From positions 62,001 to 126,000 of the forward strand of contig NZ_LMRW01000025.1 of assembly GCF_001428255.1 (NCBI RefSeq): 64,000 bases of DNA. The letters run 5' to 3'. Shown here piece after piece: positions 1 to 64,000 of this stretch. Position numbers and translations under genes: made by a program. The DNA is from Agromyces sp. Soil535 (GTDB taxonomy: Bacteria; Actinomycetota; Actinomycetes; Actinomycetales; Microbacteriaceae). A model generated the notes under the pieces. That model was not told the DNA's origin. It was given only the letters and a program-made list of their open reading frames with translations, and did no database searches. Position 1 is the stretch's first letter; each line of letters starts with the position of its first letter.

Positions 1-1
1 C

Positions 2-517
2 GCAGTGCTCAACGTCGCCGGACTCGACATCGAGGCGCTCACCGACCACGTGCGCGCCACCGGCACCGTCGTCGGCTTCGCGGGCGCTGAGGCGCTCGAC
101 GGCGCCGAGCTGCTCATCCAGGACGTCGACCTCCTCGTGCCCGCCGCCGTCGAGGGCGTGCTGCACGACGGCAACGCGCCCGACGTGCTCGCGAGCGTCA
201 TCGTCGAGGGCGCGAACGGCCCCACCACGCCTGCGGCCGACCGCATCCTGCGGGAGCGCGGCGTCCTCGTGGTGCCCGACATCCTCGCCAACGCAGGCGG
301 CGTCATCGTCTCGTACTTCGAGTGGGTGCAGGCCAACCAGGCCTACTGGTGGCGCGCCGACGAGGTCGAGTCCAGACTGGAAGAGCGGATGTTGAGCGCC
401 TGGCAGCACGTGCTCGGGTACGCCCAGGCCCGCGGCCTCTCGCTCCGCACCGCGGCCACCGCCCTGGCGGTCGAGCGCGTCGCCGAAGCCCACCGCCTGC
501 GCGGTCTCTACCCCTGA
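2..517 (+). CDS. Glu/Leu/Phe/Val dehydrogenase, C-terminal part (cut by window start)
   Basis: This is the last ~170 residues of an NAD(P)-dependent amino-acid dehydrogenase, most likely glutamate dehydrogenase (glutamate to 2-oxoglutarate plus ammonia, cytoplasmic). What is visible is the distal part of the nucleotide-binding domain: LLVPAAVEGVLH, then VEGANGPTTPAAD, then VPDILANAGGVIVSYFEW. The NAGG-V-SYFEW block is typical of the Glu/Leu/Phe/Val family. The frame is open to the window edge, so the start lies upstream. It is followed 49 bp later by a succinate-semialdehyde dehydrogenase in the same direction, which fits a shared role in glutamate/GABA catabolism. Leucine dehydrogenase cannot be fully excluded without the N-terminal half. 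Confidence 0.88.
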   Translation, partial: AVLNVAGLDIEALTDHVRATGTVVGFAGAEALDGAELLIQDVDLLVPAAVEGVLHDGNAPDVLASVIVEGANGPTTPAADRILRERGVLVVPDILANAGGVIVSYFEWVQANQAYWWRADEVESRLEERMLSAWQHVLGYAQARGLSLRTAATALAVERVAEAHRLRGLYP

Positions 518-566
518 TCGGAACCACTCACACCGTCCGGCCTCACACGAAACGGAACACGTCACC

Positions 567-2045
567 ATGACCGACACCCTGCAGAACACCACTGAGTCCG
601 CACTCCTCGGCCGCGTCGCCGACGGACTCCTCATCGGCGGCGAGTGGGTCCCGGCCGAGGGCGGCAGGACCTTGGCCGTGTCCGACCCGTCGACCGGTCG
701 CACGATCAAGGAGATCGCGGATGCCTCGCCCGCCGACGGCATCCGCGCACTCGACGCCGCCGTGGCCGCCCAGGAGGGGTGGGCCGCGACCGCACCGCGC
801 GAGCGCGGGGAGCTGCTGCGCCGCGCGTTCGACCTGCTCCAGGCCCGCAAGGAGGACTTCGCCCTCCTGATGACGCTCGAGATGGGGAAGCCGCTCCAAG
901 AGGCGCGCGGCGAGGTCGCCTACGGCGGCGAGTTCCTGCGCTGGTTCGGTGAGGAGGCCGTGCGCATCTCGGGACGCTACGGGCTGAACCCCGAGGGCAC
1001 GGGCCGCATGATCGTGTCGCAGCGTCCCGTCGGCCCGTCGTTCCTCATCACGCCATGGAACTTCCCGCTCGCGATGGCGACGCGCAAGATCGCGCCGGCG
1101 CTCGCCGCGGGCTGCACGGTCGTGATCAAACCGCCGGCGCTCACGCCCCTCACCACGATCGCCTTCGCGCAGCTGCTCGAGGAGGCCGGCCTGCCGAAGG
1201 GTGTCGTGAACGTGATCCCCACGAGCACCTCGTCGAAGGTGTCGGCCCCGATCATCGCCGACCCGCGCCTGCGCAAGCTCTCGTTCACCGGGTCCACCGA
1301 GGTCGGCCGCGCCCTCATGCAGCAGGCCGCGCAGGGCATCCTCCGCACCAGCATGGAGCTCGGCGGCAACGCGCCGTTCGTCATCTTCGAGGATGCCGAC
1401 CTCGACAGGGCGGTCGACGGCGCGATGATCGCGAAGTTCCGCAACATCGGGCAGGCGTGCACCGCCGCGAACCGGTTCCTCGTGCACGAGGCGGTCGCCG
1501 ACGAGTTCGCCAAGCGCGTCGCGGAGCGCGTGCGGGCCATGAAGGTCGGGCGCGGCACCGAGGAGGGCGTGAACATCGGACCGCTCATCGACGCCAAGGC
1601 GGTCGCCTCGACCGACGACCTCGTGCAGGACGCGGTGGGCCGCGGCGCCACGGTGCTCACGGGCGGCACCCGCATCGACGGTGACGGCACGTTCTACGCG
1701 CCCACCGTGCTGGCGGGCGTCGCGGTCGGCAGCCGGATGCTCCGCGAGGAGATCTTCGGCCCGGTGCTCGGCATCACCACGTTCGCCGACGAAGACGAGG
1801 CCGTGCGCCTCGCGAACGCCACCGAGTACGGGCTCGTCTCGTACGTGTTCACCCAGGACCTCGCGCGCGGCCACCGCATGATCGAGCGCCTCGCGACGGG
1901 CATGATGGGCCTCAACACGGGTCTCGTCTCGAACGCGGCCGCGCCGTTCGGCGGCGTCAAGCAGTCGGGCATCGGCCGCGAGGGCGGACTCGAGGGCATC
2001 CACGAGTACCTCGACACCAAGTACACGCTCATCCCCGTGAGCTGA
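567..2045 (+). CDS. gabD: NAD(P)-dependent succinate-semialdehyde dehydrogenase family aldehyde dehydrogenase
   Basis: This 492-residue aldehyde dehydrogenase probably oxidises succinate semialdehyde to succinate, the last step of GABA and putrescine breakdown. The cofactor-site motif ITPWNFPLA is present, followed by the general-base context MELGGNAPF (Glu264), the catalytic cysteine in IGQACTAANR (Cys298) and the C-terminal EEIFGPVLG motif. Length is normal. The ATG follows a purine-rich but weak ribosome site. A glutamate dehydrogenase-type gene lies just upstream and a putrescine oxidase gene downstream. That supports a putrescine, 4-aminobutyraldehyde, GABA, succinate route. Oxidation of 4-aminobutyraldehyde instead is a real alternative. 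A GGATGCC hairpin follows the stop. Confidence 0.85.
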   Translation: MTDTLQNTTESALLGRVADGLLIGGEWVPAEGGRTLAVSDPSTGRTIKEIADASPADGIRALDAAVAAQEGWAATAPRERGELLRRAFDLLQARKEDFALLMTLEMGKPLQEARGEVAYGGEFLRWFGEEAVRISGRYGLNPEGTGRMIVSQRPVGPSFLITPWNFPLAMATRKIAPALAAGCTVVIKPPALTPLTTIAFAQLLEEAGLPKGVVNVIPTSTSSKVSAPIIADPRLRKLSFTGSTEVGRALMQQAAQGILRTSMELGGNAPFVIFEDADLDRAVDGAMIAKFRNIGQACTAANRFLVHEAVADEFAKRVAERVRAMKVGRGTEEGVNIGPLIDAKAVASTDDLVQDAVGRGATVLTGGTRIDGDGTFYAPTVLAGVAVGSRMLREEIFGPVLGITTFADEDEAVRLANATEYGLVSYVFTQDLARGHRMIERLATGMMGLNTGLVSNAAAPFGGVKQSGIGREGGLEGIHEYLDTKYTLIPVS

Positions 2046-2054
2046 CCGACACGA

Positions 2055-2088
2055 GCGGATGCCGCAGCCGACACGCCGCGGCATCCGC
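2055..2088. terminator. GGATGCC-type hairpin after the semialdehyde dehydrogenase gene
   Basis: Perfect 11-bp inverted repeat (GCGGATGCCGC and its complement) around a 12-nt loop, starting 10 bp after the stop codon. There is no clear T tract, so it may slow or stop RNA polymerase without being a classical intrinsic terminator. Confidence 0.5.
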
Positions 2089-2100
2089 CCCTCTGCTGTT

Positions 2101-2273
2101 CAGAATTCAGGAAACGCCGCGGCATCCGCTCACTCGCGGCTTTTCGCAATTCAGGAGCGGTTGCCGGGGTCGGAGCCGGACGCCACGCGTTCTACCCTCT
2201 GACGGAACGGCACCGCCCCAAGACTCCTGAATTCTGCACGGGGCACTGCCACAGTGTTCCTGAATCCTGCAAG
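2101..2273. promoter_or_regulatory. Four-copy TCCTGAAT motif array upstream of the putrescine oxidase gene
   Basis: A motif close to TCCTGAATTCTGCA occurs four times: on the minus strand at 2101-2113 and 2146-2157, and on the plus strand at 2224-2239 and 2257-2273. The first two copies face the last two. The plus copies are 33 bp apart and the nearer one ends 20 bp before the putrescine oxidase start. This arrangement is what one expects for cooperative binding by a dimeric regulator. The cognate factor is unknown and no regulator gene is adjacent. Confidence 0.5.
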
Positions 2274-2293
2274 ACGAACGAAAGACAAGAGAC

Positions 2294-3658
2294 ATGGAAC
2301 GCATCGACTGCGACGTCGTGATCGTGGGTGCCGGGGCATCCGGCCTCACCGCCGCCACCCGACTGAAGGACGCCGGCCGCTCGGTCGTGGTGCTCGAGGC
2401 GCGCGACCGCGTCGGCGGACGGCTCTGGACCGACGACGTCGACGGCGCCATGCTCGAGATCGGCGGCCAGTGGGTCTCGCCCGACCAGGACGCGCTCATC
2501 GAGACGCTCGACGCGCTCGGCCTCGAGACCTACCCGCGGTATCGCGAGGGCGTGAACATCTACATCGGCCCCGACGGCGAGCTCAAGAAGTTCGAGGGCG
2601 AGATCTTCCCCGTTCCGCCGGCCACTGAGCACGAGATCGTCACCCTCATCGACAAGCTCGACGCACTCGTCGCCGAGATCGACCCCGACCGCCCCTGGGA
2701 TCACCCGCAGGCGAAGGACCTCGACGAGATCTCGTTCTCACGCTGGCTCGAGACGCAGACCGACGACGAGGAGGCGCGCGAGAACATCGGCATGTTCATC
2801 GCGGGCGCCATGCTCACCAAGCCCGCGCACGCGTTCTCCGCCCTGCAGGCGCTGCTGATGGCGGCATCCGCAGGCTCGTTCTCGAACCTCGTCGACGCCG
2901 ACTTCATCCTCGACCGCCGCGTCGTCGGCGGCCTGCAGCAGGTGCCGCTGCTCCTCGCCGAGCGGCTCGGCGGTGGGGTGCGCCCCGGCCAGGCGGTGCG
3001 CACGCTGCGCTGGCACCCGGATGCCTCGGAGCGGGGCGTCGTCGCGGTGACCGACGACGTCGAGGTGCACGCGAAGCACGTGGTGCTCGCGGTGCCGCCG
3101 ATCCTCATCAGCCGCATCTCCTACGACCCACCGCTGCCGCGCCGGCAGCAGCAGCTGCACCAGCACCTCTCGATGGGCCTCGTCATCAAGGTGCACGCCG
3201 TCTACGAGACGCCGTTCTGGCGCGAAGCCGGCCTCTCGGGCACCGCGTTCAGCCCCTACGAGCTCGTGCACGAGGCCTACGACAACACCAACCACGAGGA
3301 TCCGCGCGGCACGCTCGTGGGCTTCGTCGCCGACGAGGAGGCGGACGGCGTCTTCTCGCTGAGCGCCGAGGACCGCAAGGAGCGGATCCTCGAGTCGCTC
3401 TCGCACTACTACGGCGAGCAGGCGCTGCATCCGGTCGTCTACTACGAGAGCGACTGGGGCTCGGAGGAGTGGACCCGTGGCGCCTACGCGGCGAGCTTCG
3501 ACATGGGCGGCCTCGCGCGCTACGGCGCAGACCTGCGCACGCCCGTGGGGCCCATCCACTTCTCGTGCAGCGACATGGCCGGCAAGGGCTACCAGCACGT
3601 GGACGGCGCCATCCGCGTCGGTCGCGAGGTCGCCGACGAGATCCTCGCCGCGTCGTGA
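2294..3658 (+). CDS. puo: Putrescine oxidase (flavin amine oxidase)
   Basis: This 454-residue FAD amine oxidase matches, as recalled, actinobacterial putrescine oxidases (Rhodococcus, Kocuria) along its whole length. The enzyme converts putrescine, oxygen and water to 4-aminobutanal, ammonia and hydrogen peroxide in the cytoplasm. Visible features are the N-terminal dinucleotide fold VVIVGAGASGL (Gly12, Gly14, Gly17), DRVGGRLW, the substrate-cavity stretch GGQWVSPDQ, and a C-terminal flavin segment with SDWGSEEWTRGAYA, HFSCSD and GYQHVDGAI. It lacks a signal peptide. The upstream semialdehyde dehydrogenase would process its product after further oxidation. Regulation is probably through the TCCTGAAT array before the gene. 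Confidence 0.9.
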   Translation: MERIDCDVVIVGAGASGLTAATRLKDAGRSVVVLEARDRVGGRLWTDDVDGAMLEIGGQWVSPDQDALIETLDALGLETYPRYREGVNIYIGPDGELKKFEGEIFPVPPATEHEIVTLIDKLDALVAEIDPDRPWDHPQAKDLDEISFSRWLETQTDDEEARENIGMFIAGAMLTKPAHAFSALQALLMAASAGSFSNLVDADFILDRRVVGGLQQVPLLLAERLGGGVRPGQAVRTLRWHPDASERGVVAVTDDVEVHAKHVVLAVPPILISRISYDPPLPRRQQQLHQHLSMGLVIKVHAVYETPFWREAGLSGTAFSPYELVHEAYDNTNHEDPRGTLVGFVADEEADGVFSLSAEDRKERILESLSHYYGEQALHPVVYYESDWGSEEWTRGAYAASFDMGGLARYGADLRTPVGPIHFSCSDMAGKGYQHVDGAIRVGREVADEILAAS

Positions 3659-3768
3659 ACCCGTGACGGATGCCGCAGCCCGCCGCATGGCGTGACCCGG
3701 TTCTTCACGCCGGGTGACGCGACGGGCGGCTCTGAGGCCGACCCGATTCCCGAGTCGGTCGGTGACGG

Positions 3769-3815
3769 CGAAACGTCGCAGATGCGGGGTCGTACCCTGC
3801 ATCCGCGACGTTTCG
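3769..3815. terminator. Long imperfect hairpin between convergent genes
   Basis: Two 21-nt arms (3769-3789 and 3795-3815) pair with only two mismatches around a 5-nt loop. It lies between the ends of the putrescine oxidase gene and the convergent amidohydrolase gene, so it could terminate transcripts from both sides. Of the 233 bp between these genes, the only other structure seen is the direct repeat at 3813-3866. Confidence 0.6.
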
Positions 3816-3866
3816 ATGGACGAGGTCGTCAGGCGACGTCTCGATGGGACGAGGTCGTCAGGCGAC
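3813..3866. repeat. Tandem direct repeat, 25/26 bp, two copies
   Basis: The unit reading TCGATGG-ACGAGGTCGTC-AGGCGAC occurs at 3813-3837 and again at 3841-3866 with one inserted G. It directly follows the hairpin and partly shares its last bases. Origin by slippage or a local duplication is likely; no function is apparent. Confidence 0.7.
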
Positions 3867-3886
3867 AGCGCGCGCCGCGTCGACGT

Positions 3887-3900
3887 CCTCCTCAACCCGC
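3887..3900 (-). repeat. Fragment of the paired palindromic repeat, overlapping the amidohydrolase stop
   Basis: The minus strand reads GCGGGTTGAGGAGG, the same 14 bases that begin the full paired repeats at 18264, 54321 and 62981. The TGA within it is the stop codon of the amidohydrolase gene. The rest of the repeat unit is not recognisable here, so this is either a decayed copy or the insertion target. Confidence 0.5.
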
Positions 3901-5529
3901 TCGAGGTGTGGCCCGGGGTGCTTCGTAGGCCGTGACGCCCGCCACCACGGTGCGCACCACGCGTGCCTCGAGCAGGACCGCCTCGCCTGCGGCGAACGGG
4001 TCGCGGTCGAGCACCGCGAAGTCCGCGGCGAACCCTTCCGCGAGCCTGCCGCGCACGTGCTCCTCGCGGCAGGATGCCGCCGCGTCGTGGGTGGCGTGCA
4101 CGATCGCGTCGGCGAGCGGCACCGCGTACTCGGGGTGGTTCGCTGGGAACGACCCGTCGAGCGCCGAGCGCCGGGTGCTGGCCACGTAGAGGTTGGGCAG
4201 GGCCTCGTGCGGGGCGGTCGGGGCATCCGTCGAGAACGCCAGCAGCGCACCCGCGTCGGTGAACTCGGTCCACGGGAACCCGCGGTCGGCCCGCTCGTCG
4301 CCGAGCATCGCGGCCCAGTTCGACCAGATCGCCGGGTCGGCGTGCACGGGCTGCATCGAGGCGGTGACCCCGAGCCGCGCGAGGCGAACGACGTCGTCGG
4401 CGGCGACGGACTCGAGGTGCTCGATGCGGTGCCGCCGGTCGCGGTCGCCGTTCACGGCATGCGCGTGCTCGAGCGCGTCGAGTGCGATCCCGCTCGCGCG
4501 GTCGCCGATCGCGTGCATCGCGACCTGGAGGCCCGCGGCATCCGCTGCCGCGACGACCGGCTTCAGCGCATCGAGCGGCCAGATCGGCTCGGCGTTCGAT
4601 CCGTCGGCATACGGATGCCGCATCGCGGCCGTGCACGCGTCGATGACGCCGTCGAGCACGAGCTTGATGCCGGCGACGCGCAGCCACGGCGAGTCGACGT
4701 CGCGCGCGAGGTCGGCGGTACGCGCGACCTGCGCGAGGTTGGCGGCATCGTCGCCCGTGTTGGCGACGAACCAGTGCGCCACCACGCGGATCGGCAGCCT
4801 GCCGCCGCGGCGGTCGGCCGCACGCCGGAACGCCGCGAGCCCGAGCTCGTCGAACGCCATGTCGACGACGCCGGTCACTCCCGAGGCGAGGTAGGCCTCG
4901 ATGGTGCGCTCGACCGCGACGTCGCGGTCGGCGTCGGTCGACTGCGCGGCGAGCTGCTCCCACACGAACTGCTGGGCTGCGGTCTCGTAGAGCATGCCAT
5001 CGGGCTCACCGTCGGCGTCGCGTCCGATGCGCCCGCCGAGCGGGTCTGGCGTGTCGCGCGTGATGCCGAGCTCGGCGAGCGCCGCCGTGTTGACCCAGCA
5101 CGAGTGGTAGTCGTTCGCGTCGAGGTACACGGGGATGTCGGCGACGACCGCGTCGATCATGCCGGCGGTCGGAGCGCCTGGCAGCGAGTCGAACAGCCAG
5201 CCACGGCCGAGCAGCCGCGGGGCGTCGGGGTCGTCGTCTCGCGCGGCGCGCAGCCGGGCCTGGATCTCCTCGAGCGTGCGGGCGTCGGTGAGTCCGACGC
5301 GGCCGAGCGCCTCGCCCATCATCACGAGGTGGGTGTGCGCATCCGTGAAGCCGGGGAGCACGACCCTTCCGTCGAGGTCGACGACCGCGGCATCCGGGCC
5401 TGCGGCCTCGCGCGCGCCGTCCGTGTCGCCGACGAAGGCGATCCTGTCGCCTTCTACGACGATCGACTCGGCCCAGGCGGGCTCGTGGGCGGTGAAGATG
5501 CGGCCGTCGCGGTAGAGCGTTCGCCTCAC
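3892..5529 (-). CDS. Amidohydrolase family 3 (YtcJ-like) metal-dependent hydrolase
   Basis: This 545-residue protein of the amidohydrolase superfamily is predicted to cleave an amide or imide bond in an unknown small molecule in the cytoplasm. The first metal-binding motif DAHTH is at residues 63-67. Later come GIKLVLDG, HAIGDRA, HRIEHLE and STDAP, which supply the remaining metal ligands of the TIM barrel. The GTG start overlaps the TGA of the upstream MFS gene (GTGA), so the two are translationally coupled. A much longer open frame continues into the transporter but is a shadow. The protein ends in Ala-Gly encoded by a repeat fragment. The neighbouring transporter and TetR suggest a substrate-inducible uptake-and-hydrolysis unit. 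Confidence 0.85.
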   Translation of the reverse strand: MRRTLYRDGRIFTAHEPAWAESIVVEGDRIAFVGDTDGAREAAGPDAAVVDLDGRVVLPGFTDAHTHLVMMGEALGRVGLTDARTLEEIQARLRAARDDDPDAPRLLGRGWLFDSLPGAPTAGMIDAVVADIPVYLDANDYHSCWVNTAALAELGITRDTPDPLGGRIGRDADGEPDGMLYETAAQQFVWEQLAAQSTDADRDVAVERTIEAYLASGVTGVVDMAFDELGLAAFRRAADRRGGRLPIRVVAHWFVANTGDDAANLAQVARTADLARDVDSPWLRVAGIKLVLDGVIDACTAAMRHPYADGSNAEPIWPLDALKPVVAAADAAGLQVAMHAIGDRASGIALDALEHAHAVNGDRDRRHRIEHLESVAADDVVRLARLGVTASMQPVHADPAIWSNWAAMLGDERADRGFPWTEFTDAGALLAFSTDAPTAPHEALPNLYVASTRRSALDGSFPANHPEYAVPLADAIVHATHDAAASCREEHVRGRLAEGFAADFAVLDRDPFAAGEAVLLEARVVRTVVAGVTAYEAPRATPRAG

Positions 5530-6779
5530 GCGGCGACCTCCTCGGCGACCGTGGCGGCCGGCGCCTCGGTGCGCTGCAGGCGGCTCGAGATGCGCGCGAC
5601 GAGGAAGGCGGGCACGGCCAGCACGAAGCTCGCGACGCCGAGCACGACGGTGAAACCCTGGTAGCCGAACGCCCCCACGAGCGCCGCGCCGATCACCGGA
5701 GTGAGGCTCGAGCCCACGAGGTAGACCGCGAACAGCGGACCCGACCAGCGTCCGTCGGCGTCGAGGCCGGCTGAGGTGGCCACGAAGTACATGAACGCGA
5801 TCGCGTAGACGGTGTTCCACGCGATGAACACGACGATGAACGCGGTCGGCTCGGTGACGAAGCCCTCGACGATCTTGAGGGCGCCGCCGACGACCAGGAG
5901 GATCGCGAGCGGCACGGCACGGCCGAGTCGGTCGCCGACGATCATGAGCAGGATGGCGCCCACGAGGCCGCCCGCGGTCGCGCCGCTGAGGGCGATGCCG
6001 AGGCCTTCCGGCGTGAGCGCGGCCTGGTCGGCGCCCATGACGCCGGCCATCGCCCACAGCGAGTCCTCGCTCGCGGCCCACAGGGCGAAGGTGACGAGGA
6101 GCACGAACCCTGCGATGGTCTCCGCCCGGCGCGGGCGGCTCGCGATGACGGATGCCCCGACCTCGGCGGCCGGGACCGCGACGTGATCGACGGCGGGTGC
6201 CGATGGCAGCCACACCGACGCGAACAGCACGGCGAGCGAGAAGAGCGCGAGGGTGCCGAACACGTTCAGCGGGGCGAGCCCGAGGAGCGGGATGATCGCG
6301 AGGATGACCGTGACGACCGCGCGGTTGGCGAGGCCGCCGAAGCCCGCGACGCGGTCGGGGTTGACGAACGCCGCGATGGCGGCGCCGGAGGACGACACGG
6401 CGCCACCGGCGCCGAGGCCGCCCACGAGGAGTCCGGCCACGACGACCCATGGCGTGGGCACGAGGGCTGCCGCGCCGAAGCCGACCGCGGCGGCCACGAG
6501 TCCGACGCGGGCGACGAGCAGGCGCCGCGGGCCGGCGCACAGCTTCGCGGTGGCGAGGCCGGTCAGGGCGGTGAGCAGCAGCGCCCCAGTGACGATCCAG
6601 CTCGCCGTCGCCACGTCGGCGCCGAGGGCGGACTGGACGGCGATGATCAGGTACGGCGAGAGGTTCACGCCGAGGTAGCCGGCGATGCCGATCCCGAACG
6701 TGGCGACGGCGGTCGGCAGCCGCAGCGGGATGCGGACGGATGGAAGTGATTGGGACACTGGGACCTCCGGGTTCGGCAC
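5526..6779 (-). CDS. Major facilitator superfamily transporter
   Basis: This 417-residue integral membrane protein has about twelve hydrophobic segments and the two-halved layout of MFS permeases. No signature identifies the substrate. It is the first gene of a two-gene unit with the amidohydrolase (stop and start overlap) and is divergent from a TetR gene. It could import the amidohydrolase substrate or export a toxic compound; the pairing with a hydrolase makes uptake slightly more likely. The ATG lies 17 bp after the palindromic operator at 6797-6815, which would block its promoter when bound. Confidence 0.85.
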   Translation of the reverse strand: MPNPEVPVSQSLPSVRIPLRLPTAVATFGIGIAGYLGVNLSPYLIIAVQSALGADVATASWIVTGALLLTALTGLATAKLCAGPRRLLVARVGLVAAAVGFGAAALVPTPWVVVAGLLVGGLGAGGAVSSSGAAIAAFVNPDRVAGFGGLANRAVVTVILAIIPLLGLAPLNVFGTLALFSLAVLFASVWLPSAPAVDHVAVPAAEVGASVIASRPRRAETIAGFVLLVTFALWAASEDSLWAMAGVMGADQAALTPEGLGIALSGATAGGLVGAILLMIVGDRLGRAVPLAILLVVGGALKIVEGFVTEPTAFIVVFIAWNTVYAIAFMYFVATSAGLDADGRWSGPLFAVYLVGSSLTPVIGAALVGAFGYQGFTVVLGVASFVLAVPAFLVARISSRLQRTEAPAATVAEEVAA

Positions 6780-6796
6780 GACGGTGTGCGCGAGTT

Positions 6797-6815
6797 AAAC
6801 GAATGGTATTCGTTT
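6797..6815. promoter_or_regulatory. Candidate TetR operator between MFS and tetR genes
   Basis: Perfect 8-bp inverted repeat AAACGAAT-GGT-ATTCGTTT in the 112-bp divergent intergenic region, the most AT-rich stretch nearby. Size and position are typical of a TetR-family operator controlling both directions. Confidence 0.7.
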
Positions 6816-6891
6816 ATTATCCATACAGGAGGCCTCGGGGGGAAGAGGGAATTTCCGAACCCGTAGGCTGACGTGGACGAAGGAGGCGCCG

Positions 6892-7506
6892 ATGCCCAGG
6901 CCGAGGACCCCGCTGCTGTCGACCGAGCGGATCGCGGACGCGGCGATGGAGCTCGTCGACGAGGGTGCGCCGTTCGGCGTCAACGCGATCGCGCGCCGGC
7001 TCGGCGTGACGCCGTCGTCGCTCTACAACCACGTCGCCGGGCGCGACGAGATCATCGAGCTCATGCGGGGCCGGCTCGCCGAGCGCTACATGCCCGTGTC
7101 GCCCACCGGAACCTGGGACGAGGTCGTCGAGGCCATGCTCCGCGCCGAACGGCGGATGTACGCCGCGCATCCGTTCCTCATCCCGCTCATCGTCGGCAAG
7201 ACGATCACCGACCCTTCGGTCATCGCGAGCTACGACCGGCTCGCCACCGTGCTCGCCGAGGCGGGCTTCCCTGAGGAGGAAGTGCTCGAGGTCGTCGCGA
7301 TCATCGACGCGTACTCGATCGGATTCGGCCTCGACCTCGCGTCGCCCGACGACGTCTGGCTGCCCGAGACGCCCACCGAGACACTCGGCCGGCTCGTCGA
7401 GGCGGGTCCCCGCGGCGCGAGGCGCAGCGACCAGGCGTTCGAGTCCGGGCTCGAGATGCTCCTCGACGGGCTGCGCCTGCGGCTCGCCCGCTACGAGCTC
7501 GACTGA
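6892..7506 (+). CDS. TetR-family transcriptional regulator
   Basis: A 204-residue regulator with an N-terminal helix-turn-helix (IARRLGVTPSSLYNHVAGRDEI, about residues 34-56) and an all-helical C-terminal ligand domain of the TetR_C type. The ATG is preceded by GAAGGAGG with good spacing. It is divergent from the MFS-amidohydrolase pair and likely represses it and itself through the AAACGAAT palindrome. The ligand is unknown. A GGATGCC-type hairpin lies 27 bp after the stop. Confidence 0.88.
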   Translation: MPRPRTPLLSTERIADAAMELVDEGAPFGVNAIARRLGVTPSSLYNHVAGRDEIIELMRGRLAERYMPVSPTGTWDEVVEAMLRAERRMYAAHPFLIPLIVGKTITDPSVIASYDRLATVLAEAGFPEEEVLEVVAIIDAYSIGFGLDLASPDDVWLPETPTETLGRLVEAGPRGARRSDQAFESGLEMLLDGLRLRLARYELD

Positions 7507-7532
7507 CTCGACCGAGCACCCTTCCGTCCGCG

Positions 7533-7561
7533 GCATCCGCCCCGTCGCACGCGGCGGATGC
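7533..7561. terminator. GGATGCC-type hairpin after tetR
   Basis: 9-bp perfect inverted repeat GCATCCGCC / GGCGGATGC with an 11-nt loop, downstream of the TetR gene. The remaining spacer up to 7724 holds a small palindrome CCTGCA-GT-TGCAGG (7626-7639) and the hadA promoter. Confidence 0.45.
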
Positions 7562-7712
7562 AGGAAGAATCGCCGATGCGCGCCCAGCAGGTTCCGCGAC
7601 ATGCCGATCATCAGGTGAGACTTCCTGCAGTTGCAGGACGACCGAGCAGCGGGGGAGCTCGCGGACACGCTGAGCGGGACGCGGGCTCCGCCCGCTCCTC
7701 GAACGCGGGTTC

Positions 7713-7718
7713 TAGACT
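7713..7718 (+). promoter_or_regulatory. -10 element of a probably leaderless hadA promoter
   Basis: TAGACT ends 6 nt before the GTG start of hadA. That places the transcription start at or next to the start codon, and no ribosome site is present. Confidence 0.5.
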
Positions 7719-7724
7719 GTCGGG

Positions 7725-8171
7725 GTGCCAGTGAACCCCAAGCTGCAGGGGTGGGTCTTCCCGCCCACCGAGCCCTACCTCGTCGGCCGCGAGAAGGTGC
7801 GCGAGTTCGCTCGCGCCGTCTTCGCGACGAACCCCATCAACTTCGATCCCGCGGCGGCGAAGGCCGCCGGCTACGACGACGTCGTCGCTCCGCCCACCTT
7901 CGCGATCGTCATGCAAGAGCACACGCTCGCACAGTTGCTCGCCGAGCCCGACGCGGGCATCGACTTCTCGCGGGTCGTGCACGGTGACCAGCGATTCACG
8001 TCGAGCCGCCCCATCGTCGCGGGCGACCTGCTCACCGCCACGCTGACCGTGCCGAGCGTGAAGACGCTCGGAGGGCACTCGATCGTCACGGCCGAGTCGT
8101 CGATCACGGATGCCACGGGCGCCCACGTCGTGACCGCGATCTCTGCGCTCGTCGTACGAGGGGAGGACTGA
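7725..8171 (+). CDS. hadA: (3R)-hydroxyacyl-ACP dehydratase subunit HadA-like (MaoC N-terminal type)
   Basis: A 148-residue hot-dog-fold protein of the FAS1-dehydratase/MaoC N-terminal type (UPF0336). It starts PVNPKLQGWVFPPTEPYLVGREKV, with the conserved hydrated stretch APPTFAIV. It is thought to pair with HadB to dehydrate 3-hydroxyacyl thioesters in fatty-acid elongation; HadA is the substrate-holding subunit without the catalytic dyad. Its stop overlaps the ATG of hadB (TGATG), and murB follows in the same way, the conserved actinobacterial order. The GTG start is supported by the promoter placement and family alignment. Confidence 0.85.
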   Translation: MPVNPKLQGWVFPPTEPYLVGREKVREFARAVFATNPINFDPAAAKAAGYDDVVAPPTFAIVMQEHTLAQLLAEPDAGIDFSRVVHGDQRFTSSRPIVAGDLLTATLTVPSVKTLGGHSIVTAESSITDATGAHVVTAISALVVRGED

Positions 8172-8599
8172 TGCCCGGCACGCCGGCCTTCGACGGCCTC
8201 ACCGTGGGCGACATCGTCGCCGAGCAGTCGTTCCCGCTCACGCGGGACTCCCTTGTGCGGTACGCGGGCGCGTCGGGCGACTTCAATCCGATCCACTACC
8301 GCGACGACGTCGCCCAGTCGGTGGGCCTCCCGGGCGTGCTCGCGCACGGCATGCTCACGATGGGATTCGCCGTGCAGCCCGTCGTCGACTGGGTCGGCGA
8401 CCCAGGTCGCGTCGTCGACTACCAGGTGCGCTTCACGCGACCCGTCGTCGTCGATCCGCAAATCGGCGCGGTCGTCTCGGTCGTGGCCAAGGTCGGCCAG
8501 CTCGACGCCGAGGCCCGCGCGGCGCGTATCGACCTCACCGTCAAGGTCGGCGAGGAGACGGTGCTCGGCAAGGCGCAGGCGCGGGTCTCACTCGGCTGA
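8171..8599 (+). CDS. hadB: (3R)-hydroxyacyl-ACP dehydratase subunit HadB-like (MaoC)
   Basis: A 142-residue MaoC-like hot-dog protein with the catalytic hydratase motif YAGASGDFNPIHY, in which Asp and His form the active dyad, followed by GVLAHGMLTMGF. It should be the catalytic partner of the preceding HadA-like protein. The start overlaps the hadA stop and the end overlaps the murB start, so all three are probably translated in a coupled way. Substrate chain length cannot be read from sequence. Confidence 0.88.
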   Translation: MPGTPAFDGLTVGDIVAEQSFPLTRDSLVRYAGASGDFNPIHYRDDVAQSVGLPGVLAHGMLTMGFAVQPVVDWVGDPGRVVDYQVRFTRPVVVDPQIGAVVSVVAKVGQLDAEARAARIDLTVKVGEETVLGKAQARVSLG

Positions 8600-9795
8600 T
8601 GACGAGCGACATCCCGTTCTCCGAACTCACCACGCTCAAGGTCGGCGGGCCGGCCGGGGAGCTCGTGACCGCGACGACGCAGCGCGACCTCGTCGACCTC
8701 GCCGTCGAGGTGTGGACGAACGGCGATCCGTGGCTCGCGCTCGGCGGCGGCTCCAACCTGCTCGTCGGCGACGAGGGCTTCGACGGCACCGTGATCCGGG
8801 TCGCGACGAAGGGCATCGAGATCCTGCCGGTCGAGCCTCCTCACCCCGCGCATCGGGTGCGGCTCCGGGTGCAGGCCGGCGAGACGTGGGACGACCTCGT
8901 CGCGTGGGCCGTCGAGCGAGGGTACTCGGGCTTCGAGGCGCTCTCGGGCATCCCCGGATCGGTGGGCGCCGCGCCCGTGCAGAACATCGGGGCGTACGGC
9001 CAGGAACTCGAGGCGACGCTCATCGCGATCGAGTTCCTCGATGAGGGAGCGGATGCCCCCCGCCGCATGACCGCCGACGAGCTCGGCCTCGGCTACCGCA
9101 CCTCGGTGCTGAAGCGGGGCCTGCGCGGCATCGTCGTCTCGGTCGAGTTCGACCTGTACGACACCGACCTCGAGCGCGCCGTGCTCGGCGAGGCGCTCGG
9201 CCTGCCGATCGCCTACGCGCAGCTCGCCGACGCCCTCCACGTGAACCTCGGCGACCGGGTGTCGATCTCGCTGGTGCGCGAGAGCGTGCTCGGCCTGCGC
9301 GCATCGAAGGGCATGGTGCTCGACGCCGCCGACCCCGACTCGGTGAGCGCCGGCTCGTTCTTCACGAACCCGATCGTCTCCGAGCGAGTCGCGCGCACGC
9401 TGCCGGGCGATGCGCCGCGCTGGTACCTCGGCGAGGAGACCGCAGACGAGGTCACCCTGCTCGCAGGCGGGGTCGACGACTCGCCGCTCGACCAGTTCCT
9501 CGCGCACCAGGCGTCGATCGCGGCGGTCGACACGAGCACGGATGCCCCGCCCGCCAGTCCGCTCGTGAAGCTCTCGGCCGCGTGGCTCATCGAGCGCGCG
9601 GGCATCCGGCGCGGGTTCGCCCTTCCCGGATCGCGCGCCGCCGTGTCGTCGAAGCACACGCTCGCACTGACGAACCGCGGCGGGGCGTCGGCCGAGGAGA
9701 TCGCGCAGCTCGCCCGTTTCGTGCAGAGCCGCGTTCAGGCCGAGTTCGGCATCGTGCTGCACCCCGAGCCGGTGCTCGTGGGCATCGAGCTGTAG
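8599..9795 (+). CDS. murB: UDP-N-acetylenolpyruvoylglucosamine reductase
   Basis: This 398-residue FAD enzyme reduces UDP-GlcNAc-enolpyruvate to UDP-MurNAc with NADPH, the second committed step of peptidoglycan synthesis (cytoplasm). FAD-binding motifs are visible: LKVGGPA, LALGGGSNLLV and IPGSVGAAPVQNIGAYGQE. The proton-donor serine lies in SAGSFFTNP and the C-terminal glutamate in HPEPVLVG. Length and the absence of the type II deletion suggest a type I MurB. It is the last gene of the hadA-hadB-murB unit. The next gene starts 84 bp later behind its own promoter. Confidence 0.95.
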   Translation: MTSDIPFSELTTLKVGGPAGELVTATTQRDLVDLAVEVWTNGDPWLALGGGSNLLVGDEGFDGTVIRVATKGIEILPVEPPHPAHRVRLRVQAGETWDDLVAWAVERGYSGFEALSGIPGSVGAAPVQNIGAYGQELEATLIAIEFLDEGADAPRRMTADELGLGYRTSVLKRGLRGIVVSVEFDLYDTDLERAVLGEALGLPIAYAQLADALHVNLGDRVSISLVRESVLGLRASKGMVLDAADPDSVSAGSFFTNPIVSERVARTLPGDAPRWYLGEETADEVTLLAGGVDDSPLDQFLAHQASIAAVDTSTDAPPASPLVKLSAAWLIERAGIRRGFALPGSRAAVSSKHTLALTNRGGASAEEIAQLARFVQSRVQAEFGIVLHPEPVLVGIEL

Positions 9796-9807
9796 CCGGT
9801 TCCCGCG

Positions 9808-9880
9808 TGGTGTCGCCGTTGACACCATCGTGACGTCAAAGTGCTTGACATGACACCAGGATGGTGTCACCATGGTGTCA
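9808..9880. promoter_or_regulatory. Cluster of five TGGTGTCA half-sites with two TTGACA boxes
   Basis: TGGTGTC(A) or its complement TGACACCA occurs at 9808-9814, 9820-9827, 9851-9858, 9862-9869 and 9873-9880. Pairs form dyads (TGGTGTC-N5-TGACACCA and TGACACCA-GGA-TGGTGTCA). Two TTGACA hexamers (9819-9824, 9845-9850) overlap the sites, and a separate palindrome TGACGTCA is at 9831-9838. The last half-site shares its final A with the ATG of the ribbon-helix-helix gene. Autorepression is the obvious model. Confidence 0.7.
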
Positions 9881-10395
9881 TGGATCTCACGCAGTATGTC
9901 AACGACCTCCGTCGCCAGCTGGAAGTCGCCGCCGAGGCCGGCGGTGACGAGGCCCGGCAGCTCGCCGAGCGCCTCACCGCCCCTCTCGACTCGGCGAGCC
10001 GACTCGTGCTGCTCGAGGCGCTGTCCGATGCCGCCGGTGAGATCACCCGAGAGCTCGCACCGGGCTCTGTGGAACTGCGGCTCCGCGGGCGCGATCCCGA
10101 GTTCGTCGTCACGCAGGCCGCCGCCCCGGCCTTCGAAGAGGTCGCCGTGCATTCGGTGCCGGCCTCGCCCGTTCCGCCTGCCCCCATCGAGCTCGACGAG
10201 GGCAGCACCTCCCGGACCACGCTTCGCCTTCCCGACCATCTGAAGGTCCGGGTCGAGGAGGCCGCGGCGCGCGACGGCATCTCGGTCAACGCCTGGCTCG
10301 TGCGCGCCGTGGGCGACGCGCTCGAGCCGAAGGGCCGGCGTGCCGCAGCCCGTGACTCCCCGACAGGGCAGCACTTCACCGGCTGGGTGCGCTGA
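9880..10395 (+). CDS. Ribbon-helix-helix (Arc/HicB-type) DNA-binding protein
   Basis: A 171-residue protein with an alpha-helical N-terminal part, a Pro-rich linker around residues 93-105 and a ribbon-helix-helix domain at 111-150 (SRTTLRLPDHLKVRVEEAA, then ISVNAWLVRAV). The fold is that of Arc and HicB antitoxins, but no toxin gene is adjacent, so it is more likely a plain repressor. ATG 9880 is the best start; the region before it is a dense operator array with no ribosome site, so the mRNA may be leaderless. It heads a unit with a DUF4097 protein and an ABC exporter and probably controls that unit together with itself. Confidence 0.75.
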   Translation: MDLTQYVNDLRRQLEVAAEAGGDEARQLAERLTAPLDSASRLVLLEALSDAAGEITRELAPGSVELRLRGRDPEFVVTQAAAPAFEEVAVHSVPASPVPPAPIELDEGSTSRTTLRLPDHLKVRVEEAAARDGISVNAWLVRAVGDALEPKGRRAAARDSPTGQHFTGWVR

Positions 10396-10465
10396 CCGCG
10401 CACCGCCCACCACTCATTCGTCGCGGCCACCGGCCCGATGCCACGCACCACCGAAGGAGTCCACC

Positions 10466-11347
10466 ATGCCTGTTTTCGCGACCCCTGAACCGATCTCGGT
10501 CACGCTTGACCTCGCAGCCGCCAACGTCCGGTTCATCGCGAGCGACCGCGCCGACACCGTCGTCGAAGTGCGTCCGAGCCGCCCCTCGAAGCCGGCCGAC
10601 GTCAAGGCGGCCGAACAGGCCGAAGTGGAGTACACCGACGGCGGGCTTCGCGTGCACACGTCGAAGGGCCGGCTGTATTACGCGTGGTTCGCCGCGGGCG
10701 AGTCCGTCGACATCACGATCGAACTGCCGACCGGCTCGGCGGTGCGCGGCGAGATCAGCTACGGCAACGTCCGCACCGAAGGCCGCCTCGGCTGGTGCGC
10801 CGTGAAGACCGGCGCCGGCGAGATCACGATCGACGAGGCCGGCCCGATCGAACTGCGCACCGGAGCGGGAGATGTCTCCGTTGCGACGGCGACCGGCCAC
10901 TCCGACATCGAGACGAGGGCGGGCGGTGTCCGCATCCGGCAGGTCGACGGCAGCGCCGCGATCAAGAACTCGTACGGCGATACGACGATCGGCGCGGTGA
11001 CGGGCGAGCTTCGGGTGAAGGGCGCCTACGGCTCCATCTGGGTCGACCTGGCCCTCGGTCCGGTCGACGTGAAGACCGCCCACGGCAGCGTTCGACTCGA
11101 CGAGGTCGTTCGCGGCGAGGTGCACCTCGAGAGCTCCTACGGGGCGCTCGAGGTCGGCATCCGCCGGGGCACCGCCGCCTGGCTCGACGTGGCCACGCAG
11201 CACGGGCGCGTGCTCAACTCCCTTGGCGCCCAAGAAGGCCCCGGAGCATCCGATGAAACCGCTGAGGTGCGCGCCCGGAGCTCCTGGGGCGACATCGTCA
11301 TCCGCCGTTCGAACGAACAGAAGACCAAGAACAGGAGCAACTCATGA
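10466..11347 (+). CDS. DUF4097 family beta-strand repeat protein
   Basis: A 293-residue protein built of short repeating beta-strand units (GNVRTEGRLG, GAGEITIDEAG, GAGDVSVATATG, GGVRIRQVDG, GDTTIGAVTG, GSVRLDEV), as in the DUF4097 adhesin-like beta-solenoid family. It has no signal peptide or membrane segment, so it is probably cytoplasmic. Its role is unknown; such proteins often accompany small regulators and ABC exporters. The ATG is preceded by GAAGGAG at 10453-10459. Its TGA overlaps an in-frame ATG upstream of the ABC ATPase. Confidence 0.75.
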   Translation: MPVFATPEPISVTLDLAAANVRFIASDRADTVVEVRPSRPSKPADVKAAEQAEVEYTDGGLRVHTSKGRLYYAWFAAGESVDITIELPTGSAVRGEISYGNVRTEGRLGWCAVKTGAGEITIDEAGPIELRTGAGDVSVATATGHSDIETRAGGVRIRQVDGSAAIKNSYGDTTIGAVTGELRVKGAYGSIWVDLALGPVDVKTAHGSVRLDEVVRGEVHLESSYGALEVGIRRGTAAWLDVATQHGRVLNSLGAQEGPGASDETAEVRARSSWGDIVIRRSNEQKTKNRSNS

Positions 11348-11370
11348 ATCACGAGAGGAGAGAACACGAC

Positions 11371-12195
11371 ATGGATATCAAGGTGACGACCACCGAACGG
11401 GACCGCGAGCCTGCGATCCGCATGCAGAGCATCGAGAAGTCCTACAAGGATCTGCATGTCCTGCGCGGCGTGGACTTCGAAGTGGCGGCGGGCAGCATCT
11501 TCGCCCTTCTCGGCTCGAACGGGGCGGGGAAGACCACGATCGTGAGAATGCTGTCCACCCTGCTCAAGCAGGACGCCGGCACAGCCAGCGTCAACGGGTT
11601 CGACGTCGCAACGCAACCTACGAAGGTGCGAGAGTCCATCAGCCTGACCGGGCAGTTCGCTGCGGTCGATGAGATCCTCACCGGTCGGGAGAACCTGGTG
11701 CTGGTTGCCAAGTTGCGGCACCTGCACGATCCCGGCCGGATCGCGGAGGACCTTCTCGCCCGCTTCGACCTCGCCGATGCAGGTTCGCGGAAGGTGTCCA
11801 CGTACTCCGGGGGCATGCGCCGTCGCCTGGACATCGCGATGAGCCTGATCGGGCAGCCGAAGGTGATCTTCCTCGATGAGCCGACCACGGGCCTGGACCC
11901 CGAGGGCCGCCTCGAGGTGTGGCAGGTCGTCAAGGAGCTCGCCACCCGGGGCACCACCGTGCTGCTCACCACCCAGCACCTCGAAGAGGCCGAGCAGCTC
12001 GCGGATCGGATCGCCATCCTGCACCAGGGGCACATCATCGCGAACGGCACCCTCGCCGAGCTGAAGCAACTCCTGCCCCCGGCGCAGGTCGAGTACGTCG
12101 AGAAGCAGCCGAGCCTGGAGGAAGTCTTCCTCCAACTTGTGGGCAACGACGACAAGAACGACGACAAGGCACAGACACGGAAGGACCAGTCATGA
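11371..12195 (+). CDS. ABC exporter ATP-binding protein (DrrA-like)
   Basis: This 274-residue ATPase has Walker A GSNGAGKT (residues 48-55), the signature YSGGMRRRL and Walker B VIFLDEPTTGLD, as in drug and antibiotic exporters of the DrrA type. An ATG at 11344 overlaps the previous stop, but ATG 11371 is preferred because AGAGGAGAG lies at the right distance before it. The C-terminus is strongly charged (DDKNDDKAQTRKDQS). It overlaps the permease gene by ATGA. Leucine codons here are mostly CTG with some TTG, unlike the CTC-rich genes on either side, which suggests a different origin. Confidence 0.85.
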   Translation: MDIKVTTTERDREPAIRMQSIEKSYKDLHVLRGVDFEVAAGSIFALLGSNGAGKTTIVRMLSTLLKQDAGTASVNGFDVATQPTKVRESISLTGQFAAVDEILTGRENLVLVAKLRHLHDPGRIAEDLLARFDLADAGSRKVSTYSGGMRRRLDIAMSLIGQPKVIFLDEPTTGLDPEGRLEVWQVVKELATRGTTVLLTTQHLEEAEQLADRIAILHQGHIIANGTLAELKQLLPPAQVEYVEKQPSLEEVFLQLVGNDDKNDDKAQTRKDQS

Positions 12196-12953
12196 GCACC
12201 CACTTCTTCGCAGACACCGCCCTGTTGACGGGCCGGTCCATGCGGCACATCCTCCGCAGCCCGGACACGATCATCACGACCGCGATCACGCCGATCGCCA
12301 TCATGCTGATGTTCGTCTACGTGTTGGGCGGCGCGATCCAGACCGGCACCGACAACTACGTCACCTACCTGCTGCCCGGGATCCTGCTGATCGCGATCGC
12401 GTCGGGCATCGCATACACCGCTTTCCGGTTGTTCCTCGACCTGCAGAGCGGCATCTTCGAGCGATTCCACTCCATGCCGATCGCACGATCGTCCGTGCTG
12501 TGGGCGCATGTCCTGACCTCGCTGGTCGCCAACGGGATCACGCTCGTGATCATCGTGGGGGTCGCGCTCCTGATGGGGTTCCGCACCTCGGCAGACCTCC
12601 TGGCGTGGCTCGCCGTCGCCGGGATCCTGGCGTTGTTCACCCTGGCACTGACCTGGCTCGCCGTCATCGCCGGCCTTTCAGCGAAGTCCGTTGACGGTGC
12701 CAGCGGATTCTCCTACGTGCTGATCTTCCTGCCGTTCATCAGTTCGGCGTTCGTCCCCACGGACACCATGCCGGGTCCGGTGCGCGTGTTCGCTGAGAAC
12801 CAGCCGGTCACCTCGATCGTCAACACGATCCAGGACCTGTTCGCAGGACAACCGGTCGGCAGCGACATCTGGATCGCGCTCGCCTGGTGCGTCGGCATCC
12901 TCGTCATCGCCTACGTCATCGCCATGGCGGTCTACCGGCGCAAGATCGCCTGA
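12192..12953 (+). CDS. ABC-2 type permease (DrrB-like)
   Basis: A 253-residue inner-membrane permease with about six hydrophobic segments and the ABC-2 motif near the C-terminus (FLPFISSAFVPTDTMP, then ENQPVTSIVNTIQDL), as in daunorubicin-type exporters. It is the membrane partner of the overlapping ATPase gene. The substrate is unknown. It shares the CTG-rich codon pattern of the ATPase gene. A perfect 13-bp hairpin lies 26 bp after the stop and ends the unit. Confidence 0.85.
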   Translation: MSTHFFADTALLTGRSMRHILRSPDTIITTAITPIAIMLMFVYVLGGAIQTGTDNYVTYLLPGILLIAIASGIAYTAFRLFLDLQSGIFERFHSMPIARSSVLWAHVLTSLVANGITLVIIVGVALLMGFRTSADLLAWLAVAGILALFTLALTWLAVIAGLSAKSVDGASGFSYVLIFLPFISSAFVPTDTMPGPVRVFAENQPVTSIVNTIQDLFAGQPVGSDIWIALAWCVGILVIAYVIAMAVYRRKIA

Positions 12954-12979
12954 GAACGCAGCGGACGAGCTCGTCGAAC

Positions 12980-13011
12980 CGGCCGGGCAGCCCTCAGCGG
13001 CTGCCCGGCCG
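12980..13011. terminator. Strong hairpin between convergent genes
   Basis: Perfect 13-bp GC-rich stem (12980-12992 with 12999-13011) and a 6-nt loop, between the ABC permease and the convergent acyl-CoA ligase gene. It could serve both directions. Confidence 0.75.
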
Positions 13012-13039
13012 ATCGTCTGCCGGGGCGCTGTGACGGCGC

Positions 13040-14758
13040 TCAGCGCGCCGCATGCTCCTCGATGAGCCCGTCGCGAACCTTCCGGCGCAGCACCTTGCCG
13101 ATCAGCGATCGGGGCAGCTCGTCGACCTGCGAGATCCGCTTCGGCACCTTGTAGGCGGCGAGGCCTTCGCGACTGAAGTCGCGAAGGGCCTCCGCGTCGA
13201 ATACCGCGCCATCGCGGAGTTCGACGACTGCCGCGACATCCTCGCCGCCCGTCGGCCGAGGGAGGCCGACGACGGCGGCGCCCCGCACATCGGGGTGGTT
13301 GAGCAGCACGCCCTCCACCTCGGAAGGGGAGACCTTGAAGCCACCGGTGATGATGAGCTCCTTCAGCCGGTCGACGACGGTGACGAAGCCGTCGGCGACG
13401 TGCACGATGTCGCCCGTGCGGAGCCACCCGCCCGCCAGCAGCGACTCGGCCGTCTCGGCGGGGCGGCGCCAGTAGCCCTGAAACACCTGCGGACCGCGGA
13501 TGAGCAGCTCACCCCGCTCGCCCATGGGGCGGTCCTCCGTCGGATGCTCCGGATCGACGACGCGGATCTCGGTGCTCGGGAACGGCACTCCCACCGTGCC
13601 GGGACGGCGCGTCGGCCCCATGGGGTTGCCGAGGGCGAGCGGCGAGGATTCGGTCATCCCGTATCCCTCGACGAGGAGGCCGCCGGTCACTGTCTCCCAC
13701 CGGTCCGCAATCGCCGTCGGCAGGCTCATCGCCCCGGAGATCGAGAAGCGGATGCCGCGGAGGGCTGCCGCGCCGCGCTGTTCCGCGGCTCGCGACAGCC
13801 GGTCGTAGATCGGCGGCACCGCCGGAAGGAACGTCGGCGGCGAATGCTTCGCTGCCTCGAACACGAGGTCGACGTCGAACGTCGGGAAGAGGACGAGCCG
13901 GGCGCCGAGGCCCATCGCGATGGTGAGGCAGAGGGTCATCCCGTAGGCGTGGAAGAGCGGGAGTACGGCGTAGAACACCTCCCGGCCCTCGCGGAGACCC
14001 GGCACCCACGCGCGGCCCTGCATGGCATTCGCCCGCAGGTTCCGGTGGCTGAGCATCGCGCCCTTCGGCACTCCGGTCGTGCCACTCGTGTACTGCAGGA
14101 GCGCCGTGTCTCCGAGCGCCGGCCTCGGGTGGCGCTTCGCGAGCGGGCGACCGCCCGCCATCCGATCAAAGTCGAGGATGCCGCGGGCGGTCGGCCGGCC
14201 CGTGAGTGCGGCGCGCGACGCGCGGGCGCTCGGAAGCGGCAGGCGCAGCGCCATCCGCTTCCCGAGGGGGAGGGCTCGCGTCGGGTCGACGGCAACGATG
14301 TGCGCGGGCCGGATGTCGCCAGGGAAGTCGGCGATCGTGTCGGCCACCGAGTCCCAGACGATCGCGATCCGTGCCCCGTGGTCCTCGAACTGGTGGCGGA
14401 GCTCGCGCGGAGTGTAGAGCGGGTTGTGCTCGACGACGATCGCCCCGAGCCGCAGCACCGCGTAGAACGCGACGACGTGCTGCGGAAAGTTCGGCAGCAC
14501 GATCGCGACCCGGTCGCCCGCGCCGACGCCGAGCCGTCGCAGTCCCTCGGCGGCCCTCGCGATCTGCACGCCGAGTTCGCGGTAGCTCGTCTCGGCGCCG
14601 AAGAACTCGAGGGCGGTGCGTTTTCCGAAGCGGGCGACGGCGTCATCGATCATGTCGACGAGGGTCTGGGTGGGCTCGTCGATCTCGTGGGGCACGCCCT
14701 CGGCGTAGTGCACGAACCATGGTCGCGTCGCATACGGATTCACCGCATCACCCTTCAT
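13040..14758 (-). CDS. Long-chain fatty-acid--CoA ligase (AMP-forming)
   Basis: This 572-residue acyl-adenylate-forming enzyme activates a carboxylic acid with ATP and joins it to CoA. The P-loop-like motif is LLQYTSGTTGVPKGA. VEGYGMTE, LRTGDIVHV and the C-terminal lysine region SLIGKVLRRKVRD follow. FadD-type medium/long-chain acids are most likely. ATG 14758 overlaps the stop of the PAP2-kinase gene by ATGA; an in-frame GTG at 14743 with AAGGG before it is an alternative. Its coupling with a lipid-kinase/phosphatase gene suggests a shared lipid role. Confidence 0.88.
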   Translation of the reverse strand: MKGDAVNPYATRPWFVHYAEGVPHEIDEPTQTLVDMIDDAVARFGKRTALEFFGAETSYRELGVQIARAAEGLRRLGVGAGDRVAIVLPNFPQHVVAFYAVLRLGAIVVEHNPLYTPRELRHQFEDHGARIAIVWDSVADTIADFPGDIRPAHIVAVDPTRALPLGKRMALRLPLPSARASRAALTGRPTARGILDFDRMAGGRPLAKRHPRPALGDTALLQYTSGTTGVPKGAMLSHRNLRANAMQGRAWVPGLREGREVFYAVLPLFHAYGMTLCLTIAMGLGARLVLFPTFDVDLVFEAAKHSPPTFLPAVPPIYDRLSRAAEQRGAAALRGIRFSISGAMSLPTAIADRWETVTGGLLVEGYGMTESSPLALGNPMGPTRRPGTVGVPFPSTEIRVVDPEHPTEDRPMGERGELLIRGPQVFQGYWRRPAETAESLLAGGWLRTGDIVHVADGFVTVVDRLKELIITGGFKVSPSEVEGVLLNHPDVRGAAVVGLPRPTGGEDVAAVVELRDGAVFDAEALRDFSREGLAAYKVPKRISQVDELPRSLIGKVLRRKVRDGLIEEHAAR

Positions 14759-16341
14759 CGGGTGGCGTGCGCGACCGCGGGACGATACACGTCGAGCGCC
14801 CCCGGTTCGATCGTAATCGCCGTGCGATAGCCTCGGTTCCCGTGCGCCGCGGCGGCCGCCGCAGCCGTGGCCGTCGCCACCTCGCCGTCGTGCGCGAATC
14901 CGGGCGGCTGGTCCTCCCTCGGCTTCACGATGACCTCGAGCGAAGTCGTCGTGAACGACTCGATGCGTCGGGGGACCATGCCGAGGCCGCGCAGGATCCC
15001 GCTGGTACGGCGGCCGAAGGCGAGCGAGGCCACGGCCCTCGCGCGCGTATCGGCGTGCAGCACGCGCACGTCGAGCACGCCTCCGTCGAGGCGCCGCCGC
15101 CCCAGCGGTGCAGCGATATCGGGGTCGTTCGCGCCCACCCCGACGAAGAGCGTCCACACGTTGGCCCGCCGCCCCCCGATGACGATCGTCACCGGCTCGG
15201 AGTCGCGCAGCACGCGGGCCGCCATGAGGCCCGCGAGCCACTTGCCCCAGCGCCGTTCGTGTCGCTCTCGTTCGGTGACGAACTCCGGGTAGACGCCGAC
15301 GGACGCCGTGTTGAGCACGGTGATCGGGTCGTCGTCGTCGAAGCTGAGCTCCGCGACGTCCACGCGCACGCCCTCGCCGCGCTGCAGCGCATCGACGGCG
15401 GCACTGGCGGGTGACGCGCCCGCCGCTTTCGCGAAGTGGTTGAACGTGCCGCTGGGAACGACGAGGAGCGGCAGCCCGGCCAGCCGCGCTTCATGTGCGA
15501 CCGCGGCGACGGAGCCGTCGCCCCCGCAGACCCCGAGGATCGGGGGTGGATCGGCGCGGGCGAGCGCCACGCGCACGGCTTCGCCGGGATCCCCGCCTTC
15601 CAAGAGGTGGAGCTCCGCGCGCGGCAGGCGTTCGGCGAGCATGCGCGCCGGGTCCGGGCGCACCACGCTGGTGCCCGAGGAACGGTTCACGACGATGAAG
15701 GCGCCCTCGCCGTCGGGAGACGCAGGAAGCCGGCGGTCCGCGCCGCCGCGCGCCGCGGTCTCGTCGCGTGGACGCGGGGGGACGAGCCGGCCGCCGAGCA
15801 GGGCGACGCCCGTGCCGAGCGCGAGCCCGCCGATCACGTCGGAGAGCCAATGCGCGCCGGTGTGCAGCCGGGAGTAGGCCACCCCGAGCGCGAGCGGTGC
15901 GATGGCTGCGCCGGTCTTGGGCGATTCGATGCCCACGCCCGTGACGAACGCAGCGGCGCTCGCCGAGTGACCCGAGGGGAACGACGGCGTGTGCGGCTGC
16001 TTCGCCAGCCGGCGGCCGACCGGCACGTCGGCGAGGAGCGGGCGTTGGCCGCCGAACAGCTGCTTGCCGATGACGTTCGCGAGCAGGCTGGCCACGAGCA
16101 GGGAGGCGATCCCGCGCACCGCCGCACGCGGCTTTCCGGTCACGGCGACCACGCCGGCGATCGTCGACCAGAGCACGCCGTCATCGGCGAATCCCGAGAG
16201 CCACCTCCAGAACCGGTCGACGCCGGGGCCGGTTCGGCGCCGGTGGCCGGCACGGGCGGCCGCGGCATCCCCTCGCCGCACCCACCGGGGCATGATCGCC
16301 CGGCGGCGTGCTGCAACTCGAAGGCTGCTGAGAGCACCCAC
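14755..16341 (-). CDS. PAP2 phosphatase - diacylglycerol kinase fusion protein
   Basis: A 528-residue two-domain lipid enzyme. Residues ~40-190 form a membrane PAP2 acid phosphatase with all three signature blocks: KQLFGGQRP (93-101), PSGH (122-125) and SRLHTGAHWLSD (157-168). Residues ~210-520 form a diacylglycerol/lipid kinase catalytic domain with GGDGS at 273-277, PSGTFNHFAK and a C-terminal HDGE motif. It may interconvert phosphorylated and free lipids. Such fusions are known in actinobacteria. The GTG start has TACGCT 6 nt upstream on the minus strand, pointing to a leaderless mRNA. It overlaps the acyl-CoA ligase gene. Confidence 0.88.
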   Translation of the reverse strand: MGALSSLRVAARRRAIMPRWVRRGDAAAARAGHRRRTGPGVDRFWRWLSGFADDGVLWSTIAGVVAVTGKPRAAVRGIASLLVASLLANVIGKQLFGGQRPLLADVPVGRRLAKQPHTPSFPSGHSASAAAFVTGVGIESPKTGAAIAPLALGVAYSRLHTGAHWLSDVIGGLALGTGVALLGGRLVPPRPRDETAARGGADRRLPASPDGEGAFIVVNRSSGTSVVRPDPARMLAERLPRAELHLLEGGDPGEAVRVALARADPPPILGVCGGDGSVAAVAHEARLAGLPLLVVPSGTFNHFAKAAGASPASAAVDALQRGEGVRVDVAELSFDDDDPITVLNTASVGVYPEFVTERERHERRWGKWLAGLMAARVLRDSEPVTIVIGGRRANVWTLFVGVGANDPDIAAPLGRRRLDGGVLDVRVLHADTRARAVASLAFGRRTSGILRGLGMVPRRIESFTTTSLEVIVKPREDQPPGFAHDGEVATATAAAAAAAHGNRGYRTAITIEPGALDVYRPAVAHATR

Positions 16342-16347
16342 CCGGCC

Positions 16348-16353
16348 AGCGTA
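16348..16353 (-). promoter_or_regulatory. -10 element of a leaderless promoter for the PAP2-kinase gene
   Basis: TACGCT on the minus strand, 6 nt before the GTG start codon. No ribosome site is present between them. Confidence 0.4.
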
Positions 16354-16432
16354 CGGGCTCGCGCACTCCGGTGTCGAGATACGTGAAACGCGGCAGAACG
16401 GTCCGGTGGCGTCAGAGCAGACGGTACGCTGC

Positions 16433-17287
16433 TCACGCGTCGCGGCGGATCCACCGGAACGTGAGACGGCTCACGATGAGGCCGATCACGAGCCACGCCA
16501 CGAGGAAGAACGCGACCCACCCGAGCTCCCATTCGCCGTTCTGCTCGAGCACCTTGAACGCGTCGGGCAGGAACACCGAGCGCATGCCCTGCGCCATCCA
16601 CTTCAGCGGGAACACGCTCGCGAGGTTCTGCATCCACTCGGGAAGGATGTTGAAGCGCAGGTACACGCCCGAGATGAACTGGAGCACGAGCACGATCGGG
16701 ATGACGACCGCGGTCGCGCTCCTGCCCGAGCGGGGGATCGCCGAGAGGGCGATGCCGAGGAGCGCCGACGTCGCGACCCCGAGCACGAAGATCCAGGCGA
16801 AGGTGAGCCACGCCTCCGCGGTCGACGGCATCGCGATGCCGAACAGCGTCGCCGAGACGAGCAGCAGGAGCGCGGCCTGCAGCGAGGCCGTCACGAAGAC
16901 CTGGCCGATCTTGCCGAGGAAGTACGACACCGGCGAGAGCGGCGTGCCGCCGAGCCGCTTCAGGGTGCCGTCGCCCTTCTCGGTGGCGATGTCGACGGCG
17001 AGGTTCTGCACGCCCGACAGCAGCATGCCGGCGGCGAGCATGCCAGGCAGGTAGTAGGCGCCGACCGAGATCCCGTCGCGGCCGGGCGCGACCTGGATGT
17101 CGCCTGCGGCGCTGAACGCCGCCGTGAAGATGCCGAGCATGATGATCGGGAACAGGAAGGTGAAGAACACGGTGTCGGGAGACCGGAAGTACCCTTTCAC
17201 CTCGTAGCCGATGCGGGTCGCGCCGATCGGGACCATGCCCGGACGGGTGGGTGTGCGCCCCGATGCGGGTGCGATGCCGGTGCTCAT
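16433..17287 (-). CDS. ABC-2 type transport permease
   Basis: A 284-residue permease with about six membrane segments and an ABC-2 membrane domain (SGVQNLAVDIATEKGDGTLKR, then FISGVYLRFNILP). It forms a pair with the ATPase encoded just upstream; start and stop overlap by ATGA. The long extracytoplasmic-like loops after the first segment are typical of antibiotic or peptide exporters. The substrate is unknown. Confidence 0.85.
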   Translation of the reverse strand: MSTGIAPASGRTPTRPGMVPIGATRIGYEVKGYFRSPDTVFFTFLFPIIMLGIFTAAFSAAGDIQVAPGRDGISVGAYYLPGMLAAGMLLSGVQNLAVDIATEKGDGTLKRLGGTPLSPVSYFLGKIGQVFVTASLQAALLLLVSATLFGIAMPSTAEAWLTFAWIFVLGVATSALLGIALSAIPRSGRSATAVVIPIVLVLQFISGVYLRFNILPEWMQNLASVFPLKWMAQGMRSVFLPDAFKVLEQNGEWELGWVAFFLVAWLVIGLIVSRLTFRWIRRDA

Positions 17288-18177
17288 GCGAGCGCCTCCT
17301 CGTCGTCGCGCGCGTCGGCTCCCGCTTCGCGCACCAGTTGCAGGTAGATGTCCTCGAGGCTCGGCCGGATGACCTCGAGCCCGTCCGGCTCGCCGCCGAG
17401 GTCGGCGACGACGGAGGCCACGAGTTCGGCCGGTCGCTCTGTCCGCACCTCGTGCCGGGCGCCGTCGGGGCCCCGCCACCGCACGATCGGCACCCGCGCG
17501 TCGGCGCCGCCCAGGGTGCCCACGGGTCCCACGTCGACGAGCCGTCCGCTGAGGATGATGCCCGCGCGGTCGCCGAGCTGGGCGGCCTCGTCGAGGTAGT
17601 GGGTGGTGAGCAGGATCGTGGTCCCCTCGGCCTTGAGCGTCCGGACGAGTGACCAGAACTCGCGTCGCGCCTCGGGGTCGAAGCCCGTCGTCGGTTCGTC
17701 GAGGAAGAGCAGCTCGGGCCGGCCGACGATGCCGAGTGCCACGTCGAGGCGGCGGCGCTGGCCGCCCGAGAGCTTCGAGATGCGGGTGCGGGCCTTCGCC
17801 TCGAGGCCGACGGCGGCGATCACCTCGTCGATGTCCCGCGGCGACGGGTAGAACCGCGCGAAGTGCGCCAGCTGCTCGCGCACGGTGTAGACGCCCGACT
17901 CCGTCGCCGACTGCAGCACGATGCCGAGCCGCGCCTTCCAGTCCAGCCCCCCGTGCGCCGGATCGACGCCGAGCACGCTCACGTCGCCCGCCGTGCGGTG
18001 GCGGTACCCCTCGAGGATCTCCACCACCGTGGTCTTGCCCGCCCCGTTCGGGCCGAGCAGGGCGAAGGTCTCACCGCGGGCGATGTCGAGGTCGATGCCG
18101 TCGACGGCCGTGAGTCGCCCATACACCTTGCGGAGCCCGCGGATCCGCACCGCGGCATCCGTGCCAGTCGTGTCCAT
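17284..18177 (-). CDS. ABC exporter ATP-binding protein
   Basis: A 297-residue ATPase with Walker A LLGPNGAGKTT, signature KLSGGQRRRLDVALG and Walker B LLFLDEPTTGFD. The C-terminal ~80 residues form the extra domain seen in multidrug-type exporters. It begins MDTTGTDAAVRIRGLRKVYG; the ATG has only a weak purine stretch upstream. It pairs with the overlapping ABC-2 permease gene. It differs from the ATPase at 11371 in using the usual CTC-rich codons. Confidence 0.87.
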   Translation of the reverse strand: MDTTGTDAAVRIRGLRKVYGRLTAVDGIDLDIARGETFALLGPNGAGKTTVVEILEGYRHRTAGDVSVLGVDPAHGGLDWKARLGIVLQSATESGVYTVREQLAHFARFYPSPRDIDEVIAAVGLEAKARTRISKLSGGQRRRLDVALGIVGRPELLFLDEPTTGFDPEARREFWSLVRTLKAEGTTILLTTHYLDEAAQLGDRAGIILSGRLVDVGPVGTLGGADARVPIVRWRGPDGARHEVRTERPAELVASVVADLGGEPDGLEVIRPSLEDIYLQLVREAGADARDDEEALA

Positions 18178-18232
18178 ACCCTGAGCCTGCCGCTTCCGAG
18201 CCTCGTCCGGCAGCCCCCGACCGTTCGATTCG

Positions 18233-18256
18233 GGCATCCACCGGTCGGTGGATGCC
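18233..18256. terminator. GGATGCC-type hairpin
   Basis: Perfect 10-bp stem GGCATCCACC / GGTGGATGCC with a GGTC loop, between the paired repeat after the sigma-factor gene and the ABC ATPase gene. It would act on leftward transcripts leaving the sigma-factor gene. Confidence 0.5.
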
Positions 18257-18263
18257 ACCTTCC

Positions 18264-18352
18264 GCGGGTTGAGGAGCCGCCGACGGAGGCGTCTCGAAAC
18301 CCGCTGTCGGCGTCCGGGTCTCGAGACGGCGCTTCGCGCCTCCTCAGCCCGC
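18264..18352. repeat. Paired palindromic repeat, copy 1
   Basis: Two related units face each other: 18264-18304 begins GCGGGTTGAGGAG and ends TCTCGAAACCCGC, and 18316-18352 is the inverse. Each unit also has a small internal stem. Very similar pairs are at 54321-54412 and 62981-63072, with a half copy at 28818-28853. The right end overlaps the stop codon of the sigma-factor gene. Confidence 0.85.
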
Positions 18353-19615
18353 GGGAAGCTCGGCCAGCCGGCGCTCGAGGAACCGCTGCTCCGGCCCGGT
18401 CGGCGCGAGCCGGATCGCGTCGCGATACCGCGCCGCCGACTCGAGCATCCGTCCGTTGCGCCGCAGCAGGTCGGCTTGGGCGGCCGCGAGCAGATGGTAG
18501 CCGTCGAGCCGGCCGGATGCCTCGAGCCGGTCGAGCTCCGCGAGCGCCAGGTCGGTGTCGCCCGCGAGCCCGTGGGCGACGGCGCGGTTGAGCTCGACGA
18601 CCGGCGACGGCGACACTGCCTCCAGCGCGTCGTAGCACTCCACGATCGCGCGCCAGTCGGTCTCGTCGGCGGTGCGCGCGCGGCCGTGCGCCGCCTGGAT
18701 CTCTGCCTGCAGTCGATACGGGCCGATCGGGCCCGGCGGGGGCTTATCGAGCAGCGCGAGCCCCTCGCCCACCTCGGCGGCGTTCCACCGGGAGCGGTCC
18801 TGCTCGTCGAGCGGCACGAGCTCGCCCTCGGCGTCGACGCGCGCGGCCGACCTCGCGTGCTGCAGGAGCAGCAGGGCGAGCAGGGCCCGCGCCTCATCGG
18901 CATCGGGCAGCAGCTCCACGACGAGCCGGGCGAGCCGGATCGCCTCCTCCTGCAGGTCGAGCCGCAGCAGCCGGTCGCCCGAGCTCGCCAGGTACCCCTC
19001 GTTGTGCACGAGCATGAGCACGGCGAGCACGCCGCCGAGCCGCTCGGGCAGCTCCGCGGCCGACGGAACGCGGTACGGGATCGCGGCGTGGCGGATCTTG
19101 CGCTTGGCCCGCACGAGCCGCTGCGCCATCGTGGCCTCGGGCACGAAGAACGCGTGGGCGATCTCGGCCGTGTCGAGGCCGCCGACCGTGCGCAGCGTGA
19201 GCGCCACGCGCGCCTCGACCGGCAGCGCGGGGTGCGCGCAGGTGAAGACGAGCCGCAGCCGGTCGTCCCACTCGGGCTCCGCCGCCACGATCTCGGCCGG
19301 ATCTGTGGGTACCCCGCCCGTCAGTTCGTCCATCGCCATCCACTCCCTGACCTTGCCGACCTCAACACCGCGTCGTCGCAGCACGTCGAGCGCGCGGTGG
19401 CGCGCCACCGTCGTGAGCCATGCGCCGGGATTGCGCGGCACGCCCTCGATCACCCAACGGCGTGCCGCGCGCTCGAAGGCGTCGGCCGCGGCCTCCTCGG
19501 CCACGTCCCAGTCGCCCGTCGACCGGATGAGCGTCGCGACGATGCGCGTCCACTCCTCGCGATACACGCGGGCGACTGCCTTGCTCGCCTCGCTCGCGGC
19601 GCGGCCCCCGGTCAT
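18344..19615 (-). CDS. ECF sigma factor, ECF42-like with C-terminal TPR-type extension
   Basis: A 423-residue RNA polymerase sigma factor. Region 2 (residues ~15-85: ARVYREEWTRIVATLI, DVAEEAAADAFERAA) and region 4 (VEARVALTLRTVGGLDTAEIAHAF, then ATMAQRLVRAKRKI) are present. A long helical C-terminal half of the DUF6596/TPR-like type follows. This architecture and the two YCII/DGPF genes beside it define the ECF42 group. The extension is thought to replace an anti-sigma factor as the control module. The stop codon lies in the paired repeat and gives the protein an Ala-Gly end. It lies 27 bp after the YCII gene, probably in one operon. Confidence 0.88.
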   Translation of the reverse strand: MTGGRAASEASKAVARVYREEWTRIVATLIRSTGDWDVAEEAAADAFERAARRWVIEGVPRNPGAWLTTVARHRALDVLRRRGVEVGKVREWMAMDELTGGVPTDPAEIVAAEPEWDDRLRLVFTCAHPALPVEARVALTLRTVGGLDTAEIAHAFFVPEATMAQRLVRAKRKIRHAAIPYRVPSAAELPERLGGVLAVLMLVHNEGYLASSGDRLLRLDLQEEAIRLARLVVELLPDADEARALLALLLLQHARSAARVDAEGELVPLDEQDRSRWNAAEVGEGLALLDKPPPGPIGPYRLQAEIQAAHGRARTADETDWRAIVECYDALEAVSPSPVVELNRAVAHGLAGDTDLALAELDRLEASGRLDGYHLLAAAQADLLRRNGRMLESAARYRDAIRLAPTGPEQRFLERRLAELPAG

Positions 19616-19642
19616 CGACCGCTCACCGGCTCGGCGCCCCGC

Positions 19643-20053
19643 TCACGCCCCCACCGCGGGCTCGCGTCGGCGGCCGCGATCGCCGGCCTCGCGTTCCTCT
19701 CGTGCCACCGGGTCCTCCTCGAGATCGAGCGGCCACATCGGCCGCAGCTCGATGCGCCCGAACCGGGCCATCGGATGGCGTGAAGCGATCTCGATCGCCT
19801 CGTCGAGGTCGCGGCAGTCGAGCACGTCGAATCCCGCGATCCACTCCTTGGACTCCGTGAACGGGCCGTCGGTCACGAGCAGCTCGCCGCCGCGCACGCG
19901 CACCAGCGTCGCGTCCTCCAACGGTCGCAGCCGTTCGCCGAGGACATGCACGCCACGCGCCTCGACGTCGGCGATCCATTCGGCGATGCCGTCCTCCTCG
20001 GGCACGAACGGCTCGGCCTCGGGGTCGGTCGCCACGAACATCATGTATCGCAT
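19643..20053 (-). CDS. YCII/DGPF-domain protein
   Basis: A 136-residue small ferredoxin-like-fold protein with the family motif DGPFTESKEWIAGFDVLDC at about residues 62-80 and a C-terminal LRPMWPLD. YCII proteins of this kind are regularly encoded beside ECF42 sigma factors; their biochemical role is not known. It has a charged C-terminal tail that its neighbour lacks. It lies 9 bp after the second YCII gene and 27 bp before the sigma-factor gene. Confidence 0.88.
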   Translation of the reverse strand: MRYMMFVATDPEAEPFVPEEDGIAEWIADVEARGVHVLGERLRPLEDATLVRVRGGELLVTDGPFTESKEWIAGFDVLDCRDLDEAIEIASRHPMARFGRIELRPMWPLDLEEDPVAREEREAGDRGRRREPAVGA

Positions 20054-20062
20054 CAGGTCTCC

Positions 20063-20416
20063 TCAGATCACGGGGTTGGGGAAGTCGAGCGGCACCGTCG
20101 GGTAGAGCGCAACGTGCCCGGTGCGCGCTCGCGGATGCGCCGAGGCGACCTCGACCGCCTCGTCGAGCGTGGCGGCCTCGAGGATGTCGTAACCGGCCAC
20201 CCACTCCTTCGTCTCGCTGAGGGGCGCGTCCGACAGCAGCACGTCGCCGGCGCGCACGCGCACGACGGTCGCGTCGGTCGGCGGGCTCAGCCGGTTGCCT
20301 CGGATCCGCACGCCTCGGGCGTGGGCGTCGGCAACCCAGGCCTCGAAGTCGGCGGCCTCGGGCTCCCAGGCCTCGCCGTCGGCATCCTCGTCGGTGATGA
20401 GCATGAGGTATTCCAT
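20063..20416 (-). CDS. YCII/DGPF-domain protein, second copy
   Basis: A 117-residue paralogue of the next gene, with DAPLSETKEWVAGYDILEA in place of the canonical DGPF motif, so Gly-Pro-Phe is replaced by Ala-Pro-Leu. ATG 20416 follows GGGAGGA at good distance; a longer upstream frame is unlikely. It is the first gene of the three-gene unit with the sigma factor. The 159 bp before it contain no other feature I can support. Confidence 0.85.
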   Translation of the reverse strand: MEYLMLITDEDADGEAWEPEAADFEAWVADAHARGVRIRGNRLSPPTDATVVRVRAGDVLLSDAPLSETKEWVAGYDILEAATLDEAVEVASAHPRARTGHVALYPTVPLDFPNPVI

Positions 20417-20575
20417 TGGGTATCCTCCCTGTGTCACACGGTATGCATGCACGACGAACAGGGGAAGCCCGTTTCGACACCTCATCGACGAATCGCTCGA
20501 ACCTCCCCGACGGGTTTCCGACCGGATGCCGCGCCACGGCGTAACCCGACGAGGCGGAACGGCCGCCCGCGGCGG

Positions 20576-21283
20576 TCAGTGCGGCAGCACGAGCGAGACG
20601 CCGAGCGCGACCATCACGACCGCGATCACGCCGTCGAGCACGCGCCATGCGCGCGGGCTCGCGAGCGCGCCGCCGAGGAGCCTCGCGCCGTACGCGAGGC
20701 CGAAGAACCAGACGATGCTGGCCGCCCCGGCGCCGACCGCGAACGCCCAGCGGCCGTCGCCGTGCGTGCTCGCGACCGAGCCCAGCAGGAACACCGTGTC
20801 GAGGTACACGTGCGGGTTCAGCCAGGTGAGCGCGAGGCAGGTGAGCACGGCCGAGAGCAGGGCGGTGCGCGGCGCCGCGAGGGTGGCGGTCGCGGTTCCG
20901 GATGCCTCGGGGCCGCCGGATGCCGCGGGTGTCCCGGCCCCGGCATCCGACCGCCTCGCGGCATCCGTGCCGCCAGCCGCCACGAGCGCCGCGCCGCTCG
21001 GCCGGATCGCGCGCCGTGCCGCGATGAGCCCGTATCCGACGAGGAACGCGGCACCCGCCCATCGCACGACGTCGACGAGCCACGGCACCGCCTCGAGCAC
21101 CGCGCCGACGCCAGAGACGCCGACGATGATGAGCGCGAGGTCGCTCGCCGCGCAGATCGCGGCCACCGCGAACACGTGCTCGCGTCGGATGCCCTGCCGC
21201 AACACGAAGAGGTTCTGCGCGCCGATGGCGACGATGAGCGAGAGGCCGAGGCCGAGGCCGGCGAGCAGGGAGGAGACGGGCAC
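20576..21283 (-). CDS. lysE: LysE/ArgO family amino-acid exporter
   Basis: A 235-residue inner-membrane protein with six hydrophobic segments. It has the N-terminal LysE signature (GLSLIVAIGAQNLFVLRQGIRREH) and the mid-protein LTWLNPHVYLDT. It should export basic amino acids such as lysine and arginine when they accumulate. A hydrophilic Ala/Gly/Thr-rich loop of about 45 residues separates segments three and four. The GTG start at 21283 is chosen by family alignment and because a -10 hexamer lies 7 nt upstream. The divergent lysG gene encodes its likely activator. Confidence 0.9.
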   Translation of the reverse strand: MPVSSLLAGLGLGLSLIVAIGAQNLFVLRQGIRREHVFAVAAICAASDLALIIVGVSGVGAVLEAVPWLVDVVRWAGAAFLVGYGLIAARRAIRPSGAALVAAGGTDAARRSDAGAGTPAASGGPEASGTATATLAAPRTALLSAVLTCLALTWLNPHVYLDTVFLLGSVASTHGDGRWAFAVGAGAASIVWFFGLAYGARLLGGALASPRAWRVLDGVIAVVMVALGVSLVLPH

Positions 21284-21290
21284 GGGATCG

Positions 21291-21320
21291 ACGCTAGGCG
21301 ACCACGATCCTGCAGTCCAA
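21291..21320 (-). promoter_or_regulatory. lysE promoter, leaderless type
   Basis: On the minus strand TTGGAC (21315-21320), an 18-bp spacer and TAGCGT (21291-21296) end 7 nt before the GTG of lysE. The divergent gap to lysG is only 72 bp, so LysG must bind within or next to this promoter. Confidence 0.55.
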
Positions 21321-21355
21321 CTCAAGATTCTTCAGCAGCATTAGCATGGCTTCAG

Positions 21356-22246
21356 ATGGAGATTCCGCTCGACCTCGCCCGCACGCTCGCCGTCGTCATC
21401 GACGAAGGCACCTTCGACGCGGCCGCGCGGCGGCTCCGTCTCACGCCCTCCGCGGTCTCGCAGCGGGTCAAGGCGCTCGAACAGCAGCTCGGCCGCGTGC
21501 TGGTCGTGCGCTCCAAGCCGGCCCGAGCGACGGACGCCGGAGCCGTGGTCGTGCGCCTCGCGCGCCAGCTGGCCCTGCTCGAACACGACGCGCTCGCCGG
21601 CTTCGGGTTCGACGCGACTCCCGACCGCCCCATCTCGGTCGCGCTCGCCGTGAACGCGGACTCGCTCGGCACGTGGTTCCTGCCGGCGCTCGCACGCGTG
21701 GCGGAGCGGCATCCGGTGGTCTTCGACCTGCACCGCGACGACCAGGACTTCACCGCGGGCCTGCTCGAGTCGGGAACCGTGATGGGCGCCGTCACCTCTC
21801 AGGCGACGCCGGTCGCCGGATGCCTCGTGCGCCCCCTCGGGGTGATGCGCTATCGCGCGGTGGCGACCCCCGCGTTCGCGAAGCGGTGGTCGCTCGAGTC
21901 GGCACCCGAATCGCTCGCCGCCGCGCCCCTCGTCGACTTCGACCGCCGTGACGACCTCCAGCGCGACTTCCTGCGGGACCGGGGAATCGACCCTGAGCTC
22001 CCGCCGCGTCACTACGTTCCCGCCTCGAACGACTTCGCGACCGCGATCAAGCTCGGGCTCGGCTGGGGCATGCTCCCCGGGTTCCAGTCCGACGCCGAGC
22101 TCGAGCGCGGCGAGCTGGTGATGCTCGGCGGCACGCCGATCGACGTTCCGCTCCACTGGCAGCAGTGGAACCTCCGCTCGCCACTGCTCGATGCCATCGC
22201 CGACGAGCTCGGCGCCGAGGCACGACGGGGGCTCAGGCCCGAATAG
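21356..22246 (+). CDS. lysG: LysR-type regulator LysG/ArgP
   Basis: A 296-residue LysR-family regulator with the N-terminal winged helix (TFDAAARRLRLTPSAVSQRVKALEQQLGR) and a periplasmic-binding-like effector domain. Position and sequence type match LysG/ArgP, which activates lysE expression on binding lysine or arginine. ATG 21356 gives the canonical start LDLARTLAVVIDEGTFD. The C-terminal codons are part of a 15-bp tandem duplication that runs past the stop. Confidence 0.9.
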   Translation: MEIPLDLARTLAVVIDEGTFDAAARRLRLTPSAVSQRVKALEQQLGRVLVVRSKPARATDAGAVVVRLARQLALLEHDALAGFGFDATPDRPISVALAVNADSLGTWFLPALARVAERHPVVFDLHRDDQDFTAGLLESGTVMGAVTSQATPVAGCLVRPLGVMRYRAVATPAFAKRWSLESAPESLAAAPLVDFDRRDDLQRDFLRDRGIDPELPPRHYVPASNDFATAIKLGLGWGMLPGFQSDAELERGELVMLGGTPIDVPLHWQQWNLRSPLLDAIADELGAEARRGLRPE

Positions 22247-22269
22247 CTCAGGCCCGAATAGCTCAGGCC
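22231..22269. repeat. 15-bp tandem duplication across two gene ends
   Basis: GCTCAGGCCCGAATA is repeated exactly at 22231-22245 and 22246-22260, with a partial third copy at 22261-22269. The first copy holds the end of lysG; the third contains the complementary stop of the dodecin gene. Confidence 0.85.
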
Positions 22270-22475
22270 TCTTCGATCCTGAAGCCGATCTTGATCGTGA
22301 CCTGGTAGTGGGCGATGGCGCCGTCTTCGACCTCACCGCGCACGGAGACGACCTCGAACCAGTCCATGTGGCGGATGGTGGCCGCCGCGCGGGCGATGCC
22401 GTTGCTGATCGCGGTGTCGATGCCATCGGGCGAGGTGCCGACGATCTCGGTGACGCGATAGGTGTGGTTGCTCAT
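22263..22475 (-). CDS. Dodecin family flavin-binding protein
   Basis: A 70-residue dodecin: a single beta-alpha-beta-beta chain that assembles into a hollow dodecamer binding flavin, in the cytoplasm, as a flavin store or photoprotectant. Visible are TYRVTEIVGTSPDGIDTAI, then the flavin-contact region MDWFEVVSVRGEV with the stacking tryptophan, then HYQVTIKIGFRIE. The ATG is preceded by GGAGGG. It is convergent with lysG; only 16 bp separate the stops. Confidence 0.92.
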   Translation of the reverse strand: MSNHTYRVTEIVGTSPDGIDTAISNGIARAAATIRHMDWFEVVSVRGEVEDGAIAHYQVTIKIGFRIEEA

Positions 22476-22596
22476 CGTGTGCTCCCTCCGCGGGGACCCC
22501 GGTGTGCCCGCTGCTGCCGAGGGTACCCCTGGCGGAGCGCCCCGTGAGCCGCGTTCACGATCACGGGTGCGCGCGCCGCGGCATCGGGAGCCGACG

Positions 22597-23814
22597 TCAG
22601 GCGAACAGGCGCTGCAGGCGCTGGATGCCCTCGAGCAGCGGGGCGTCGCCGAGGGCGTAGCTGAAGCGCAGGTAGCCGCTCGGGCCGAACGCCTCGCCGG
22701 GCACCGCGGCGACCTCGGCCTGCTCGAGCATGAGGTCGGCGAGCTCCAATGACGTGGCGGGCGTGACGCCTCCCCACTCCCGGCCGAGCAGCCCCGAGAC
22801 ATCGGGGTACACGTAGAAGGCGCCCTCCGGCACCGGGACGGTGACGCCCTCGATCTTCGAGAGCTCCGCCACGATCGTCCGACGGCGGCGATCGAACGCT
22901 CGGCGCATCTCCTCGACGGCGTCCTGCGGTCCGTTGAGGGCGGCGATCGCCGCGCGCTGGGAGATGTTCGACACGTTCGACGTGAGGTGCGACTGCAGGT
23001 TCGCGGCGCCCTTGATCACGTCAGCGGGCCCGACCATCCAGCCGAGTCGCCAGCCCGTCATGGCATAGGTCTTGGCGACGCCGTTCACGAGGATCGTCTG
23101 GTTCGCGAGCTCGGGCACCGCCTCGACGACGGACACTGCGCGGGGCGGCACGCCCTCGGGGTCGTCGGCGTATGTGAGGTTCTGGTAGATCTCGTCGGTG
23201 ATGACCCAGATGCCGTGCTCCAGTGCCCACTCGCCGATGGCCCGCACCTGCTCGGGCGCGTAGACGGCACCCGTCGGGTTCGACGGCGACACGAAGAGCA
23301 GCACCTTGGTGCGCTCGGAGCGCGCGGCCTCGAGCTGGTCGACCGTGACGAGGTAGCCCTGGTCGGCGCCCGCGAAGACATCGACCTGACGCCCGCCGGC
23401 GAGCTTGATGACCTCGGGGTACGTGGTCCAGTACGGGGTGGGCACGAGCACCTCGTCGGCCTCGTCGAGGAGCACCTGGAACGCCTGGTACACGGCGTGC
23501 TTGCCGCCGTTCGTGACGACGACCTGGCCGGCGCCGACCTCGAGCCCGGAGTCGCGCAGCGTCTTCGCCGCCACGGCCTCGCGCAGCTCGGGCAGGCCTG
23601 CGGCTGGCGTGTAGCGGTAGTTCCTCGGGTCGCGCGTCGCTGCGAGCGCGGCCTCGACGATGTGCTCGGGCGTCGCGAAGTCGGGCTCGCCCGCCGCGTA
23701 TGAGATGACCGGGCGCCCCTCGGCCTGGAGCGCCTTCGCCTTCGCATCGACCTTGAGCGTCGCGGACTCGGCGATGGCGGCGATACGGGCGGAGAGGCGG
23801 GCGTGTTCGGTCAC
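22597..23814 (-). CDS. aspC: PLP-dependent aspartate aminotransferase (class I)
   Basis: A 405-residue fold-type I aminotransferase, cytoplasmic, transferring the amino group between aspartate (or similar) and 2-oxoglutarate. It shows [11 protein letters not shown] near the N-terminus, SPSNPTG with the substrate-binding asparagine, DEIYQNLTY, and the PLP lysine Lys248 in [17 protein letters not shown]. The conserved arginine lies in the C-terminal LRFSYA. The GTG start has TAGGCT 6 nt upstream, so the mRNA is probably leaderless. The gene is a usual neighbour of the tRNA-Trp-secE-nusG-rplKA block in Microbacteriaceae. Confidence 0.9.
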
Positions 23815-23820
23815 GTGCCC

Positions 23821-23826
23821 AGCCTA
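23821..23826 (-). promoter_or_regulatory. -10 element of a leaderless aspC promoter
   Basis: TAGGCT on the minus strand with 6 nt to the GTG start codon; no Shine-Dalgarno sequence can fit. Confidence 0.5.
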
Positions 23827-23917
23827 CGGTGCGGGGTGCGACTGCTGCCCGAGATTTTCCCGGGACGACCGTCCCACTCGCGGTGCTCGCGGTGCCGGGC
23901 GCGACGCTGCTCCTCCG

Positions 23918-25435
23918 TCAGAGGTTGTGCCCGATGTCCCAGAGCCGGTCGGGTCGACCGTCGATCGCCTCGGAGACCGCCAGGGCCTGATCGTCGGAGA
24001 GCGACGCGACGTAGTCGACGACGCCACGGCCGACCCCGAGCCGCGTGACCTGGCCCACAGCCGGGATCGGCATCCCTTCGGGCCTCGCAGCACGGACCCG
24101 CGCGTAGCCGTCGGTGGCGATCTCGACGAGCTCCTTCAGCCGTTGGGGCACGCGGGCACGGTCCACGTCGTCGGTCACCCAGGCGGTGAGGCCCATCACC
24201 GCGCGCGTCAGCACGCGGCTCAACCCGCGCTGGTACATCACGACGTCGGCTCGGTCGAGGATGAAGTGGCGGTGGACGAACTTCAGCACCTCCACCTCGT
24301 GCCAGGCGAGCCGGTCGAGGGTGACCGGGCCGGTGCGTGCCTCGCCGGCCGGAGCCGGGACGACCGAGGTCTGCAGGTGGCTGATCCAGCGGTTCGTGAA
24401 CGACGAGAGCGCTCGTTCCGAGGCGATCGAACCGTCGAACGGGATCGCGAGGAGGCCGTCGACGAGGTCGTCGGCGACGACGTCCACGGCTTCGGCGAAC
24501 GCATCGTCGGCGGCGACCCAGGCATCGCTGCGGTGGAGCTTGCGCCGCAGGCCCTCCAGGGCTGAGCCGGGCGGGGCGGAGCGGAGCGCGAGCGCCTGGT
24601 CGTCGAGGCCGCGGAGCTCGCCGGATCCCTCGATCCAGCCCCGGAACTCCCGCGCCACCGCGCCATGACTGAGCAGGCCCGCACGGTAGAAGTCGTCGAC
24701 ATCGTGGATCGAGTACGCGATGTCGTCCGCGATGTCCATGACCGAGCACTCGAGCGACTGCACCAGCGGCGGGAGTCCGCGGCGGGCCTCGACGAGGTCG
24801 ACGGCGTCGAGGTCGTACGCGGAGAACTTCACGATGTCCACGCCGCCGTCGGCGCGGCGCATCCCGCGGGGCAGCGGACCGCCGCCCAAGGCGCGGGCAT
24901 CGACGAAGCGGGTCCACGGGTACTTCGCGATCGCGGCCCGAACGGCGGCCGTGAGGTTGAGCCCGTGCGGGGCGGCCTCCGTCACATCCAGCGTGGCGAT
25001 GATCCGGTAGGTCTGCGCGTTGCCCTCGAAGCCGTCCGCGAGGCCGAGGGTCTCGCGGGCGAGCCGGTCGAGGACGCGCTCGCCGACATGACCGAACGGC
25101 GGGTGCCCGAGATCGTGTGCGCTCGCCGCCGCCTGCACGACCACCGCGTCGCACCCGTGCTCGACGGCGAGCGAGTACGCCGGTGATGCGGCATCCGTCA
25201 ATCCGACCGCGATCGCGCGCGACACCGCCGTCACCTTGATGGAATGGGTGAGCCGGTTGTGGATCAGCGGGCCCGCGTCGGGCTGAGCGATCACCTGCGT
25301 GACCGCGGACAGGCGCGAGAAGTACGGCGAGAAGCGGATCCGCTCGAGGTCGAGCCGGAACTGCGAATGCTCGCCGGTGACCTCCACGCTGCTTCGCGGC
25401 TCGGCGACGCGTCGCGCCGCCCGCTCTGCCATCAT
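23918..25435 (-). CDS. dgt: dGTPase-like HD-domain triphosphohydrolase
   Basis: A 505-residue HD-family protein expected to hydrolyse dGTP or other dNTPs to nucleoside and triphosphate. The metal site is seen as LIHNRLTHSIKV, AHDLGHPPFGHVGE and MDIADDIAYSIHD. Asn-Arg-Leu-Thr-His and His-Asp are the conserved ligand motifs of Dgt enzymes. Two adjacent ATG codons follow GGAGGG at 6 nt, which fixes the start at 25435 rather than further upstream. The neighbours are housekeeping genes and give no further hint. Confidence 0.87.
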   Translation of the reverse strand: MMAERAARRVAEPRSSVEVTGEHSQFRLDLERIRFSPYFSRLSAVTQVIAQPDAGPLIHNRLTHSIKVTAVSRAIAVGLTDAASPAYSLAVEHGCDAVVVQAAASAHDLGHPPFGHVGERVLDRLARETLGLADGFEGNAQTYRIIATLDVTEAAPHGLNLTAAVRAAIAKYPWTRFVDARALGGGPLPRGMRRADGGVDIVKFSAYDLDAVDLVEARRGLPPLVQSLECSVMDIADDIAYSIHDVDDFYRAGLLSHGAVAREFRGWIEGSGELRGLDDQALALRSAPPGSALEGLRRKLHRSDAWVAADDAFAEAVDVVADDLVDGLLAIPFDGSIASERALSSFTNRWISHLQTSVVPAPAGEARTGPVTLDRLAWHEVEVLKFVHRHFILDRADVVMYQRGLSRVLTRAVMGLTAWVTDDVDRARVPQRLKELVEIATDGYARVRAARPEGMPIPAVGQVTRLGVGRGVVDYVASLSDDQALAVSEAIDGRPDRLWDIGHNL

Positions 25436-25538
25436 CGGGGCCCTCCGCTCGTCCGGTCGCACGCGACGGATGCCGCGCCGGGGGCTGCTTCCCAATCTAG
25501 GCCGACGTCGTCGGCGCGCAACGACATCCGCACACGCA

Positions 25539-25580
25539 TGAGCCGCGGCATCCGCTCGTCGGAGGGGATGCCGCGGCTCA
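25539..25580. terminator. Perfect 15-bp GGATGCC hairpin
   Basis: Arms 25539-25553 and 25566-25580 pair perfectly around a 12-nt loop, 11 bp after the end of the leftward DUF7144-type gene. It is the longest hairpin in this window built on the GGATGCC word. Confidence 0.65.
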
Positions 25581-25591
25581 GGTGCCGCGTC

Positions 25592-25999
25592 TCAGCGCGC
25601 GCTGGTCTTCAGCTCGCGGCCGTGCACCGTGAGCGCATAGATGATCAGGACGTCGAGCGTGAGCACGATCAGCGACCACCACGGCTGCGTCGGGATCGTG
25701 AACAGCTGCCCGATGCCGTTGATGGCGACGAGGATCACCGCCACGACGCGGGCCCACGTGGCGCCCGAGAAGAGCGCGCCGGCCACGAGGATCAACAGGA
25801 TGCCCGTGATCAGGTGCCACCAGCCCCACCCGGTGACGTCGAAGACGATGAGCCCACCCTCGACCTGGGCGAAGTAGGCGCTCCCGGGTGCGAGCAGCGC
25901 GGTCAGGCCGTGCAATCCACTGAACACGCCCGCGATGAGCAGGACGATGCCGGCGAACCAGCCCCATCCGACCCAGCCGGTCACCTCGGTGTCACTCAT
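25592..25999 (-). CDS. Four-helix membrane protein, DUF7144-like (tandem copy A)
   Basis: A 135-residue integral membrane protein with four hydrophobic helices. It has the pattern WVGWGWFAGIVLLIAG, then VTGWGWWHLITGILLI, then ATWARVVAVI, then PWWSLIVLTLDVLIIYAL, as in the actinobacterial DUF7144 family. Function is unknown. It shares almost the whole pattern with the next gene, which has the same size and the same start (MSDT-VTGWVGWGWFAG), so the two arose by tandem duplication. GAAGGGAGC precedes the ATG. Confidence 0.8.
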   Translation of the reverse strand: MSDTEVTGWVGWGWFAGIVLLIAGVFSGLHGLTALLAPGSAYFAQVEGGLIVFDVTGWGWWHLITGILLILVAGALFSGATWARVVAVILVAINGIGQLFTIPTQPWWSLIVLTLDVLIIYALTVHGRELKTSAR

Positions 26000-26143
26000 G
26001 GAACCGCTCCCTTCCTCGGTGGATGCGCCGGGCACTCGCGGCGGCGCGGTGGTGCTGCGGAAACGTTAGGGCAGCGGCCGGCGCCGCGGCATCACGCGGA
26101 TCAGGTGAAGTTGACGACCACGGATGCCGCGTGCCGGCGTGTC

Positions 26144-26551
26144 TCAGGCCCGAGCGGCCTTCAACTCCCGCCCGTGCACCGTGAGCGCGTAGATCACGAG
26201 CACGTCGAGCGCGAGCACGATCAGCGACCACCACGGCTGCACCGGGATCAGGGCGAGGTGGCCGATGCCGTTGATCGCCGCGAGGATGATCGCCAGCACG
26301 CGCGCCCACGTGGCGCCGGTGAAGAGCGCGAGGCCGGCGAGGATCAGCACGGCGCCGAACACGATGTGCCACCAGCCCCATGACGACACGTCGAACAGCA
26401 CCAGCTGCCCCTCGGTGACGACGAAGTACGAGCTGTTCGGCATGAATACGGCGATGAAGCCGTAGAAGAGGTCGATCGCACCGGCGATGATCAGGACGAT
26501 GCCGGCGAACCAGCCCCATCCGACCCAGCCGGTCACCTGCGTGTCACTCAT
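26144..26551 (-). CDS. Four-helix membrane protein, DUF7144-like (tandem copy B)
   Basis: A 135-residue paralogue of the preceding entry, with the same four-helix layout and the same C-terminus (YALTVHGRELK). The first extracytoplasmic loop has diverged (FYGFIAVFMPNSSYFVV against LHGLTALLAPGSAYFAQ). CAAGGGAGC lies before the ATG. The 144-bp spacer between the copies holds no clear terminator, so co-transcription is possible. Confidence 0.8.
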   Translation of the reverse strand: MSDTQVTGWVGWGWFAGIVLIIAGAIDLFYGFIAVFMPNSSYFVVTEGQLVLFDVSSWGWWHIVFGAVLILAGLALFTGATWARVLAIILAAINGIGHLALIPVQPWWSLIVLALDVLVIYALTVHGRELKAARA

Positions 26552-26689
26552 TTGGCACCGCTCCCTTGCTCTCGGCGAAACGCCGCACGTGGATCGCGTC
26601 GGCGCGAGGTGCTGGCCGTCACGCTAGCGGGGCTGAGGCGGGCGCCATGGGTCCTTCGTCCCGACGCGCGTGCGCGGCATCCGCTCGGC

Positions 26690-26718
26690 TTTACTCTGCC
26701 TCCGGCGTCGCATACACT
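26690..26718 (+). promoter_or_regulatory. Promoter for tRNA-Trp / secE region
   Basis: TTTACT, a 17-bp spacer and TACACT form the best sigma-70-like promoter in the 293-bp gap before the tRNA. Transcription would start near 26725, about 120 nt upstream of the tRNA. The rest of the gap shows nothing else. Confidence 0.5.
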
Positions 26719-26844
26719 TGCTGAGGTTGTTGAAGTCAGCCAAGCTTGTCTGCGCCTATTTTCGGGCTTACCTCCCAGAAGAACGTGGTGGACTTGTGCT
26801 GTCCGAAACTCCCGTGGAATACGCCGGAGCCCCGGTCGTTCCAT

Positions 26845-26917
26845 AGGGCGGTGGCTCAATTGGTAGAGCAGCGGTCTCCAAAACCGCAGGTTGCAGGTTC
26901 GAGTCCTGTCCGCCCTG
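26845..26917 (+). tRNA. tRNA-Trp (anticodon CCA)
   Basis: All four stems fold by hand. Acceptor AGGGCGG pairs with CCGCCCT, the D stem is GCTC/GAGC, and anticodon stem GCGGT/ACCGC has loop CTCCAAA with anticodon CCA at 26878-26880. The T stem is GCAGG/CCTGT with loop TTCGAGT. The discriminator base is G and the CCA end is not encoded. secE begins 41 bp downstream, the conserved tRNA-Trp-secE-nusG order. Confidence 0.97.
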
Positions 26918-26957
26918 CGAGCCGGCAGTGAATGCCGGCCCACGAAAGGTGTACGAG

Positions 26958-27233
26958 GTGGCACGGAAGATCATCGACGAACCCAGCGAGGATGTCGTCG
27001 CCAACGCGAAGCGCGATCGCGCGGCGCGGCGGAACCCCTTCGCAAGGATCGCCCTGTTCATCCGGCAGGTCATCGCCGAACTGAAGAAGGTCGTCACCCC
27101 CACCCGCAGGGAGCTCGTCAGCTTCACGGTCGTGGTGCTCGTCTTCGTCATCATCATGATGGCGCTCGTGTGGGGCCTCGACCAGATATTCGGCTGGGTC
27201 GTACTGTACGTCTTCGGAACGCCGGCTACCTGA
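26958..27233 (+). CDS. secE: Preprotein translocase subunit SecE
   Basis: A 91-residue small membrane subunit of the SecYEG channel. After a charged cytoplasmic start it shows ARIALFIRQVIAELKKVVTPTRREL, the conserved amphipathic helix, followed by one transmembrane helix (VVVLVFVIIMMALVWGL). Several in-frame GTG codons exist upstream; GTG 26958 is chosen because AAAGG lies 8 nt before it and the product then begins MARKIIDEPSED. nusG follows after 62 bp. Confidence 0.95.
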   Translation: MARKIIDEPSEDVVANAKRDRAARRNPFARIALFIRQVIAELKKVVTPTRRELVSFTVVVLVFVIIMMALVWGLDQIFGWVVLYVFGTPAT

Positions 27234-27295
27234 TCGGGCCGTTCGGCCCGAACATCCGGCCGCCCGAGGGCGGAACGAACAGAAGGAATTGAGAA

Positions 27296-28222
27296 GTGTC
27301 GAAGACTGAGCGCGACGACGTCGACTGGGCCACGGCTGCAGAGCAGGCCGCGGAGGACGACGAGGCCCAGGAGGGCAGCTCGCTCGAGCACGACGAGGCG
27401 TCGGTCGAGCCGGCCGAGCACCGTGCGGTGCACATCGTCGACGACGAGGGGAACGACATCGACCTCGACGCCGTGCTCGACGCGATGGCCGAGGCGGCCG
27501 ACCCCGAGGCCGACGCCGTGATCGACGACGCGCTCGACATCGACTCGGAGGACGAGGCGCTCGCCGCAGCCGAGGCCACCCAGGAGGAGGCCGAGGACAT
27601 CGTCGACCCGTACGAGGAGTTCCGCAGCGAACTGCGCTTCCTCCCCGGCAAGTGGTACGTCATCCACTCCTACGCCGGCTTCGAGCGTCGCGTGAAGGCG
27701 AACGTCGAGCAGCGCCGCGAGTCGATGGCCATGGCCGACTACATCTTCCAGGTCGAGGTGCCGATGGAAGACGTCGTCGAGATCAAGAACGGCCAGCGCA
27801 AGATGGTCACCCGCGTGCGCATCCCCGGCTACGTGCTCGTGCGCATGGACCTCAACGAGGAGAGCTGGTCGGTCATCCGCCACACTCCGGGGGTCACCGG
27901 CTTCGTCGGCAACGCGCACAACCCCACCCCGCTGCGCTTCGAGGAGGCCTTCGGCATGCTGAAGAGCCTCGTCGAGATCAAGGACGTCGCGCCCGCCAAG
28001 GGTGCGAAGGCCGGTGCGGCCGCCGGCGCGGCCCGCGCCATCCCCGCCGAGGTCGACTTCGAGGTCGGCGAGACCATCACCATCAAGGACGGCTCGTTCG
28101 CCGGCCTTCCCGGCACGATCAGCGAGATCAAGCCCGAGAGCGGCAAGCTCACGGTGCTCGTCTCGCTCTTCGAGCGCGAGACCCCGGTCGAGCTCAGCTT
28201 CGACCAGGTCACCAAGCTCTAG
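27296..28222 (+). CDS. nusG: Transcription termination/antitermination factor NusG
   Basis: A 308-residue NusG. The first ~115 residues are an acidic Asp/Glu/Ala-rich extension, as in many actinobacteria. They are followed by the NGN domain ([17 protein letters not shown], then [11 protein letters not shown], then [12 protein letters not shown] type) and a C-terminal KOW domain ([21 protein letters not shown], about residues 257-280). It binds RNA polymerase and Rho or ribosomal S10. The GTG start follows AGAAGGA. An Ala-rich insert separates NGN and KOW. Confidence 0.95.
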
Positions 28223-28245
28223 TACTCACAACCACGACGCGGCGG

Positions 28246-28266
28246 CCCTCCGGTATCATCGGAGGG
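28246..28266 (+). terminator. Hairpin between nusG and rplK
   Basis: Perfect 7-bp stem CCCTCCG / CGGAGGG with a GTATCAT loop, followed by TTGTG, 23 bp after the nusG stop. It may terminate or attenuate the nusG transcript. Confidence 0.4.
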
Positions 28267-28310
28267 TTGTGCTGCGTCAGACAGAGCTGATTCAACACAC
28301 GGACCACCGC

Positions 28311-28356
28311 CTCCCGGAATGGCCGGGAACGCGGGAGAGTGCCCAGGTCCCTGGGC
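28311..28356 (+). other. Structured rplK leader
   Basis: The leader before rplK contains CTCCCG (28311-28316) pairing with CGGGAG (28332-28337) and then GCCCAGG/CCTGGGC (28341-28356). Ribosomal L11-L1 operons are often controlled by L1 binding its own mRNA leader; whether this structure is that site cannot be told from sequence. Confidence 0.35.
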
Positions 28357-28379
28357 GTTCGATCAGAAAGAGAGAAATC

Positions 28380-28808
28380 ATGGCACCGAAGAAGAAGGTC
28401 ACTGGTCTGATCAAGCTTCAGATCAAGGCCGGCGCCGCGAACCCGGCCCCGCCCATCGGCCCGGCCCTGGGTCAGCACGGCGTGAACATCATGGAGTTCT
28501 GCAAGGCCTACAACGCGCAGACCGAGTCGCAGCGCGGCAACGTGATCCCCGTCGAGATCACCGTCTACGATGACCGCTCGTTCACCTTCATCCTGAAGAC
28601 CCCGCCCGCCGCCGAGCTCATCAAGAAGGCCGCCGGCGTCGCCAAGGGCTCTGGCGTCCCGCACACCGACAAGGTCGGCAAGCTGACCCAGTCGCAGGTG
28701 CGCGAGATCGCCGAGGCGAAGATGGTCGACCTCAACGCGAACGACCTCGACGCCGCCTCGAAGATCATCGCGGGCACCGCCCGTTCGATGGGCATCACGG
28801 TCGAGTAA
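28380..28808 (+). CDS. rplK: 50S ribosomal protein L11
   Basis: A 142-residue L11, the protein at the GTPase-associated centre of the large subunit. The N-terminal domain has [34 protein letters not shown] and the rRNA-binding C-terminal domain has [18 protein letters not shown] and [10 protein letters not shown]. Length and sequence are fully typical. rplA follows 140 bp later, with a half copy of the paired repeat and a GGATGCC palindrome in the spacer. rplJ-rplL do not follow in this window. Confidence 0.98.
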
Positions 28809-28817
28809 GGACCTTCC

Positions 28818-28853
28818 GCTGGTTGAGGAGGCCGTAGGCGTCTCGAGACCGGC
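28818..28853 (+). repeat. Paired palindromic repeat, single half copy
   Basis: One unit only, GGTTGAGGAG...GGCGTCTCGAGACC, in the rplK-rplA spacer. The opposing half is absent. The sequence is close to the left unit of the copy at 18264. It is followed by the 16-bp palindrome at 28859. Confidence 0.7.
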
Positions 28854-28858
28854 GGAGT

Positions 28859-28874
28859 GGATGCCGCGGCATCC
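28859..28874. repeat. 16-bp perfect palindrome of the GGATGCC word
   Basis: GGATGCCGCGGCATCC, a perfect palindrome without a loop, in the rplK-rplA spacer. Confidence 0.7.
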
Positions 28875-28948
28875 GCTCACCACAGAACTCTCATTCGTGG
28901 CAGCGCCCGCCAGGCGCAGATGACCACACTCTCTCAAGGAGAATCAAC

Positions 28949-29638
28949 ATGGCACAGAAGTCCAAGGCCTACCGGGCCGCGGTCGAGAAGATCGAGACCG
29001 GCAAGTTCTACACCCCGACCGACGCCGTCGCCCTCGCGAAGGAGACCGGCTCGGCGAAGTTCGACTCGACCGTCGAGGTCGCGCTGAAGCTCGGCGTCGA
29101 CCCCCGCAAGGCCGACCAGATGGTGCGCGGCACCGTCATCCTCCCGCACGGCACCGGCAAGACCGCCCGCGTCATCGTGTTCGCGACCGGTCCCGCGGCC
29201 GAGGCCGCGATCGCGGCGGGCGCCGACGAGGTCGGCGGCGCCGAGCTCATCGAGAAGGTCGCCGGCGGCTACACGTCGTTCGACGCCGCCGTCGCCACGC
29301 CCGAGCTCATGGGCCAGGTCGGCCGTCTCGGCAAGGTGCTCGGCCCCCGCGGCCTCATGCCGAACCCCAAGACCGGCACCGTGACCCCGAACCCCGCCAA
29401 GGCGGTCGAGGAGATCAAGGGCGGCAAGATCGAGTTCCGCGTCGACAAGCACGCCAACGTGCACTTCGTCGTCGGCAAGGCGTCGTTCTCGCTGGAGCAG
29501 CTCGACGACAACCTGAAGACCGCTCTCGAAGAGGTCGTGCGTCTCAAGCCGTCGAGCGCCAAGGGCCGCTACATCCAGAAGGGCGCCGTGTCGACCACGT
29601 TCGGCCCCGGCATCCCGCTGGACGTCAACGCGATCTGA
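28949..29638 (+). CDS. rplA: 50S ribosomal protein L1
   Basis: A 229-residue L1 of the ribosomal stalk. Typical stretches are [32 protein letters not shown], the conserved [21 protein letters not shown], and [14 protein letters not shown]. The ATG follows CAAGGAGA. The operon ends at a very strong hairpin 12 bp after the stop. Confidence 0.98.
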
Positions 29639-29650
29639 TTCGCTGTCTTG

Positions 29651-29684
29651 CGAAGGGCCCGCCGGTTCGCCGGCGGGCCCTTCG
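29651..29684. terminator. Strong terminator after rplA, UUCG loop
   Basis: Perfect 15-bp stem (29651-29665 with 29670-29684) closed by a TTCG tetraloop, placed right after rplA and before the convergent TetR gene. It is the most stable-looking hairpin in the window after that at 61073. Confidence 0.88.
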
Positions 29685-29768
29685 TCGTCGCAGCGACCGG
29701 GTGTTCTGGAACTGACAGCGTCAGAGGCACGACGATGCAGCGCGTCTTCCCATGACACGCAAGCCAGG

Positions 29769-30350
29769 TCACGCAAGCGCCGAGGCGCCCAGCCCGGCGC
29801 AGATCAGCTCTGCGAGTGCCGGAAGGTCCGTCGCCGTGTCGTCGGTGGGGGAGTCCTTGTGGTCGGCCAGCGGCCGAATCGTCAGGATCGCCACCCAGGC
29901 CGCGGCTGCGGCGTGGAGCGTACGAGCGGCGATGGGCCTGAGCACGCTCCCGCTGAGCACGCGCTCGACGATGGCCTGCACCCGACCGCGATGCTCGTGC
30001 AGCTTGGCCCTCACCTCGGGGTGCGTGCGCTGCTCGCGCCAGATGATCACCCGAAGCACGGCTGAGTCCTCCTCGATCTCGGAGAGCTTCGTCGCCAGAT
30101 TCAGGAGAGCGCGAGCGGGGTCGCCCGGCTCGATGAGCGCGTTCGGGTCGATGGGTCCGGTGTCGAGCCTCTCCGCCACGAGCGCGCAGAGAAGGTCGGA
30201 CTTCGTGGGGAAGTAATAGAACAGCAGCCCTTTGGGCACCGCTGCCAGCTTCGCGATGCTCGAGGTCGGCGTGGCATCGAAGCCGCGCTGGGCGAACAGC
30301 AGCTCGGCCGCGTCGAGAATGCGCACGCGGGCTCCGGGAGTCTCCGTCAA
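29769..30350 (-). CDS. TetR-family transcriptional regulator
   Basis: A 193-residue TetR regulator with helix-turn-helix TPTSSIAKLAAVPKGLLFYYFPTKSDLL (about residues 27-54) and a helical ligand domain. It starts with TTG (MTETPGARVRILDAAELLF), with GGAG about 10 nt upstream. It lies downstream of and co-directional with the SPW-repeat gene; a 9-bp hairpin sits in the 61-bp gap. It likely represses the pair through the TTGACCG palindrome upstream of the SPW gene. Confidence 0.85.
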   Translation of the reverse strand: MTETPGARVRILDAAELLFAQRGFDATPTSSIAKLAAVPKGLLFYYFPTKSDLLCALVAERLDTGPIDPNALIEPGDPARALLNLATKLSEIEEDSAVLRVIIWREQRTHPEVRAKLHEHRGRVQAIVERVLSGSVLRPIAARTLHAAAAAWVAILTIRPLADHKDSPTDDTATDLPALAELICAGLGASALA

Positions 30351-30373
30351 GACGAACTCCGGACGGTTGGAGA

Positions 30374-30397
30374 GGACGGCAGGGGTGCCTGCCGTCC
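30374..30397 (-). terminator. Hairpin between SPW gene and tetR
   Basis: 9-bp perfect stem GGACGGCAG / CTGCCGTCC with a 6-nt loop in the 61-bp gap between two co-directional genes. It could reduce read-through into tetR so that the regulator is made at a lower level. Confidence 0.5.
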
Positions 30398-30411
30398 CCG
30401 AATCGGCACGG

Positions 30412-30771
30412 TCAGTGCGTGATCGCGTCGTGGTGCGCCTTCATGCTCGGCCTGACGGCGAGCGCGGCGACGACTACGGCGATCGCTCCGCAGATCCACG
30501 ACATCCACGCGGCACCGAATGTCGTGGTGTCCACGTATCCGCCGACCCACGGCGAGATGATCAACAGCAGGCCCAGAGCGCCCTGGACGTACTCCATCGC
30601 GACCATGCCTGGGAACGCGAGGTTCACGACGCCCGAAATCACGAGCAGCACGCCGAGCGTGACCATGATCGCGACGGATGCTCCCATGGGTGCCAGGAAC
30701 AGCGTCGACAGTGCCACGGCGAGACCGGCGGCGATCGCCACCCAGTCTTCCCATCGTGTCCATTGCTTCAT
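30412..30771 (-). CDS. SPW-repeat membrane protein
   Basis: A 119-residue membrane protein with four hydrophobic segments and the SPW-family motif in the second repeat (LGLLLIISPWVGGYV). In the first repeat the equivalent position is degenerate (STLFLAPMG). Function is unknown. It is the first gene of a pair with a TetR regulator, and its promoter overlaps the TetR-type operator. The ATG is preceded by GAGGAGG. Confidence 0.82.
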   Translation of the reverse strand: MKQWTRWEDWVAIAAGLAVALSTLFLAPMGASVAIMVTLGVLLVISGVVNLAFPGMVAMEYVQGALGLLLIISPWVGGYVDTTTFGAAWMSWICGAIAVVVAALAVRPSMKAHHDAITH

Positions 30772-30832
30772 AGAAACCAGCCTCCTCGGGGTCGGTGGCC
30801 CCGTATGGGGTTAATTCACACGGTAGAACTGA

Positions 30833-30848
30833 TTGACCGCCCGGTCAA
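30833..30848. promoter_or_regulatory. TetR operator overlapping the SPW-gene promoter
   Basis: TTGACCG-CC-CGGTCAA is a perfect 7-bp inverted repeat. Read on the minus strand its first half is also the -35 hexamer TTGACC, followed after 17 bp by TACCGT as -10. Binding would block polymerase directly. Confidence 0.75.
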
Positions 30849-30931
30849 GATGTTTGTCGCGGCACTCCGTGGGCGAGGAAGGGCCCCACCGGTCCGCCGG
30901 CGAGGCCCGTCGCAGGTCGACGCTGCTGTGG

Positions 30932-32167
30932 TCAGTCCTTGCTGATCGCCCAGGTGCCGTCGGCGAGTTCCTTGCCGGGGTGCTGGATGTTGAGGTACAC
31001 CGTGTTCGGGTCCTTGCCGAAGTAGACGCCGGACGTCTCTGCGGTCTGGTCCTTCAGCGACGCGAAGAGCTCGACCGTGTCGGCGCGCCCGTCGGAGTCC
31101 TTGTCGAGATCCGTGACCCAGACGTCGCTGAAGTCGTTGTCCTCGACGATCCAGAGACGTCCGTCTGGGCCCTTGGCGAGGTTGTCGGGGTTGTTGAACC
31201 CGGTCACCTCGGCGCCCTGGTCTTCGGCGGGGACGTTCACGCCCTTCTCGACGAAGCCCGAGACCGTCTGCTTCGCGAGATCGATCTCGATCACGCGGTC
31301 CTCGGACGTGTTCGCCACGTAGAGCTTCTGCCCGATGAGCTGCACGTCCTCGGGACGGCCGAACTCGGTCGCCACCACGGCGTTCGACGCGACATCCGCG
31401 TCGATCGCGACCTGCGCCTGGTCGAGGGCGACCCACTCGAACGCGCCGACCTTCTGCGAGAAGGTGGCCTGGTTCCACAGTTGCTCGGCGTCGGTGAGCT
31501 CGGTGAGCTTGAGCGCGTACAGCTGGCCGGCACCAAGTTCGCCGCGCACGGTCGGCACGAACCTGTAGATCGAGCCGCCGTTGAGCTCGTCGATGACGTA
31601 GACCGAGCCGTCGGCGTCCGCGCCGATGCCCTCGTGGCGGAGGATGCCGAGCTGGGTACGCTCCTCGACGTGGGTGACGACGGTCGGGTCCTTCGGGTCG
31701 AGGAACGCCTCGTACACGTGACCGCCGGCGGTCTCCTCGGCGAAGAGGAGGGTGCCCCACGGGGTCCAGGTGAGGCCGTCGAGACGGTTGTAGTACTCCT
31801 GCTGCTCCAACACCTTCGCCTCGCCGGTCTGGAGGTCGACGACGGAGACCGAGCCGTTGGCGCCCACCTCGTGCGTGCGGTACAGGTAGCGCCCGGCTTC
31901 GGGCCCGGTCTCGTTGGTGACGTTCATGTCGGTGAGGTCGTCCTCGCCGGCGTAGATGTCGAGGACGGTCTCGTCGGCGACGAGGGCCTGGGTGAACCCT
32001 TCGGGGGCGACGTACGGCTCCGACCACGTCGTGCTGGCCTCGTCGTAGGCCGATCCGGCGATCGGGTCGAAGCCCATGGGGCCGCTTGCGGCACTCGCCG
32101 CGGCGACCGGCGCGACGCCGATCAAGACGGTGGCGCACAGGGCGCCGGTGACCATTCGATTGCGCAC
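30932..32167 (-). CDS. Secreted PhoX-like (DUF839) protein
   Basis: A 411-residue exported protein. An N-terminal signal peptide (RNRMVTGALCATVLIGVAPVAAA, cleavage near residue 28) precedes a beta-propeller-like domain. Markers of the PhoX/DUF839 group are FNNPDNLAKGPDGRLWIVEDN, the acidic Ca-binding-like stretch DLDKDSDGRADTV, and VYLNIQHPGKE near the end. PhoX enzymes are calcium/iron alkaline phosphatases; activity here is not proven because the whole ligand set is not checked. The GTG start at 32167 has TGGAGTAG upstream. It is divergent from the FHA gene. Confidence 0.78.
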   Translation of the reverse strand: MRNRMVTGALCATVLIGVAPVAAASAASGPMGFDPIAGSAYDEASTTWSEPYVAPEGFTQALVADETVLDIYAGEDDLTDMNVTNETGPEAGRYLYRTHEVGANGSVSVVDLQTGEAKVLEQQEYYNRLDGLTWTPWGTLLFAEETAGGHVYEAFLDPKDPTVVTHVEERTQLGILRHEGIGADADGSVYVIDELNGGSIYRFVPTVRGELGAGQLYALKLTELTDAEQLWNQATFSQKVGAFEWVALDQAQVAIDADVASNAVVATEFGRPEDVQLIGQKLYVANTSEDRVIEIDLAKQTVSGFVEKGVNVPAEDQGAEVTGFNNPDNLAKGPDGRLWIVEDNDFSDVWVTDLDKDSDGRADTVELFASLKDQTAETSGVYFGKDPNTVYLNIQHPGKELADGTWAISKD

Positions 32168-32197
32168 GGAACTACTCCATTCGAAGTGGATGAGTGG

Positions 32198-32212
32198 GTG
32201 ACGCTTCGTCAC
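32198..32212. promoter_or_regulatory. Small inverted repeat upstream of the PhoX-like gene
   Basis: GTGACG-CTT-CGTCAC lies 31 bp upstream of the start codon in the 227-bp divergent gap. Position fits an operator but six-base arms can occur by chance. Nothing else is clear in this gap apart from the FHA ribosome site. Confidence 0.3.
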
Positions 32213-32394
32213 GTTATGCACCGCAGGTGTCACCCGATGGGCCGTGCGTTGGCGGGATCGTGAACATCGCATGCGGCATCCCGGGCCAGGCACGTCGACG
32301 CGGGCGGGCTTGCACGGTCGTGGCGGGGGCGGCGGAGGAGTAGCGTCCGGATCAGGCCGCGCATCCGCGTGGCCGGTCGAAGGAGATCGACGCG

Positions 32395-33600
32395 GTGACC
32401 GGGTCCGATGCCGCAACGCTTCCGTCCCTCGTCGTGGTCGAGGGGCGGCGCACCGGCGAGCGCATCGCGATCCCCGACGGCCGCTGGATCATCGGACGGG
32501 ACGTCGGGTCCGACATCGTCCTGGACGACGCGGGTGTCAGCCGTCGCCACGCCGCGCTGACGCTCGAGGGCGGCGAGGCGATGATCGAGGACCTCGGATC
32601 CACCAATGGCACCCGTGTGAACGGCGTCAGGCTCGAGTCGGGTCGTCGGCTGGTCTCAGGCGACGAAGTGCGTCTGGGTGCGGCCGCAGTGCGGTTCGAG
32701 ACGCCTGCCACGGTCGGCGCGGCCCCGACTCACACTGCGGGGGGCTCGCCGGCTGCCGCGCCGACGCCAGCAGCGGCGTCCGCACCTGCCGTGACCCGCG
32801 CACCCCGTCGTCGGGTCCGGCTCGGACGGGTCGTGCTCGTGGGCGGCCTCGCGAACCTCGTGCTGCTCGCCGCGGGCGTCGTGATCAACTTCGCCACCGA
32901 CTGGACCGGGATCGGCCCGTGGCTGGCGGCGCCGCTCGTGGGCATGGTGGCGGCGCTCGTCGACGTGGGCAGGCAGTCGCTGACCCGCGAGCCCGAGCCG
33001 GCATCACCTCAAGCGGTGCCGACCTCCGCGGCATCCGCAACAGCCCCGGTCCCGCCGCCGCCGGTGGGGACCGGCTACGGGGCGAGGCCGAAGCGTCGCG
33101 TGCCGGTGCTCGTGGGTGTCCTCGTCGCGGTGCTCCTCATCGGCGGCGGTGGGGTCGCGATCGCCTGGGGCGTCGCGACCGCGACCGCGTTCATCACCGG
33201 AAACCAGACCGGCCCCGACCGCCTCGTCGGCGGCCCGGTGACCGTGGACGCGCAGGGCGTGACCACGACGGTGCAGAGCGTCGAGCACACGCAGGACTTC
33301 ACGCGGGTCGAGATCACGGTGGTGAACGGCCTCGCCAACACGATCACGCTCCCCGTGTTCGGGAATGCGACTCTGTCAGCGGCTGACGGCACGACCCTCG
33401 GCGCCGACCCGTTCCGCAGCGGCTGGAACGAGACGATCCCGCCGGGGCAGACGCGGAGCGGAGTGCTCGTGTTCCCCGGGCATCTCGGCACCGGCGACAT
33501 CACGGCGTCGCTCGCGTTCGCGACCGTGTTCGAGCAGGGCTTCGACGGGCCGACGTCGATCGTCGTCGACGGCCTGGTGCTCGCGCCGATCGATGGGTGA
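32395..33600 (+). CDS. FHA-domain membrane protein
   Basis: A 401-residue protein. Residues ~24-100 are a forkhead-associated domain (WIIGRDVGSDIVLDDAGVSRRHAAL, then DLGSTNGTRVNGV) that binds phosphothreonine. An Ala/Pro linker, a hydrophobic region (~140-185) and a transmembrane helix (~235-260) follow, then an exported C-terminal domain of about 130 residues resembling DUF4352-type immunoglobulin-like domains. It may link Ser/Thr kinase signalling to the cell envelope. The GTG start follows GAAGGAGA. No kinase gene is in the window. Confidence 0.8.
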   Translation: MTGSDAATLPSLVVVEGRRTGERIAIPDGRWIIGRDVGSDIVLDDAGVSRRHAALTLEGGEAMIEDLGSTNGTRVNGVRLESGRRLVSGDEVRLGAAAVRFETPATVGAAPTHTAGGSPAAAPTPAAASAPAVTRAPRRRVRLGRVVLVGGLANLVLLAAGVVINFATDWTGIGPWLAAPLVGMVAALVDVGRQSLTREPEPASPQAVPTSAASATAPVPPPPVGTGYGARPKRRVPVLVGVLVAVLLIGGGGVAIAWGVATATAFITGNQTGPDRLVGGPVTVDAQGVTTTVQSVEHTQDFTRVEITVVNGLANTITLPVFGNATLSAADGTTLGADPFRSGWNETIPPGQTRSGVLVFPGHLGTGDITASLAFATVFEQGFDGPTSIVVDGLVLAPIDG

Positions 33601-33618
33601 CGCGGGCGCGGCATCCGC

Positions 33619-33888
33619 TCAGAACGTGACCCGGAAGCTCCGCTCGCCAGTGGGGTCGGCCTCGGAGACCTCGGTGCTGCGGACGAACGCGCCCGGCGGT
33701 CCCTCTGCGAGCCAGTCGAGCATGGCCTGCACGGATGCCTCGTCGCCCTCGACCTCGGCCTCGACCGTGCCGTCGCGGCGGTTCCGCACCCAGCCCGCGA
33801 CTCCGAGGCCGTCGGCCACGATCCGTGCGGTGTACCGGAACCCCACGCCCTGCACCGCGCCGTGCACCACCACTCGCCTGCGGATCAC
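33619..33888 (-). CDS. acyP: Acylphosphatase
   Basis: An 89-residue acylphosphatase that hydrolyses acyl phosphates. The signature HGAVQGVGFRYTARIVA carries the phosphate-binding Arg18, and GWVRNRRDGTVE carries the catalytic Asn36. The C-terminus FRVTF is typical. The GTG start has TACGCT 6 nt upstream, suggesting a leaderless mRNA. It is convergent with the FHA gene; 18 bp separate the stops and no hairpin is present. Confidence 0.93.
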   Translation of the reverse strand: MIRRRVVVHGAVQGVGFRYTARIVADGLGVAGWVRNRRDGTVEAEVEGDEASVQAMLDWLAEGPPGAFVRSTEVSEADPTGERSFRVTF

Positions 33889-33894
33889 CCCTCC

Positions 33895-33900
33895 AGCGTA
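33895..33900 (-). promoter_or_regulatory. -10 element of a leaderless acyP promoter
   Basis: TACGCT on the minus strand with 6 nt to the GTG. GGAGG also lies between them, but too close to the start codon to act as a ribosome site. Confidence 0.35.
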
Positions 33901-34048
33901 CGATGTGGTGCGCCGGCCGATCGTGAGCGGTTGCGCGACGTTGCCCGCGAACCGGCCTTGCGGAGCCCTTCGGTTCGGCGGTACCGTTCCCGCACGATGA
34001 CGGGCGCCGGCACCGGCTCCGAGGGGGCGCGACCGGCGTGGGAGCGAC

Positions 34049-35671
34049 ATGACCTCGTCCAGCGCACTCGACGCGGGCCGCGCGGCCGCGGCGGAGCGGC
34101 GCTGGGCCGACGCGTACGAGCTCCTCGCCCGAGTCGACGCGACCGACGGGCTCGCGGCATCCGATCTCGACCTGCTCGCCACGGTCGCGCTCCTACGGGG
34201 AGAACCGCCGGCCTCGGTCGACGCGCTGTCGCGGGCGTACGAGGCGCATCTCGCAGGCGAGGACACCGCGGGTGCCGCGCGCTCCGCGGGTTGGCTGGCC
34301 CTCAACCTGATCGAACTCGGTGACTTCACGCGCTCCGTCGCGTGGGCGGCCCGCGCGATGCGGCTCGTGAGCGCGATGGCGGAGCCGGGCGCGCTGGCCG
34401 GGTTCGTGCGGTTGGCGCCGGCCGTCGCGCAGCTCGGCAGTGGGAATCCGGCCGAGGCGAGGCAGGAGTTCGAGGAGGTGCTCGCGATCGCGGAGCGCCA
34501 CGACGACCGCGAACTCGCCGCGGTCACGCTGCTCGGCCTCGGCAAGTCGCTGATCGAGGTCGGCGCCGTCGCGGACGGATTCGGGTGCTTCGACCGTGCC
34601 ATGGCCGCGGTCGCGGCCGGCGACGTCGCGCCGGTGCCGGCGGGCGTCATCTCCTGCGCCGTGATCTCCGACGCCGTCATGGCGTTCGACCTGGAGCGCG
34701 CCACGGAATGGACGGGCGTGCTCGATCGCTGGTGCCGCGATCAACCCGACCTGATCACCTTCAGCGGGCAGCGTCATGCGCTCGAGGCCATGTTGCTCCT
34801 GATCCGAGGCGCATGGGCGGAGGCGTCGACCGCTGCGGAGCTCGCCCTGTCGCGTTTCCGCGCCGGCGACTACCGGGCCGTCTACGGTGCGCCCTACCAA
34901 CTCGCCGAGCTCGGGCGGTTGCGCGGCGCCTTCCACTCCGCCGAGGAGTACTATCGGCGAGCCGGTGAATCGGGCTGGGAGCCGCAACCGGGGCTCGCGT
35001 TGCTCCATCTCGCCGTCGGGAGGGCGCAGCGTGCTCAGGACGAGATCCGGCGCAGCGCAGCAGGCGCCGACCCGTTCACTCGCCGATTCCTGCTGCCGGC
35101 CATCGTCGAGATCGAGGTCGCCGCGGGTGACCTCGATGCGGCCCGGCGTGCCGTCGATGAGCTCCGCGGGCCGGGCGGGTCCACGCCCACTCCGATGCTC
35201 GTCGCGACCGTCGCCGCTGCCGAGGCGCGGGTGCTGGTCGCCGCCGGTGACCCCACGGCGGCGCTCGCCGCCGCGCGCGACGCGACGAGCGCATGGCAGG
35301 ATCTCGGCGCACCCTACGAACGCGCTCGAAGCATGGTGACGGCGGGCCGCGCGCACCTGGGACTCGATGACCGAGACGCCGCGCTCGCCCAGTTCCGTGG
35401 CGCACGCGAGGTGTTCGCCGCGCTCGGAGCGGATCCGGCGCTCGCGGAGCTGGCGGACCTGATGGGAGATCGCCCCGCCGGGATGCTCACGGCGCGCGAG
35501 GTCGAGGTGCTCCGACTGGTGTCGACGGGGCTCACGAATCGCGCGATCGGCGCGAGGCTCTCGCTCAGCGAGAAGACCGTCGCTCGCCACCTCAGCAACA
35601 TCTTCGGCAAGCTCGGACTCTCGACGCGGGCTGCGGCGACCTCCTACGCCTACGAGAACGGCCTCGTCTGA
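34049..35671 (+). CDS. LuxR-family regulator with TPR-like sensor region (paralogue A)
   Basis: A 540-residue protein. Residues 1 to ~465 form helical tetratricopeptide-like repeats (for example RAAAAERRWADAYELLARVD). The C-terminal ~65 residues are a LuxR helix-turn-helix (LTAREVEVLRLVSTGLTNRAIG, then LSEKTVARHLSNIFGKLG). There is no ATPase domain, so it is not a full LAL/MalT protein. A close paralogue is at 37840. GGGAG lies 5 nt before the ATG. The next gene, a SemiSWEET-like transporter, has a promoter layout shared with the gene after the paralogue, so each regulator probably controls its own downstream gene. Confidence 0.85.
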   Translation: MTSSSALDAGRAAAAERRWADAYELLARVDATDGLAASDLDLLATVALLRGEPPASVDALSRAYEAHLAGEDTAGAARSAGWLALNLIELGDFTRSVAWAARAMRLVSAMAEPGALAGFVRLAPAVAQLGSGNPAEARQEFEEVLAIAERHDDRELAAVTLLGLGKSLIEVGAVADGFGCFDRAMAAVAAGDVAPVPAGVISCAVISDAVMAFDLERATEWTGVLDRWCRDQPDLITFSGQRHALEAMLLLIRGAWAEASTAAELALSRFRAGDYRAVYGAPYQLAELGRLRGAFHSAEEYYRRAGESGWEPQPGLALLHLAVGRAQRAQDEIRRSAAGADPFTRRFLLPAIVEIEVAAGDLDAARRAVDELRGPGGSTPTPMLVATVAAAEARVLVAAGDPTAALAAARDATSAWQDLGAPYERARSMVTAGRAHLGLDDRDAALAQFRGAREVFAALGADPALAELADLMGDRPAGMLTAREVEVLRLVSTGLTNRAIGARLSLSEKTVARHLSNIFGKLGLSTRAAATSYAYENGLV

Positions 35672-35716
35672 TCGCGGTCGACAGACCCGCAGGAAACCAC
35701 GCACTACACAGAATGA

Positions 35717-35785
35717 CCCATGCGCACCGCCAAGAGAAGATGGGCGCTTCAGTCGACGCGGCCGAACGGATGCCGCGCCTAGCGT
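35717..35785 (+). promoter_or_regulatory. Regulated leaderless promoter of the SemiSWEET-like gene (shared layout)
   Basis: CCC (35717-35719), 20 nt, ATGGG (35740-35744), 8 nt, TCGACGCGG (35753-35761), then TAGCGT (35780-35785) and 7 nt to the ATG. The same elements with the same spacing to within 1 bp occur before the gene at 39569. Each follows a LuxR-TPR gene. Confidence 0.6.
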
Positions 35786-35792
35786 TGCGGCC

Positions 35793-36158
35793 ATGGACAT
35801 CCCGTTGATCGCCGGCACGGTCTCGACCGTCGTGTTCGCGGTCAGCAACCTGCCGATGCTGCGCAAGGCGCTGCAGACTCGGGATGTCTCGTCGTACAGC
35901 CTCTCGAGCATCGCGATGATCAACGCGGCCAACGCCGTGTACTCGCTCTACGTGTTCAGCCTGCCCTTCGGTCCCATCTGGGCGCTGCACACGTTCTACC
36001 TCGTCTCGTGCGCGATCATGCTCGTGCTCTGCCTCGGGCAGCGGCGAGCCGTCGCACGACGACGCCGAGGCGCACGTCCGGACCCGAGGCTCCGTCGTGA
36101 CGTGCACCTGCCTGCCCAGGATCCCTCAGCGTACGATGTGACGTCATGGGGGAGATGA
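35793..36158 (+). CDS. SemiSWEET/PQ-loop small transporter
   Basis: A 121-residue membrane protein with three helices and a PQ-loop-like motif (VFAVSNLPMLRKALQTRDVSSYSL), as in bacterial SemiSWEETs. These dimerise to carry sugars or other small molecules. After residue ~85 the tail is Arg-rich and probably cytoplasmic. Its last 13 bp overlap the start of the next gene. The promoter seems leaderless, with TAGCGT 7 nt before the ATG, and is a likely target of the upstream LuxR-TPR regulator. Confidence 0.7.
   Translation: MDIPLIAGTVSTVVFAVSNLPMLRKALQTRDVSSYSLSSIAMINAANAVYSLYVFSLPFGPIWALHTFYLVSCAIMLVLCLGQRRAVARRRRGARPDPRLRRDVHLPAQDPSAYDVTSWGR
36132..36137 (+). promoter_or_regulatory. -10 element of a leaderless promoter for the DUF1801 gene
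   Basis: TACGAT ends 8 nt before ATG 36146, inside the end of the previous gene. GGGGGAG lies just after this ATG, so an alternative start at 36155 is not excluded. Confidence 0.45.
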
Positions 36159-36502
36159 GCGACTACATCGCAGGACTCGAGGCGCCCGAGCGCGACCTCA
36201 TGGAGTGGATCCGGGCGCGCGCCGTGTCGCTCGTTCCCGAGGCGGTCGAGGGCATGAGCTACGGGATGCCGGCGCTGCGCTACCGGGACTCTCCGCTGCT
36301 GAGCCTGATGTCCACGAAGGACCACATCGGCCTGTACCCGTTCAGTCCCGAGGTGGTCTCGACCGTCGAGGGCGAGCTCGGCAGCTTCTCGTGGTCGAAG
36401 GGGACGATCCGGTTCACGCCGGAGCATCCGCTGCCCGACTCGCTCGTCGACCGGATCATCCTGCTGCGTCGCGACCAGATCGACGCCGCCAAGAAGCGTT
36501 AG
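36146..36502 (+). CDS. DUF1801 (YdhG-like) protein
   Basis: A 118-residue cytoplasmic alpha/beta protein of the DUF1801/YdhG type (DYIAGLEAPERDLMEWIRARA, then EGMSYGMPALRY, then HIGLYPFSPEVV, then GTIRFTPEHPLP). Members have been called iron-chaperone-like from structure, but a function is not established. It starts within the end of the SemiSWEET gene but has its own -10 box, so it can be transcribed separately. Confidence 0.8.
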   Translation: MGEMSDYIAGLEAPERDLMEWIRARAVSLVPEAVEGMSYGMPALRYRDSPLLSLMSTKDHIGLYPFSPEVVSTVEGELGSFSWSKGTIRFTPEHPLPDSLVDRIILLRRDQIDAAKKR

Positions 36503-36642
36503 CGGCGCTCGCGGGCGCCGTTCCCCGCGAGAGCGGGTGGTTGTTCACCGGAGAGCCACCTGGGCTTCGCAGCGCCGTCGCCTGCCGTGCCTACCGTGGC
36601 GGTCACCCGGACCTACCCACCCCCACCCGTTATGGAGCCCCG

Positions 36643-37698
36643 ATGTCGCTGTCCAGAACCGTGCCACTCCTGGGGGTCGCCGCCGCGCTGGCCCTCATCG
36701 TGTCGACTGCCGTGCCGGCCCAGGCCGCAACCGGATCGTCGGATGCCCCGCAGGACGAGTCGTTCAGCTTCGCCGTGATCGGGGACGTGCCCTACGGCTC
36801 CGATCAGTTCGCCCGATTCCCCGCGATGGTGTCCGAGCTGAACGAGCAGGAGGATCTCCGCTTCGTCTCGCACCTGGGTGACATCAAGGCGGGATCGGCC
36901 CTGTGCACGGACGAGTACTTCGCCGCGATCAAGGCCCAGTTCGACCGCTTCGAGGCCCCGCTGGTCTACACCCCCGGCGACAACGAGTGGGTGGACTGCC
37001 ACCGGACCAACAACGGCTCCTATGATCCGCTGGAACGCCTCGACGCGCTGCGTTCCCTGTTCTTCTCGAACCCGGGCAAGACCCTCGGGGCGAACATGCC
37101 GGTCGCCGTACCTGATTCCGCCCTGCCGGAGAACGTCACGTTCGGCGTGCAGCGCGTGGCCTTCTCCGTGCTGAACGTCCAGGGTTCCAACAACTCGCTG
37201 ATGCCCTGGACGGGCCTCGGCATGATCGAGCCCACCGCCGCCCAGCTGGAGGAGGTCGCATCCCGGAACGCGGCCGACGTGGAGCAGCTGGAGCGTACCT
37301 TCGCCGACGCCAAGGCGACCAATGCGCGGGCGGTCGTCGTCATGACGCAGGCGGACATGTTCGACCCGTTCCTGCTTCGGATGGGGGTCGCCGAGCATCC
37401 GGAGCTGGTGAGCGGCTTCCGCCCGATCGTCGAGGCGCTTGCGAATGGCTCCCGGGAGTTCGGTGGCGAGGTCTACCTGTTCAACGGGGACAGCCACATC
37501 TACAACGATGACTCGCCCTTGGCGGCCGGCTCGCCCTGGCTCGAGATCTACGGGCAGGACAGCGCGGACACCCTTCGCCGGGTGACCGTGGAAGGCGCGG
37601 CGACGTCCCACGAATGGCTGCGGGTCGCCGTGCAGCCGAACTCCGGACCCGGCGAGGACGTGCTCAGCTGGGAGCGCGTGCCCTTCACCGCGTCCTGA
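36643..37698 (+). CDS. Secreted metallophosphoesterase-like protein
   Basis: A 351-residue exported protein with an N-terminal signal peptide (SRTVPLLGVAAALALIVSTAVPAQA, cleavage near residue 28) and a calcineurin-like fold. Metal motifs are seen as FAVIGDVPYG, SHLGDIKAG and YTPGDNEWVDC, with the distal NGDSHIY as the histidine-bearing block. The substrate is unknown. Leucine is encoded mostly by CTG here, against CTC in neighbouring genes, and the GGATGCC word is nearly absent. Both hint at horizontal transfer. The 140 bp before it hold no convincing promoter. Confidence 0.8.
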   Translation: MSLSRTVPLLGVAAALALIVSTAVPAQAATGSSDAPQDESFSFAVIGDVPYGSDQFARFPAMVSELNEQEDLRFVSHLGDIKAGSALCTDEYFAAIKAQFDRFEAPLVYTPGDNEWVDCHRTNNGSYDPLERLDALRSLFFSNPGKTLGANMPVAVPDSALPENVTFGVQRVAFSVLNVQGSNNSLMPWTGLGMIEPTAAQLEEVASRNAADVEQLERTFADAKATNARAVVVMTQADMFDPFLLRMGVAEHPELVSGFRPIVEALANGSREFGGEVYLFNGDSHIYNDDSPLAAGSPWLEIYGQDSADTLRRVTVEGAATSHEWLRVAVQPNSGPGEDVLSWERVPFTAS

Positions 37699-37736
37699 GG
37701 CGAGCGAGGGATGCCGCGGGCGGCGGCCATCTCGCG

Positions 37737-37766
37737 TTGCCGCTCCCGCCGCGGCAGGGCTAGCCT
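37737..37766 (+). promoter_or_regulatory. Promoter of the second LuxR-TPR gene
   Basis: TTGCCG, an 18-bp spacer and TAGCCT, giving a leader of about 70 nt before ATG 37840, which has GGAGG at 37831-37835. Confidence 0.45.
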
Positions 37767-37839
37767 GATGCCACGCACGGTCGGCGTCGACGTCCTCCGC
37801 CGTCGCCCACGACCGGCGCCGTCAGCCCATGGAGGCGTC

Positions 37840-39474
37840 ATGACCACGCCGACCGCCCTCGATCGAGGCCGCACCGCGTATCGCGAGCACCGCTTCGCCG
37901 ACGCCGTCGCCGGTCTCGACGAGGCCGATCGCGAGCACGGTGTCGCGGCATCCGACCTCGAGCACCTCGCCATCGCGGCCATCCTCGTCGGACGCTTCGA
38001 GGAGGGCATCGACGCGTTGACACGAGCCCACGAGGCCTACCTCGCCGAAGTCGACATCGATGGTGCCACGCGGTGCGCCGGCTGGCTGGGGATGCAGCTG
38101 ATGGACCTCGGCGACCGGGCGCGCGCAGGAGGCTGGTTCGCGCGCGCGCAACGACTCGTGGAGCAGGACCCCGACGGCCGACCGGACCACGGGTTGCTGT
38201 TCATCCCGGAGGGCCTCGCCGCGTACTACGCCGGGGACGGCGAACGGGCCGCAGCGGCGTTCGAACGCGCTGCGGAGTTCGCCCGCGCCTTCCACGACGC
38301 CGACCTCATCGCGCTCGCCGGGCTCGGGCTCGGCCAGGCGAGGATCATGCTCGGTGAACCGGATGCGGGACTGGCACTCCTCGACGAGGTGATGGTGTCC
38401 GTGACGGCTGGCGAGGTCTCTCCGATCCCGTCGGGCATCGTCTACTGCGCGATGCTGCAGTGCTGCCGTCTGGCCTTCGACGTCCGGCGCGCCCGGGAAT
38501 GGACCCGCGCCCTCGACCACTGGTGCGAGGCACGTCCCGACATGGTGGGCTACACCGGGCAGTGCCAGGCGCAACGCGCGGCACTGTTCCTGCTGCATGG
38601 CGCATGGGACGATGCGCTCGCCGCGGCCGAGGAGGCGCAGGAGCGCGCGGAGCGTGGCGACCGCGACGGGCTCTACAGCGCGTGGTACCAGCACGGTGAG
38701 ATCCTTCGACTCCGCGGCGACCTGGCGGCCGCCGAGTCGTCGTACGAGCGAGCCGCGCGCACCGGCTACGAGCCGCAGCCCGGTCTCGCCCTCCTCCGCC
38801 TGGCGGAGGGGGACGCGACGCTCGCACGCTCGCTCATCCTCGGCGCGGTCGAGCGCGTCGATCCGGCGGAGCGCCGTGGACTCCTCGCAGCCGTGGTGGA
38901 GATCCAGCTCGGCGTCGGCGACGCGGCGGCCGCGCGAGCAGCCGCCGAGGAGCTCGGCGCACTGAGCCGATCGAGCGCGATGCCGATGCTGCAGGCCATC
39001 GCCGAGCAGTCCGAGTCGGTGGTACTGCTCGCCGAGGGCGATGCCCGCGGTGCGCTCACGACGTCGTGGCGCGCCTGGGCCCGATGGCGGGAACTGGACG
39101 TCCCGTACGAGGCGGCGCGTTGCCGGGTCATCGCGGCGCGCGCCTGCCGGGCGCTCGGCGACGAGGCATCCGCGGCCGTGGAGCTTGCCGCGGCACGGGT
39201 GGTGTTCGTCGAACTCGGTGCCCGCCAGGCGCTCGCCGCGGCGGAGGCCGAGTCGGCCGCCGCACGGCCGGAGCAGGCCGGCGGACTGTCCGCTCGCGAG
39301 GTCGAGGTGCTGCGGTTCGTGGCGGCGGGCGACACGAACCGCGAGATCGCCAGGGAGCTCTACCTGAGCGAGAAGACGGTCGAACGCCACCTCAGCAACA
39401 TCTTCGGCAAGCTCGGCCTCTCGTCCAGGTCGGCGGCGACCGCGTACGCGTTCCGGCACGGGCTGGCCGACTGA
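37840..39474 (+). CDS. LuxR-family regulator with TPR-like sensor region (paralogue B)
   Basis: A 544-residue paralogue of the regulator at 34049, with the same length and domain order. TPR-like helices run to about residue 470, and a LuxR helix-turn-helix ends the chain (LSAREVEVLRFVAAGDTNREIA, then LSEKTVERHLSNIFGKLG). The two share EPQPGLALL-LA and other internal blocks at matching positions. GGAGG lies 4 nt before the ATG. The flavoprotein gene after it has the shared promoter layout. Confidence 0.86.
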   Translation: MTTPTALDRGRTAYREHRFADAVAGLDEADREHGVAASDLEHLAIAAILVGRFEEGIDALTRAHEAYLAEVDIDGATRCAGWLGMQLMDLGDRARAGGWFARAQRLVEQDPDGRPDHGLLFIPEGLAAYYAGDGERAAAAFERAAEFARAFHDADLIALAGLGLGQARIMLGEPDAGLALLDEVMVSVTAGEVSPIPSGIVYCAMLQCCRLAFDVRRAREWTRALDHWCEARPDMVGYTGQCQAQRAALFLLHGAWDDALAAAEEAQERAERGDRDGLYSAWYQHGEILRLRGDLAAAESSYERAARTGYEPQPGLALLRLAEGDATLARSLILGAVERVDPAERRGLLAAVVEIQLGVGDAAAARAAAEELGALSRSSAMPMLQAIAEQSESVVLLAEGDARGALTTSWRAWARWRELDVPYEAARCRVIAARACRALGDEASAAVELAAARVVFVELGARQALAAAEAESAAARPEQAGGLSAREVEVLRFVAAGDTNREIARELYLSEKTVERHLSNIFGKLGLSSRSAATAYAFRHGLAD

Positions 39475-39493
39475 TCGACGCCATGGGTGGAAT

Positions 39494-39561
39494 CCCTTAG
39501 CGCCAGCGCCGCGCGAATGGGGGATCCTCTCGACGCGGACCACGTGGCGTCACCGTAGCGT
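39494..39561 (+). promoter_or_regulatory. Regulated leaderless promoter of the flavin monooxygenase-like gene (shared layout)
   Basis: CCC (39494-39496), 20 nt, ATGGG (39517-39521), 8 nt, TCGACGCGG (39530-39538), then TAGCGT (39556-39561) and 7 nt to ATG 39569. It matches the promoter at 35717-35785. Confidence 0.6.
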
Positions 39562-39568
39562 CCCGTCC

Positions 39569-40720
39569 ATGAACGAGACACCTCACGACATCCAGAGCGA
39601 GTCCGGTCGAGTGCTCGACACCGTCGTCATCGGAGGCGGGCAGGCCGGGCTGGCGATCGCCTACCACCTGGCGCAGCAGCACCGCGACCTCGTGATCCTC
39701 GACGCGCACGAGCGCGTCGGCGACGCGTGGCGCCTGCGCTGGGACTCCCTGCGCCTGTTCACGCCCGCGAAGTTCGACGGCCTCTCGGGCTTGCCGTTCC
39801 CGGGCGACCGGCTCGGGTTCCCGACGAAGGACGAACAGGCCGACTACCTCGAGGCGTACGCGGCGCACTTCGGGCTGCCCGTGCGAACGGGCGTCCACGT
39901 TGATCGGGTGCACCGAGTCGGCGACCGGTTCCTCGTCGAGGCCGGTGCACGTCACTGGGAGGCCGAGAACGTGGTGCTGGCGACGGGCGGGTACCAGGTG
40001 CCCCGGGTTCCCGACTTCGCCGGTCGGATCGCGGCATCCGTGTTGCAGCTCCATTCGAGCGACTACCGGAACCCGATGCAGCTGCGGCCGGGTGCCGTGC
40101 TCGTCGTGGGGATGGGCAACTCGGGCGCCGAGATCGCGCTCGACGTGAGCGGCTCGCATGCGACGACCATCGCCGGCACGCCGACCGGCGAGCTGCCGGT
40201 GCATCACGGCCGTGCGGCGGCGCGGTTCGTGCTGCCCGTCATGCGGTTCGCGGGACTGCACGTGCTCACCCTCGGAACCCCGATCGGACGGCGCGTGCTG
40301 CCGAAGCTCGCCGGCCGCGGCGCGCCCCTGATCCGCACGAAGCGCGCCGACCTCGACGCGGCCGGCGTCGCCCGGGCCGGGCGGGTGCTCGACGTCCGCG
40401 AGGGGAGGCCGGTCACCGCCGACGGCGGCGTGCTCGACGTGGCGAACGTCATCTGGTGCACGGGGTACCGGGACGACCAGGCGTGGGTCGACCTCCCCGC
40501 GTTCGACGACGACGGGACGATGCGCCAGCGCCGGGGCGTCGTGGACGCCGTTCCCGGCCTCTTCGTGATCGGGCGGGAATTCATGTACGCCATGGTCTCC
40601 GGGACCCTGCCCGGGGTGACCCGCGATGCGGCGTACCTCGCCAGGCAGATGATGCGGGCGCGACGCGCGACGCCGTCGCCGACGGATGCCGCGACCGCCG
40701 CCTCCGCGCGGGCTTCCTGA
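39569..40720 (+). CDS. Flavin-dependent monooxygenase-like oxidoreductase
   Basis: A 383-residue two-dinucleotide-fold flavoprotein: FAD site VVIGGGQAGLAIAYHLAQ, then VVLATGGYQVPR, then the NADPH site VLVVGMGNSGAEIALDV. This is the layout of YUCCA/CzcO-type class B monooxygenases. The middle FxGxxxHxxxW fingerprint of Baeyer-Villiger enzymes is not intact; LQLHSSDYRNP stands at its place. The substrate is unknown. It is probably under control of the LuxR-TPR protein encoded upstream. The transcript ends at a 13-bp bidirectional hairpin. Confidence 0.83.
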   Translation: MNETPHDIQSESGRVLDTVVIGGGQAGLAIAYHLAQQHRDLVILDAHERVGDAWRLRWDSLRLFTPAKFDGLSGLPFPGDRLGFPTKDEQADYLEAYAAHFGLPVRTGVHVDRVHRVGDRFLVEAGARHWEAENVVLATGGYQVPRVPDFAGRIAASVLQLHSSDYRNPMQLRPGAVLVVGMGNSGAEIALDVSGSHATTIAGTPTGELPVHHGRAAARFVLPVMRFAGLHVLTLGTPIGRRVLPKLAGRGAPLIRTKRADLDAAGVARAGRVLDVREGRPVTADGGVLDVANVIWCTGYRDDQAWVDLPAFDDDGTMRQRRGVVDAVPGLFVIGREFMYAMVSGTLPGVTRDAAYLARQMMRARRATPSPTDAATAASARAS

Positions 40721-40723
40721 CGC

Positions 40724-40770
40724 GATGAGCCCCCGACAGAGGGTTGAGTTCCAAGGGTCGGGGGCTCATC
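40724..40770. terminator. Bidirectional hairpin between convergent genes
   Basis: Perfect 13-bp inverted repeat GATGAGCCCCCGA / TCGGGGGCTCATC with a 21-nt loop, 3 bp after the monooxygenase stop and 26 bp from the end of the convergent dehydrogenase gene. Confidence 0.7.
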
Positions 40771-40796
40771 GGGCTCATCGAGCACGACGCGACGCG

Positions 40797-42161
40797 TCAG
40801 CCGATGCGGATCATCTTCTTGTTGACGAACTCGTCGGCGCCGAAGCGGCCCAGCTCACGGCCCGAGCCGGAGCGCTTGACGCCGCCGAAGGGCAGCTCCG
40901 CACCGTCGGCGAGCACGACGTTCACGAACACCATTCCCGCCTCGATGCCGTCGGCGACACGCAGGGCCTGCTCCTCATCGGTCGTGTACACGTACGATCC
41001 GAGTCCGAATGGGATGTCGTTCGCGAGACGAACGGCCTCGGCTTCGTCCTTCGCGCGGTACACCTGGGCGACCGGGCCGAAGAACTCCTCCTTCGACGCA
41101 GGGTTCTCGGGCGTGACATCCGTGAGCACCGTCGTCTGGAAGAACGCGCCCTCGCGGGTGCCGCCGTGCACGAGCGTGGCCCCGTGCTCGACCGCGCGCC
41201 TGACCTGCTCGTCGAGGCCCTCCGCCGCCTTCAGCGACGACAGCGGCCCGAGCGCGGTCTCTGCCGAGGTCGGGTCGCCCGTCTCGACCTCGGCGAGCTT
41301 CGCCGTGAACTTCTCGAGGAACGGGTCGTAGAGCTCGTCGGCGACGATGAACCGCTTGGCCGCATTGCAGGACTGGCCGTTGTTGTCGAGGCGAGCGTCG
41401 ACCGCGGCCTGCACGGTCGCGTCGAGGTCGTCGGTCGAGAGCAGGATGAAGGGGTCGGAGCCGCCGAGTTCGAGGACGACCTTCTTCAGGTGGCGGCCGG
41501 CGACCTCGGCGACGGCGGCGCCCGCTCGCTCGGAGCCGGTGAGCGAGACGCCCTGCACACGCGGGTCGGCGATGACCGTCTCGATCTGCGCGTGCGAGGC
41601 GTAGATGTTCACGTAGCCGCCGACGGGGAAGCCGGCGTCGAGGAAGGTGCGCTCGATGGCGGCAGCCGACTCGGGGCACTGCTCCGCGTGCTTCAGCAGG
41701 ATCGTGTTGCCGATGATGAGGTTCGGGCCGGCGAAGCGGGCGACCTGGTAGTAGGGGAAGTTCCACGGCATGACGCCGAGGAGCACGCCGAGCGAGCTGC
41801 GGCGGATCACGGCCGTGCCCTCGCCGGCGAGCAGCGTGATCGGCTCATCCTTCAGGAAGTCGGCCGAGTGGTCGGCGTAGTACTCGTAGATCGCTCCCGC
41901 GAAGTCGACCTCTCCGAGGGCCTGCTCGATCGGCTTGCCCATCTCGCTCACGATGATCTCGGCGAGCTCCTGGCGGCGCTCGACGTGCAGTTCGCCGACG
42001 CGGCGGACGAGGGCGGCGCGCTCCTCGACCGTGCTCGACTTCGACCACGTGCGGTGCGCCTCGTCGGCGGTCGCGATCGCCGTGTCGAGCTCGGCGTCGG
42101 TGATCGTCGGAAAGGTCTTGATCGTCTCTCCGGTTGCCGGATTGACCACGGCGTAGCTCAT
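40797..42161 (-). CDS. NAD-dependent succinate/glutarate-semialdehyde dehydrogenase
   Basis: A 454-residue aldehyde dehydrogenase of the short GabD1-like type. GVMPWNFPYYQ, the general base in VVLELGGSDP, the catalytic Cys265 in NNGQSCNAAKRF and EEFFGPVAQV are present. It is only distantly like the enzyme at 567. Because it is divergent from a CoA-transferase and a glutaryl-CoA dehydrogenase gene, glutarate semialdehyde from lysine/5-aminovalerate is an attractive substrate, though succinate semialdehyde is the default for the family. AGAGGAG precedes the ATG. Confidence 0.82.
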   Translation of the reverse strand: MSYAVVNPATGETIKTFPTITDAELDTAIATADEAHRTWSKSSTVEERAALVRRVGELHVERRQELAEIIVSEMGKPIEQALGEVDFAGAIYEYYADHSADFLKDEPITLLAGEGTAVIRRSSLGVLLGVMPWNFPYYQVARFAGPNLIIGNTILLKHAEQCPESAAAIERTFLDAGFPVGGYVNIYASHAQIETVIADPRVQGVSLTGSERAGAAVAEVAGRHLKKVVLELGGSDPFILLSTDDLDATVQAAVDARLDNNGQSCNAAKRFIVADELYDPFLEKFTAKLAEVETGDPTSAETALGPLSSLKAAEGLDEQVRRAVEHGATLVHGGTREGAFFQTTVLTDVTPENPASKEEFFGPVAQVYRAKDEAEAVRLANDIPFGLGSYVYTTDEEQALRVADGIEAGMVFVNVVLADGAELPFGGVKRSGSGRELGRFGADEFVNKKMIRIG

Positions 42162-42359
42162 GGGACTCCTCTGTCGATGGTGCACGTGGACACGCCAACC
42201 GGACGGCGACGACGGTGCACACCTGCGACAAGCCTATGCCGCGGCACATGGACCGGGAATCGACGTGATGGCGGATCCGCGGCATCCGCTGGACGGTGTG
42301 TACAGCGAACCCCACGCATCGGCTGGGTATCGTGGTGTGGTCGAGCCGAGGAGGGCGGA

Positions 42360-43571
42360 ATGGGTGACCGCGTGCTCAGTGGCATCCGCGTCGCCGACTT
42401 CTCACGTGTGCTCGCCGGCCCCTACGCGACGATGACGCTCGCCGACTTCGGCGCCGACGTGGTGAAGGTCGAGCCGCCCGCGGGCGACGAGACCCGGCAC
42501 TGGCATCCGCCTGTCGATGCGACCGGGCAGTCGACGTACTTCGGCAGCGTGAACCGCAACAAGCGTTCGGTGGCGCTCGATCTCACGGATGCCGCGGACC
42601 TCGCCGAGGCACGCCGACTCGCCGTGACGGCCGATGTCGTCGTGGAGAACTTCCGGCCGGGCGTCATGGACCGGTTCGGCCTCGCGTACGAGGACGTGCA
42701 GGCGATCAACCCCGCCGTGGTCTACTGCTCGATCACCGGCTTCGGCACTGGGGAGGGCGCCGCGCTCGCCGGCTACGACCTGCTCGTGCAGGCGCTCGGC
42801 GGGCTGATGAGCATCACCGGTGAGCCCGACGGCGAACCCGCGAAGGCCGGCGTCGCGCTCGTCGACGTGCTCACCGGACAGAACGCCGTCGCCGGCATCC
42901 TGCTCGCGCTGCGCGAGCGCGACCGCACCGGGCTCGGCCAGCACGTCGAGGTGAACCTGCTGCAGAGCCTGCTCTCCGCGCTCGTGAACCAGGCCGGCTC
43001 GACGCTCGCCACCGGGGTGCCGCCGCGCCGCCTCGGGAACCGGCATCCGAGCATCGCCCCGTATGCGGTGTTCCCCGCGGCCGACCGGGACCTCGTGATC
43101 GCCGTCGGCAACGACAAGCAGTTCCGGGCGCTCGCGTGGCTCCTGGGCGTGCCGGGCCTCGCCGATGACGACCGGTACGCCACCAACGCCTCCCGGGTCG
43201 CGCACCGCGACCACCTGCACGCCGAGCTCGAGGCGGCGCTCGCCACGGCTCGTGCGGCCGAGTGGGTCGAGCGCTGCAGGGAGGCGGGCGTGCCCGCCGG
43301 GCTGGTGCACGACGTCGGTGAGGCGTTCCTCTTCGCCGAGGCGCTCGGCCTGGAGCCCGTGGCCGAGATCGCAGGAACGGATGCCGCGCATCGCTCGGTC
43401 GCCAGCCCCATCGGCCTCGCGGCACCTGCTGCGCAGTACCGGATGCCGCCGCCGCTGCTCGGCGAGCACGGCGGCGCCGACTGGCTCGACCGCGACCCCG
43501 CCCACCAGGGCCTCGCAGACCACGACCCCGCCGACCACGACCCTGCCGACCGATCGAAGGACCCCGCATGA
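42360..43571 (+). CDS. CaiB/BaiF class III CoA-transferase
   Basis: A 403-residue formyl-CoA-transferase-family enzyme that moves CoA between acyl-CoA and a free acid. Visible are GIRVADFSRVLAGPYATMTLADFGADVVKVE, FGSVNRNKRSVALDL, ENFRPGVMDRFGL and the catalytic aspartate Asp169 in ALVDVLTGQ, the same number as in formyl-CoA transferase. Coupled by ATGA overlap to a glutaryl-CoA dehydrogenase-like gene, it probably makes glutaryl-CoA from glutarate and succinyl-CoA. The C-terminus carries a short DHDPAD repeat. GGAGGG lies before the ATG. The 198-bp divergent gap upstream shows only GGTATC near -10. Confidence 0.88.
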   Translation: MGDRVLSGIRVADFSRVLAGPYATMTLADFGADVVKVEPPAGDETRHWHPPVDATGQSTYFGSVNRNKRSVALDLTDAADLAEARRLAVTADVVVENFRPGVMDRFGLAYEDVQAINPAVVYCSITGFGTGEGAALAGYDLLVQALGGLMSITGEPDGEPAKAGVALVDVLTGQNAVAGILLALRERDRTGLGQHVEVNLLQSLLSALVNQAGSTLATGVPPRRLGNRHPSIAPYAVFPAADRDLVIAVGNDKQFRALAWLLGVPGLADDDRYATNASRVAHRDHLHAELEAALATARAAEWVERCREAGVPAGLVHDVGEAFLFAEALGLEPVAEIAGTDAAHRSVASPIGLAAPAAQYRMPPPLLGEHGGADWLDRDPAHQGLADHDPADHDPADRSKDPA

Positions 43572-44767
43572 CCCACTCAGCTCCGCTCATGGACGCCGTG
43601 TTCGACCTCGACGCCCTGCTCACCGACGGGGAGCGCGAGTGGCGCGACCGCGCGCGCCGCTTCGCCGAGGAACGCATCCTCCCGGTGATCGAGGAGGACT
43701 TCGAGCACAAGCACTTCCGGCGCGAGCTCGTGCGCGAGCTCGGCGAGGCCGGGTTCCTCGGCATGCACCTGCAGGGCTACGGATGCGCCGGCGCGGGTGC
43801 GGTGGCCTACGGGCTCGTGTGCCTCGAGCTCGAGGCCGCCGACAGCGGCTGGCGTACCTTCGTGTCGGTGCAGGGCTCGCTCGCGATGGGCTCGATCCTC
43901 GCGTACGGTTCCGAAGAGCAGAAGCAGCGGTGGTTGCCGGGCATGGCCGCCGGAGAGCTGATCGGATGCTTCGCCCTCACCGAGCCGCAGAGCGGCAGCG
44001 ACCCCGCGGCGATGACGACGACCGCGCGCCGCGACGGCGACGAGTGGGTGCTCGACGGTACCAAGCGCTGGATCGGGCTCGCCTCGATCGCCGACGTCGC
44101 GATCGTGTGGGCGCGGGTCGACGACCCGTCGGGCGCATACGGGCAGGGTGGCGGCGCCGTGCGCGGCTTCCTCGTGCCGACGTCGACGCCCGGCTACACG
44201 GCGACCGCGATCGACGGCAAGCTCGCGATGCGCGCCTCGGTGCAGTGCGACGTGACGCTCGACGGGGTGCGCCTCCCAGCGGACGCCATGCTGCCAGGGA
44301 CGTCCGGGCTCTCCGGACCGCTCGGACGCCTCAGCGAGGCGCGCTACGGCATCGTGTGGGGCGCCATGGGCGCCGCGCGCTCATGCTTCGAGGCGGCGCT
44401 CGAGCGTTCGGTGACGCGCGAGGTGTTCGGCAAGCCGATCGGCGCATACCAGTTGACGCAGGCCAAGCTCGCCGACATGCTCATAGAGGTCGAGAAGGGC
44501 ATGCTGCTCGCCCTGCACCTCGGCCGCCTCAAGGAGCGCGGCGCGCTCACGCCGGTGCAGATCTCCGTGGGCAAGCTCAACGCCGTACGCGAGGCCATCG
44601 AGATCGCCCACCAGGCGCGGACGATCCTCGCAGGCGACGGCATCACGAATGCGTTCCCCGTGATGCGGCACGCGGCCAACCTCGAGGCGGTGCGCACCTA
44701 CGAGGGCACCGACGAGATCCACCAGCTCGTTATCGGTCGGGCCCTCACCGGGCTCAACGCGTTCTGA
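43568..44767 (+). CDS. gcdH: Acyl-CoA dehydrogenase, glutaryl-CoA dehydrogenase type
   Basis: A 399-residue flavin acyl-CoA dehydrogenase. It shows RTFVSVQGSLAMGSI, CFALTEPQSGSDPAAM for FAD and substrate binding, and the catalytic base Glu379 in RTYEGTDEIHQLVIGRALTG. The Thr-Tyr-Glu-Gly-Thr context and C-terminal base position are those of glutaryl-CoA dehydrogenase, which oxidises and decarboxylates glutaryl-CoA to crotonyl-CoA. It overlaps the CoA-transferase gene by ATGA. Substrate is inferred, not proven. Confidence 0.85.
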   Translation: MTHSAPLMDAVFDLDALLTDGEREWRDRARRFAEERILPVIEEDFEHKHFRRELVRELGEAGFLGMHLQGYGCAGAGAVAYGLVCLELEAADSGWRTFVSVQGSLAMGSILAYGSEEQKQRWLPGMAAGELIGCFALTEPQSGSDPAAMTTTARRDGDEWVLDGTKRWIGLASIADVAIVWARVDDPSGAYGQGGGAVRGFLVPTSTPGYTATAIDGKLAMRASVQCDVTLDGVRLPADAMLPGTSGLSGPLGRLSEARYGIVWGAMGAARSCFEAALERSVTREVFGKPIGAYQLTQAKLADMLIEVEKGMLLALHLGRLKERGALTPVQISVGKLNAVREAIEIAHQARTILAGDGITNAFPVMRHAANLEAVRTYEGTDEIHQLVIGRALTGLNAF

Positions 44768-44822
44768 TCCACCGGCACGTCGTGGACATGCCACGGCGTG
44801 GTTCCAACCAGAAGGAGAAGTG

Positions 44823-45086
44823 ATGAAGGCAACGGAGCCTCGACTCACCCGCGCTGTCGTCGAATGGACCGGATGGGGCCGCACGGCCCGGCCTGCACGC
44901 GACGACGCCAGGGTCATCGCCCGATTCGGCCGCGAAGCCGGTCCGGCGCTCGCCAAGGCCGCCCGCCGACTCGAGGCCGACTACTCGGCCGGCTCGGCGG
45001 AGTTCCGAACGCGGCATCCCGAGCTCGGTGGTGACGCGGTCGACGCGCTCGCGTGGTGCGCGGAGAGCGACCGCGGCCGCGGATAG
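44823..45086 (+). CDS. Small hypothetical protein
   Basis: An 87-residue protein that I do not recognise. It is rich in Ala, Arg and Glu, without membrane segment or signal, and its middle (ARFGREAGPALAKAARRLEADYSAGS) looks helical. The ATG at 44823 is well supported by GAAGGAG 5 nt upstream. It lies 55 bp after the acyl-CoA dehydrogenase and may be co-transcribed. A 12-bp hairpin follows. Confidence 0.6.
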   Translation: MKATEPRLTRAVVEWTGWGRTARPARDDARVIARFGREAGPALAKAARRLEADYSAGSAEFRTRHPELGGDAVDALAWCAESDRGRG

Positions 45087-45105
45087 TCGCGAGCAGCCCG
45101 ACGTT

Positions 45106-45139
45106 GCGAGGCGGCCGCCCATGGGGACGGCCGCCTCGC
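45106..45139. terminator. Bidirectional hairpin
   Basis: Perfect 12-bp stem GCGAGGCGGCCG / CGGCCGCCTCGC with a 10-nt loop, between the convergent small hypothetical gene and the membrane-protein gene. Confidence 0.7.
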
Positions 45140-45152
45140 TGCGCGCGGACGA

Positions 45153-45482
45153 TCAATTGATGCCGGGGATGATGAGCCACCGGTTCAGCAGGACCAGCCA
45201 GAGCGCGATGAGCGCGAGCGCGATGATCGGGAGGGTGAGCCCGGTGCGTCCGCGGGTGATGAGCGCCACCACCAGCACGACGAGCGTCGCGATGCCGAGC
45301 ACGAGCGACCCGAACGGGATGCCGGGCAGGAACAGCGACAGGAGGAACAGGCCGGCGACGACGATCTCGATGATGCCGACGACGGTGGAGCCGCCGCGTG
45401 CGCGAAGGCGCATGATGCCGTCGACGAGGGCGAGCGCGCCGCCGACGAGGGCGATGAGGAGGAGCCAGGACAGCGTGATCAT
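45153..45482 (-). CDS. Small multi-helix membrane protein
   Basis: A 109-residue protein with four hydrophobic helices (ITLSWLLLIALVGGALALVDG, VGIIEIVVAGLFLLSLFLPG, GSLVLGIATLVVLVVALI, LPIIALALIALWLVLLN). I do not recognise a named family. GAAGGA precedes the ATG, which fixes the start; an upstream frame extension is not credible. A TAGGCT on the minus strand at 45545-45550 is a likely -10 box. Confidence 0.7.
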   Translation of the reverse strand: MITLSWLLLIALVGGALALVDGIMRLRARGGSTVVGIIEIVVAGLFLLSLFLPGIPFGSLVLGIATLVVLVVALITRGRTGLTLPIIALALIALWLVLLNRWLIIPGIN

Positions 45483-45601
45483 GGGATTCCTTCGGGTTGG
45501 CGTGGGGGCACCGCGCCGCGGGAGGGGACTCCCACGACGGGCCCAGCCTAGCGACGCGACCGCGGCCCGGGCGAGGGGTTGCGCACGACACGCCGCTGCA
45601 T

Positions 45602-45621
45602 GTATGCCGCGTCGCGCATAC
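45602..45621. promoter_or_regulatory. Inverted repeat in the gap before the amino-acid ABC operon
   Basis: GTATGC-N8-GCATAC in the 301-bp gap between the divergent membrane protein and the ABC importer operon. It lies just after a TTGCGC-like -35, so it could be an operator. Nothing else stands out in this gap besides the TAGGCT noted for the leftward gene. Confidence 0.3.
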
Positions 45622-45783
45622 GCCGCGCACGGGACATCCGTCCACATCTCGCCAGGCCCGGAATGCAACGTGGAGTCATCCGGTTTCACCCGGAGGTCGC
45701 CGCCGTGCTGGACTCGTCTGACCGGGGCGACCGACCGAAGCCTCCGGCATCCAGCCCAACGTCACGAACGGAGCACCACCGCA

Positions 45784-46596
45784 ATGTCACGCGCCCGCAC
45801 CCTGCTCGGCCTCGTCGCCGCATCCGCCGCCGCCCTCGCCCTGGCCGCCTGCTCGAGCGGCGCTCCCGCCGCGAGCGACGACGCGTCGGGCGGTGACGAG
45901 TACGGGCTCGTGAAGGCGGGCACGCTGACCGTCGCGACCGAGGGCACCTACCGTCCGTTCAGCTACCACGAGGACGGCAGCGGCGACCTGACCGGCTACG
46001 ACGTGGAGGTCGCCGAGGCGGTGGCCGACAAGCTCGGCCTCGAGATCGAGTTCCAGGAGACCCAGTGGGACGCGATCTTCGCGGGCCTGGACGCCGGCCG
46101 GTTCGACGTGATCGCCAACCAGGTCTCGATCAATCCCGAGCGCGAGGAGCAGTACCTCTTCAGCGAGCCCTACACCGTCTCCCCGGGCGTCATCGTGGTG
46201 AAGGAGGGCGACTCGTCGATCTCGAGCTTCGACGACCTCGCCGGCAAGACCACCGCGCAGTCGCTCACGAGCAACTGGTACGAACTCGCCCAGGAGTCGG
46301 GCGCGAACGTCGAGGCAGTCGAGGGCTGGGCCCAGGCCGTCGCACTGCTCGAGCAGGGCCGCGTCGACGCGACCATCAACGACGAGCTGACCTACCTCGA
46401 CTACGTGAAGACCAACGGCCAGTCGGGCCTCGAGGTCGCGGCCGAGACCGACGACCCGTCGCTCAGCGCGCTCGCGTTCACGAAGGACAAGGCCGCCCTC
46501 GTCGTCGCGATCGACGCCGCCCTTGCGGAGCTCCGCGAGGAGGGCGTGCTCGCCGAGCTCGGTGACAAGTACTTCGGGGCCGACGTCTCCGAGTAG
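45784..46596 (+). CDS. Polar amino-acid ABC transporter substrate-binding lipoprotein
   Basis: A 270-residue binding protein (family 3). The signal peptide ends in a lipobox LAAC with the lipid-anchored Cys23. The mature part shows TLTVATEGTYRPFSYHEDG, TGYDVEVAEAVADKLGLEIEF, QETQWDAIFAGLDAGRFDVIANQVSI and the PYTVSPGVIVV hinge. This is the pattern of cystine/glutamine-type importers. The operon continues with permease and ATPase genes. GGAG lies about 12 nt before the ATG. Confidence 0.92.
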   Translation: MSRARTLLGLVAASAAALALAACSSGAPAASDDASGGDEYGLVKAGTLTVATEGTYRPFSYHEDGSGDLTGYDVEVAEAVADKLGLEIEFQETQWDAIFAGLDAGRFDVIANQVSINPEREEQYLFSEPYTVSPGVIVVKEGDSSISSFDDLAGKTTAQSLTSNWYELAQESGANVEAVEGWAQAVALLEQGRVDATINDELTYLDYVKTNGQSGLEVAAETDDPSLSALAFTKDKAALVVAIDAALAELREEGVLAELGDKYFGADVSE

Positions 46597-46629
46597 GCTC
46601 GCGCCCGTCCTCACGAAGGGGGTGTCGCC

Positions 46630-47295
46630 GTGGCATCCGGCTGGCAACTGTTCCTTGAATCATTCTGGCCGATCGTCTGGGGCGGGCTGAGCGGCACCAT
46701 CCCGCTCGCCCTGGCCTCGTTCGCGATCGGGCTCGTGATCGCGCTCGCCGTCGCGCTCGCGCGGATCTCGAAGAACCGCGTGCTCTCGGGCATCGGGCGG
46801 TTCTACGTGTCGGTGATCCGCGGCACCCCGCTGCTCGTGCAGCTGTTCGTGATCTTCTACGGACTGCCCGCGGTCGGCATCGTGATCGACCCGTGGCCGA
46901 GCGCGATCGCGGCGTTCTCGCTCAACGTCGGCGGGTACGCAGCCGAGATCATCCGCGCCGCGATCCTGTCGGTGCCAAAGGGGCAGTGGGAGGCCGGGTA
47001 CACGATCGGCATGTCGCACACGACGACGCTGCGGCGCATCATCCTGCCGCAGGCCGCCCGGGTCTCGGTGCCGCCGCTGTCGAACACCTTCATCTCGCTC
47101 GTGAAGGACACGTCGCTCGCCTCGCTGATCCTCGTGACCGAGCTGTTCCGCGTCTCGCAGGAGATCGCGGCGTTCACGCAGGACTTCATGCTGCTCTACC
47201 TCGAGGCGGCGCTGATCTACTGGCTGTTCTGCCTTGTGCTGTCGAGCGGGCAGAACGCGCTCGAGAGGAGGCTCGATCGCTATGTCGCCCACTGA
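46630..47295 (+). CDS. Amino-acid ABC transporter permease (His/Glu/Gln/Arg type)
   Basis: A 221-residue permease with five membrane helices. It carries the family stretch [24 protein letters not shown] and the coupling loop [31 protein letters not shown] followed by [16 protein letters not shown]. The GTG start lies behind GAAGGGGG. The last 14 bp overlap the ATPase gene. Only one permease gene is present, so it should act as a homodimer. Confidence 0.93.
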
Positions 47296-48124
47296 TGACG
47301 GCGTGCAGCCGCAGGGGCCGGATGCCGCGGGCGGCGACCCGCTCGCCCCGCGGGCCGCGCCCGACGACTCCGTGCTGCTGACCGCACGGGGCATCCGCAA
47401 GTCGTTCGGCGACAACGAGGTACTTCGCTCGATCGACCTCGAGGTGCGGCGCGGCGAGGTCGTGGTGCTCATCGGACCGAGCGGCTCGGGCAAGACCACC
47501 GTGCTGCGCTCCCTCAACGGGCTGGAGACGCCCGACGGCGGCACGATCGCGTTCGCCGGCGGGCCCGAGCTCGACTTCTCGGGAGCGATCCCGAAGGCCG
47601 GGCGCTTCGCGCTGCGCGACCGGTCGGCGATGGTGTTCCAGCAGCACAACCTGTTCCCGCACATGACCGTGCTCGAGAACGTGATCGAGGGCCCAGTGCT
47701 CGTGCAGCGCGTGCCGAAGGCGCGGGCGGTCGCCGAGGCATCCGCCCTGCTCGAGCGGGTGGGCCTCGCCGAGAAGCGCGACGCCTACCCCTTCCAGCTC
47801 TCGGGCGGGCAGCAGCAGCGCGTCGGCATCGTGCGAGCGCTCGCCCTGAAGCCCGACCTTCTGCTCTTCGACGAGCCGACGAGCGCGCTCGACCCCGAGC
47901 TCGTCGGCGAGGTGCTGTCGGTGATCAAGGAGCTCGCCGACGAAGGGTGGACGATGGTCGTGGTCACCCACGAGGTGAGTTTCGCGCGCCAGGCGGCCGA
48001 CGAGGTGCTGTTCATGGACGGCGGCGTCGTGGTGGAGCGCGGAGCGCCCAAGCAGATCTTCACGAACCCGACACAGGAGCGCACGCGGAGGTTCCTCGAC
48101 CGGATCCTGCGGCCGCTCGACTGA
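47282..48124 (+). CDS. Polar amino-acid ABC transporter ATP-binding protein
   Basis: A 280-residue ATPase of the GlnQ type: Walker [13 protein letters not shown]-loop [14 protein letters not shown], signature [11 protein letters not shown], Walker [16 protein letters not shown]. The first 30 residues are an unusual Pro/Gly/Asp-rich extension before the ATPase core. Together with the two preceding genes it forms a complete importer. Nothing marks its exact substrate. Confidence 0.93.
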
Positions 48125-48206
48125 GCGGCGCGCCGCGTCGATGCTTCGATGCGAGCGATCGCGTCGGGCGTGGACGTCGGGTGGTGCCTGGGCACATCAT
48201 GGGTGC

Positions 48207-49334
48207 ATGACGACGAACGTCATGATCCTCGGGGCCGGCTTCGGCGGCTTGGAACTGGCCAGCGCGCTGTCGGAGCGCCTCTCGGGCGAGGTCGAGGTCA
48301 CCCTCGTCGACCAGCACGACGCGTTCGTCTTCGGATACTCGAAGCTCGAGATCCTCTTCGGACACCAGACTACGGATCAGGTGCGTATTCCGTACCGCGG
48401 GATCACCAGGCCGGGCGTGGAGTTCCGGCAGGAACGCGTGCTGACGATCGACCCGGCGACGCGACACGTCGTCACCGATGTCGCGGCGTACGACCCCGAC
48501 GTGATCGTCGTGGCCCTCGGCGCCGACTACGACCTGGCTGCGACGCCGGGATTCGTCGAAGGAGGCTTCGAGTACTACTCGGTCGCCGGTGCCGAGCGGC
48601 TTCGTGACGAGTTGGATGTGTTCGGCGGGGGCAGGGTGCTGCTCGCCGTCCTCTCCATCCCCTTCAAGTGCCCGCCCGCGCCATACGAGGCGATGTTGCT
48701 GCTCCACGACCGGCTCGTCGCCCGCGGACTCCGCGACGCCAGCGAACTCCACGTGGTCACCCCGCAGCGGGCGCCGGTGCCCGTCTCCCCGGAGACCTCC
48801 GCCGCACTCGAGCGGGCGATGGCGGAACGCGGGATCGCGTACACGAAGCGACACCGCGTCTACGGGATCGACCCCGACGCACGGGTCGCGCATTTCAAGG
48901 ACCACGACGAGCCGTTCGACCTGTTCATCGGCATTCCGGTGCACAAGGTCCCCGACGTGCTCGTCGAGGCAGGCCTGACCGAGGACGGCTGGGTCAAGGT
49001 GGACCCGCGCACCCTCGAGACGCCGTACCCAGGGGTGTACGCCCTCGGCGACTGCGCTGAGACCGGCATACCCAAGGCAGGGACGTTCGCGGAGAGCGAC
49101 GCCCGCGTCGTCGCCGACGAGATCGCGAGCACGATCCTCGGCGGTGGCGTGCACGCATCGGGCGGAACCGGGCTCTGCTTCGTGGAGTTCGGCAACGGCG
49201 AGCTCGGCCGCGTCGACGTGGACTTCCACGCACGAGGCGGGCCGACCGCCCCGCTCCTCGGCCCGGCGCCTGCGTACGCGGCCGAGAAGGCCGAGTTCGG
49301 CGCCGTGCGGCGGGCGCGCTGGTTCGGCGTGTGA
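48207..49334 (+). CDS. FAD-dependent oxidoreductase, NDH-2/sulfide:quinone reductase-like
   Basis: A 375-residue two-dinucleotide-fold flavoprotein: N-terminal VMILGAGFGGLELASALSE, a second segment VALGADYDLAATPGF, and a C-terminal FAD contact PGVYALGDCAETGIPKAGTFAESDARVVADEI. The layout is that of NDH-2 and sulfide:quinone or flavocytochrome-c sulfide reductases. The cysteine pair of sulfide reductases is not evident: a lone cysteine in PFKCPPAPYEA is at one expected place. Electron donor and acceptor remain open. No transmembrane segment is seen. Confidence 0.75.
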   Translation: MTTNVMILGAGFGGLELASALSERLSGEVEVTLVDQHDAFVFGYSKLEILFGHQTTDQVRIPYRGITRPGVEFRQERVLTIDPATRHVVTDVAAYDPDVIVVALGADYDLAATPGFVEGGFEYYSVAGAERLRDELDVFGGGRVLLAVLSIPFKCPPAPYEAMLLLHDRLVARGLRDASELHVVTPQRAPVPVSPETSAALERAMAERGIAYTKRHRVYGIDPDARVAHFKDHDEPFDLFIGIPVHKVPDVLVEAGLTEDGWVKVDPRTLETPYPGVYALGDCAETGIPKAGTFAESDARVVADEIASTILGGGVHASGGTGLCFVEFGNGELGRVDVDFHARGGPTAPLLGPAPAYAAEKAEFGAVRRARWFGV

Positions 49335-49414
49335 GGCGGGTCGCCCGCATCCGGCCGCGATCCGGGTGCCGGCGCCGGTCGCGATGCGCGCCCCGTCCGC
49401 CTCCGGGCAGGGCG

Positions 49415-49420
49415 TAGCGT
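49415..49420 (+). promoter_or_regulatory. -10 element of a leaderless promoter for the Pr6Pr-like gene
   Basis: TAGCGT with 6 nt to ATG 49427 and no ribosome site. Confidence 0.5.
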
Positions 49421-49426
49421 GGTGCC

Positions 49427-50176
49427 ATGCCCGCTCGCAGCCCCGGAGTCACGGTTCGGGGCCCGAGGGTGAGGCAGGCGCTCGGGATCTTCCGGCTGCT
49501 CGTCGCCGCGCTCGAGGTCGTGGCCATCATCGGGAACTTCCAGTACGTGCTCGGGTTCCGCTTCTTCGCCACGACGAACTTCTTCAGCTACTTCACCGTG
49601 CAGTCGGCGCTGGCGGCGGTCATCACGCTCGCGATCGCCGGGTGGTTCGCACTGCGGCGGCCCCGCGATCCCGCGTGGCTCGGCATCCTTCGCACGATGG
49701 TGACCGTCTACGTGCTCGTCTCCGGTCTCGTCTTCGGGCTCATCGTCGCGCAGGCCTCGACGCGCGACTATCGCGTCGACGTGCCGTGGTCGGACACCCT
49801 CCTCCATTTCGTGGTGCCGGCGCTCGCCGTCGTGGCGTGGACGACCGACGCGGTGCTCGCCGTGAATCCTCCCGTGCCGTGGTCGACGGTCGGCTGGGTA
49901 CTCGTGTACCCGTCGCTGTGGCTCGCCTACACCCTCCTCCGGGGTTCCGACATCGGCTGGTACCCGTACTTCTTCCTCGACGAGGCGCAGGTCGGCGGGC
50001 TCCTCGGCGTCGCGCTCTACTGCGCGCTCGTGCTCGGGATCTTCGTCTGCCTGACCGCCGCGCTCGTCGCGGTCAACCGCGCGCTGTGGCGTATGGCCCG
50101 AGATCGGCGAGCACGGATTCGAGAAACGCCGGATCGTCGAGTTCCTCGAGTCGAGTCGCCTGTCTCGCAGCGATGA
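49427..50176 (+). CDS. Pr6Pr-like six-helix membrane protein
   Basis: A 249-residue membrane protein with six or seven hydrophobic segments and motifs of the Pr6Pr family (FFSYFTVQS near the second helix, WSDTLLHFVVPALAVV, and WVLVYPSLWLAYTLLRG). Function is unknown. The last ~30 residues are Arg-rich, and 104 bp of the coding end overlap, tail to tail, with the permuted flavin oxidase gene on the other strand. Either the overlap is real or the final stretch was gained by loss of an earlier stop. Confidence 0.8.
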   Translation: MPARSPGVTVRGPRVRQALGIFRLLVAALEVVAIIGNFQYVLGFRFFATTNFFSYFTVQSALAAVITLAIAGWFALRRPRDPAWLGILRTMVTVYVLVSGLVFGLIVAQASTRDYRVDVPWSDTLLHFVVPALAVVAWTTDAVLAVNPPVPWSTVGWVLVYPSLWLAYTLLRGSDIGWYPYFFLDEAQVGGLLGVALYCALVLGIFVCLTAALVAVNRALWRMARDRRARIRETPDRRVPRVESPVSQR

Positions 50177-51554
50177 CCCCGAGAAGCACGGGGTCGCCGG
50201 TCGGGGCGCCGACGTCGATCCACGCTCCGACCGACGTCGGTTCACCGACGACCGTGAGCACGTCGGGAGTTGCGGAGGGGGCGTACGGGGCATCCGCTCG
50301 CCAGAAGGCGGAGTCGAAACGCAGCCAGACGGTGTCGACGACGCCCATGCCCAGCACCGAGATCGCACGCTGGTGCAGGAGCGGCAGGGTGGGGGAGAAA
50401 CGCAGCGTGTCGGTCTTCAGCACGCCGAGCGGTACCGTGACGATCGCGCGATCGACGGTCAGTGACTCGCCGGAGTCGAGCCGGAGGCTCACCCGCCGAT
50501 CGTCGTAGGCGATGCGGGTGACGACACTCGAGACGGCGACGTCGACGGATGCCGCGAGCGCGTCGACGTAGTCGGCGAGGCGGCCGGTGACGAGTCGCTT
50601 CGGCTCGCCGAGCTGAGCGAGATCGATGCCGCTTGCCGAGAGCTGATTGGTCGTCGCGCCGGTGGCCGGCTCGACGGCGCTCCCGATCGTGTGGACGAGC
50701 CAGTCCGCGGGGCTGACCCCTTCGGCATCGGGGGTGTTCGACAGCGGGACCACGCCCGCACCCACGAGCGCGGCGGCGAGCGACACGTCACCACGCTGCG
50801 TCGCCGCCCACGCCTGGGCCGCGGCGATCGCGTCGGGTCCCGTCGACGGGATCGGCACCACGACTCCCGCCACCGTGCGCGCCTCGACGACGGCGGCGAA
50901 CGGCCGGGTGAAGACGGACGCCTCGACGAGTCCGTCGAGCAGTGCGCCATCTTCCCCGACGAAGACGGCGCCGAGTTCGATCGGCTGGTCGAAGTCCGCA
51001 TCGTCGACCGAGTCGATGCGACCGCCGAGGCGCTCGCGCGCCTCCAGGACGACCACCTCGAAGCCTGCGTCGACGAGTACTCGCGCGGCCGTGAGCCCGG
51101 CGAGACCGGCGCCCACGATGCCGACGCGCTCGCCGGGTTCGCCGATCTGCTGGATGGCGGCCGCCTGGCGCAGTCCGCTCGCGTGCGCGCCGACGAGCGT
51201 GCCCGGGGCATCCGGATCGCAGGCCTCGCCCGCGAAGAACAGCCGGTCGGCGACCGGATCGGCGAGCGTCTCCCGGAGTTCGGGAGTCGCGCCGACGGCG
51301 TCGAAGCTGAACGCGCCGCGGGCGAACGGGTCCGCCCCCCAGCGCGAGCGACGCATGGCCGCCGGGAGCGGCACGCCGTTCGCGGGCGGCGTCGGGGTGG
51401 GCGTCGGTGTCGGGCTCGTGGTCGGCGTGGGCGAGGGCGTCGGACTCGGCTGCGGCCAGACGCAACTCGACAGCGTGACGGCGGCGATCCCCGAGAGCGA
51501 CGCGGCGAGGAAGGTTCGCCGGGCCATGCCGCCGGACGTCGCCCGAGAGTCCAT
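50073..51554 (-). CDS. Lipoprotein flavin amine oxidase with circularly permuted domain order
   Basis: A 493-residue exported flavoprotein. ARRTFLAASLSGIAAVTLSSC looks like a Tat-type lipoprotein signal (twin Arg at 12-13, lipobox Cys31). A Pro/Thr linker follows (34-57). Residues ~67-135 then carry the segment that normally ends flavin amine oxidases: RWGADPFARGAFSF, DRLFFAGEACDPDAPGTLVGAH and SGLRQAA. Only after this comes the usual N-terminal FAD fold, VGIVGAGLAGLTAARVL (Gly148, Gly150, Gly153) and ERLGGRI. The chain stops at VLADLGPYATARG, where relatives continue into the WG-DPFARG segment. This is a circular permutation. The substrate is unknown. The mRNA looks leaderless. Confidence 0.85.
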   Translation of the reverse strand: MDSRATSGGMARRTFLAASLSGIAAVTLSSCVWPQPSPTPSPTPTTSPTPTPTPTPPANGVPLPAAMRRSRWGADPFARGAFSFDAVGATPELRETLADPVADRLFFAGEACDPDAPGTLVGAHASGLRQAAAIQQIGEPGERVGIVGAGLAGLTAARVLVDAGFEVVVLEARERLGGRIDSVDDADFDQPIELGAVFVGEDGALLDGLVEASVFTRPFAAVVEARTVAGVVVPIPSTGPDAIAAAQAWAATQRGDVSLAAALVGAGVVPLSNTPDAEGVSPADWLVHTIGSAVEPATGATTNQLSASGIDLAQLGEPKRLVTGRLADYVDALAASVDVAVSSVVTRIAYDDRRVSLRLDSGESLTVDRAIVTVPLGVLKTDTLRFSPTLPLLHQRAISVLGMGVVDTVWLRFDSAFWRADAPYAPSATPDVLTVVGEPTSVGAWIDVGAPTGDPVLLGVIAARQATRLEELDDPAFLESVLADLGPYATARG

Positions 51555-51561
51555 GGAACTC

Positions 51562-51567
51562 AGGCTA
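51562..51567 (-). promoter_or_regulatory. -10 element of a leaderless promoter for the permuted oxidase
   Basis: TAGCCT on the minus strand with 7 nt to ATG 51554. It lies in the 31-bp gap after the upstream aminotransferase gene and supports ATG 51554 over the internal ATG 51527. Confidence 0.5.
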
Positions 51568-51585
51568 GCCGACGGCTCGACGTCG

Positions 51586-52791
51586 TCAGCGAGCCGCCGG
51601 CACGCCGGCAGCACGGAACGCGGCCGCGAACCGCGGCAGGCTGGCTTCGATCGTCTCCATCGTGGCGGTCAGCGAGATGCGGAAGAAGCCGGGCGTCTCG
51701 AACATCCCTCCCGGAAGGACGAGCACCCCCTCGCGGTCGAGTGCCTGCGCGAAGGCGGCGTCGTCCGTGAGCGGCGACTCGGGGAACAGGTAGAACGTGC
51801 CTTCGGGAACCGTGACCCGGTATCCGATCTCACGCAGTGCCGCGACCATCACGTCGCGCTTGCGCTGGAAGAGCGGGATGTCGAACGCGAGCGTCTCGAG
51901 GCGCGGCAGCGCGTACTGCATCGACACGTTGGGGAAGAGCCATCCGCCTGCGATCTGCGCCGCCTCGATCGCATCCCGGAAGACCTCGCGGCCGGGCATC
52001 GTCGGCGGGAGAGCGAGGTACCCGATGCGCTCGCCCGGCGACAGCAGGGTCTTGCCGTAGCTGTAGGCGAGGAAGCTCCACGGGTAGAACTCGACGGGGC
52101 TGCGGAAGCGCGCACCGTCGAAGACGATGCGGTTGTAGGCCTCGTCCGAGATGAGGAAGATGCGGCGCCCGTTGCGCTCCGACGCCTCGTCGAGGATCGT
52201 CGCCAGGCGCTCCAGCGTCGCGGGCGGGTAGATCCGTCCGGTGGGGTTGTTGGGGCTGTTGACGATCACGATGCGCGTGCGCGGCGTGATGGCCGCCGCA
52301 ATGGCCTCGAGGTCGAGGTCCAGCGTCTCGCGGTCGATCGACACCTTCACGGGCACGAGGCCCGCCTCAAGCACGAGCGGCTCGTAGAGGAACCACGGCG
52401 GCAGGCTGTAGACCACCTCGTCGCCCGGATCGCCGACGATCTTCAGCGCGGTCGAGATCGCCGTGAACCCGCCGGTCGTGAGGTGCACGTCGTCCGTCTC
52501 GAACGGGATGTCGAGGTGACGGCGCAGGGAGTCGGTCGCGGCCTCGATCGCCTTCGCGTCGCCGAGGTTGTACGCGAACCACAGTTCGTGCTGCGGGATC
52601 AGCGACTCGCGCAGGATCTCGACATAGGCCTCGGACGGCGGGTCGTGCGGATCGCCGAACGTGAAGTCGAGGACGCCCGGTTCGTGTCGTCGGCTCTGGT
52701 AGCCGGAGATCCGGAGGAAGTCGAAGAGCAGTTGGAACGGCGTCGCGCCGGCGACCGTCGCGATCCGATCGGAAGCGAGTCGGTCGTCCAT
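51586..52791 (-). CDS. PLP-dependent aminotransferase, class I/II
   Basis: A 401-residue fold-type I aminotransferase. TFGDPHDPPSEAY starts the core, followed by TTGGFTAI, NSPNNPTGRIYP, SDEAYNRIVF and the PLP lysine Lys247 in YSYGKTLLSPGERIGYLA. The C-terminal arginine is in FFRISLTA. Three ATG codons are possible; 52791 is chosen because GAAGGG lies 6 nt before it. The specific amino donor is unknown. It sits between the class III aminotransferase and the permuted oxidase, all leftward. Confidence 0.85.
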   Translation of the reverse strand: MDDRLASDRIATVAGATPFQLLFDFLRISGYQSRRHEPGVLDFTFGDPHDPPSEAYVEILRESLIPQHELWFAYNLGDAKAIEAATDSLRRHLDIPFETDDVHLTTGGFTAISTALKIVGDPGDEVVYSLPPWFLYEPLVLEAGLVPVKVSIDRETLDLDLEAIAAAITPRTRIVIVNSPNNPTGRIYPPATLERLATILDEASERNGRRIFLISDEAYNRIVFDGARFRSPVEFYPWSFLAYSYGKTLLSPGERIGYLALPPTMPGREVFRDAIEAAQIAGGWLFPNVSMQYALPRLETLAFDIPLFQRKRDVMVAALREIGYRVTVPEGTFYLFPESPLTDDAAFAQALDREGVLVLPGGMFETPGFFRISLTATMETIEASLPRFAAAFRAAGVPAAR

Positions 52792-52884
52792 GAGCATCCC
52801 TTCGGACATGCCGGATGCTCCGTGGACACGAAGATCCCGCGAGTGCCGCCCATCGTACTCCGCGGCACGAACGCCGGCCCGGGC

Positions 52885-54297
52885 TCAGGCGACGTGCGTG
52901 TCGGCGACCGAGAGCGCCTCGTCGATGATGTCGAGGCCGAGTACGAGCTCGTCCTCCGTGATCACGAGCGGCGGCGCGACGTGCAGGCGGTTGAAGTGCA
53001 CGAACGGCCAGAGGCCTGCCTGCTTGCACGCGGCAGCCACGGCCGCCATCGGCGCGGCATCCGCTCCACCGGCGTTGAACGGCACGAGCGGCTCGCGGGT
53101 CTCGCGATCGCGCACGAGCTCGATCGCCCAGAACAGGCCGAGGCCCCGCACATCGCCGACCGATGGATGCCGCTCGGCCATCGCTCGCAGGCGCGGCGCC
53201 ACGACTCGAGCGCCGAGGTCGCGCACGCGCTCGAAGATGCCGTCGCGCTCGAAGACCTCGAACGTGGCGACACCCAGGGCGCAGGCGAGCGGATGCCCGG
53301 AGTACGTGAGCCCGCCCTGGAACGCGACCGTGTCGAAGTGCGAGGCGATGCGCTGCGAGATCACGACGCCGCCGAGCGGCACGTAGCCGGAGTTCACGCC
53401 CTTCGCGAAGGTGATGAGGTCGGGGGTGACGCCGAAGTGGTTCACCGCGAACCACTCGCCGATGCGGCCGAAGCCCACCATGACCTCGTCGGCGATGTAG
53501 ACGATGCCGTACTTGTCGGCGAGCGCCCGCACGCCCTGCAGGTAGCCGGGCGGCGGCACGAGCACGCCGTTCGTGCCGACGACGGTCTCGATGATGATCG
53601 CCGCGATCGTGGCGGCTCCCTCGAGCGTGATGACCTGCTCCAGGTGCGCGAGAGCGCGTTCGGTCTCCGCGACCTCCGACGAGGTGTGGAACGACGAGCG
53701 GTACGGGTACGGCCCGAGGAAGTGCGCGACCGACCCGTCCGAGGGCTCGTTCGCCCAGCGGCGCGGGTCGCCAGTGAGCGAGATCGCCGTCGCCGTGCCA
53801 CCGTGGTAGCTGCGGTACATCGACAGCACCTTGCGGCGACCGGTGACCGCGCGGGCCATGCGCACCGCGTACTCGTTGGCGTCGGCGCCGCCGTTGGTGA
53901 AGAACACCTTGTCGAGGTCGCCGGGCGCCACCTCGGCGATACGACGTGCGAGCTCACCGCGCACGTCGTTCGCCATCGACGGCTGGATCGTCGCGAGACG
54001 CCCGGCCTGCTGCTGGATCGCGGCGACGAGGTCGGGGTGCTGGTGACCGAGGTTGAGGTTCACGAGCTGCGAGCTGAAGTCGAGGTACGCGTTGCCCGCG
54101 TAGTCCCAGAACGTCGAGCCCTCGCCCGCCGCGACGGGCAGCGGGTCGATGAGCGCCTGCGCGCTCCACGAGTGGAACACGTGCGCGCGGTCGTCGGCGC
54201 GCACTAGGGCGTCGGCGTCGAGGTCGGGCAGCGGATGCCGCGTGCCGCGCCGGTCGGCGTACGCGGCATCCGTCGCGGTGGTGAGTGTGTCGGTCAT
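52885..54297 (-). CDS. Class III aminotransferase (omega-amino acid type)
   Basis: A 470-residue PLP enzyme of the class III family: LNLGHQHPDLVAAIQQQ, FFTNGGADANEYAVRMAR, SYHGGTATAISLTGD, ADEVMVGFGRIGEWFAV and the PLP lysine Lys299 in TFAKGVNSGYVPLGGV. Such enzymes transaminate beta-alanine, GABA, putrescine or related terminal amines with pyruvate or 2-oxoglutarate. Next to mmsA, a beta-alanine to malonate-semialdehyde step is the best inference. The 124 bp before the start contain a complete paired palindromic repeat. Confidence 0.87.
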   Translation of the reverse strand: MTDTLTTATDAAYADRRGTRHPLPDLDADALVRADDRAHVFHSWSAQALIDPLPVAAGEGSTFWDYAGNAYLDFSSQLVNLNLGHQHPDLVAAIQQQAGRLATIQPSMANDVRGELARRIAEVAPGDLDKVFFTNGGADANEYAVRMARAVTGRRKVLSMYRSYHGGTATAISLTGDPRRWANEPSDGSVAHFLGPYPYRSSFHTSSEVAETERALAHLEQVITLEGAATIAAIIIETVVGTNGVLVPPPGYLQGVRALADKYGIVYIADEVMVGFGRIGEWFAVNHFGVTPDLITFAKGVNSGYVPLGGVVISQRIASHFDTVAFQGGLTYSGHPLACALGVATFEVFERDGIFERVRDLGARVVAPRLRAMAERHPSVGDVRGLGLFWAIELVRDRETREPLVPFNAGGADAAPMAAVAAACKQAGLWPFVHFNRLHVAPPLVITEDELVLGLDIIDEALSVADTHVA

Positions 54298-54320
54298 GTC
54301 GTGGTCCTCTCGCAAAGAGT

Positions 54321-54412
54321 GCGGGTTGAGGAGGGCGCTCCGCGCCCGTCTCGAAACCCAGTCGTTCGTCGGCCGGGTTTCGAGACGGCGCTGGCGCGCC
54401 TCCTCAACCCGC
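54321..54412. repeat. Paired palindromic repeat, copy 2
   Basis: Left unit 54321-54359 and inverse right unit 54375-54412, each with an internal stem (GGGCGC-TCC-GCGCCC in the left one). It fills the gap between the class III aminotransferase and mmsA. Here it overlaps no coding end. The pair can fold into one large cruciform or hairpin. Confidence 0.88.
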
Positions 54413-54421
54413 AGCAACGGG

Positions 54422-55906
54422 TCAGTGGTTGGACGGGAAGCCCAGGTTGATCTGCGACTCGGACGGGTTCGGCCAGCGCGTGGTCACGACCTTGGAGCGG
54501 GTGTAGAAGTGCACCGACTCGGGGCCGTAGATGTGCGAGTCGCCGAACAGCGAGTTCTTCCAGCCGCCGAATGAGTACGCGCCGATGGGCACGGGGATCG
54601 GCACGTTGACGCCGACCATTCCGACCTCGATGTCGAACTCGAACTGGCGAGCCGTGCCGCCGTCGCGGGTGAAGATCGCGGTGCCGTTCGCGAAGCTGTT
54701 GGCGTTGATGAGCGCGACCGCCTCCTCGTAGGACTCGACGCGCACGACCGAGAGCACAGGGCCGAAGATCTCGTCGTCGTACACCTTCATGCCGGGCTTC
54801 ACGTGGTCGACGAGCGAGACGCCGACGAAGAACCCGTCGCCGTCGAACTGCTGCGTCGTGCCGTCGACGACGACGGTCGCACCCTCGGCCGCGGCGCCGG
54901 TCACGTAGGAGGCGACCTTGTCGCGGTGCTCGCGCGTGATGAGCGGACCCATCTCGCTCGCGGCATCCGTGCCGTCGCCGATCTTCAGCGCACGCATGCG
55001 CGAGCGCACCGCCTCGACGAGGTCGTCGGCGACGTCACCGACCGCGACGAGCACCGAGACGGCCATGCAGCGCTCGCCGGCCGAGCCGTACGCCGCCGAG
55101 ACCGCGGCGTCCGCTGCGCCCTCGAGGTCGGCGTCGGGCATGACGACCATGTGGTTCTTCGCGCCGCCGAGGGCCTGCACGCGCTTGCCGTTCGCTGAGG
55201 CGCGCTCGTAGATCGACTTCGCGATGGGCGTCGAGCCGACGAACGAGACGGCGCGCACCTCGGGGGAGTCGAGGATCGTGTCGACCGCGACCTTGTCGCC
55301 GTGCACGACGTTCAGCACGCCGTCGGGAAGCCCGGCCTCCTGGAACAGCTTCGCGAGGAAGATCGCCGCGCTCGGGTCCTTCTCCGAGGGCTTCAGCACC
55401 ACGGTGTTGCCGCACGCGATCGCCGAGGCGACCATCCACAGCGGAACCATCACGGGGAAGTTGAAGGGCGTGATCGCCCCGACCACGCCGACCGGCTGCT
55501 TCAGCGAGTGCACGTCGACGCCGCGCGCGACCTGCTCGGAGTGCTCGCCCTTCAGCAGGTGCACGAGCCCGGCGGCGAACTCCACGTTCTCGATGCCGCG
55601 CGAGATCTCGCCCGCGGCATCCGAGAGCACCTTGCCGTGCTCGCTGGTGAGGATCGCGGCGAGCTCGCCCTGGCGCTCGACGAGCAGGTGGCGCAGCTTG
55701 AAGAACACGTCGGCGCGCCTGATGAGGCCGGTGGCGCGCCAGCCCGGCAGTGCAGCGGATGCCGCGGCGATCGCCTGCTCCACCTCGCCGACCGACGCGA
55801 ACGCCACCTCGTGCTGCTGCACGCCGGTGGCCGGGTTGAAGACCGGGCCGGTGCGCTCCGCGTCGGCGACCTCGCGGCCGTTGATGAAGTGTCGGATGAG
55901 GCTCAT
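54422..55906 (-). CDS. mmsA: CoA-acylating methylmalonate-semialdehyde dehydrogenase
   Basis: A 494-residue aldehyde dehydrogenase that converts methylmalonate or malonate semialdehyde to propionyl- or acetyl-CoA. The MmsA-specific features are ITPFNFPVMVPLWMV, LGGAKNHMVVMPDADLE, where the usual general-base Glu is absent, and the catalytic Cys280 in GSAGERCMAVSV. EIFGPVLSVVR and GWKNSLFGD follow. With the omega-aminotransferase next to it this makes a beta-alanine/valine catabolic unit, probably under the divergent PucR-type regulator. Confidence 0.93.
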   Translation of the reverse strand: MSLIRHFINGREVADAERTGPVFNPATGVQQHEVAFASVGEVEQAIAAASAALPGWRATGLIRRADVFFKLRHLLVERQGELAAILTSEHGKVLSDAAGEISRGIENVEFAAGLVHLLKGEHSEQVARGVDVHSLKQPVGVVGAITPFNFPVMVPLWMVASAIACGNTVVLKPSEKDPSAAIFLAKLFQEAGLPDGVLNVVHGDKVAVDTILDSPEVRAVSFVGSTPIAKSIYERASANGKRVQALGGAKNHMVVMPDADLEGAADAAVSAAYGSAGERCMAVSVLVAVGDVADDLVEAVRSRMRALKIGDGTDAASEMGPLITREHRDKVASYVTGAAAEGATVVVDGTTQQFDGDGFFVGVSLVDHVKPGMKVYDDEIFGPVLSVVRVESYEEAVALINANSFANGTAIFTRDGGTARQFEFDIEVGMVGVNVPIPVPIGAYSFGGWKNSLFGDSHIYGPESVHFYTRSKVVTTRWPNPSESQINLGFPSNH

Positions 55907-55997
55907 GTAGGGTCCTTCTCGGGCTCTCCGGACAGATTGCCCGGGTGTCGTCTAGGCTGGCATTCCCCAGTGTGACAGAGGCAGAGAGGCCCGACCG

Positions 55998-57674
55998 ATG
56001 GCAGATCGTCGCGAAGACGAGCCGATCCGAACGGATCGTCCGGAGGGCGTCGTCGCCGACGACGGGCTCCCGACGGTGCGCGAGATCCTCACGCTCGACG
56101 CGGTCGCGCACGGCGTTCCCGAGGTGCTGTCGGGCGACGACGCGCTCGACGCGCGCGTGCGCTGGGTGCACGTCTCCGACAGCTCGGGAGTGGCCCGGCT
56201 GCTGAACGGCGGCGAGCTGCTGCTGACCACCGGGTCGGGCTGGCCGACCGAGCCGCGCGAGCTCGAGGCGTTCATCGCGGAGCTCGTCGACGCCGGCATC
56301 GCCGGACTCGTGCTCGAGCTCGGCGTGCACTACCGCTACGTCCCCGCCGTCGTCGAGACGGCTGCCCGTGAGCACGGCCTCGCCCTCGTCGCGCTGCACC
56401 GCGAGGTGAAGTTCGTGGCGCTCACCGAGGCGGTGCACAGCCGCATCATCTCCGAGCAGACCGCCGCCCTGCGCGCCCGCGACGAGGTGCGCGAGCGATT
56501 CACGGCGCTCAGCCTGCGGGGCTCGCCCGCCGACTTCATCGTGCACCAGCTCGCGCAGACGCTCGGCGCCGCGGTCGTACTCGAGAATCTCGCACACGAA
56601 GTGGTCGCCGCCGAGGTGCCGCCCGCCGTCGAGGAGGGACTCTTCGCGACGTGGGAGGCGAGCTCGCGCCGCGCGCACCGGCTCGACGAGCAGCGCCTCG
56701 CCCGGGGTGCTTCGGTGGGGCCCGACGAGTGGCTCATCGTGCCCGTCGAGGCCCGCGGCATCCGGTGGGGGCACCTCATCACACTGGCCGGACCGGTGCA
56801 CCCCGCCGGCCGTGCGAGCGTGCTCGAGCAGGGCGCCATCGCGCTGGCCCTCGGCCGACTCGCCGACGGCGACGCCGACGAGTGGGTGCGCATCGGCCGC
56901 CAGCGCCTGGTCGACGGGCTGCTCGCCGGGCGGTTCGCCGGGCTCGGCGGTGCGGCGGCGCGGCTCGAGGCGGCCGGCCTCCCCGTCGACGGCGCCCACC
57001 TCTACGGCGTGGTCGCGTCGGGTGCGCCGATTCCGCCCGGGGCACCGGATGCCGCGGCTCGCGCCCTCGGCGGCCGTGCGATCGACGGCGCGGCGCCCGA
57101 CTTCGCTGGGGCGGCCTCCGCGTCCGGCAGCGCCCGCATCGTGCTGCTCTCAGTACCGGCCGAGCTCTCGGATGTCGCCGCGCGCGCGTTCGCGTCGGCG
57201 CTCGTGGGCGGCGATGCGGCATCAGTCGACCGGCTCGTGATCTCGGTGGGCGGCGTCGCCGACGGACTCGACGGCCTGCTCGGCTCGGTGCAGGAGGCGA
57301 TCGACCTCGCGCGAGGCGCCCGCCCCAAGGGGGCTCGCGGCACCGTGCTGCGCCGCGCCGACGACCGCCCGCTCATGCGGCTCGTCACCTCGCTGCGCGA
57401 CGACCACCGGCTGCTGCGGCACAGCGAGCGGATGCTGGCGCCGCTCATCGAGTACGACCTCGCGCGCGGCGGCGACCTCCAGAGCGTGCTCGGCGCGATG
57501 CTCGCGCATCCCGGGAACCGTACCGCCGCCGCATCCGCGAGCCATCTCTCGCGGTCGGTGTTCTACCAGCGGCTCGCGCTGATCGGCGACCTGCTCGGCG
57601 TGGACCTCGACGACGGGGAGACGCTCACCGCTCTGCACCTGGCGCTGCTGGTGCGTCGCAGCGCCGCGCGATGA
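55998..57674 (+). CDS. PucR-family transcriptional regulator
   Basis: A 558-residue regulator. Residues ~15-140 are the PucR N-terminal domain (TVREILTLDAVAHGVPEVLSG, then ARLLNGGELLLTTGSGW). A middle GGDEF-like/GAF-like region follows. The C-terminal ~70 residues form the PucR helix-turn-helix (GDLQSVLGAMLAHPGNRTAAA, then HLSRSVFYQRLALIGDLLGVDL). PucR proteins respond to purine, GABA or omega-amino-acid metabolites. It is divergent from mmsA across 91 bp, which contains TAGGCT at 55953-55958 as a likely -10. It probably regulates the aminotransferase-mmsA genes. Confidence 0.88.
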   Translation: MADRREDEPIRTDRPEGVVADDGLPTVREILTLDAVAHGVPEVLSGDDALDARVRWVHVSDSSGVARLLNGGELLLTTGSGWPTEPRELEAFIAELVDAGIAGLVLELGVHYRYVPAVVETAAREHGLALVALHREVKFVALTEAVHSRIISEQTAALRARDEVRERFTALSLRGSPADFIVHQLAQTLGAAVVLENLAHEVVAAEVPPAVEEGLFATWEASSRRAHRLDEQRLARGASVGPDEWLIVPVEARGIRWGHLITLAGPVHPAGRASVLEQGAIALALGRLADGDADEWVRIGRQRLVDGLLAGRFAGLGGAAARLEAAGLPVDGAHLYGVVASGAPIPPGAPDAAARALGGRAIDGAAPDFAGAASASGSARIVLLSVPAELSDVAARAFASALVGGDAASVDRLVISVGGVADGLDGLLGSVQEAIDLARGARPKGARGTVLRRADDRPLMRLVTSLRDDHRLLRHSERMLAPLIEYDLARGGDLQSVLGAMLAHPGNRTAAASASHLSRSVFYQRLALIGDLLGVDLDDGETLTALHLALLVRRSAAR

Positions 57675-57703
57675 GCCGTTGGCGGATTCCCATTTACTTG
57701 CTA

Positions 57704-57719
57704 TTGACAAGTGCACTTG
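57704..57719. promoter_or_regulatory. AT-rich promoter/operator of the VOC-HxlR pair
   Basis: TTGACA (57704-57709) overlaps the perfect 12-bp palindrome CAAGTGCACTTG (57708-57719). Further ACTTGC and GCAAG words flank it. The stretch 57690-57740 is the most AT-rich of the region. An HxlR-family repressor encoded downstream is the natural ligand. Confidence 0.6.
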
Positions 57720-57785
57720 CAAAGAGCAAGCTAAATCATGCAACCCGGAACACACACGACCGAACAGGATCCATTGGAGGACACC

Positions 57786-58241
57786 ATGACCACCAGCATC
57801 TTCGTGAACCTTCCCTCGACCGACCTCGACCGCTCGAAGGCGTTCTACGAGGCGCTCGGCTTCAGCATCAACGCCGCCTTCACCGACGAGAACGCGGCGT
57901 GTGTCGTGCTCGGCGACAACATCTACTTCATGGTGCTCACCCGTGAGTACCTCGGCACCTTCACCGACAAGCAGATCATCGACCCGAAGACGCAGGCTCA
58001 GGTGTCCATCGCGCTGAGCCGCGACTCCCGCGAGGACGTCGACGACGTGCTCGCGAAGGGCCTCGCGGCCGGCGGCAGCGAGCCGCGTCCCGTGCAGGAC
58101 TACGGATTCATGTACTCGCGCGACCTCGATGACCCCGACGGCAACAACCTCTCGTTCCTGTTCATGGAGCCCGCCGCAGCCGAGATGGGCCCCGAAGCGT
58201 ACATGGCCGAGCAGGGCGCCGGCGCCTCGTCGCCGGCCTGA
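57786..58241 (+). CDS. VOC-superfamily (glyoxalase-like) protein
   Basis: A 151-residue protein of two beta-alpha-beta-beta-beta modules (IFVNLPSTDLDRSKAFYEALGFSINAAF, then DPDGNNLSFLFMEP). It matches small metalloenzymes or binding proteins of the vicinal-oxygen-chelate fold. Exact activity is unknown. GGAGG lies 5 nt before the ATG. The HxlR gene starts 7 bp after its stop, so both form one operon behind the CAAGTGCACTTG promoter. Confidence 0.86.
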   Translation: MTTSIFVNLPSTDLDRSKAFYEALGFSINAAFTDENAACVVLGDNIYFMVLTREYLGTFTDKQIIDPKTQAQVSIALSRDSREDVDDVLAKGLAAGGSEPRPVQDYGFMYSRDLDDPDGNNLSFLFMEPAAAEMGPEAYMAEQGAGASSPA

Positions 58242-58248
58242 TCGCCTC

Positions 58249-59004
58249 ATGGCGACACGCGCCGCGCGCGGCTTCGGCCAGTACAGCGGCGTGGCACGAG
58301 CCATCGAGCGGGTCGGGGAGCGATGGGCACTGCTCATCATCCGCGACCTGCTTGTCGGCGCGCGCCGGTACAGCGACTTGAAGGCGGGTCTCCCGCGCAT
58401 CCCGACGAACATCCTGAGCGACCGCCTGAAGGAGCTGCAGGAGGCGGGCGTCATCCGTCGCGTGCCCACCGTGCGCGGCGGCTACGAGCTGACGGAGCTC
58501 GGCCGCACGCTCGAGCCCGTGATCGTCGCCCTCGAGCGCTGGGGATGGTCGACGCTCGGCCAACCGGCCGAGGGTGAGATCGTGACCGCCGACGCCGTCG
58601 CCCTCTCGTTGCACGCCGCCTTCCACGCGGAGTCGGCGGCGACCGCACCGCCGACGGAGTACGTGCTCCACGTGGGCGGCATATCGCTCTCGGCGATGGT
58701 CGTCGGCGATGCGCTCGACGTCATGCCGATCGGGCCCGGTGCCCTGCTGCAGCCGATGCGGCGCACGGCACCCGAGGTCCCTCCGAGCGACGTGCTCGAG
58801 CTCGAAGTCGAGCCCGTGGGCCTCCGCGACCTCCTCGCCGGTGCGCCCGGGGCGGTCGCGGTGAAGGGGCCGCCGGCCGGTGTCAGCATCCTCGTCGGGG
58901 GGAGCGCCCTGCTCGCGCGGTTCCGGCGGACGTTCCGCATCGATCCCGTGGGGCCGTCGACGCGCACGGTGCAGGAGCCGGGGGCGGCGGCCTCCGTCGC
59001 CTGA
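58249..59004 (+). CDS. HxlR-family regulator with C-terminal extension
   Basis: A 251-residue protein. Residues ~10-105 are an HxlR winged helix (VARAIERVGERWALLIIRDLLVGARRYSDL, then GLPRIPTNILSDRLKELQEAGVIRR). A further ~130 residues resemble a small SCP2-like lipid-binding domain, which ordinary HxlR proteins (about 110-150 residues) lack. It is the second gene of the pair with the VOC protein and probably an autoregulator acting at CAAGTGCACTTG. Only 11 bp separate its stop from that of the convergent cupin gene. Confidence 0.85.
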   Translation: MATRAARGFGQYSGVARAIERVGERWALLIIRDLLVGARRYSDLKAGLPRIPTNILSDRLKELQEAGVIRRVPTVRGGYELTELGRTLEPVIVALERWGWSTLGQPAEGEIVTADAVALSLHAAFHAESAATAPPTEYVLHVGGISLSAMVVGDALDVMPIGPGALLQPMRRTAPEVPPSDVLELEVEPVGLRDLLAGAPGAVAVKGPPAGVSILVGGSALLARFRRTFRIDPVGPSTRTVQEPGAAASVA

Positions 59005-59015
59005 TCGCCGCCCGC

Positions 59016-59375
59016 CTACGGCGCCACGTACACCTTGCGCAGCGTCTGCCGCACCGTCCAGATCGTGCGCATGCCGGACTCGAGCCGCACGACGGATCCC
59101 GGGGCGAGCACGATCGGCGAGGCGTGAGGATGCTCGAACTCCACGGTCGCGGCGCCGGCGAGCACCACGAACACCTCGTCGGCCTCGACGTCGCGCATCG
59201 CGCCGACGCTCATCTCCCAGACCCCGACCGTGCGGTCGCCGTCGTCGTCGAGCACCAGGTGCCCGGTCGTCGGCGCGCCGGCGACGATCTGGTCGGGCTC
59301 GACCGGCACGTGCTCGAGCACGACGGATGCGGCATCCGCGATCACGCCCGGATGCAGGCGCGGCCCGCTGTTCAT
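59016..59375 (-). CDS. Cupin-domain protein
   Basis: A 119-residue single-domain cupin of the small DUF861-like type (MSVGAMRDVEADEVFVVLAGAATVEF, then ASPIVLAPGSVVRLESGMRTIW). It overlaps the flavoprotein gene by ATGA and follows it in the same transcript. In putrescine operons cupin domains usually occur in the regulator PuuR; here there is no DNA-binding part, so an auxiliary metabolic role is more likely. Confidence 0.82.
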   Translation of the reverse strand: MNSGPRLHPGVIADAASVVLEHVPVEPDQIVAGAPTTGHLVLDDDGDRTVGVWEMSVGAMRDVEADEVFVVLAGAATVEFEHPHASPIVLAPGSVVRLESGMRTIWTVRQTLRKVYVAP

Positions 59376-60820
59376 GAGTCGAACCCCAGGCCGAGGGCGT
59401 CCAGCGTCTTCAGGAGCATGTTGCGCTTCCCTCCCGTGTGATCGGCGCGGTCGAGCGACCAGCGCGTGGCGTTGATGCCGATGGCGGCGGCGGGCTCGGG
59501 CGGGAACGGCAGCGGGCGCTCGCGAACCATGCGGAGCCGCGTGCGCTCGTTGTCGCGCTGCTCGAGCTGGTCGAGCATGACCTCGGCGGCGAATCGGGTC
59601 GATGCCACGCCGAGGCCCGTGAACCCTGCGGCGTACGCGACCCGGCCGTCGCGGGCCGTGCCGAAGAACGCGCAGAACCGCGTGCTCGTGTCGATCGCGC
59701 CAGCCCACCGGTGGCTGAACCGCAGCCCCTCGAGCTGCGGGAACGTGGTGAAGAAGTGCGCGGCCAGGCGCTCGTACGACTCGGGCCGCTCCTCGTACTG
59801 CTCGCGCACGCGCCGGCCGTAGTGGTAGACCGCGTCGTAGCCGCCGAACAGGATCCGGTTGTCGCGCGAGAGGCGGTAGTAGTGGAACTGGTTGGCGAGG
59901 TCGCCGAGCCCCTGCCGGTTCGACCAGCCGATCGATGCAAGCTGCTCAGCCGACAGCGGCTCGGTCATGAGCGCGTAGTCGTAGACCGGCACCGTCATGA
60001 GCCGGTTGCGCTTCAGCAGGCTCGGGAACACGTTGGTCGCGAGCACCGCCCGCTCCGCGAGCACGCGGCCGCCGTCGGTCACGAGCGCCACGGCGCCGGT
60101 GGAACCCGGCGTGTCGAGACGGCGCACGGGGAAGCGCTCGTAGATCTCGACGCCGAGCTCCTCGGCCACGCGGGCGAGCTCCGCCGCGAGCTTCGCCGGG
60201 TGCAGGATGGCGCTGCCGCGCGTGTCCCAGACGCCGGCGAGGTACGTGGGCGAGTCGACCTCGGCGCGCACCGCCGACTCGTCGAGGAACCGCAGCGTGT
60301 CGTCGCCCCGGGCCTGCGCCTCGGCGACCTGCTCGTGCAGCCATTCGACCTGGTGAGGCTCGACGGCGATGCCGAGCGAGCCGTTCCGCTCGAACTCGAA
60401 GTCCATGCCGAGCTCGGACTCGGCGGCCTCGATGGCATCGAAGTTCTCGATGCCGAGCCGGTCGAGGGTCGGCATCTCCTCGGGCCAGCGCGACATGCCG
60501 TTCTCGCGCCCGTGCGTGAGGCTCGCCTCGCAGAATCCGCCGTTGCGACCGGATGCCGCCCAGCCGATGGCCTTCGCCTCGACGAGAACCACGTGCGCGT
60601 CGGGGTTGCGGCGCTTGGCGAGCACGGCGGTCCAGAGGCCCGTGTAGCCGCCGCCGACGATCGCGAGGTCCGCGACGCGCTCGCTCGTGAGCCGTGGGCG
60701 CGTGCGCTTCGCCCCGTCGCCGAGGTCGTCGAGCCAGAACACCCGCTGCTCGGTCTCGGCGAGCGAACGCTCGATCACGGATGCCGGCGGTCGGCGTCGT
60801 TCGAATACGGTCGTTCCCAC
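59372..60820 (-). CDS. puuB: Gamma-glutamylputrescine oxidase-like FAD oxidoreductase
   Basis: A 482-residue DAO/DadA-family flavoprotein: FAD fold ADLAIVGGGYTGLWTAVLAKRR, VVLVEAKAIGWAASGRNGGF with the GRNGG signature of PuuB/OrdL enzymes, and RVAYAAGFTGLGVASTRFAAE near the end. PuuB oxidises gamma-glutamylputrescine to gamma-glutamyl-aminobutyraldehyde. GTG 60820 is preferred over GTG 60829 because TTGGAG lies 8 nt before it. No puuA, puuC or puuD is adjacent, so the name is by similarity only. Confidence 0.75.
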   Translation of the reverse strand: MGTTVFERRRPPASVIERSLAETEQRVFWLDDLGDGAKRTRPRLTSERVADLAIVGGGYTGLWTAVLAKRRNPDAHVVLVEAKAIGWAASGRNGGFCEASLTHGRENGMSRWPEEMPTLDRLGIENFDAIEAAESELGMDFEFERNGSLGIAVEPHQVEWLHEQVAEAQARGDDTLRFLDESAVRAEVDSPTYLAGVWDTRGSAILHPAKLAAELARVAEELGVEIYERFPVRRLDTPGSTGAVALVTDGGRVLAERAVLATNVFPSLLKRNRLMTVPVYDYALMTEPLSAEQLASIGWSNRQGLGDLANQFHYYRLSRDNRILFGGYDAVYHYGRRVREQYEERPESYERLAAHFFTTFPQLEGLRFSHRWAGAIDTSTRFCAFFGTARDGRVAYAAGFTGLGVASTRFAAEVMLDQLEQRDNERTRLRMVRERPLPFPPEPAAAIGINATRWSLDRADHTGGKRNMLLKTLDALGLGFDS

Positions 60821-60947
60821 GGCGATCACTCCAAGGCGGTCGGGGTGCCTCCATCCTCCCGCGCTGGACGCGGCGGGCGCCAGCGGCGCGGTGTCGCGAC
60901 ATCCGCTCGCCGCCGGACAGGGTGGCCGGATGCCGCGGGCTCACTCA

Positions 60948-61014
60948 TGCGGATATACGATCCGGCGCGCCGTCTCGTGACCCGCGCGGCGGGGTGGCGG
61001 ATCGTATATCCGCA
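60948..61014. repeat. 17-bp inverted repeat with AT-rich core
   Basis: TGCGGATATACGATCCG (60948-60964) and its exact complement (60998-61014) flank 33 bp. The GATATACGATCC core is unusually AT-rich for this genome. It lies in the 371-bp stretch between the PuuB-like and beta-lactamase-fold genes, which has no gene I can support; its other structure is the hairpin at 61073-61113. Confidence 0.8.
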
Positions 61015-61072
61015 GTCCGGTACTCAGGGAGCGTGCCTGGCGGGGCATCCACGCCTGGGTTCGGTCCCTGTT

Positions 61073-61113
61073 GACTCCGGCACTGATGCGGAAGTCGCAT
61101 CAGTGCCGGAGTC
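61073..61113. terminator. Perfect 18-bp hairpin
   Basis: Arms 61073-61090 and 61096-61113 (GACTCCGGCACTGATGCG and complement) with a 5-nt loop, 78 bp after the end of the leftward beta-lactamase-fold gene. No T tract follows. Its length and perfection exceed the other hairpins in the window. Confidence 0.75.
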
Positions 61114-61191
61114 GCGGGACGTGAGTGCGCCGCTGGACGATGGAGGGTGCCCACTGCGACGAGGCGGTGCGCGCTACCGGGACGGTCGGCG

Positions 61192-62325
61192 TTACCGCGA
61201 CGCGCGCTGCAGTGCCTGCTCGATGAAGATGAGCGTGCGGAAGCTGCGGGTCATCTCGCGGGTCGACGCGAAGTTCAGCACGATATCGACCTCGTGCACC
61301 GGGTCCCGGAACAGGTGCGTCGCGAGCACGCCGATGTGGCCGACCGGGCTGGGCAGGCCCCGCAGCAGCGGCATGAGGCCCTCGAAGCGCACCTGCATCA
61401 TGCCCGCGCCGTACCGGATGCCGGGGCGGAATCGGTTTCGCATCTCGGTGAGTCGAGCCAGGCTCGCGGGCGAGATCAGCCGCCCGCCGTGCAGCGCAGC
61501 GCTGAACGTCAGGAGGTCGGCCGGCACGCTGATCAGGCCGCCGCCGGCCCAGTCGCAGCTGATGCTCGTGAAGCGGCTGACCTCGCGGTTCCCGAGCCGG
61601 AACGGCGCGATGTCGGGAACGGTGGCGGTTGCCGTCGTGGGTGCGCCGGCGGCGAGGGCGGAGACGAAGTCGCGCTCGGGCAGGGAGTGGAACAGCAGGG
61701 CGCTGTCGAGCATGCCGAGCGGCTGGAGGATGCGCTCGTGCAGCACCTCGTGGAACTCGCGACCCGTGGTCGCCTCGATGATGCGGCCGAGCAGGACATA
61801 GCCCGTGTCGGAGTACGCGAACCTCGCGCCAGGTCGGCCCACCGGCCGCTGCCGTTCGCGACTGAAGTCGAGGAGCTCGGCCGGGGTCCAGAAGTGGTCG
61901 GGCTCTCCGACCACGAGGTCGAGGAAGCGATAACCGCTCGTGACGGGGCCATCGAAGTAGTCGGCGGCGCCCGAGGTGTGCGCGAGCAGCTGGTCGACCG
62001 TCGCCCGATCCGCGAGGTCTTCGCCGTCGACGACGAACAGGCCGCGCAGCTCCGCGGCCGGCAGCAGCTCGGTGACGGGCGTCTCGAGCGTGAACGCACC
62101 GGACTCCACGAGCCGCATGACGAGGGTCGCCGTGAACATCTTGCCGATGCTCGCGACGTGGAACCGCGTGGTCTCGTCGCCGAAGCGGTAGTCGAGCCCG
62201 TCGCGCGCCGAGCGCACCGCCACCTGCGGGGCGCCGAGCGAGCCACGCCGACGTGCGACCCCGGTCAGGTGCCGGTCGAGTTCCGCGGTGAACCGGTCGT
62301 GGTCGAGGTGCGCGGTCGGCGCCAT
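61192..62325 (-). CDS. Serine hydrolase, beta-lactamase/class C penicillin-binding fold
   Basis: A 377-residue protein with the class C/esterase signature: the nucleophile motif as FHVASIGKMFTATLVM (Ser-x-x-Lys), FAYSDTGYVLLGRIIE carrying the Tyr-x-x motif, and a C-terminal GHIGVLATHLF in place of the KTG triad. No signal peptide is seen, so it is probably a cytoplasmic esterase or peptidase and not a resistance enzyme. ATG 62325 has GAGGGG 10 nt upstream; ATG 62343 is an alternative. It is divergent from a PadR regulator with a shared operator. Confidence 0.83.
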   Translation of the reverse strand: MAPTAHLDHDRFTAELDRHLTGVARRRGSLGAPQVAVRSARDGLDYRFGDETTRFHVASIGKMFTATLVMRLVESGAFTLETPVTELLPAAELRGLFVVDGEDLADRATVDQLLAHTSGAADYFDGPVTSGYRFLDLVVGEPDHFWTPAELLDFSRERQRPVGRPGARFAYSDTGYVLLGRIIEATTGREFHEVLHERILQPLGMLDSALLFHSLPERDFVSALAAGAPTTATATVPDIAPFRLGNREVSRFTSISCDWAGGGLISVPADLLTFSAALHGGRLISPASLARLTEMRNRFRPGIRYGAGMMQVRFEGLMPLLRGLPSPVGHIGVLATHLFRDPVHEVDIVLNFASTREMTRSFRTLIFIEQALQRASR

Positions 62326-62356
62326 CTGCGAGAATCCCCTCATCGAGTATCGAAGC

Positions 62357-62381
62357 GTGATGTAGCTACTAGTGACATCAC
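62357..62381. promoter_or_regulatory. Candidate PadR operator between bla-fold gene and padR
   Basis: GTGATGT-N11-ACATCAC in the 121-bp divergent gap. The ATGT...ACAT ends resemble known PadR boxes, although the classic spacing is 8 and here it is 11. Confidence 0.6.
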
Positions 62382-62446
62382 GGGTCGTAGCATACGGGGA
62401 TGCACGATGCACCACAAGACACAGTCGTCGACGGGGAGGCGAACGC

Positions 62447-62989
62447 ATGGGAAACGTGATCCTGGGGCTGCTGCTGCTCGGCCCGCAGACCCTCTACTCG
62501 CTCAACAAGCAGTTCGAGCAGGGCATCTCACTCATCTATCGCGCGAGCTACGGCAGCCTGCAGAGCGCCCTCAAGTCGCTCCTCGCGAAAGGTCACGTGA
62601 CCTTCGTCGAGGGCATCGAGGGCGGGCGGAACAAGAAGACGTACTCGATCACGGATGCCGGGACGGCCGCGTTCTTCGAATGGATGGGCGCCCCCGCGGC
62701 ATCCGGCGACCTCGAGGTGCTCGCGTTGTCGAAGCTGTTCTTCCTCGGGCTCGTCGACGACCGCACTGAGCGAGCGCGGGTGCTCGACGACCTCGTGTCG
62801 GCGATCGACCGCGAGCGCGCCTCGCTCGAGGGCTTCGGCGAGGACCTCGACGCGGTCGACGTGCCCGACGAGTTCGCGCGGGTCTTCCACTACCAGCGCA
62901 GGACGCTCGACTACGGCGTCATGAGCCACCGCGCCGCACTCGACTGGTTCGCGCGGCTCGCCGTGGAGGAGCGGATGTCCGCGGGTTGA
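62447..62989 (+). CDS. PadR-family transcriptional regulator
   Basis: A 180-residue PadR regulator: winged helix VILGLLLLGPQTLYSLNKQFEQGISLIYRASYGSLQSALKSLLAKGHV, wing GGRNKKTYSITDAG, and a C-terminal helical dimerisation domain. ATG 62447 follows GGGGAGG. It is divergent from the beta-lactamase-fold gene and likely represses it and itself through GTGATGT-N11-ACATCAC. The stop TGA lies inside a paired palindromic repeat, giving the end Ser-Ala-Gly. Confidence 0.9.
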   Translation: MGNVILGLLLLGPQTLYSLNKQFEQGISLIYRASYGSLQSALKSLLAKGHVTFVEGIEGGRNKKTYSITDAGTAAFFEWMGAPAASGDLEVLALSKLFFLGLVDDRTERARVLDDLVSAIDRERASLEGFGEDLDAVDVPDEFARVFHYQRRTLDYGVMSHRAALDWFARLAVEERMSAG

Positions 62990-63072
62990 GGAGCCGCGAA
63001 GCGGCGTCTCGAAACCCGCTCCCCGGGGACGCGGTCTCGAGACGCGTCGCTTCGCGGCGCTCCTCAACCCGC
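62981..63072. repeat. Paired palindromic repeat, copy 3
   Basis: Left unit 62981-63019 and inverse right unit 63031-63072. The first nine bases GCGGGTTGA are the last three codons of the PadR gene. The internal stem GAGCCGCGAAGCGGC is a typical variable part. The right unit lies 20 bp after the end of the convergent membrane-protein gene. Confidence 0.88.
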
Positions 63073-63092
63073 GAGCCACGCCGGGCGGTCGG

Positions 63093-64000
63093 TCACGCGA
63101 AGCCGAACACCGGCGGGAAGACGAACACGATGATCGCCGCCCAGCCGAGGTAGACCGGCAGGTACCCGGTCTGCCAGCGCTCGATGCCGTCGAACGGCAC
63201 GCGCCGGCGCACGAAGCCGACCTGCAGCCACGTGGCCCACGCGAGGTTCGCGAGGAGGATGACGTTCAGCCCGAGCGAGGCCGTCTTGTTCGCACTGAAC
63301 CCGAACTCGCCCGTGCGGGCGATCATTGCGACGAGCACGATGACGTCGACGACGAGCGCGGCCGCGAGCATGAGCACCTGCAGTCGATCGAACCAGCCGG
63401 GGGGAAGCGCGGGGTCGCGCGCAGAGATCGAGTACACGAGGAGCGCGACGACCACGACGAGCACGAGGTCGAAGGCGATGAGCAGGTCGCGGCTTCCGTC
63501 GACGAGGTTCCATTGCATGACGGACGCCACGATGAGCGCGAGCATCATGAGCGTGAAGAGCGGGGTGAACACCTTCGTGAGCACCGGGGCGATGTTCTCG
63601 ATGACGCGCTGCTTCGCGCCCACGAGCCAGGCCGAGACGAGCACCGCGCCCGCCGCCCCGCACGGCAGCACCCACTCGCCGATGAACGGCATGACGTCGA
63701 CCTGGATCGACGCGAACACGGCGACGGTGAGCCCGCTCAGGGCACCGCCCACGATCGCGATGAGCACGTAATAGACGAGCCACTCGCCGCTGAAGCGCAG
63801 GAAGTCCATCCGGGTGCGGTCGCTCCGCCAGACGCCGCCGGCGTCGACGATGCCCGTGACGAGCCAGAGTGCGACGATCGAGCCGATGGTCGCGAGCACG
63901 GCGGTCGCGGAGTTCTGCCCCGCGATCTCGACGCTCGCGGACCCTCCGTCGAACGGGTAGAGGTTCAGTGCGAGCGCCACGGCGGCGAACGCCGCGGCAA
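63093..64000 (-). CDS. Multi-pass membrane protein, possibly DUF4153-like (cut by window end)
   Basis: At least 300 residues with seven or eight hydrophobic helices are visible (for example WLVYYVLIAIVGGALSGLTVAVF, WVLPCGAAGAVLVSAWLVGAK, LNVILLANLAWATWLQVGF). The conserved-looking stretch KQRVIENIAPVLTKVFTPLFTLM is reminiscent of DUF4153 permease-like proteins, but I am not certain. The frame is open to the window edge, so the N-terminus is missing. It is convergent with padR, with the paired repeat between. Confidence 0.55.
   Translation of the reverse strand, partial: AAAFAAVALALNLYPFDGGSASVEIAGQNSATAVLATIGSIVALWLVTGIVDAGGVWRSDRTRMDFLRFSGEWLVYYVLIAIVGGALSGLTVAVFASIQVDVMPFIGEWVLPCGAAGAVLVSAWLVGAKQRVIENIAPVLTKVFTPLFTLMMLALIVASVMQWNLVDGSRDLLIAFDLVLVVVVALLVYSISARDPALPPGWFDRLQVLMLAAALVVDVIVLVAMIARTGEFGFSANKTASLGLNVILLANLAWATWLQVGFVRRRVPFDGIERWQTGYLPVYLGWAAIIVFVFPPVFGFA

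Follow-up and report, generated by a model that had tools for sequence, protein, structure and literature searches.

We found that the window, the whole 64,000-nucleotide stretch of Agromyces DNA analysed here, encodes a homologue of the flavin amine oxidases in which the segment that ends the chain in conventional relatives stands ahead of the Rossmann start, and that the same order recurs across the Actinomycetota. We think it likely (probability roughly 0.6) that this 493-residue protein is a circularly permuted, FAD-dependent envelope protein with changed chemistry, most likely acting in one process with a Pr6Pr-family membrane protein encoded beside it. The gene and its parts, in which Met1 is invariant in nine Agromyces alignment rows, are as follows.

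50073..51554, (-) strand: whole gene of the permuted, putative FAD protein, 493 amino acids and stop; open frame confirmed
51462..51554, (-) strand: residues 1-31, Tat-like signal (MARRTFL) and lipobox LSSC, from the sequence; motif in 69/69 sequences of the clade
51375..51461, (-) strand: residues 32-60, Pro/Thr linker, from sequence and alignment
51147..51374, (-) strand: residues 61-136, moved segment (WGADPFARG, RLFFAGEA, PGT.GA..SG), from PDB sequence search, profiles and comparison with the oxidase L167
51129..51146, (-) strand: residues 137-142, new junction, from profile matches
50910..51128, (-) strand: residues 143-215, Rossmann FAD-binding start (GAGLAG, E171, GGR), from Pfam, PDB sequence search and alignment
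50076..50909, (-) strand: residues 216-493, substrate and FAD core with the new C-terminus, from PDB sequence search and structure model
51309..51311, (-) strand: codon of Phe82, at the LSD1 Tyr761 position, from PDB-search alignment coordinates
50331..50333, (-) strand: codon of Thr408, at the flavin-N5 lysine position (LSD2 Lys661), from the PDB-search alignment

Segment order and predicted fold

The best chain in a PDB sequence search was LSD2, which matched the window protein in three pieces and in rotated order: residues 61-134 aligned with positions 700-773 of the 776-residue LSD2 chain, residues 143-188 with 338-381 (the Rossmann start), and residues 294-485 with 497-691. The moved piece alone matched LSD2 with an i-Evalue of 2.9e-8. 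Among the matches listed, the best stretch of the LSD1 chains (whole-sequence E 8e-20 to 8e-19) was residues 59-134, which fell on positions 738-825 of LSD1 (852-residue chain 2xaf). A comparison with L167, an actinobacterial oxidase of conventional order whose source belongs to a different family of the class, gave a similar picture: residues 62-134 matched positions 431-503 (52% identity, E 1e-19) and residues 141-485 matched positions 93-428 (31% identity, E 7e-26). Thus, the closing segment (residues 61-136), which is C-terminal in conventional relatives, stands ahead of the Rossmann start, and the chain ends at the former joint, where the chains of relatives enter that segment. Both features had been claimed in the original prediction, made from the DNA letters and their translations, and both were borne out by these alignments; its placement of the segment at residues ~67-135 was right in location, but the homologous piece begins nearer to residue 61 than to residue 67. 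Profiles found no second, C-terminal copy of the segment, an arrangement that the prediction had named as counting against a permutation.

The protein scored 173.4 bits against Pfam Amino_oxidase (PF01593; gathering score 19.8), in three stretches, and it carries the superfamily motifs (Rossmann GxGxxG, ExR, GGR, FAGE and PGT..GA). Since its segment order is rotated, we regard it as a PF01593 homologue without the canonical architecture, in which the Rossmann start comes first and the closing segment last. None of the NCBIfam models listed claims the protein, the best match being HpnE at 63.1 against a cut-off of 283.05.

A first structure model, built from nine Agromyces rows, was discarded (pLDDT 40.6). 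The second, built from 16 alignment rows of which seven were conventional proteins, reached a pLDDT of 67.6 and a pTM of 0.66. Positions 83-436 of this model (residues 140-493 of the protein) superposed on LSD1 277-739 with Z 21.3 and an rmsd of 3.4 over 324 aligned residues, and the best Foldseek match was LSD2 (E 7.9e-19); the core is therefore modelled with the LSD1/PAO fold. The structure aligners that we used keep the order of the chain, so this match covers the core without the moved piece. The structural check that the original prediction had proposed is thus answered in part, for the core. The two kinds of evidence tile LSD1 with an overlap of two residues, 277-739 by core structure and 738-825 by moved-piece sequence. 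The model shows the moved piece as a strand at 48-50 followed by a helix at 63-80, which lead into the first Rossmann strand (86-90); the helix blocks have a pLDDT of 75-93.

We propose that the closing segment would be made first, and that its strand (RLFFAGE) and helix (PGT..GA..SG) would lead through a short turn straight into strand one of the Rossmann domain, as a strand-helix-strand step, the chain then terminating at the old joint. In Rossmann-type domains a strand-helix-strand step is a normal crossover, and this would account for the shortness of the junction; the gap between the two profile matches is three residues in 68 of 69 clade sequences.

Distribution and origin of the permuted order

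Full-length colinear relatives (58-69%) are found in eight named Agromyces records (L004-L011). By a hand reading of the search, 57 of the 60 genus genomes have the permuted gene: a single match crosses the junction in 55, the gene gives two adjoining matches in one (G042), and in one (G021) it is split between contigs. The three genomes without it were G011 (840 contigs), G017 (2.8 Mb) and G050 (77% complete). Using a query across the junction (residues 56-230) and counting only a single match that runs from query position 9 or earlier to position 141 or later, we found the permuted gene in at least 133 of 398 family genomes and under at least 31 of 85 genus labels (hand count). An order-level search of 297 genomes added two further genera in two families (G493, G560; G561, G635), and a search of 396 genomes of the phylum added G813, G909, G1038, G864, G883 and G1062. 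A profile search of 345 class genomes gave junction-spanning matches in 24 (hand count), of which 12 belong to other families (f119, f121, f112, f116, f105 and f21). Every permuted frame examined among the fetched loci, with both parts located by profile, contained exactly one closing segment. Thus, the permuted order extends to other families and classes of Actinomycetota; the homologues of like order that the original prediction had proposed to seek do exist, and the genus and family counts support its claim of a stable permutation.

These counts also dispose of the idea that two segments of an ordinary gene were swapped by an error of assembly, annotation or cloning, the first of which the original prediction had itself raised against the permutation. 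We found nothing in favour of such a swap and give it practically no credence, since the same order stands in a single open frame in many genomes, including those of L004-L011.

In a genome scan outside Actinomycetota, only the conventional order was seen where both parts were present, and viral contigs had the conventional order in every frame in which both parts were found. A plasmid search gave 14 records with a match, none of which spans 80% of the query in one place.

We built trees on both parts set in one order, and these need two or three changes of order. An AU test did not reject a single clade of all permuted rows (p 0.267 for 54 rows and 0.287 for 59 rows); a single origin of the permutation is compatible with the trees, yet unproven by them. 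Tandem copies are a classical raw material for permutation through duplication and truncation, and we saw no intermediate of that kind among the fetched loci. We did observe tandem conventional-order amine-oxidase frames on the same strand in two genomes of genus g176 (L070, 2-643 and 1691-3121; L170, 1823-3265 and 4340-4999), one frame of each pair being cut by the fetched stretch. Separately, another frame in the window, at ~2264-3655 on the (+) strand (L002, 1450-2841), matches the family weakly and in conventional order (22.6 bits for the closing segment) and has a long branch on the tree.

Active site, envelope signal and neighbouring genes

We compared residues in 92 distinct permuted sequences (69 from the window clade and 23 others, a split drawn after the tree was seen) and 26 conventional ones. 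Position 615 of the LSD2 chain, which is Lys661 given an offset of 46 residues and which we take to be the catalytic lysine over flavin N5, aligned with Thr408. A lysine is found there in only 14/69 clade sequences (Thr in 28, Val in 9, Leu in 6, Ser in 5 and others in 7), compared to 22/23 other permuted and 24/26 conventional sequences, and it changed at least six times on the tree of permuted rows. Likewise, LSD1 Tyr761 aligned with Phe82, which is aromatic and has no hydroxyl. Of the 69 clade members, 35 carry Phe at this position, 4 carry Tyr and the remaining 30 have another residue; Tyr or Trp occurs in these 4/69, in 23/23 other permuted sequences and, as Tyr, in 25/26 conventional ones. 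We had considered Phe82 as a sign of lost activity, but dropped this idea, since maize polyamine oxidase has Phe at the same position. For this reason, only the loss of the lysine and the 30 non-aromatic members count against classical chemistry. An independent-pairs test of lysine loss against aromatic loss had too few pairs.

The residues on the FAD side are nearly invariant among permuted sequences (E171 80/81, E110 80/81, W72 81/81), and dN/dS was 0.03-0.38 in 13 pairs, in both parts of the protein and with Thr408 pairs included, indicating purifying selection. Taken together with the loss of the lysine, these results point to a maintained protein that very likely binds FAD and probably performs standard amine-oxidase chemistry poorly. 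The label flavin amine oxidase that the original prediction applied thus holds in the sense of homology, given the Pfam score, but is not supported in its catalytic sense, given Thr408 and the scarcity of the lysine in the clade. Since most of the clade has lost the N5 lysine and has replaced the Tyr761-type residue, we favour a changed chemistry, which might be slow reaction with O2 or a dehydrogenase activity on another substrate, although the clade members that keep the lysine count against this view. The enzymes in which the permutation arose probably still had the normal lysine; we suggest that the lysine was then lost in most members of the Pr6Pr-paired Microbacteriaceae clade, where the Tyr761-type residue would also have been replaced, often by Phe.

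The same residues could be read as those of a structural or binding protein, in which the retained fold and FAD site would serve stability or the binding of a ligand, with no redox catalysis. The repeated changes of the lysine, together with the kept FAD-side residues and purifying selection, would fit such a protein, but near-invariance on the FAD side suggests that flavin chemistry still matters, and we consider such a non-catalytic role improbable.

We then turn to the signal at the N-terminus. Residues 1-31 of the window protein (MDSRATSGGMARRTFLAASLSGIAAVTLSSC) have RR at 12-13 and LSSC at 28-31, and at the level of motifs twin arginine and lipobox occur together in all 69 clade sequences, in agreement with the Tat-like lipoprotein signal and Pro/Thr linker originally described. 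The window protein is accordingly supported as a predicted exported, lipid-anchored lipoprotein: it would fold with FAD inside the cell and leave by the Tat route, and a lipid on Cys31 would hold it outside the membrane through the Pro/Thr linker. Among the 23 other permuted sequences, 11 have both RR and the lipobox (one, L155, with an uncertain start), and members of families f119, f121 and f112 have a Tat-like signal without a lipobox. Conventional-order relatives with Tat-like signals also exist, with a lipobox in L167 and L170, a lipobox-like site in L138 and no lipobox in L172, and export may thus predate the rotation. L138, an IMG/VR contig in the viral collection, encodes a conventional-order amine oxidase with its Tat-like, lipoprotein-like signal. 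A divergent permuted subgroup (L057, L058, L059 and L060), whose moved segment carries SRWGEDPWSRGSWSLIG or close variants, keeps the Lys and Trp; it has no convincing export signal, and its members are possibly cytoplasmic permuted oxidases.

The genes around the permuted gene are as follows.

49427..50176, (+) strand: Pr6Pr-family membrane protein (NF038065, 109.1 bits against 30)
51586..52809, (-) strand: class I/II aminotransferase, just upstream; beside the permuted gene in 3/8 named Agromyces loci
52885..54417, (-) strand: class III aminotransferase (PRK06062 subfamily); in 8/8 named Agromyces loci
54422..55906, (-) strand: methylmalonate-semialdehyde dehydrogenase-type (MMSDH) gene, TIGR01722; in 8/8 named Agromyces loci

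The Pr6Pr gene is convergent with the permuted gene and overlaps its 3' end by 104 bases. Of 43 family loci, 39 have a convergent Pr6Pr gene on the 3' side, within 170 bases in 37 and at 579 and 755 bases in the other two. The four loci without an adjoining Pr6Pr are L088, L105, L104 and L106 (flanks of 32, 498, 2,211 and 3,020 bases); L105, L104 and L106, or their copies, fall outside the main clade on the tree. Pr6Pr was beside the permuted gene in 0/10 loci from other families, whose genomes have no Pr6Pr at all in eight cases and carry it elsewhere in two (G493 and G560), and it was not found in 18 further loci. Genome-wide, Pr6Pr is present in 26/26 family genomes with a junction-spanning hit and in 36/40 without one. 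Thus, Pr6Pr itself is common across the family, and it is the adjacency alone that stands out. Given these 36 genomes, and given that convergent genes share no transcript, the pairing may be positional. No other neighbour family was shared by more than 3/53 loci, and twenty chosen neighbour frames in other families showed no common theme. For Pr6Pr, a PDB search gave nothing at an E-value of 10 or less and Pfam gave one weak match, to CNNM (E 0.026, below the cut-off), and our literature search found no paper on it. A flavoprotein is also encoded in the window at 48201-49334 on the (+) strand, its best model being the type III sulfide:quinone reductase of the selenoprotein subtype, well below cut-off.

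The upstream genes bear on whether the protein is permuted but otherwise an ordinary envelope amine oxidase, which would oxidise external amines with O2, tolerate Thr408 and, in Agromyces, pass its products to the transaminases and the semialdehyde dehydrogenase. The class III aminotransferase and MMSDH-type genes of all eight named Agromyces loci would suit this role, as would the Amino_oxidase score far above the gathering value, the 14 clade members with lysine and the 35 with Phe at position 82. However, the lysine is absent from the window protein and from 55/69 of the clade, and the aminotransferase and MMSDH neighbours were seen next to the permuted gene neither in L061 and L062, which come from the same genus, nor in the other genera examined. 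We therefore rejected the catabolic operon as a general context and consider ordinary oxidase function unlikely. We continue to favour an FAD-dependent protein of changed chemistry that acts with Pr6Pr. More tentatively, and with rather less confidence than in that reading, we suggest a phylum-wide permuted branch of the LSD1/polyamine-oxidase group, whose Microbacteriaceae members would be lipid-anchored, non-classical FAD proteins serving with Pr6Pr in an undescribed envelope process.

Comparison with known flavin oxidases

In the open-licence literature that we searched, we found no report of natural circular permutation in flavin amine oxidases, nor of exported permuted amine oxidases. Circular permutation is known in another flavin fold, in a different enzyme class (PMC13327496). 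Flavin amine oxidases are much studied, and a large set of naturally permuted members makes it possible to ask how a two-part FAD domain tolerates new chain ends, and whether it matters that the membrane anchor is attached to the closing segment instead of the Rossmann strand. The clade that lost the lysine, beside relatives that keep it, offers paired proteins for testing the role of the flavin-N5 lysine. Moreover, a sequence-based label of amine oxidase may be wrong for much of the window clade.

The closest known proteins, by both sequence and fold, are the amine oxidase domains of LSD1 and LSD2 (KDM1A and KDM1B), which have the FAD motifs in common with the window protein. They differ in that the order is rotated here and in that the positions of Lys661 and Tyr761 are Thr and Phe. 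LSD1 also has tower and SWIRM domains, both of which the window protein lacks. Maize polyamine oxidase (1b37) and bacterial putrescine and monoamine oxidases share the fold (Z 18 to 20), but in the conventional order; Lys300 of the maize enzyme, which we take to be its catalytic lysine, has no counterpart in the window protein, and K300M mutants were among the structure matches. The conventional-order oxidases L167, L170 and L172 of Actinomycetota also have a Tat-like signal, with a lipobox in two of the three. In these proteins, however, the segment is C-terminal, even though that of L167 is 52% identical to the moved segment of the window protein.
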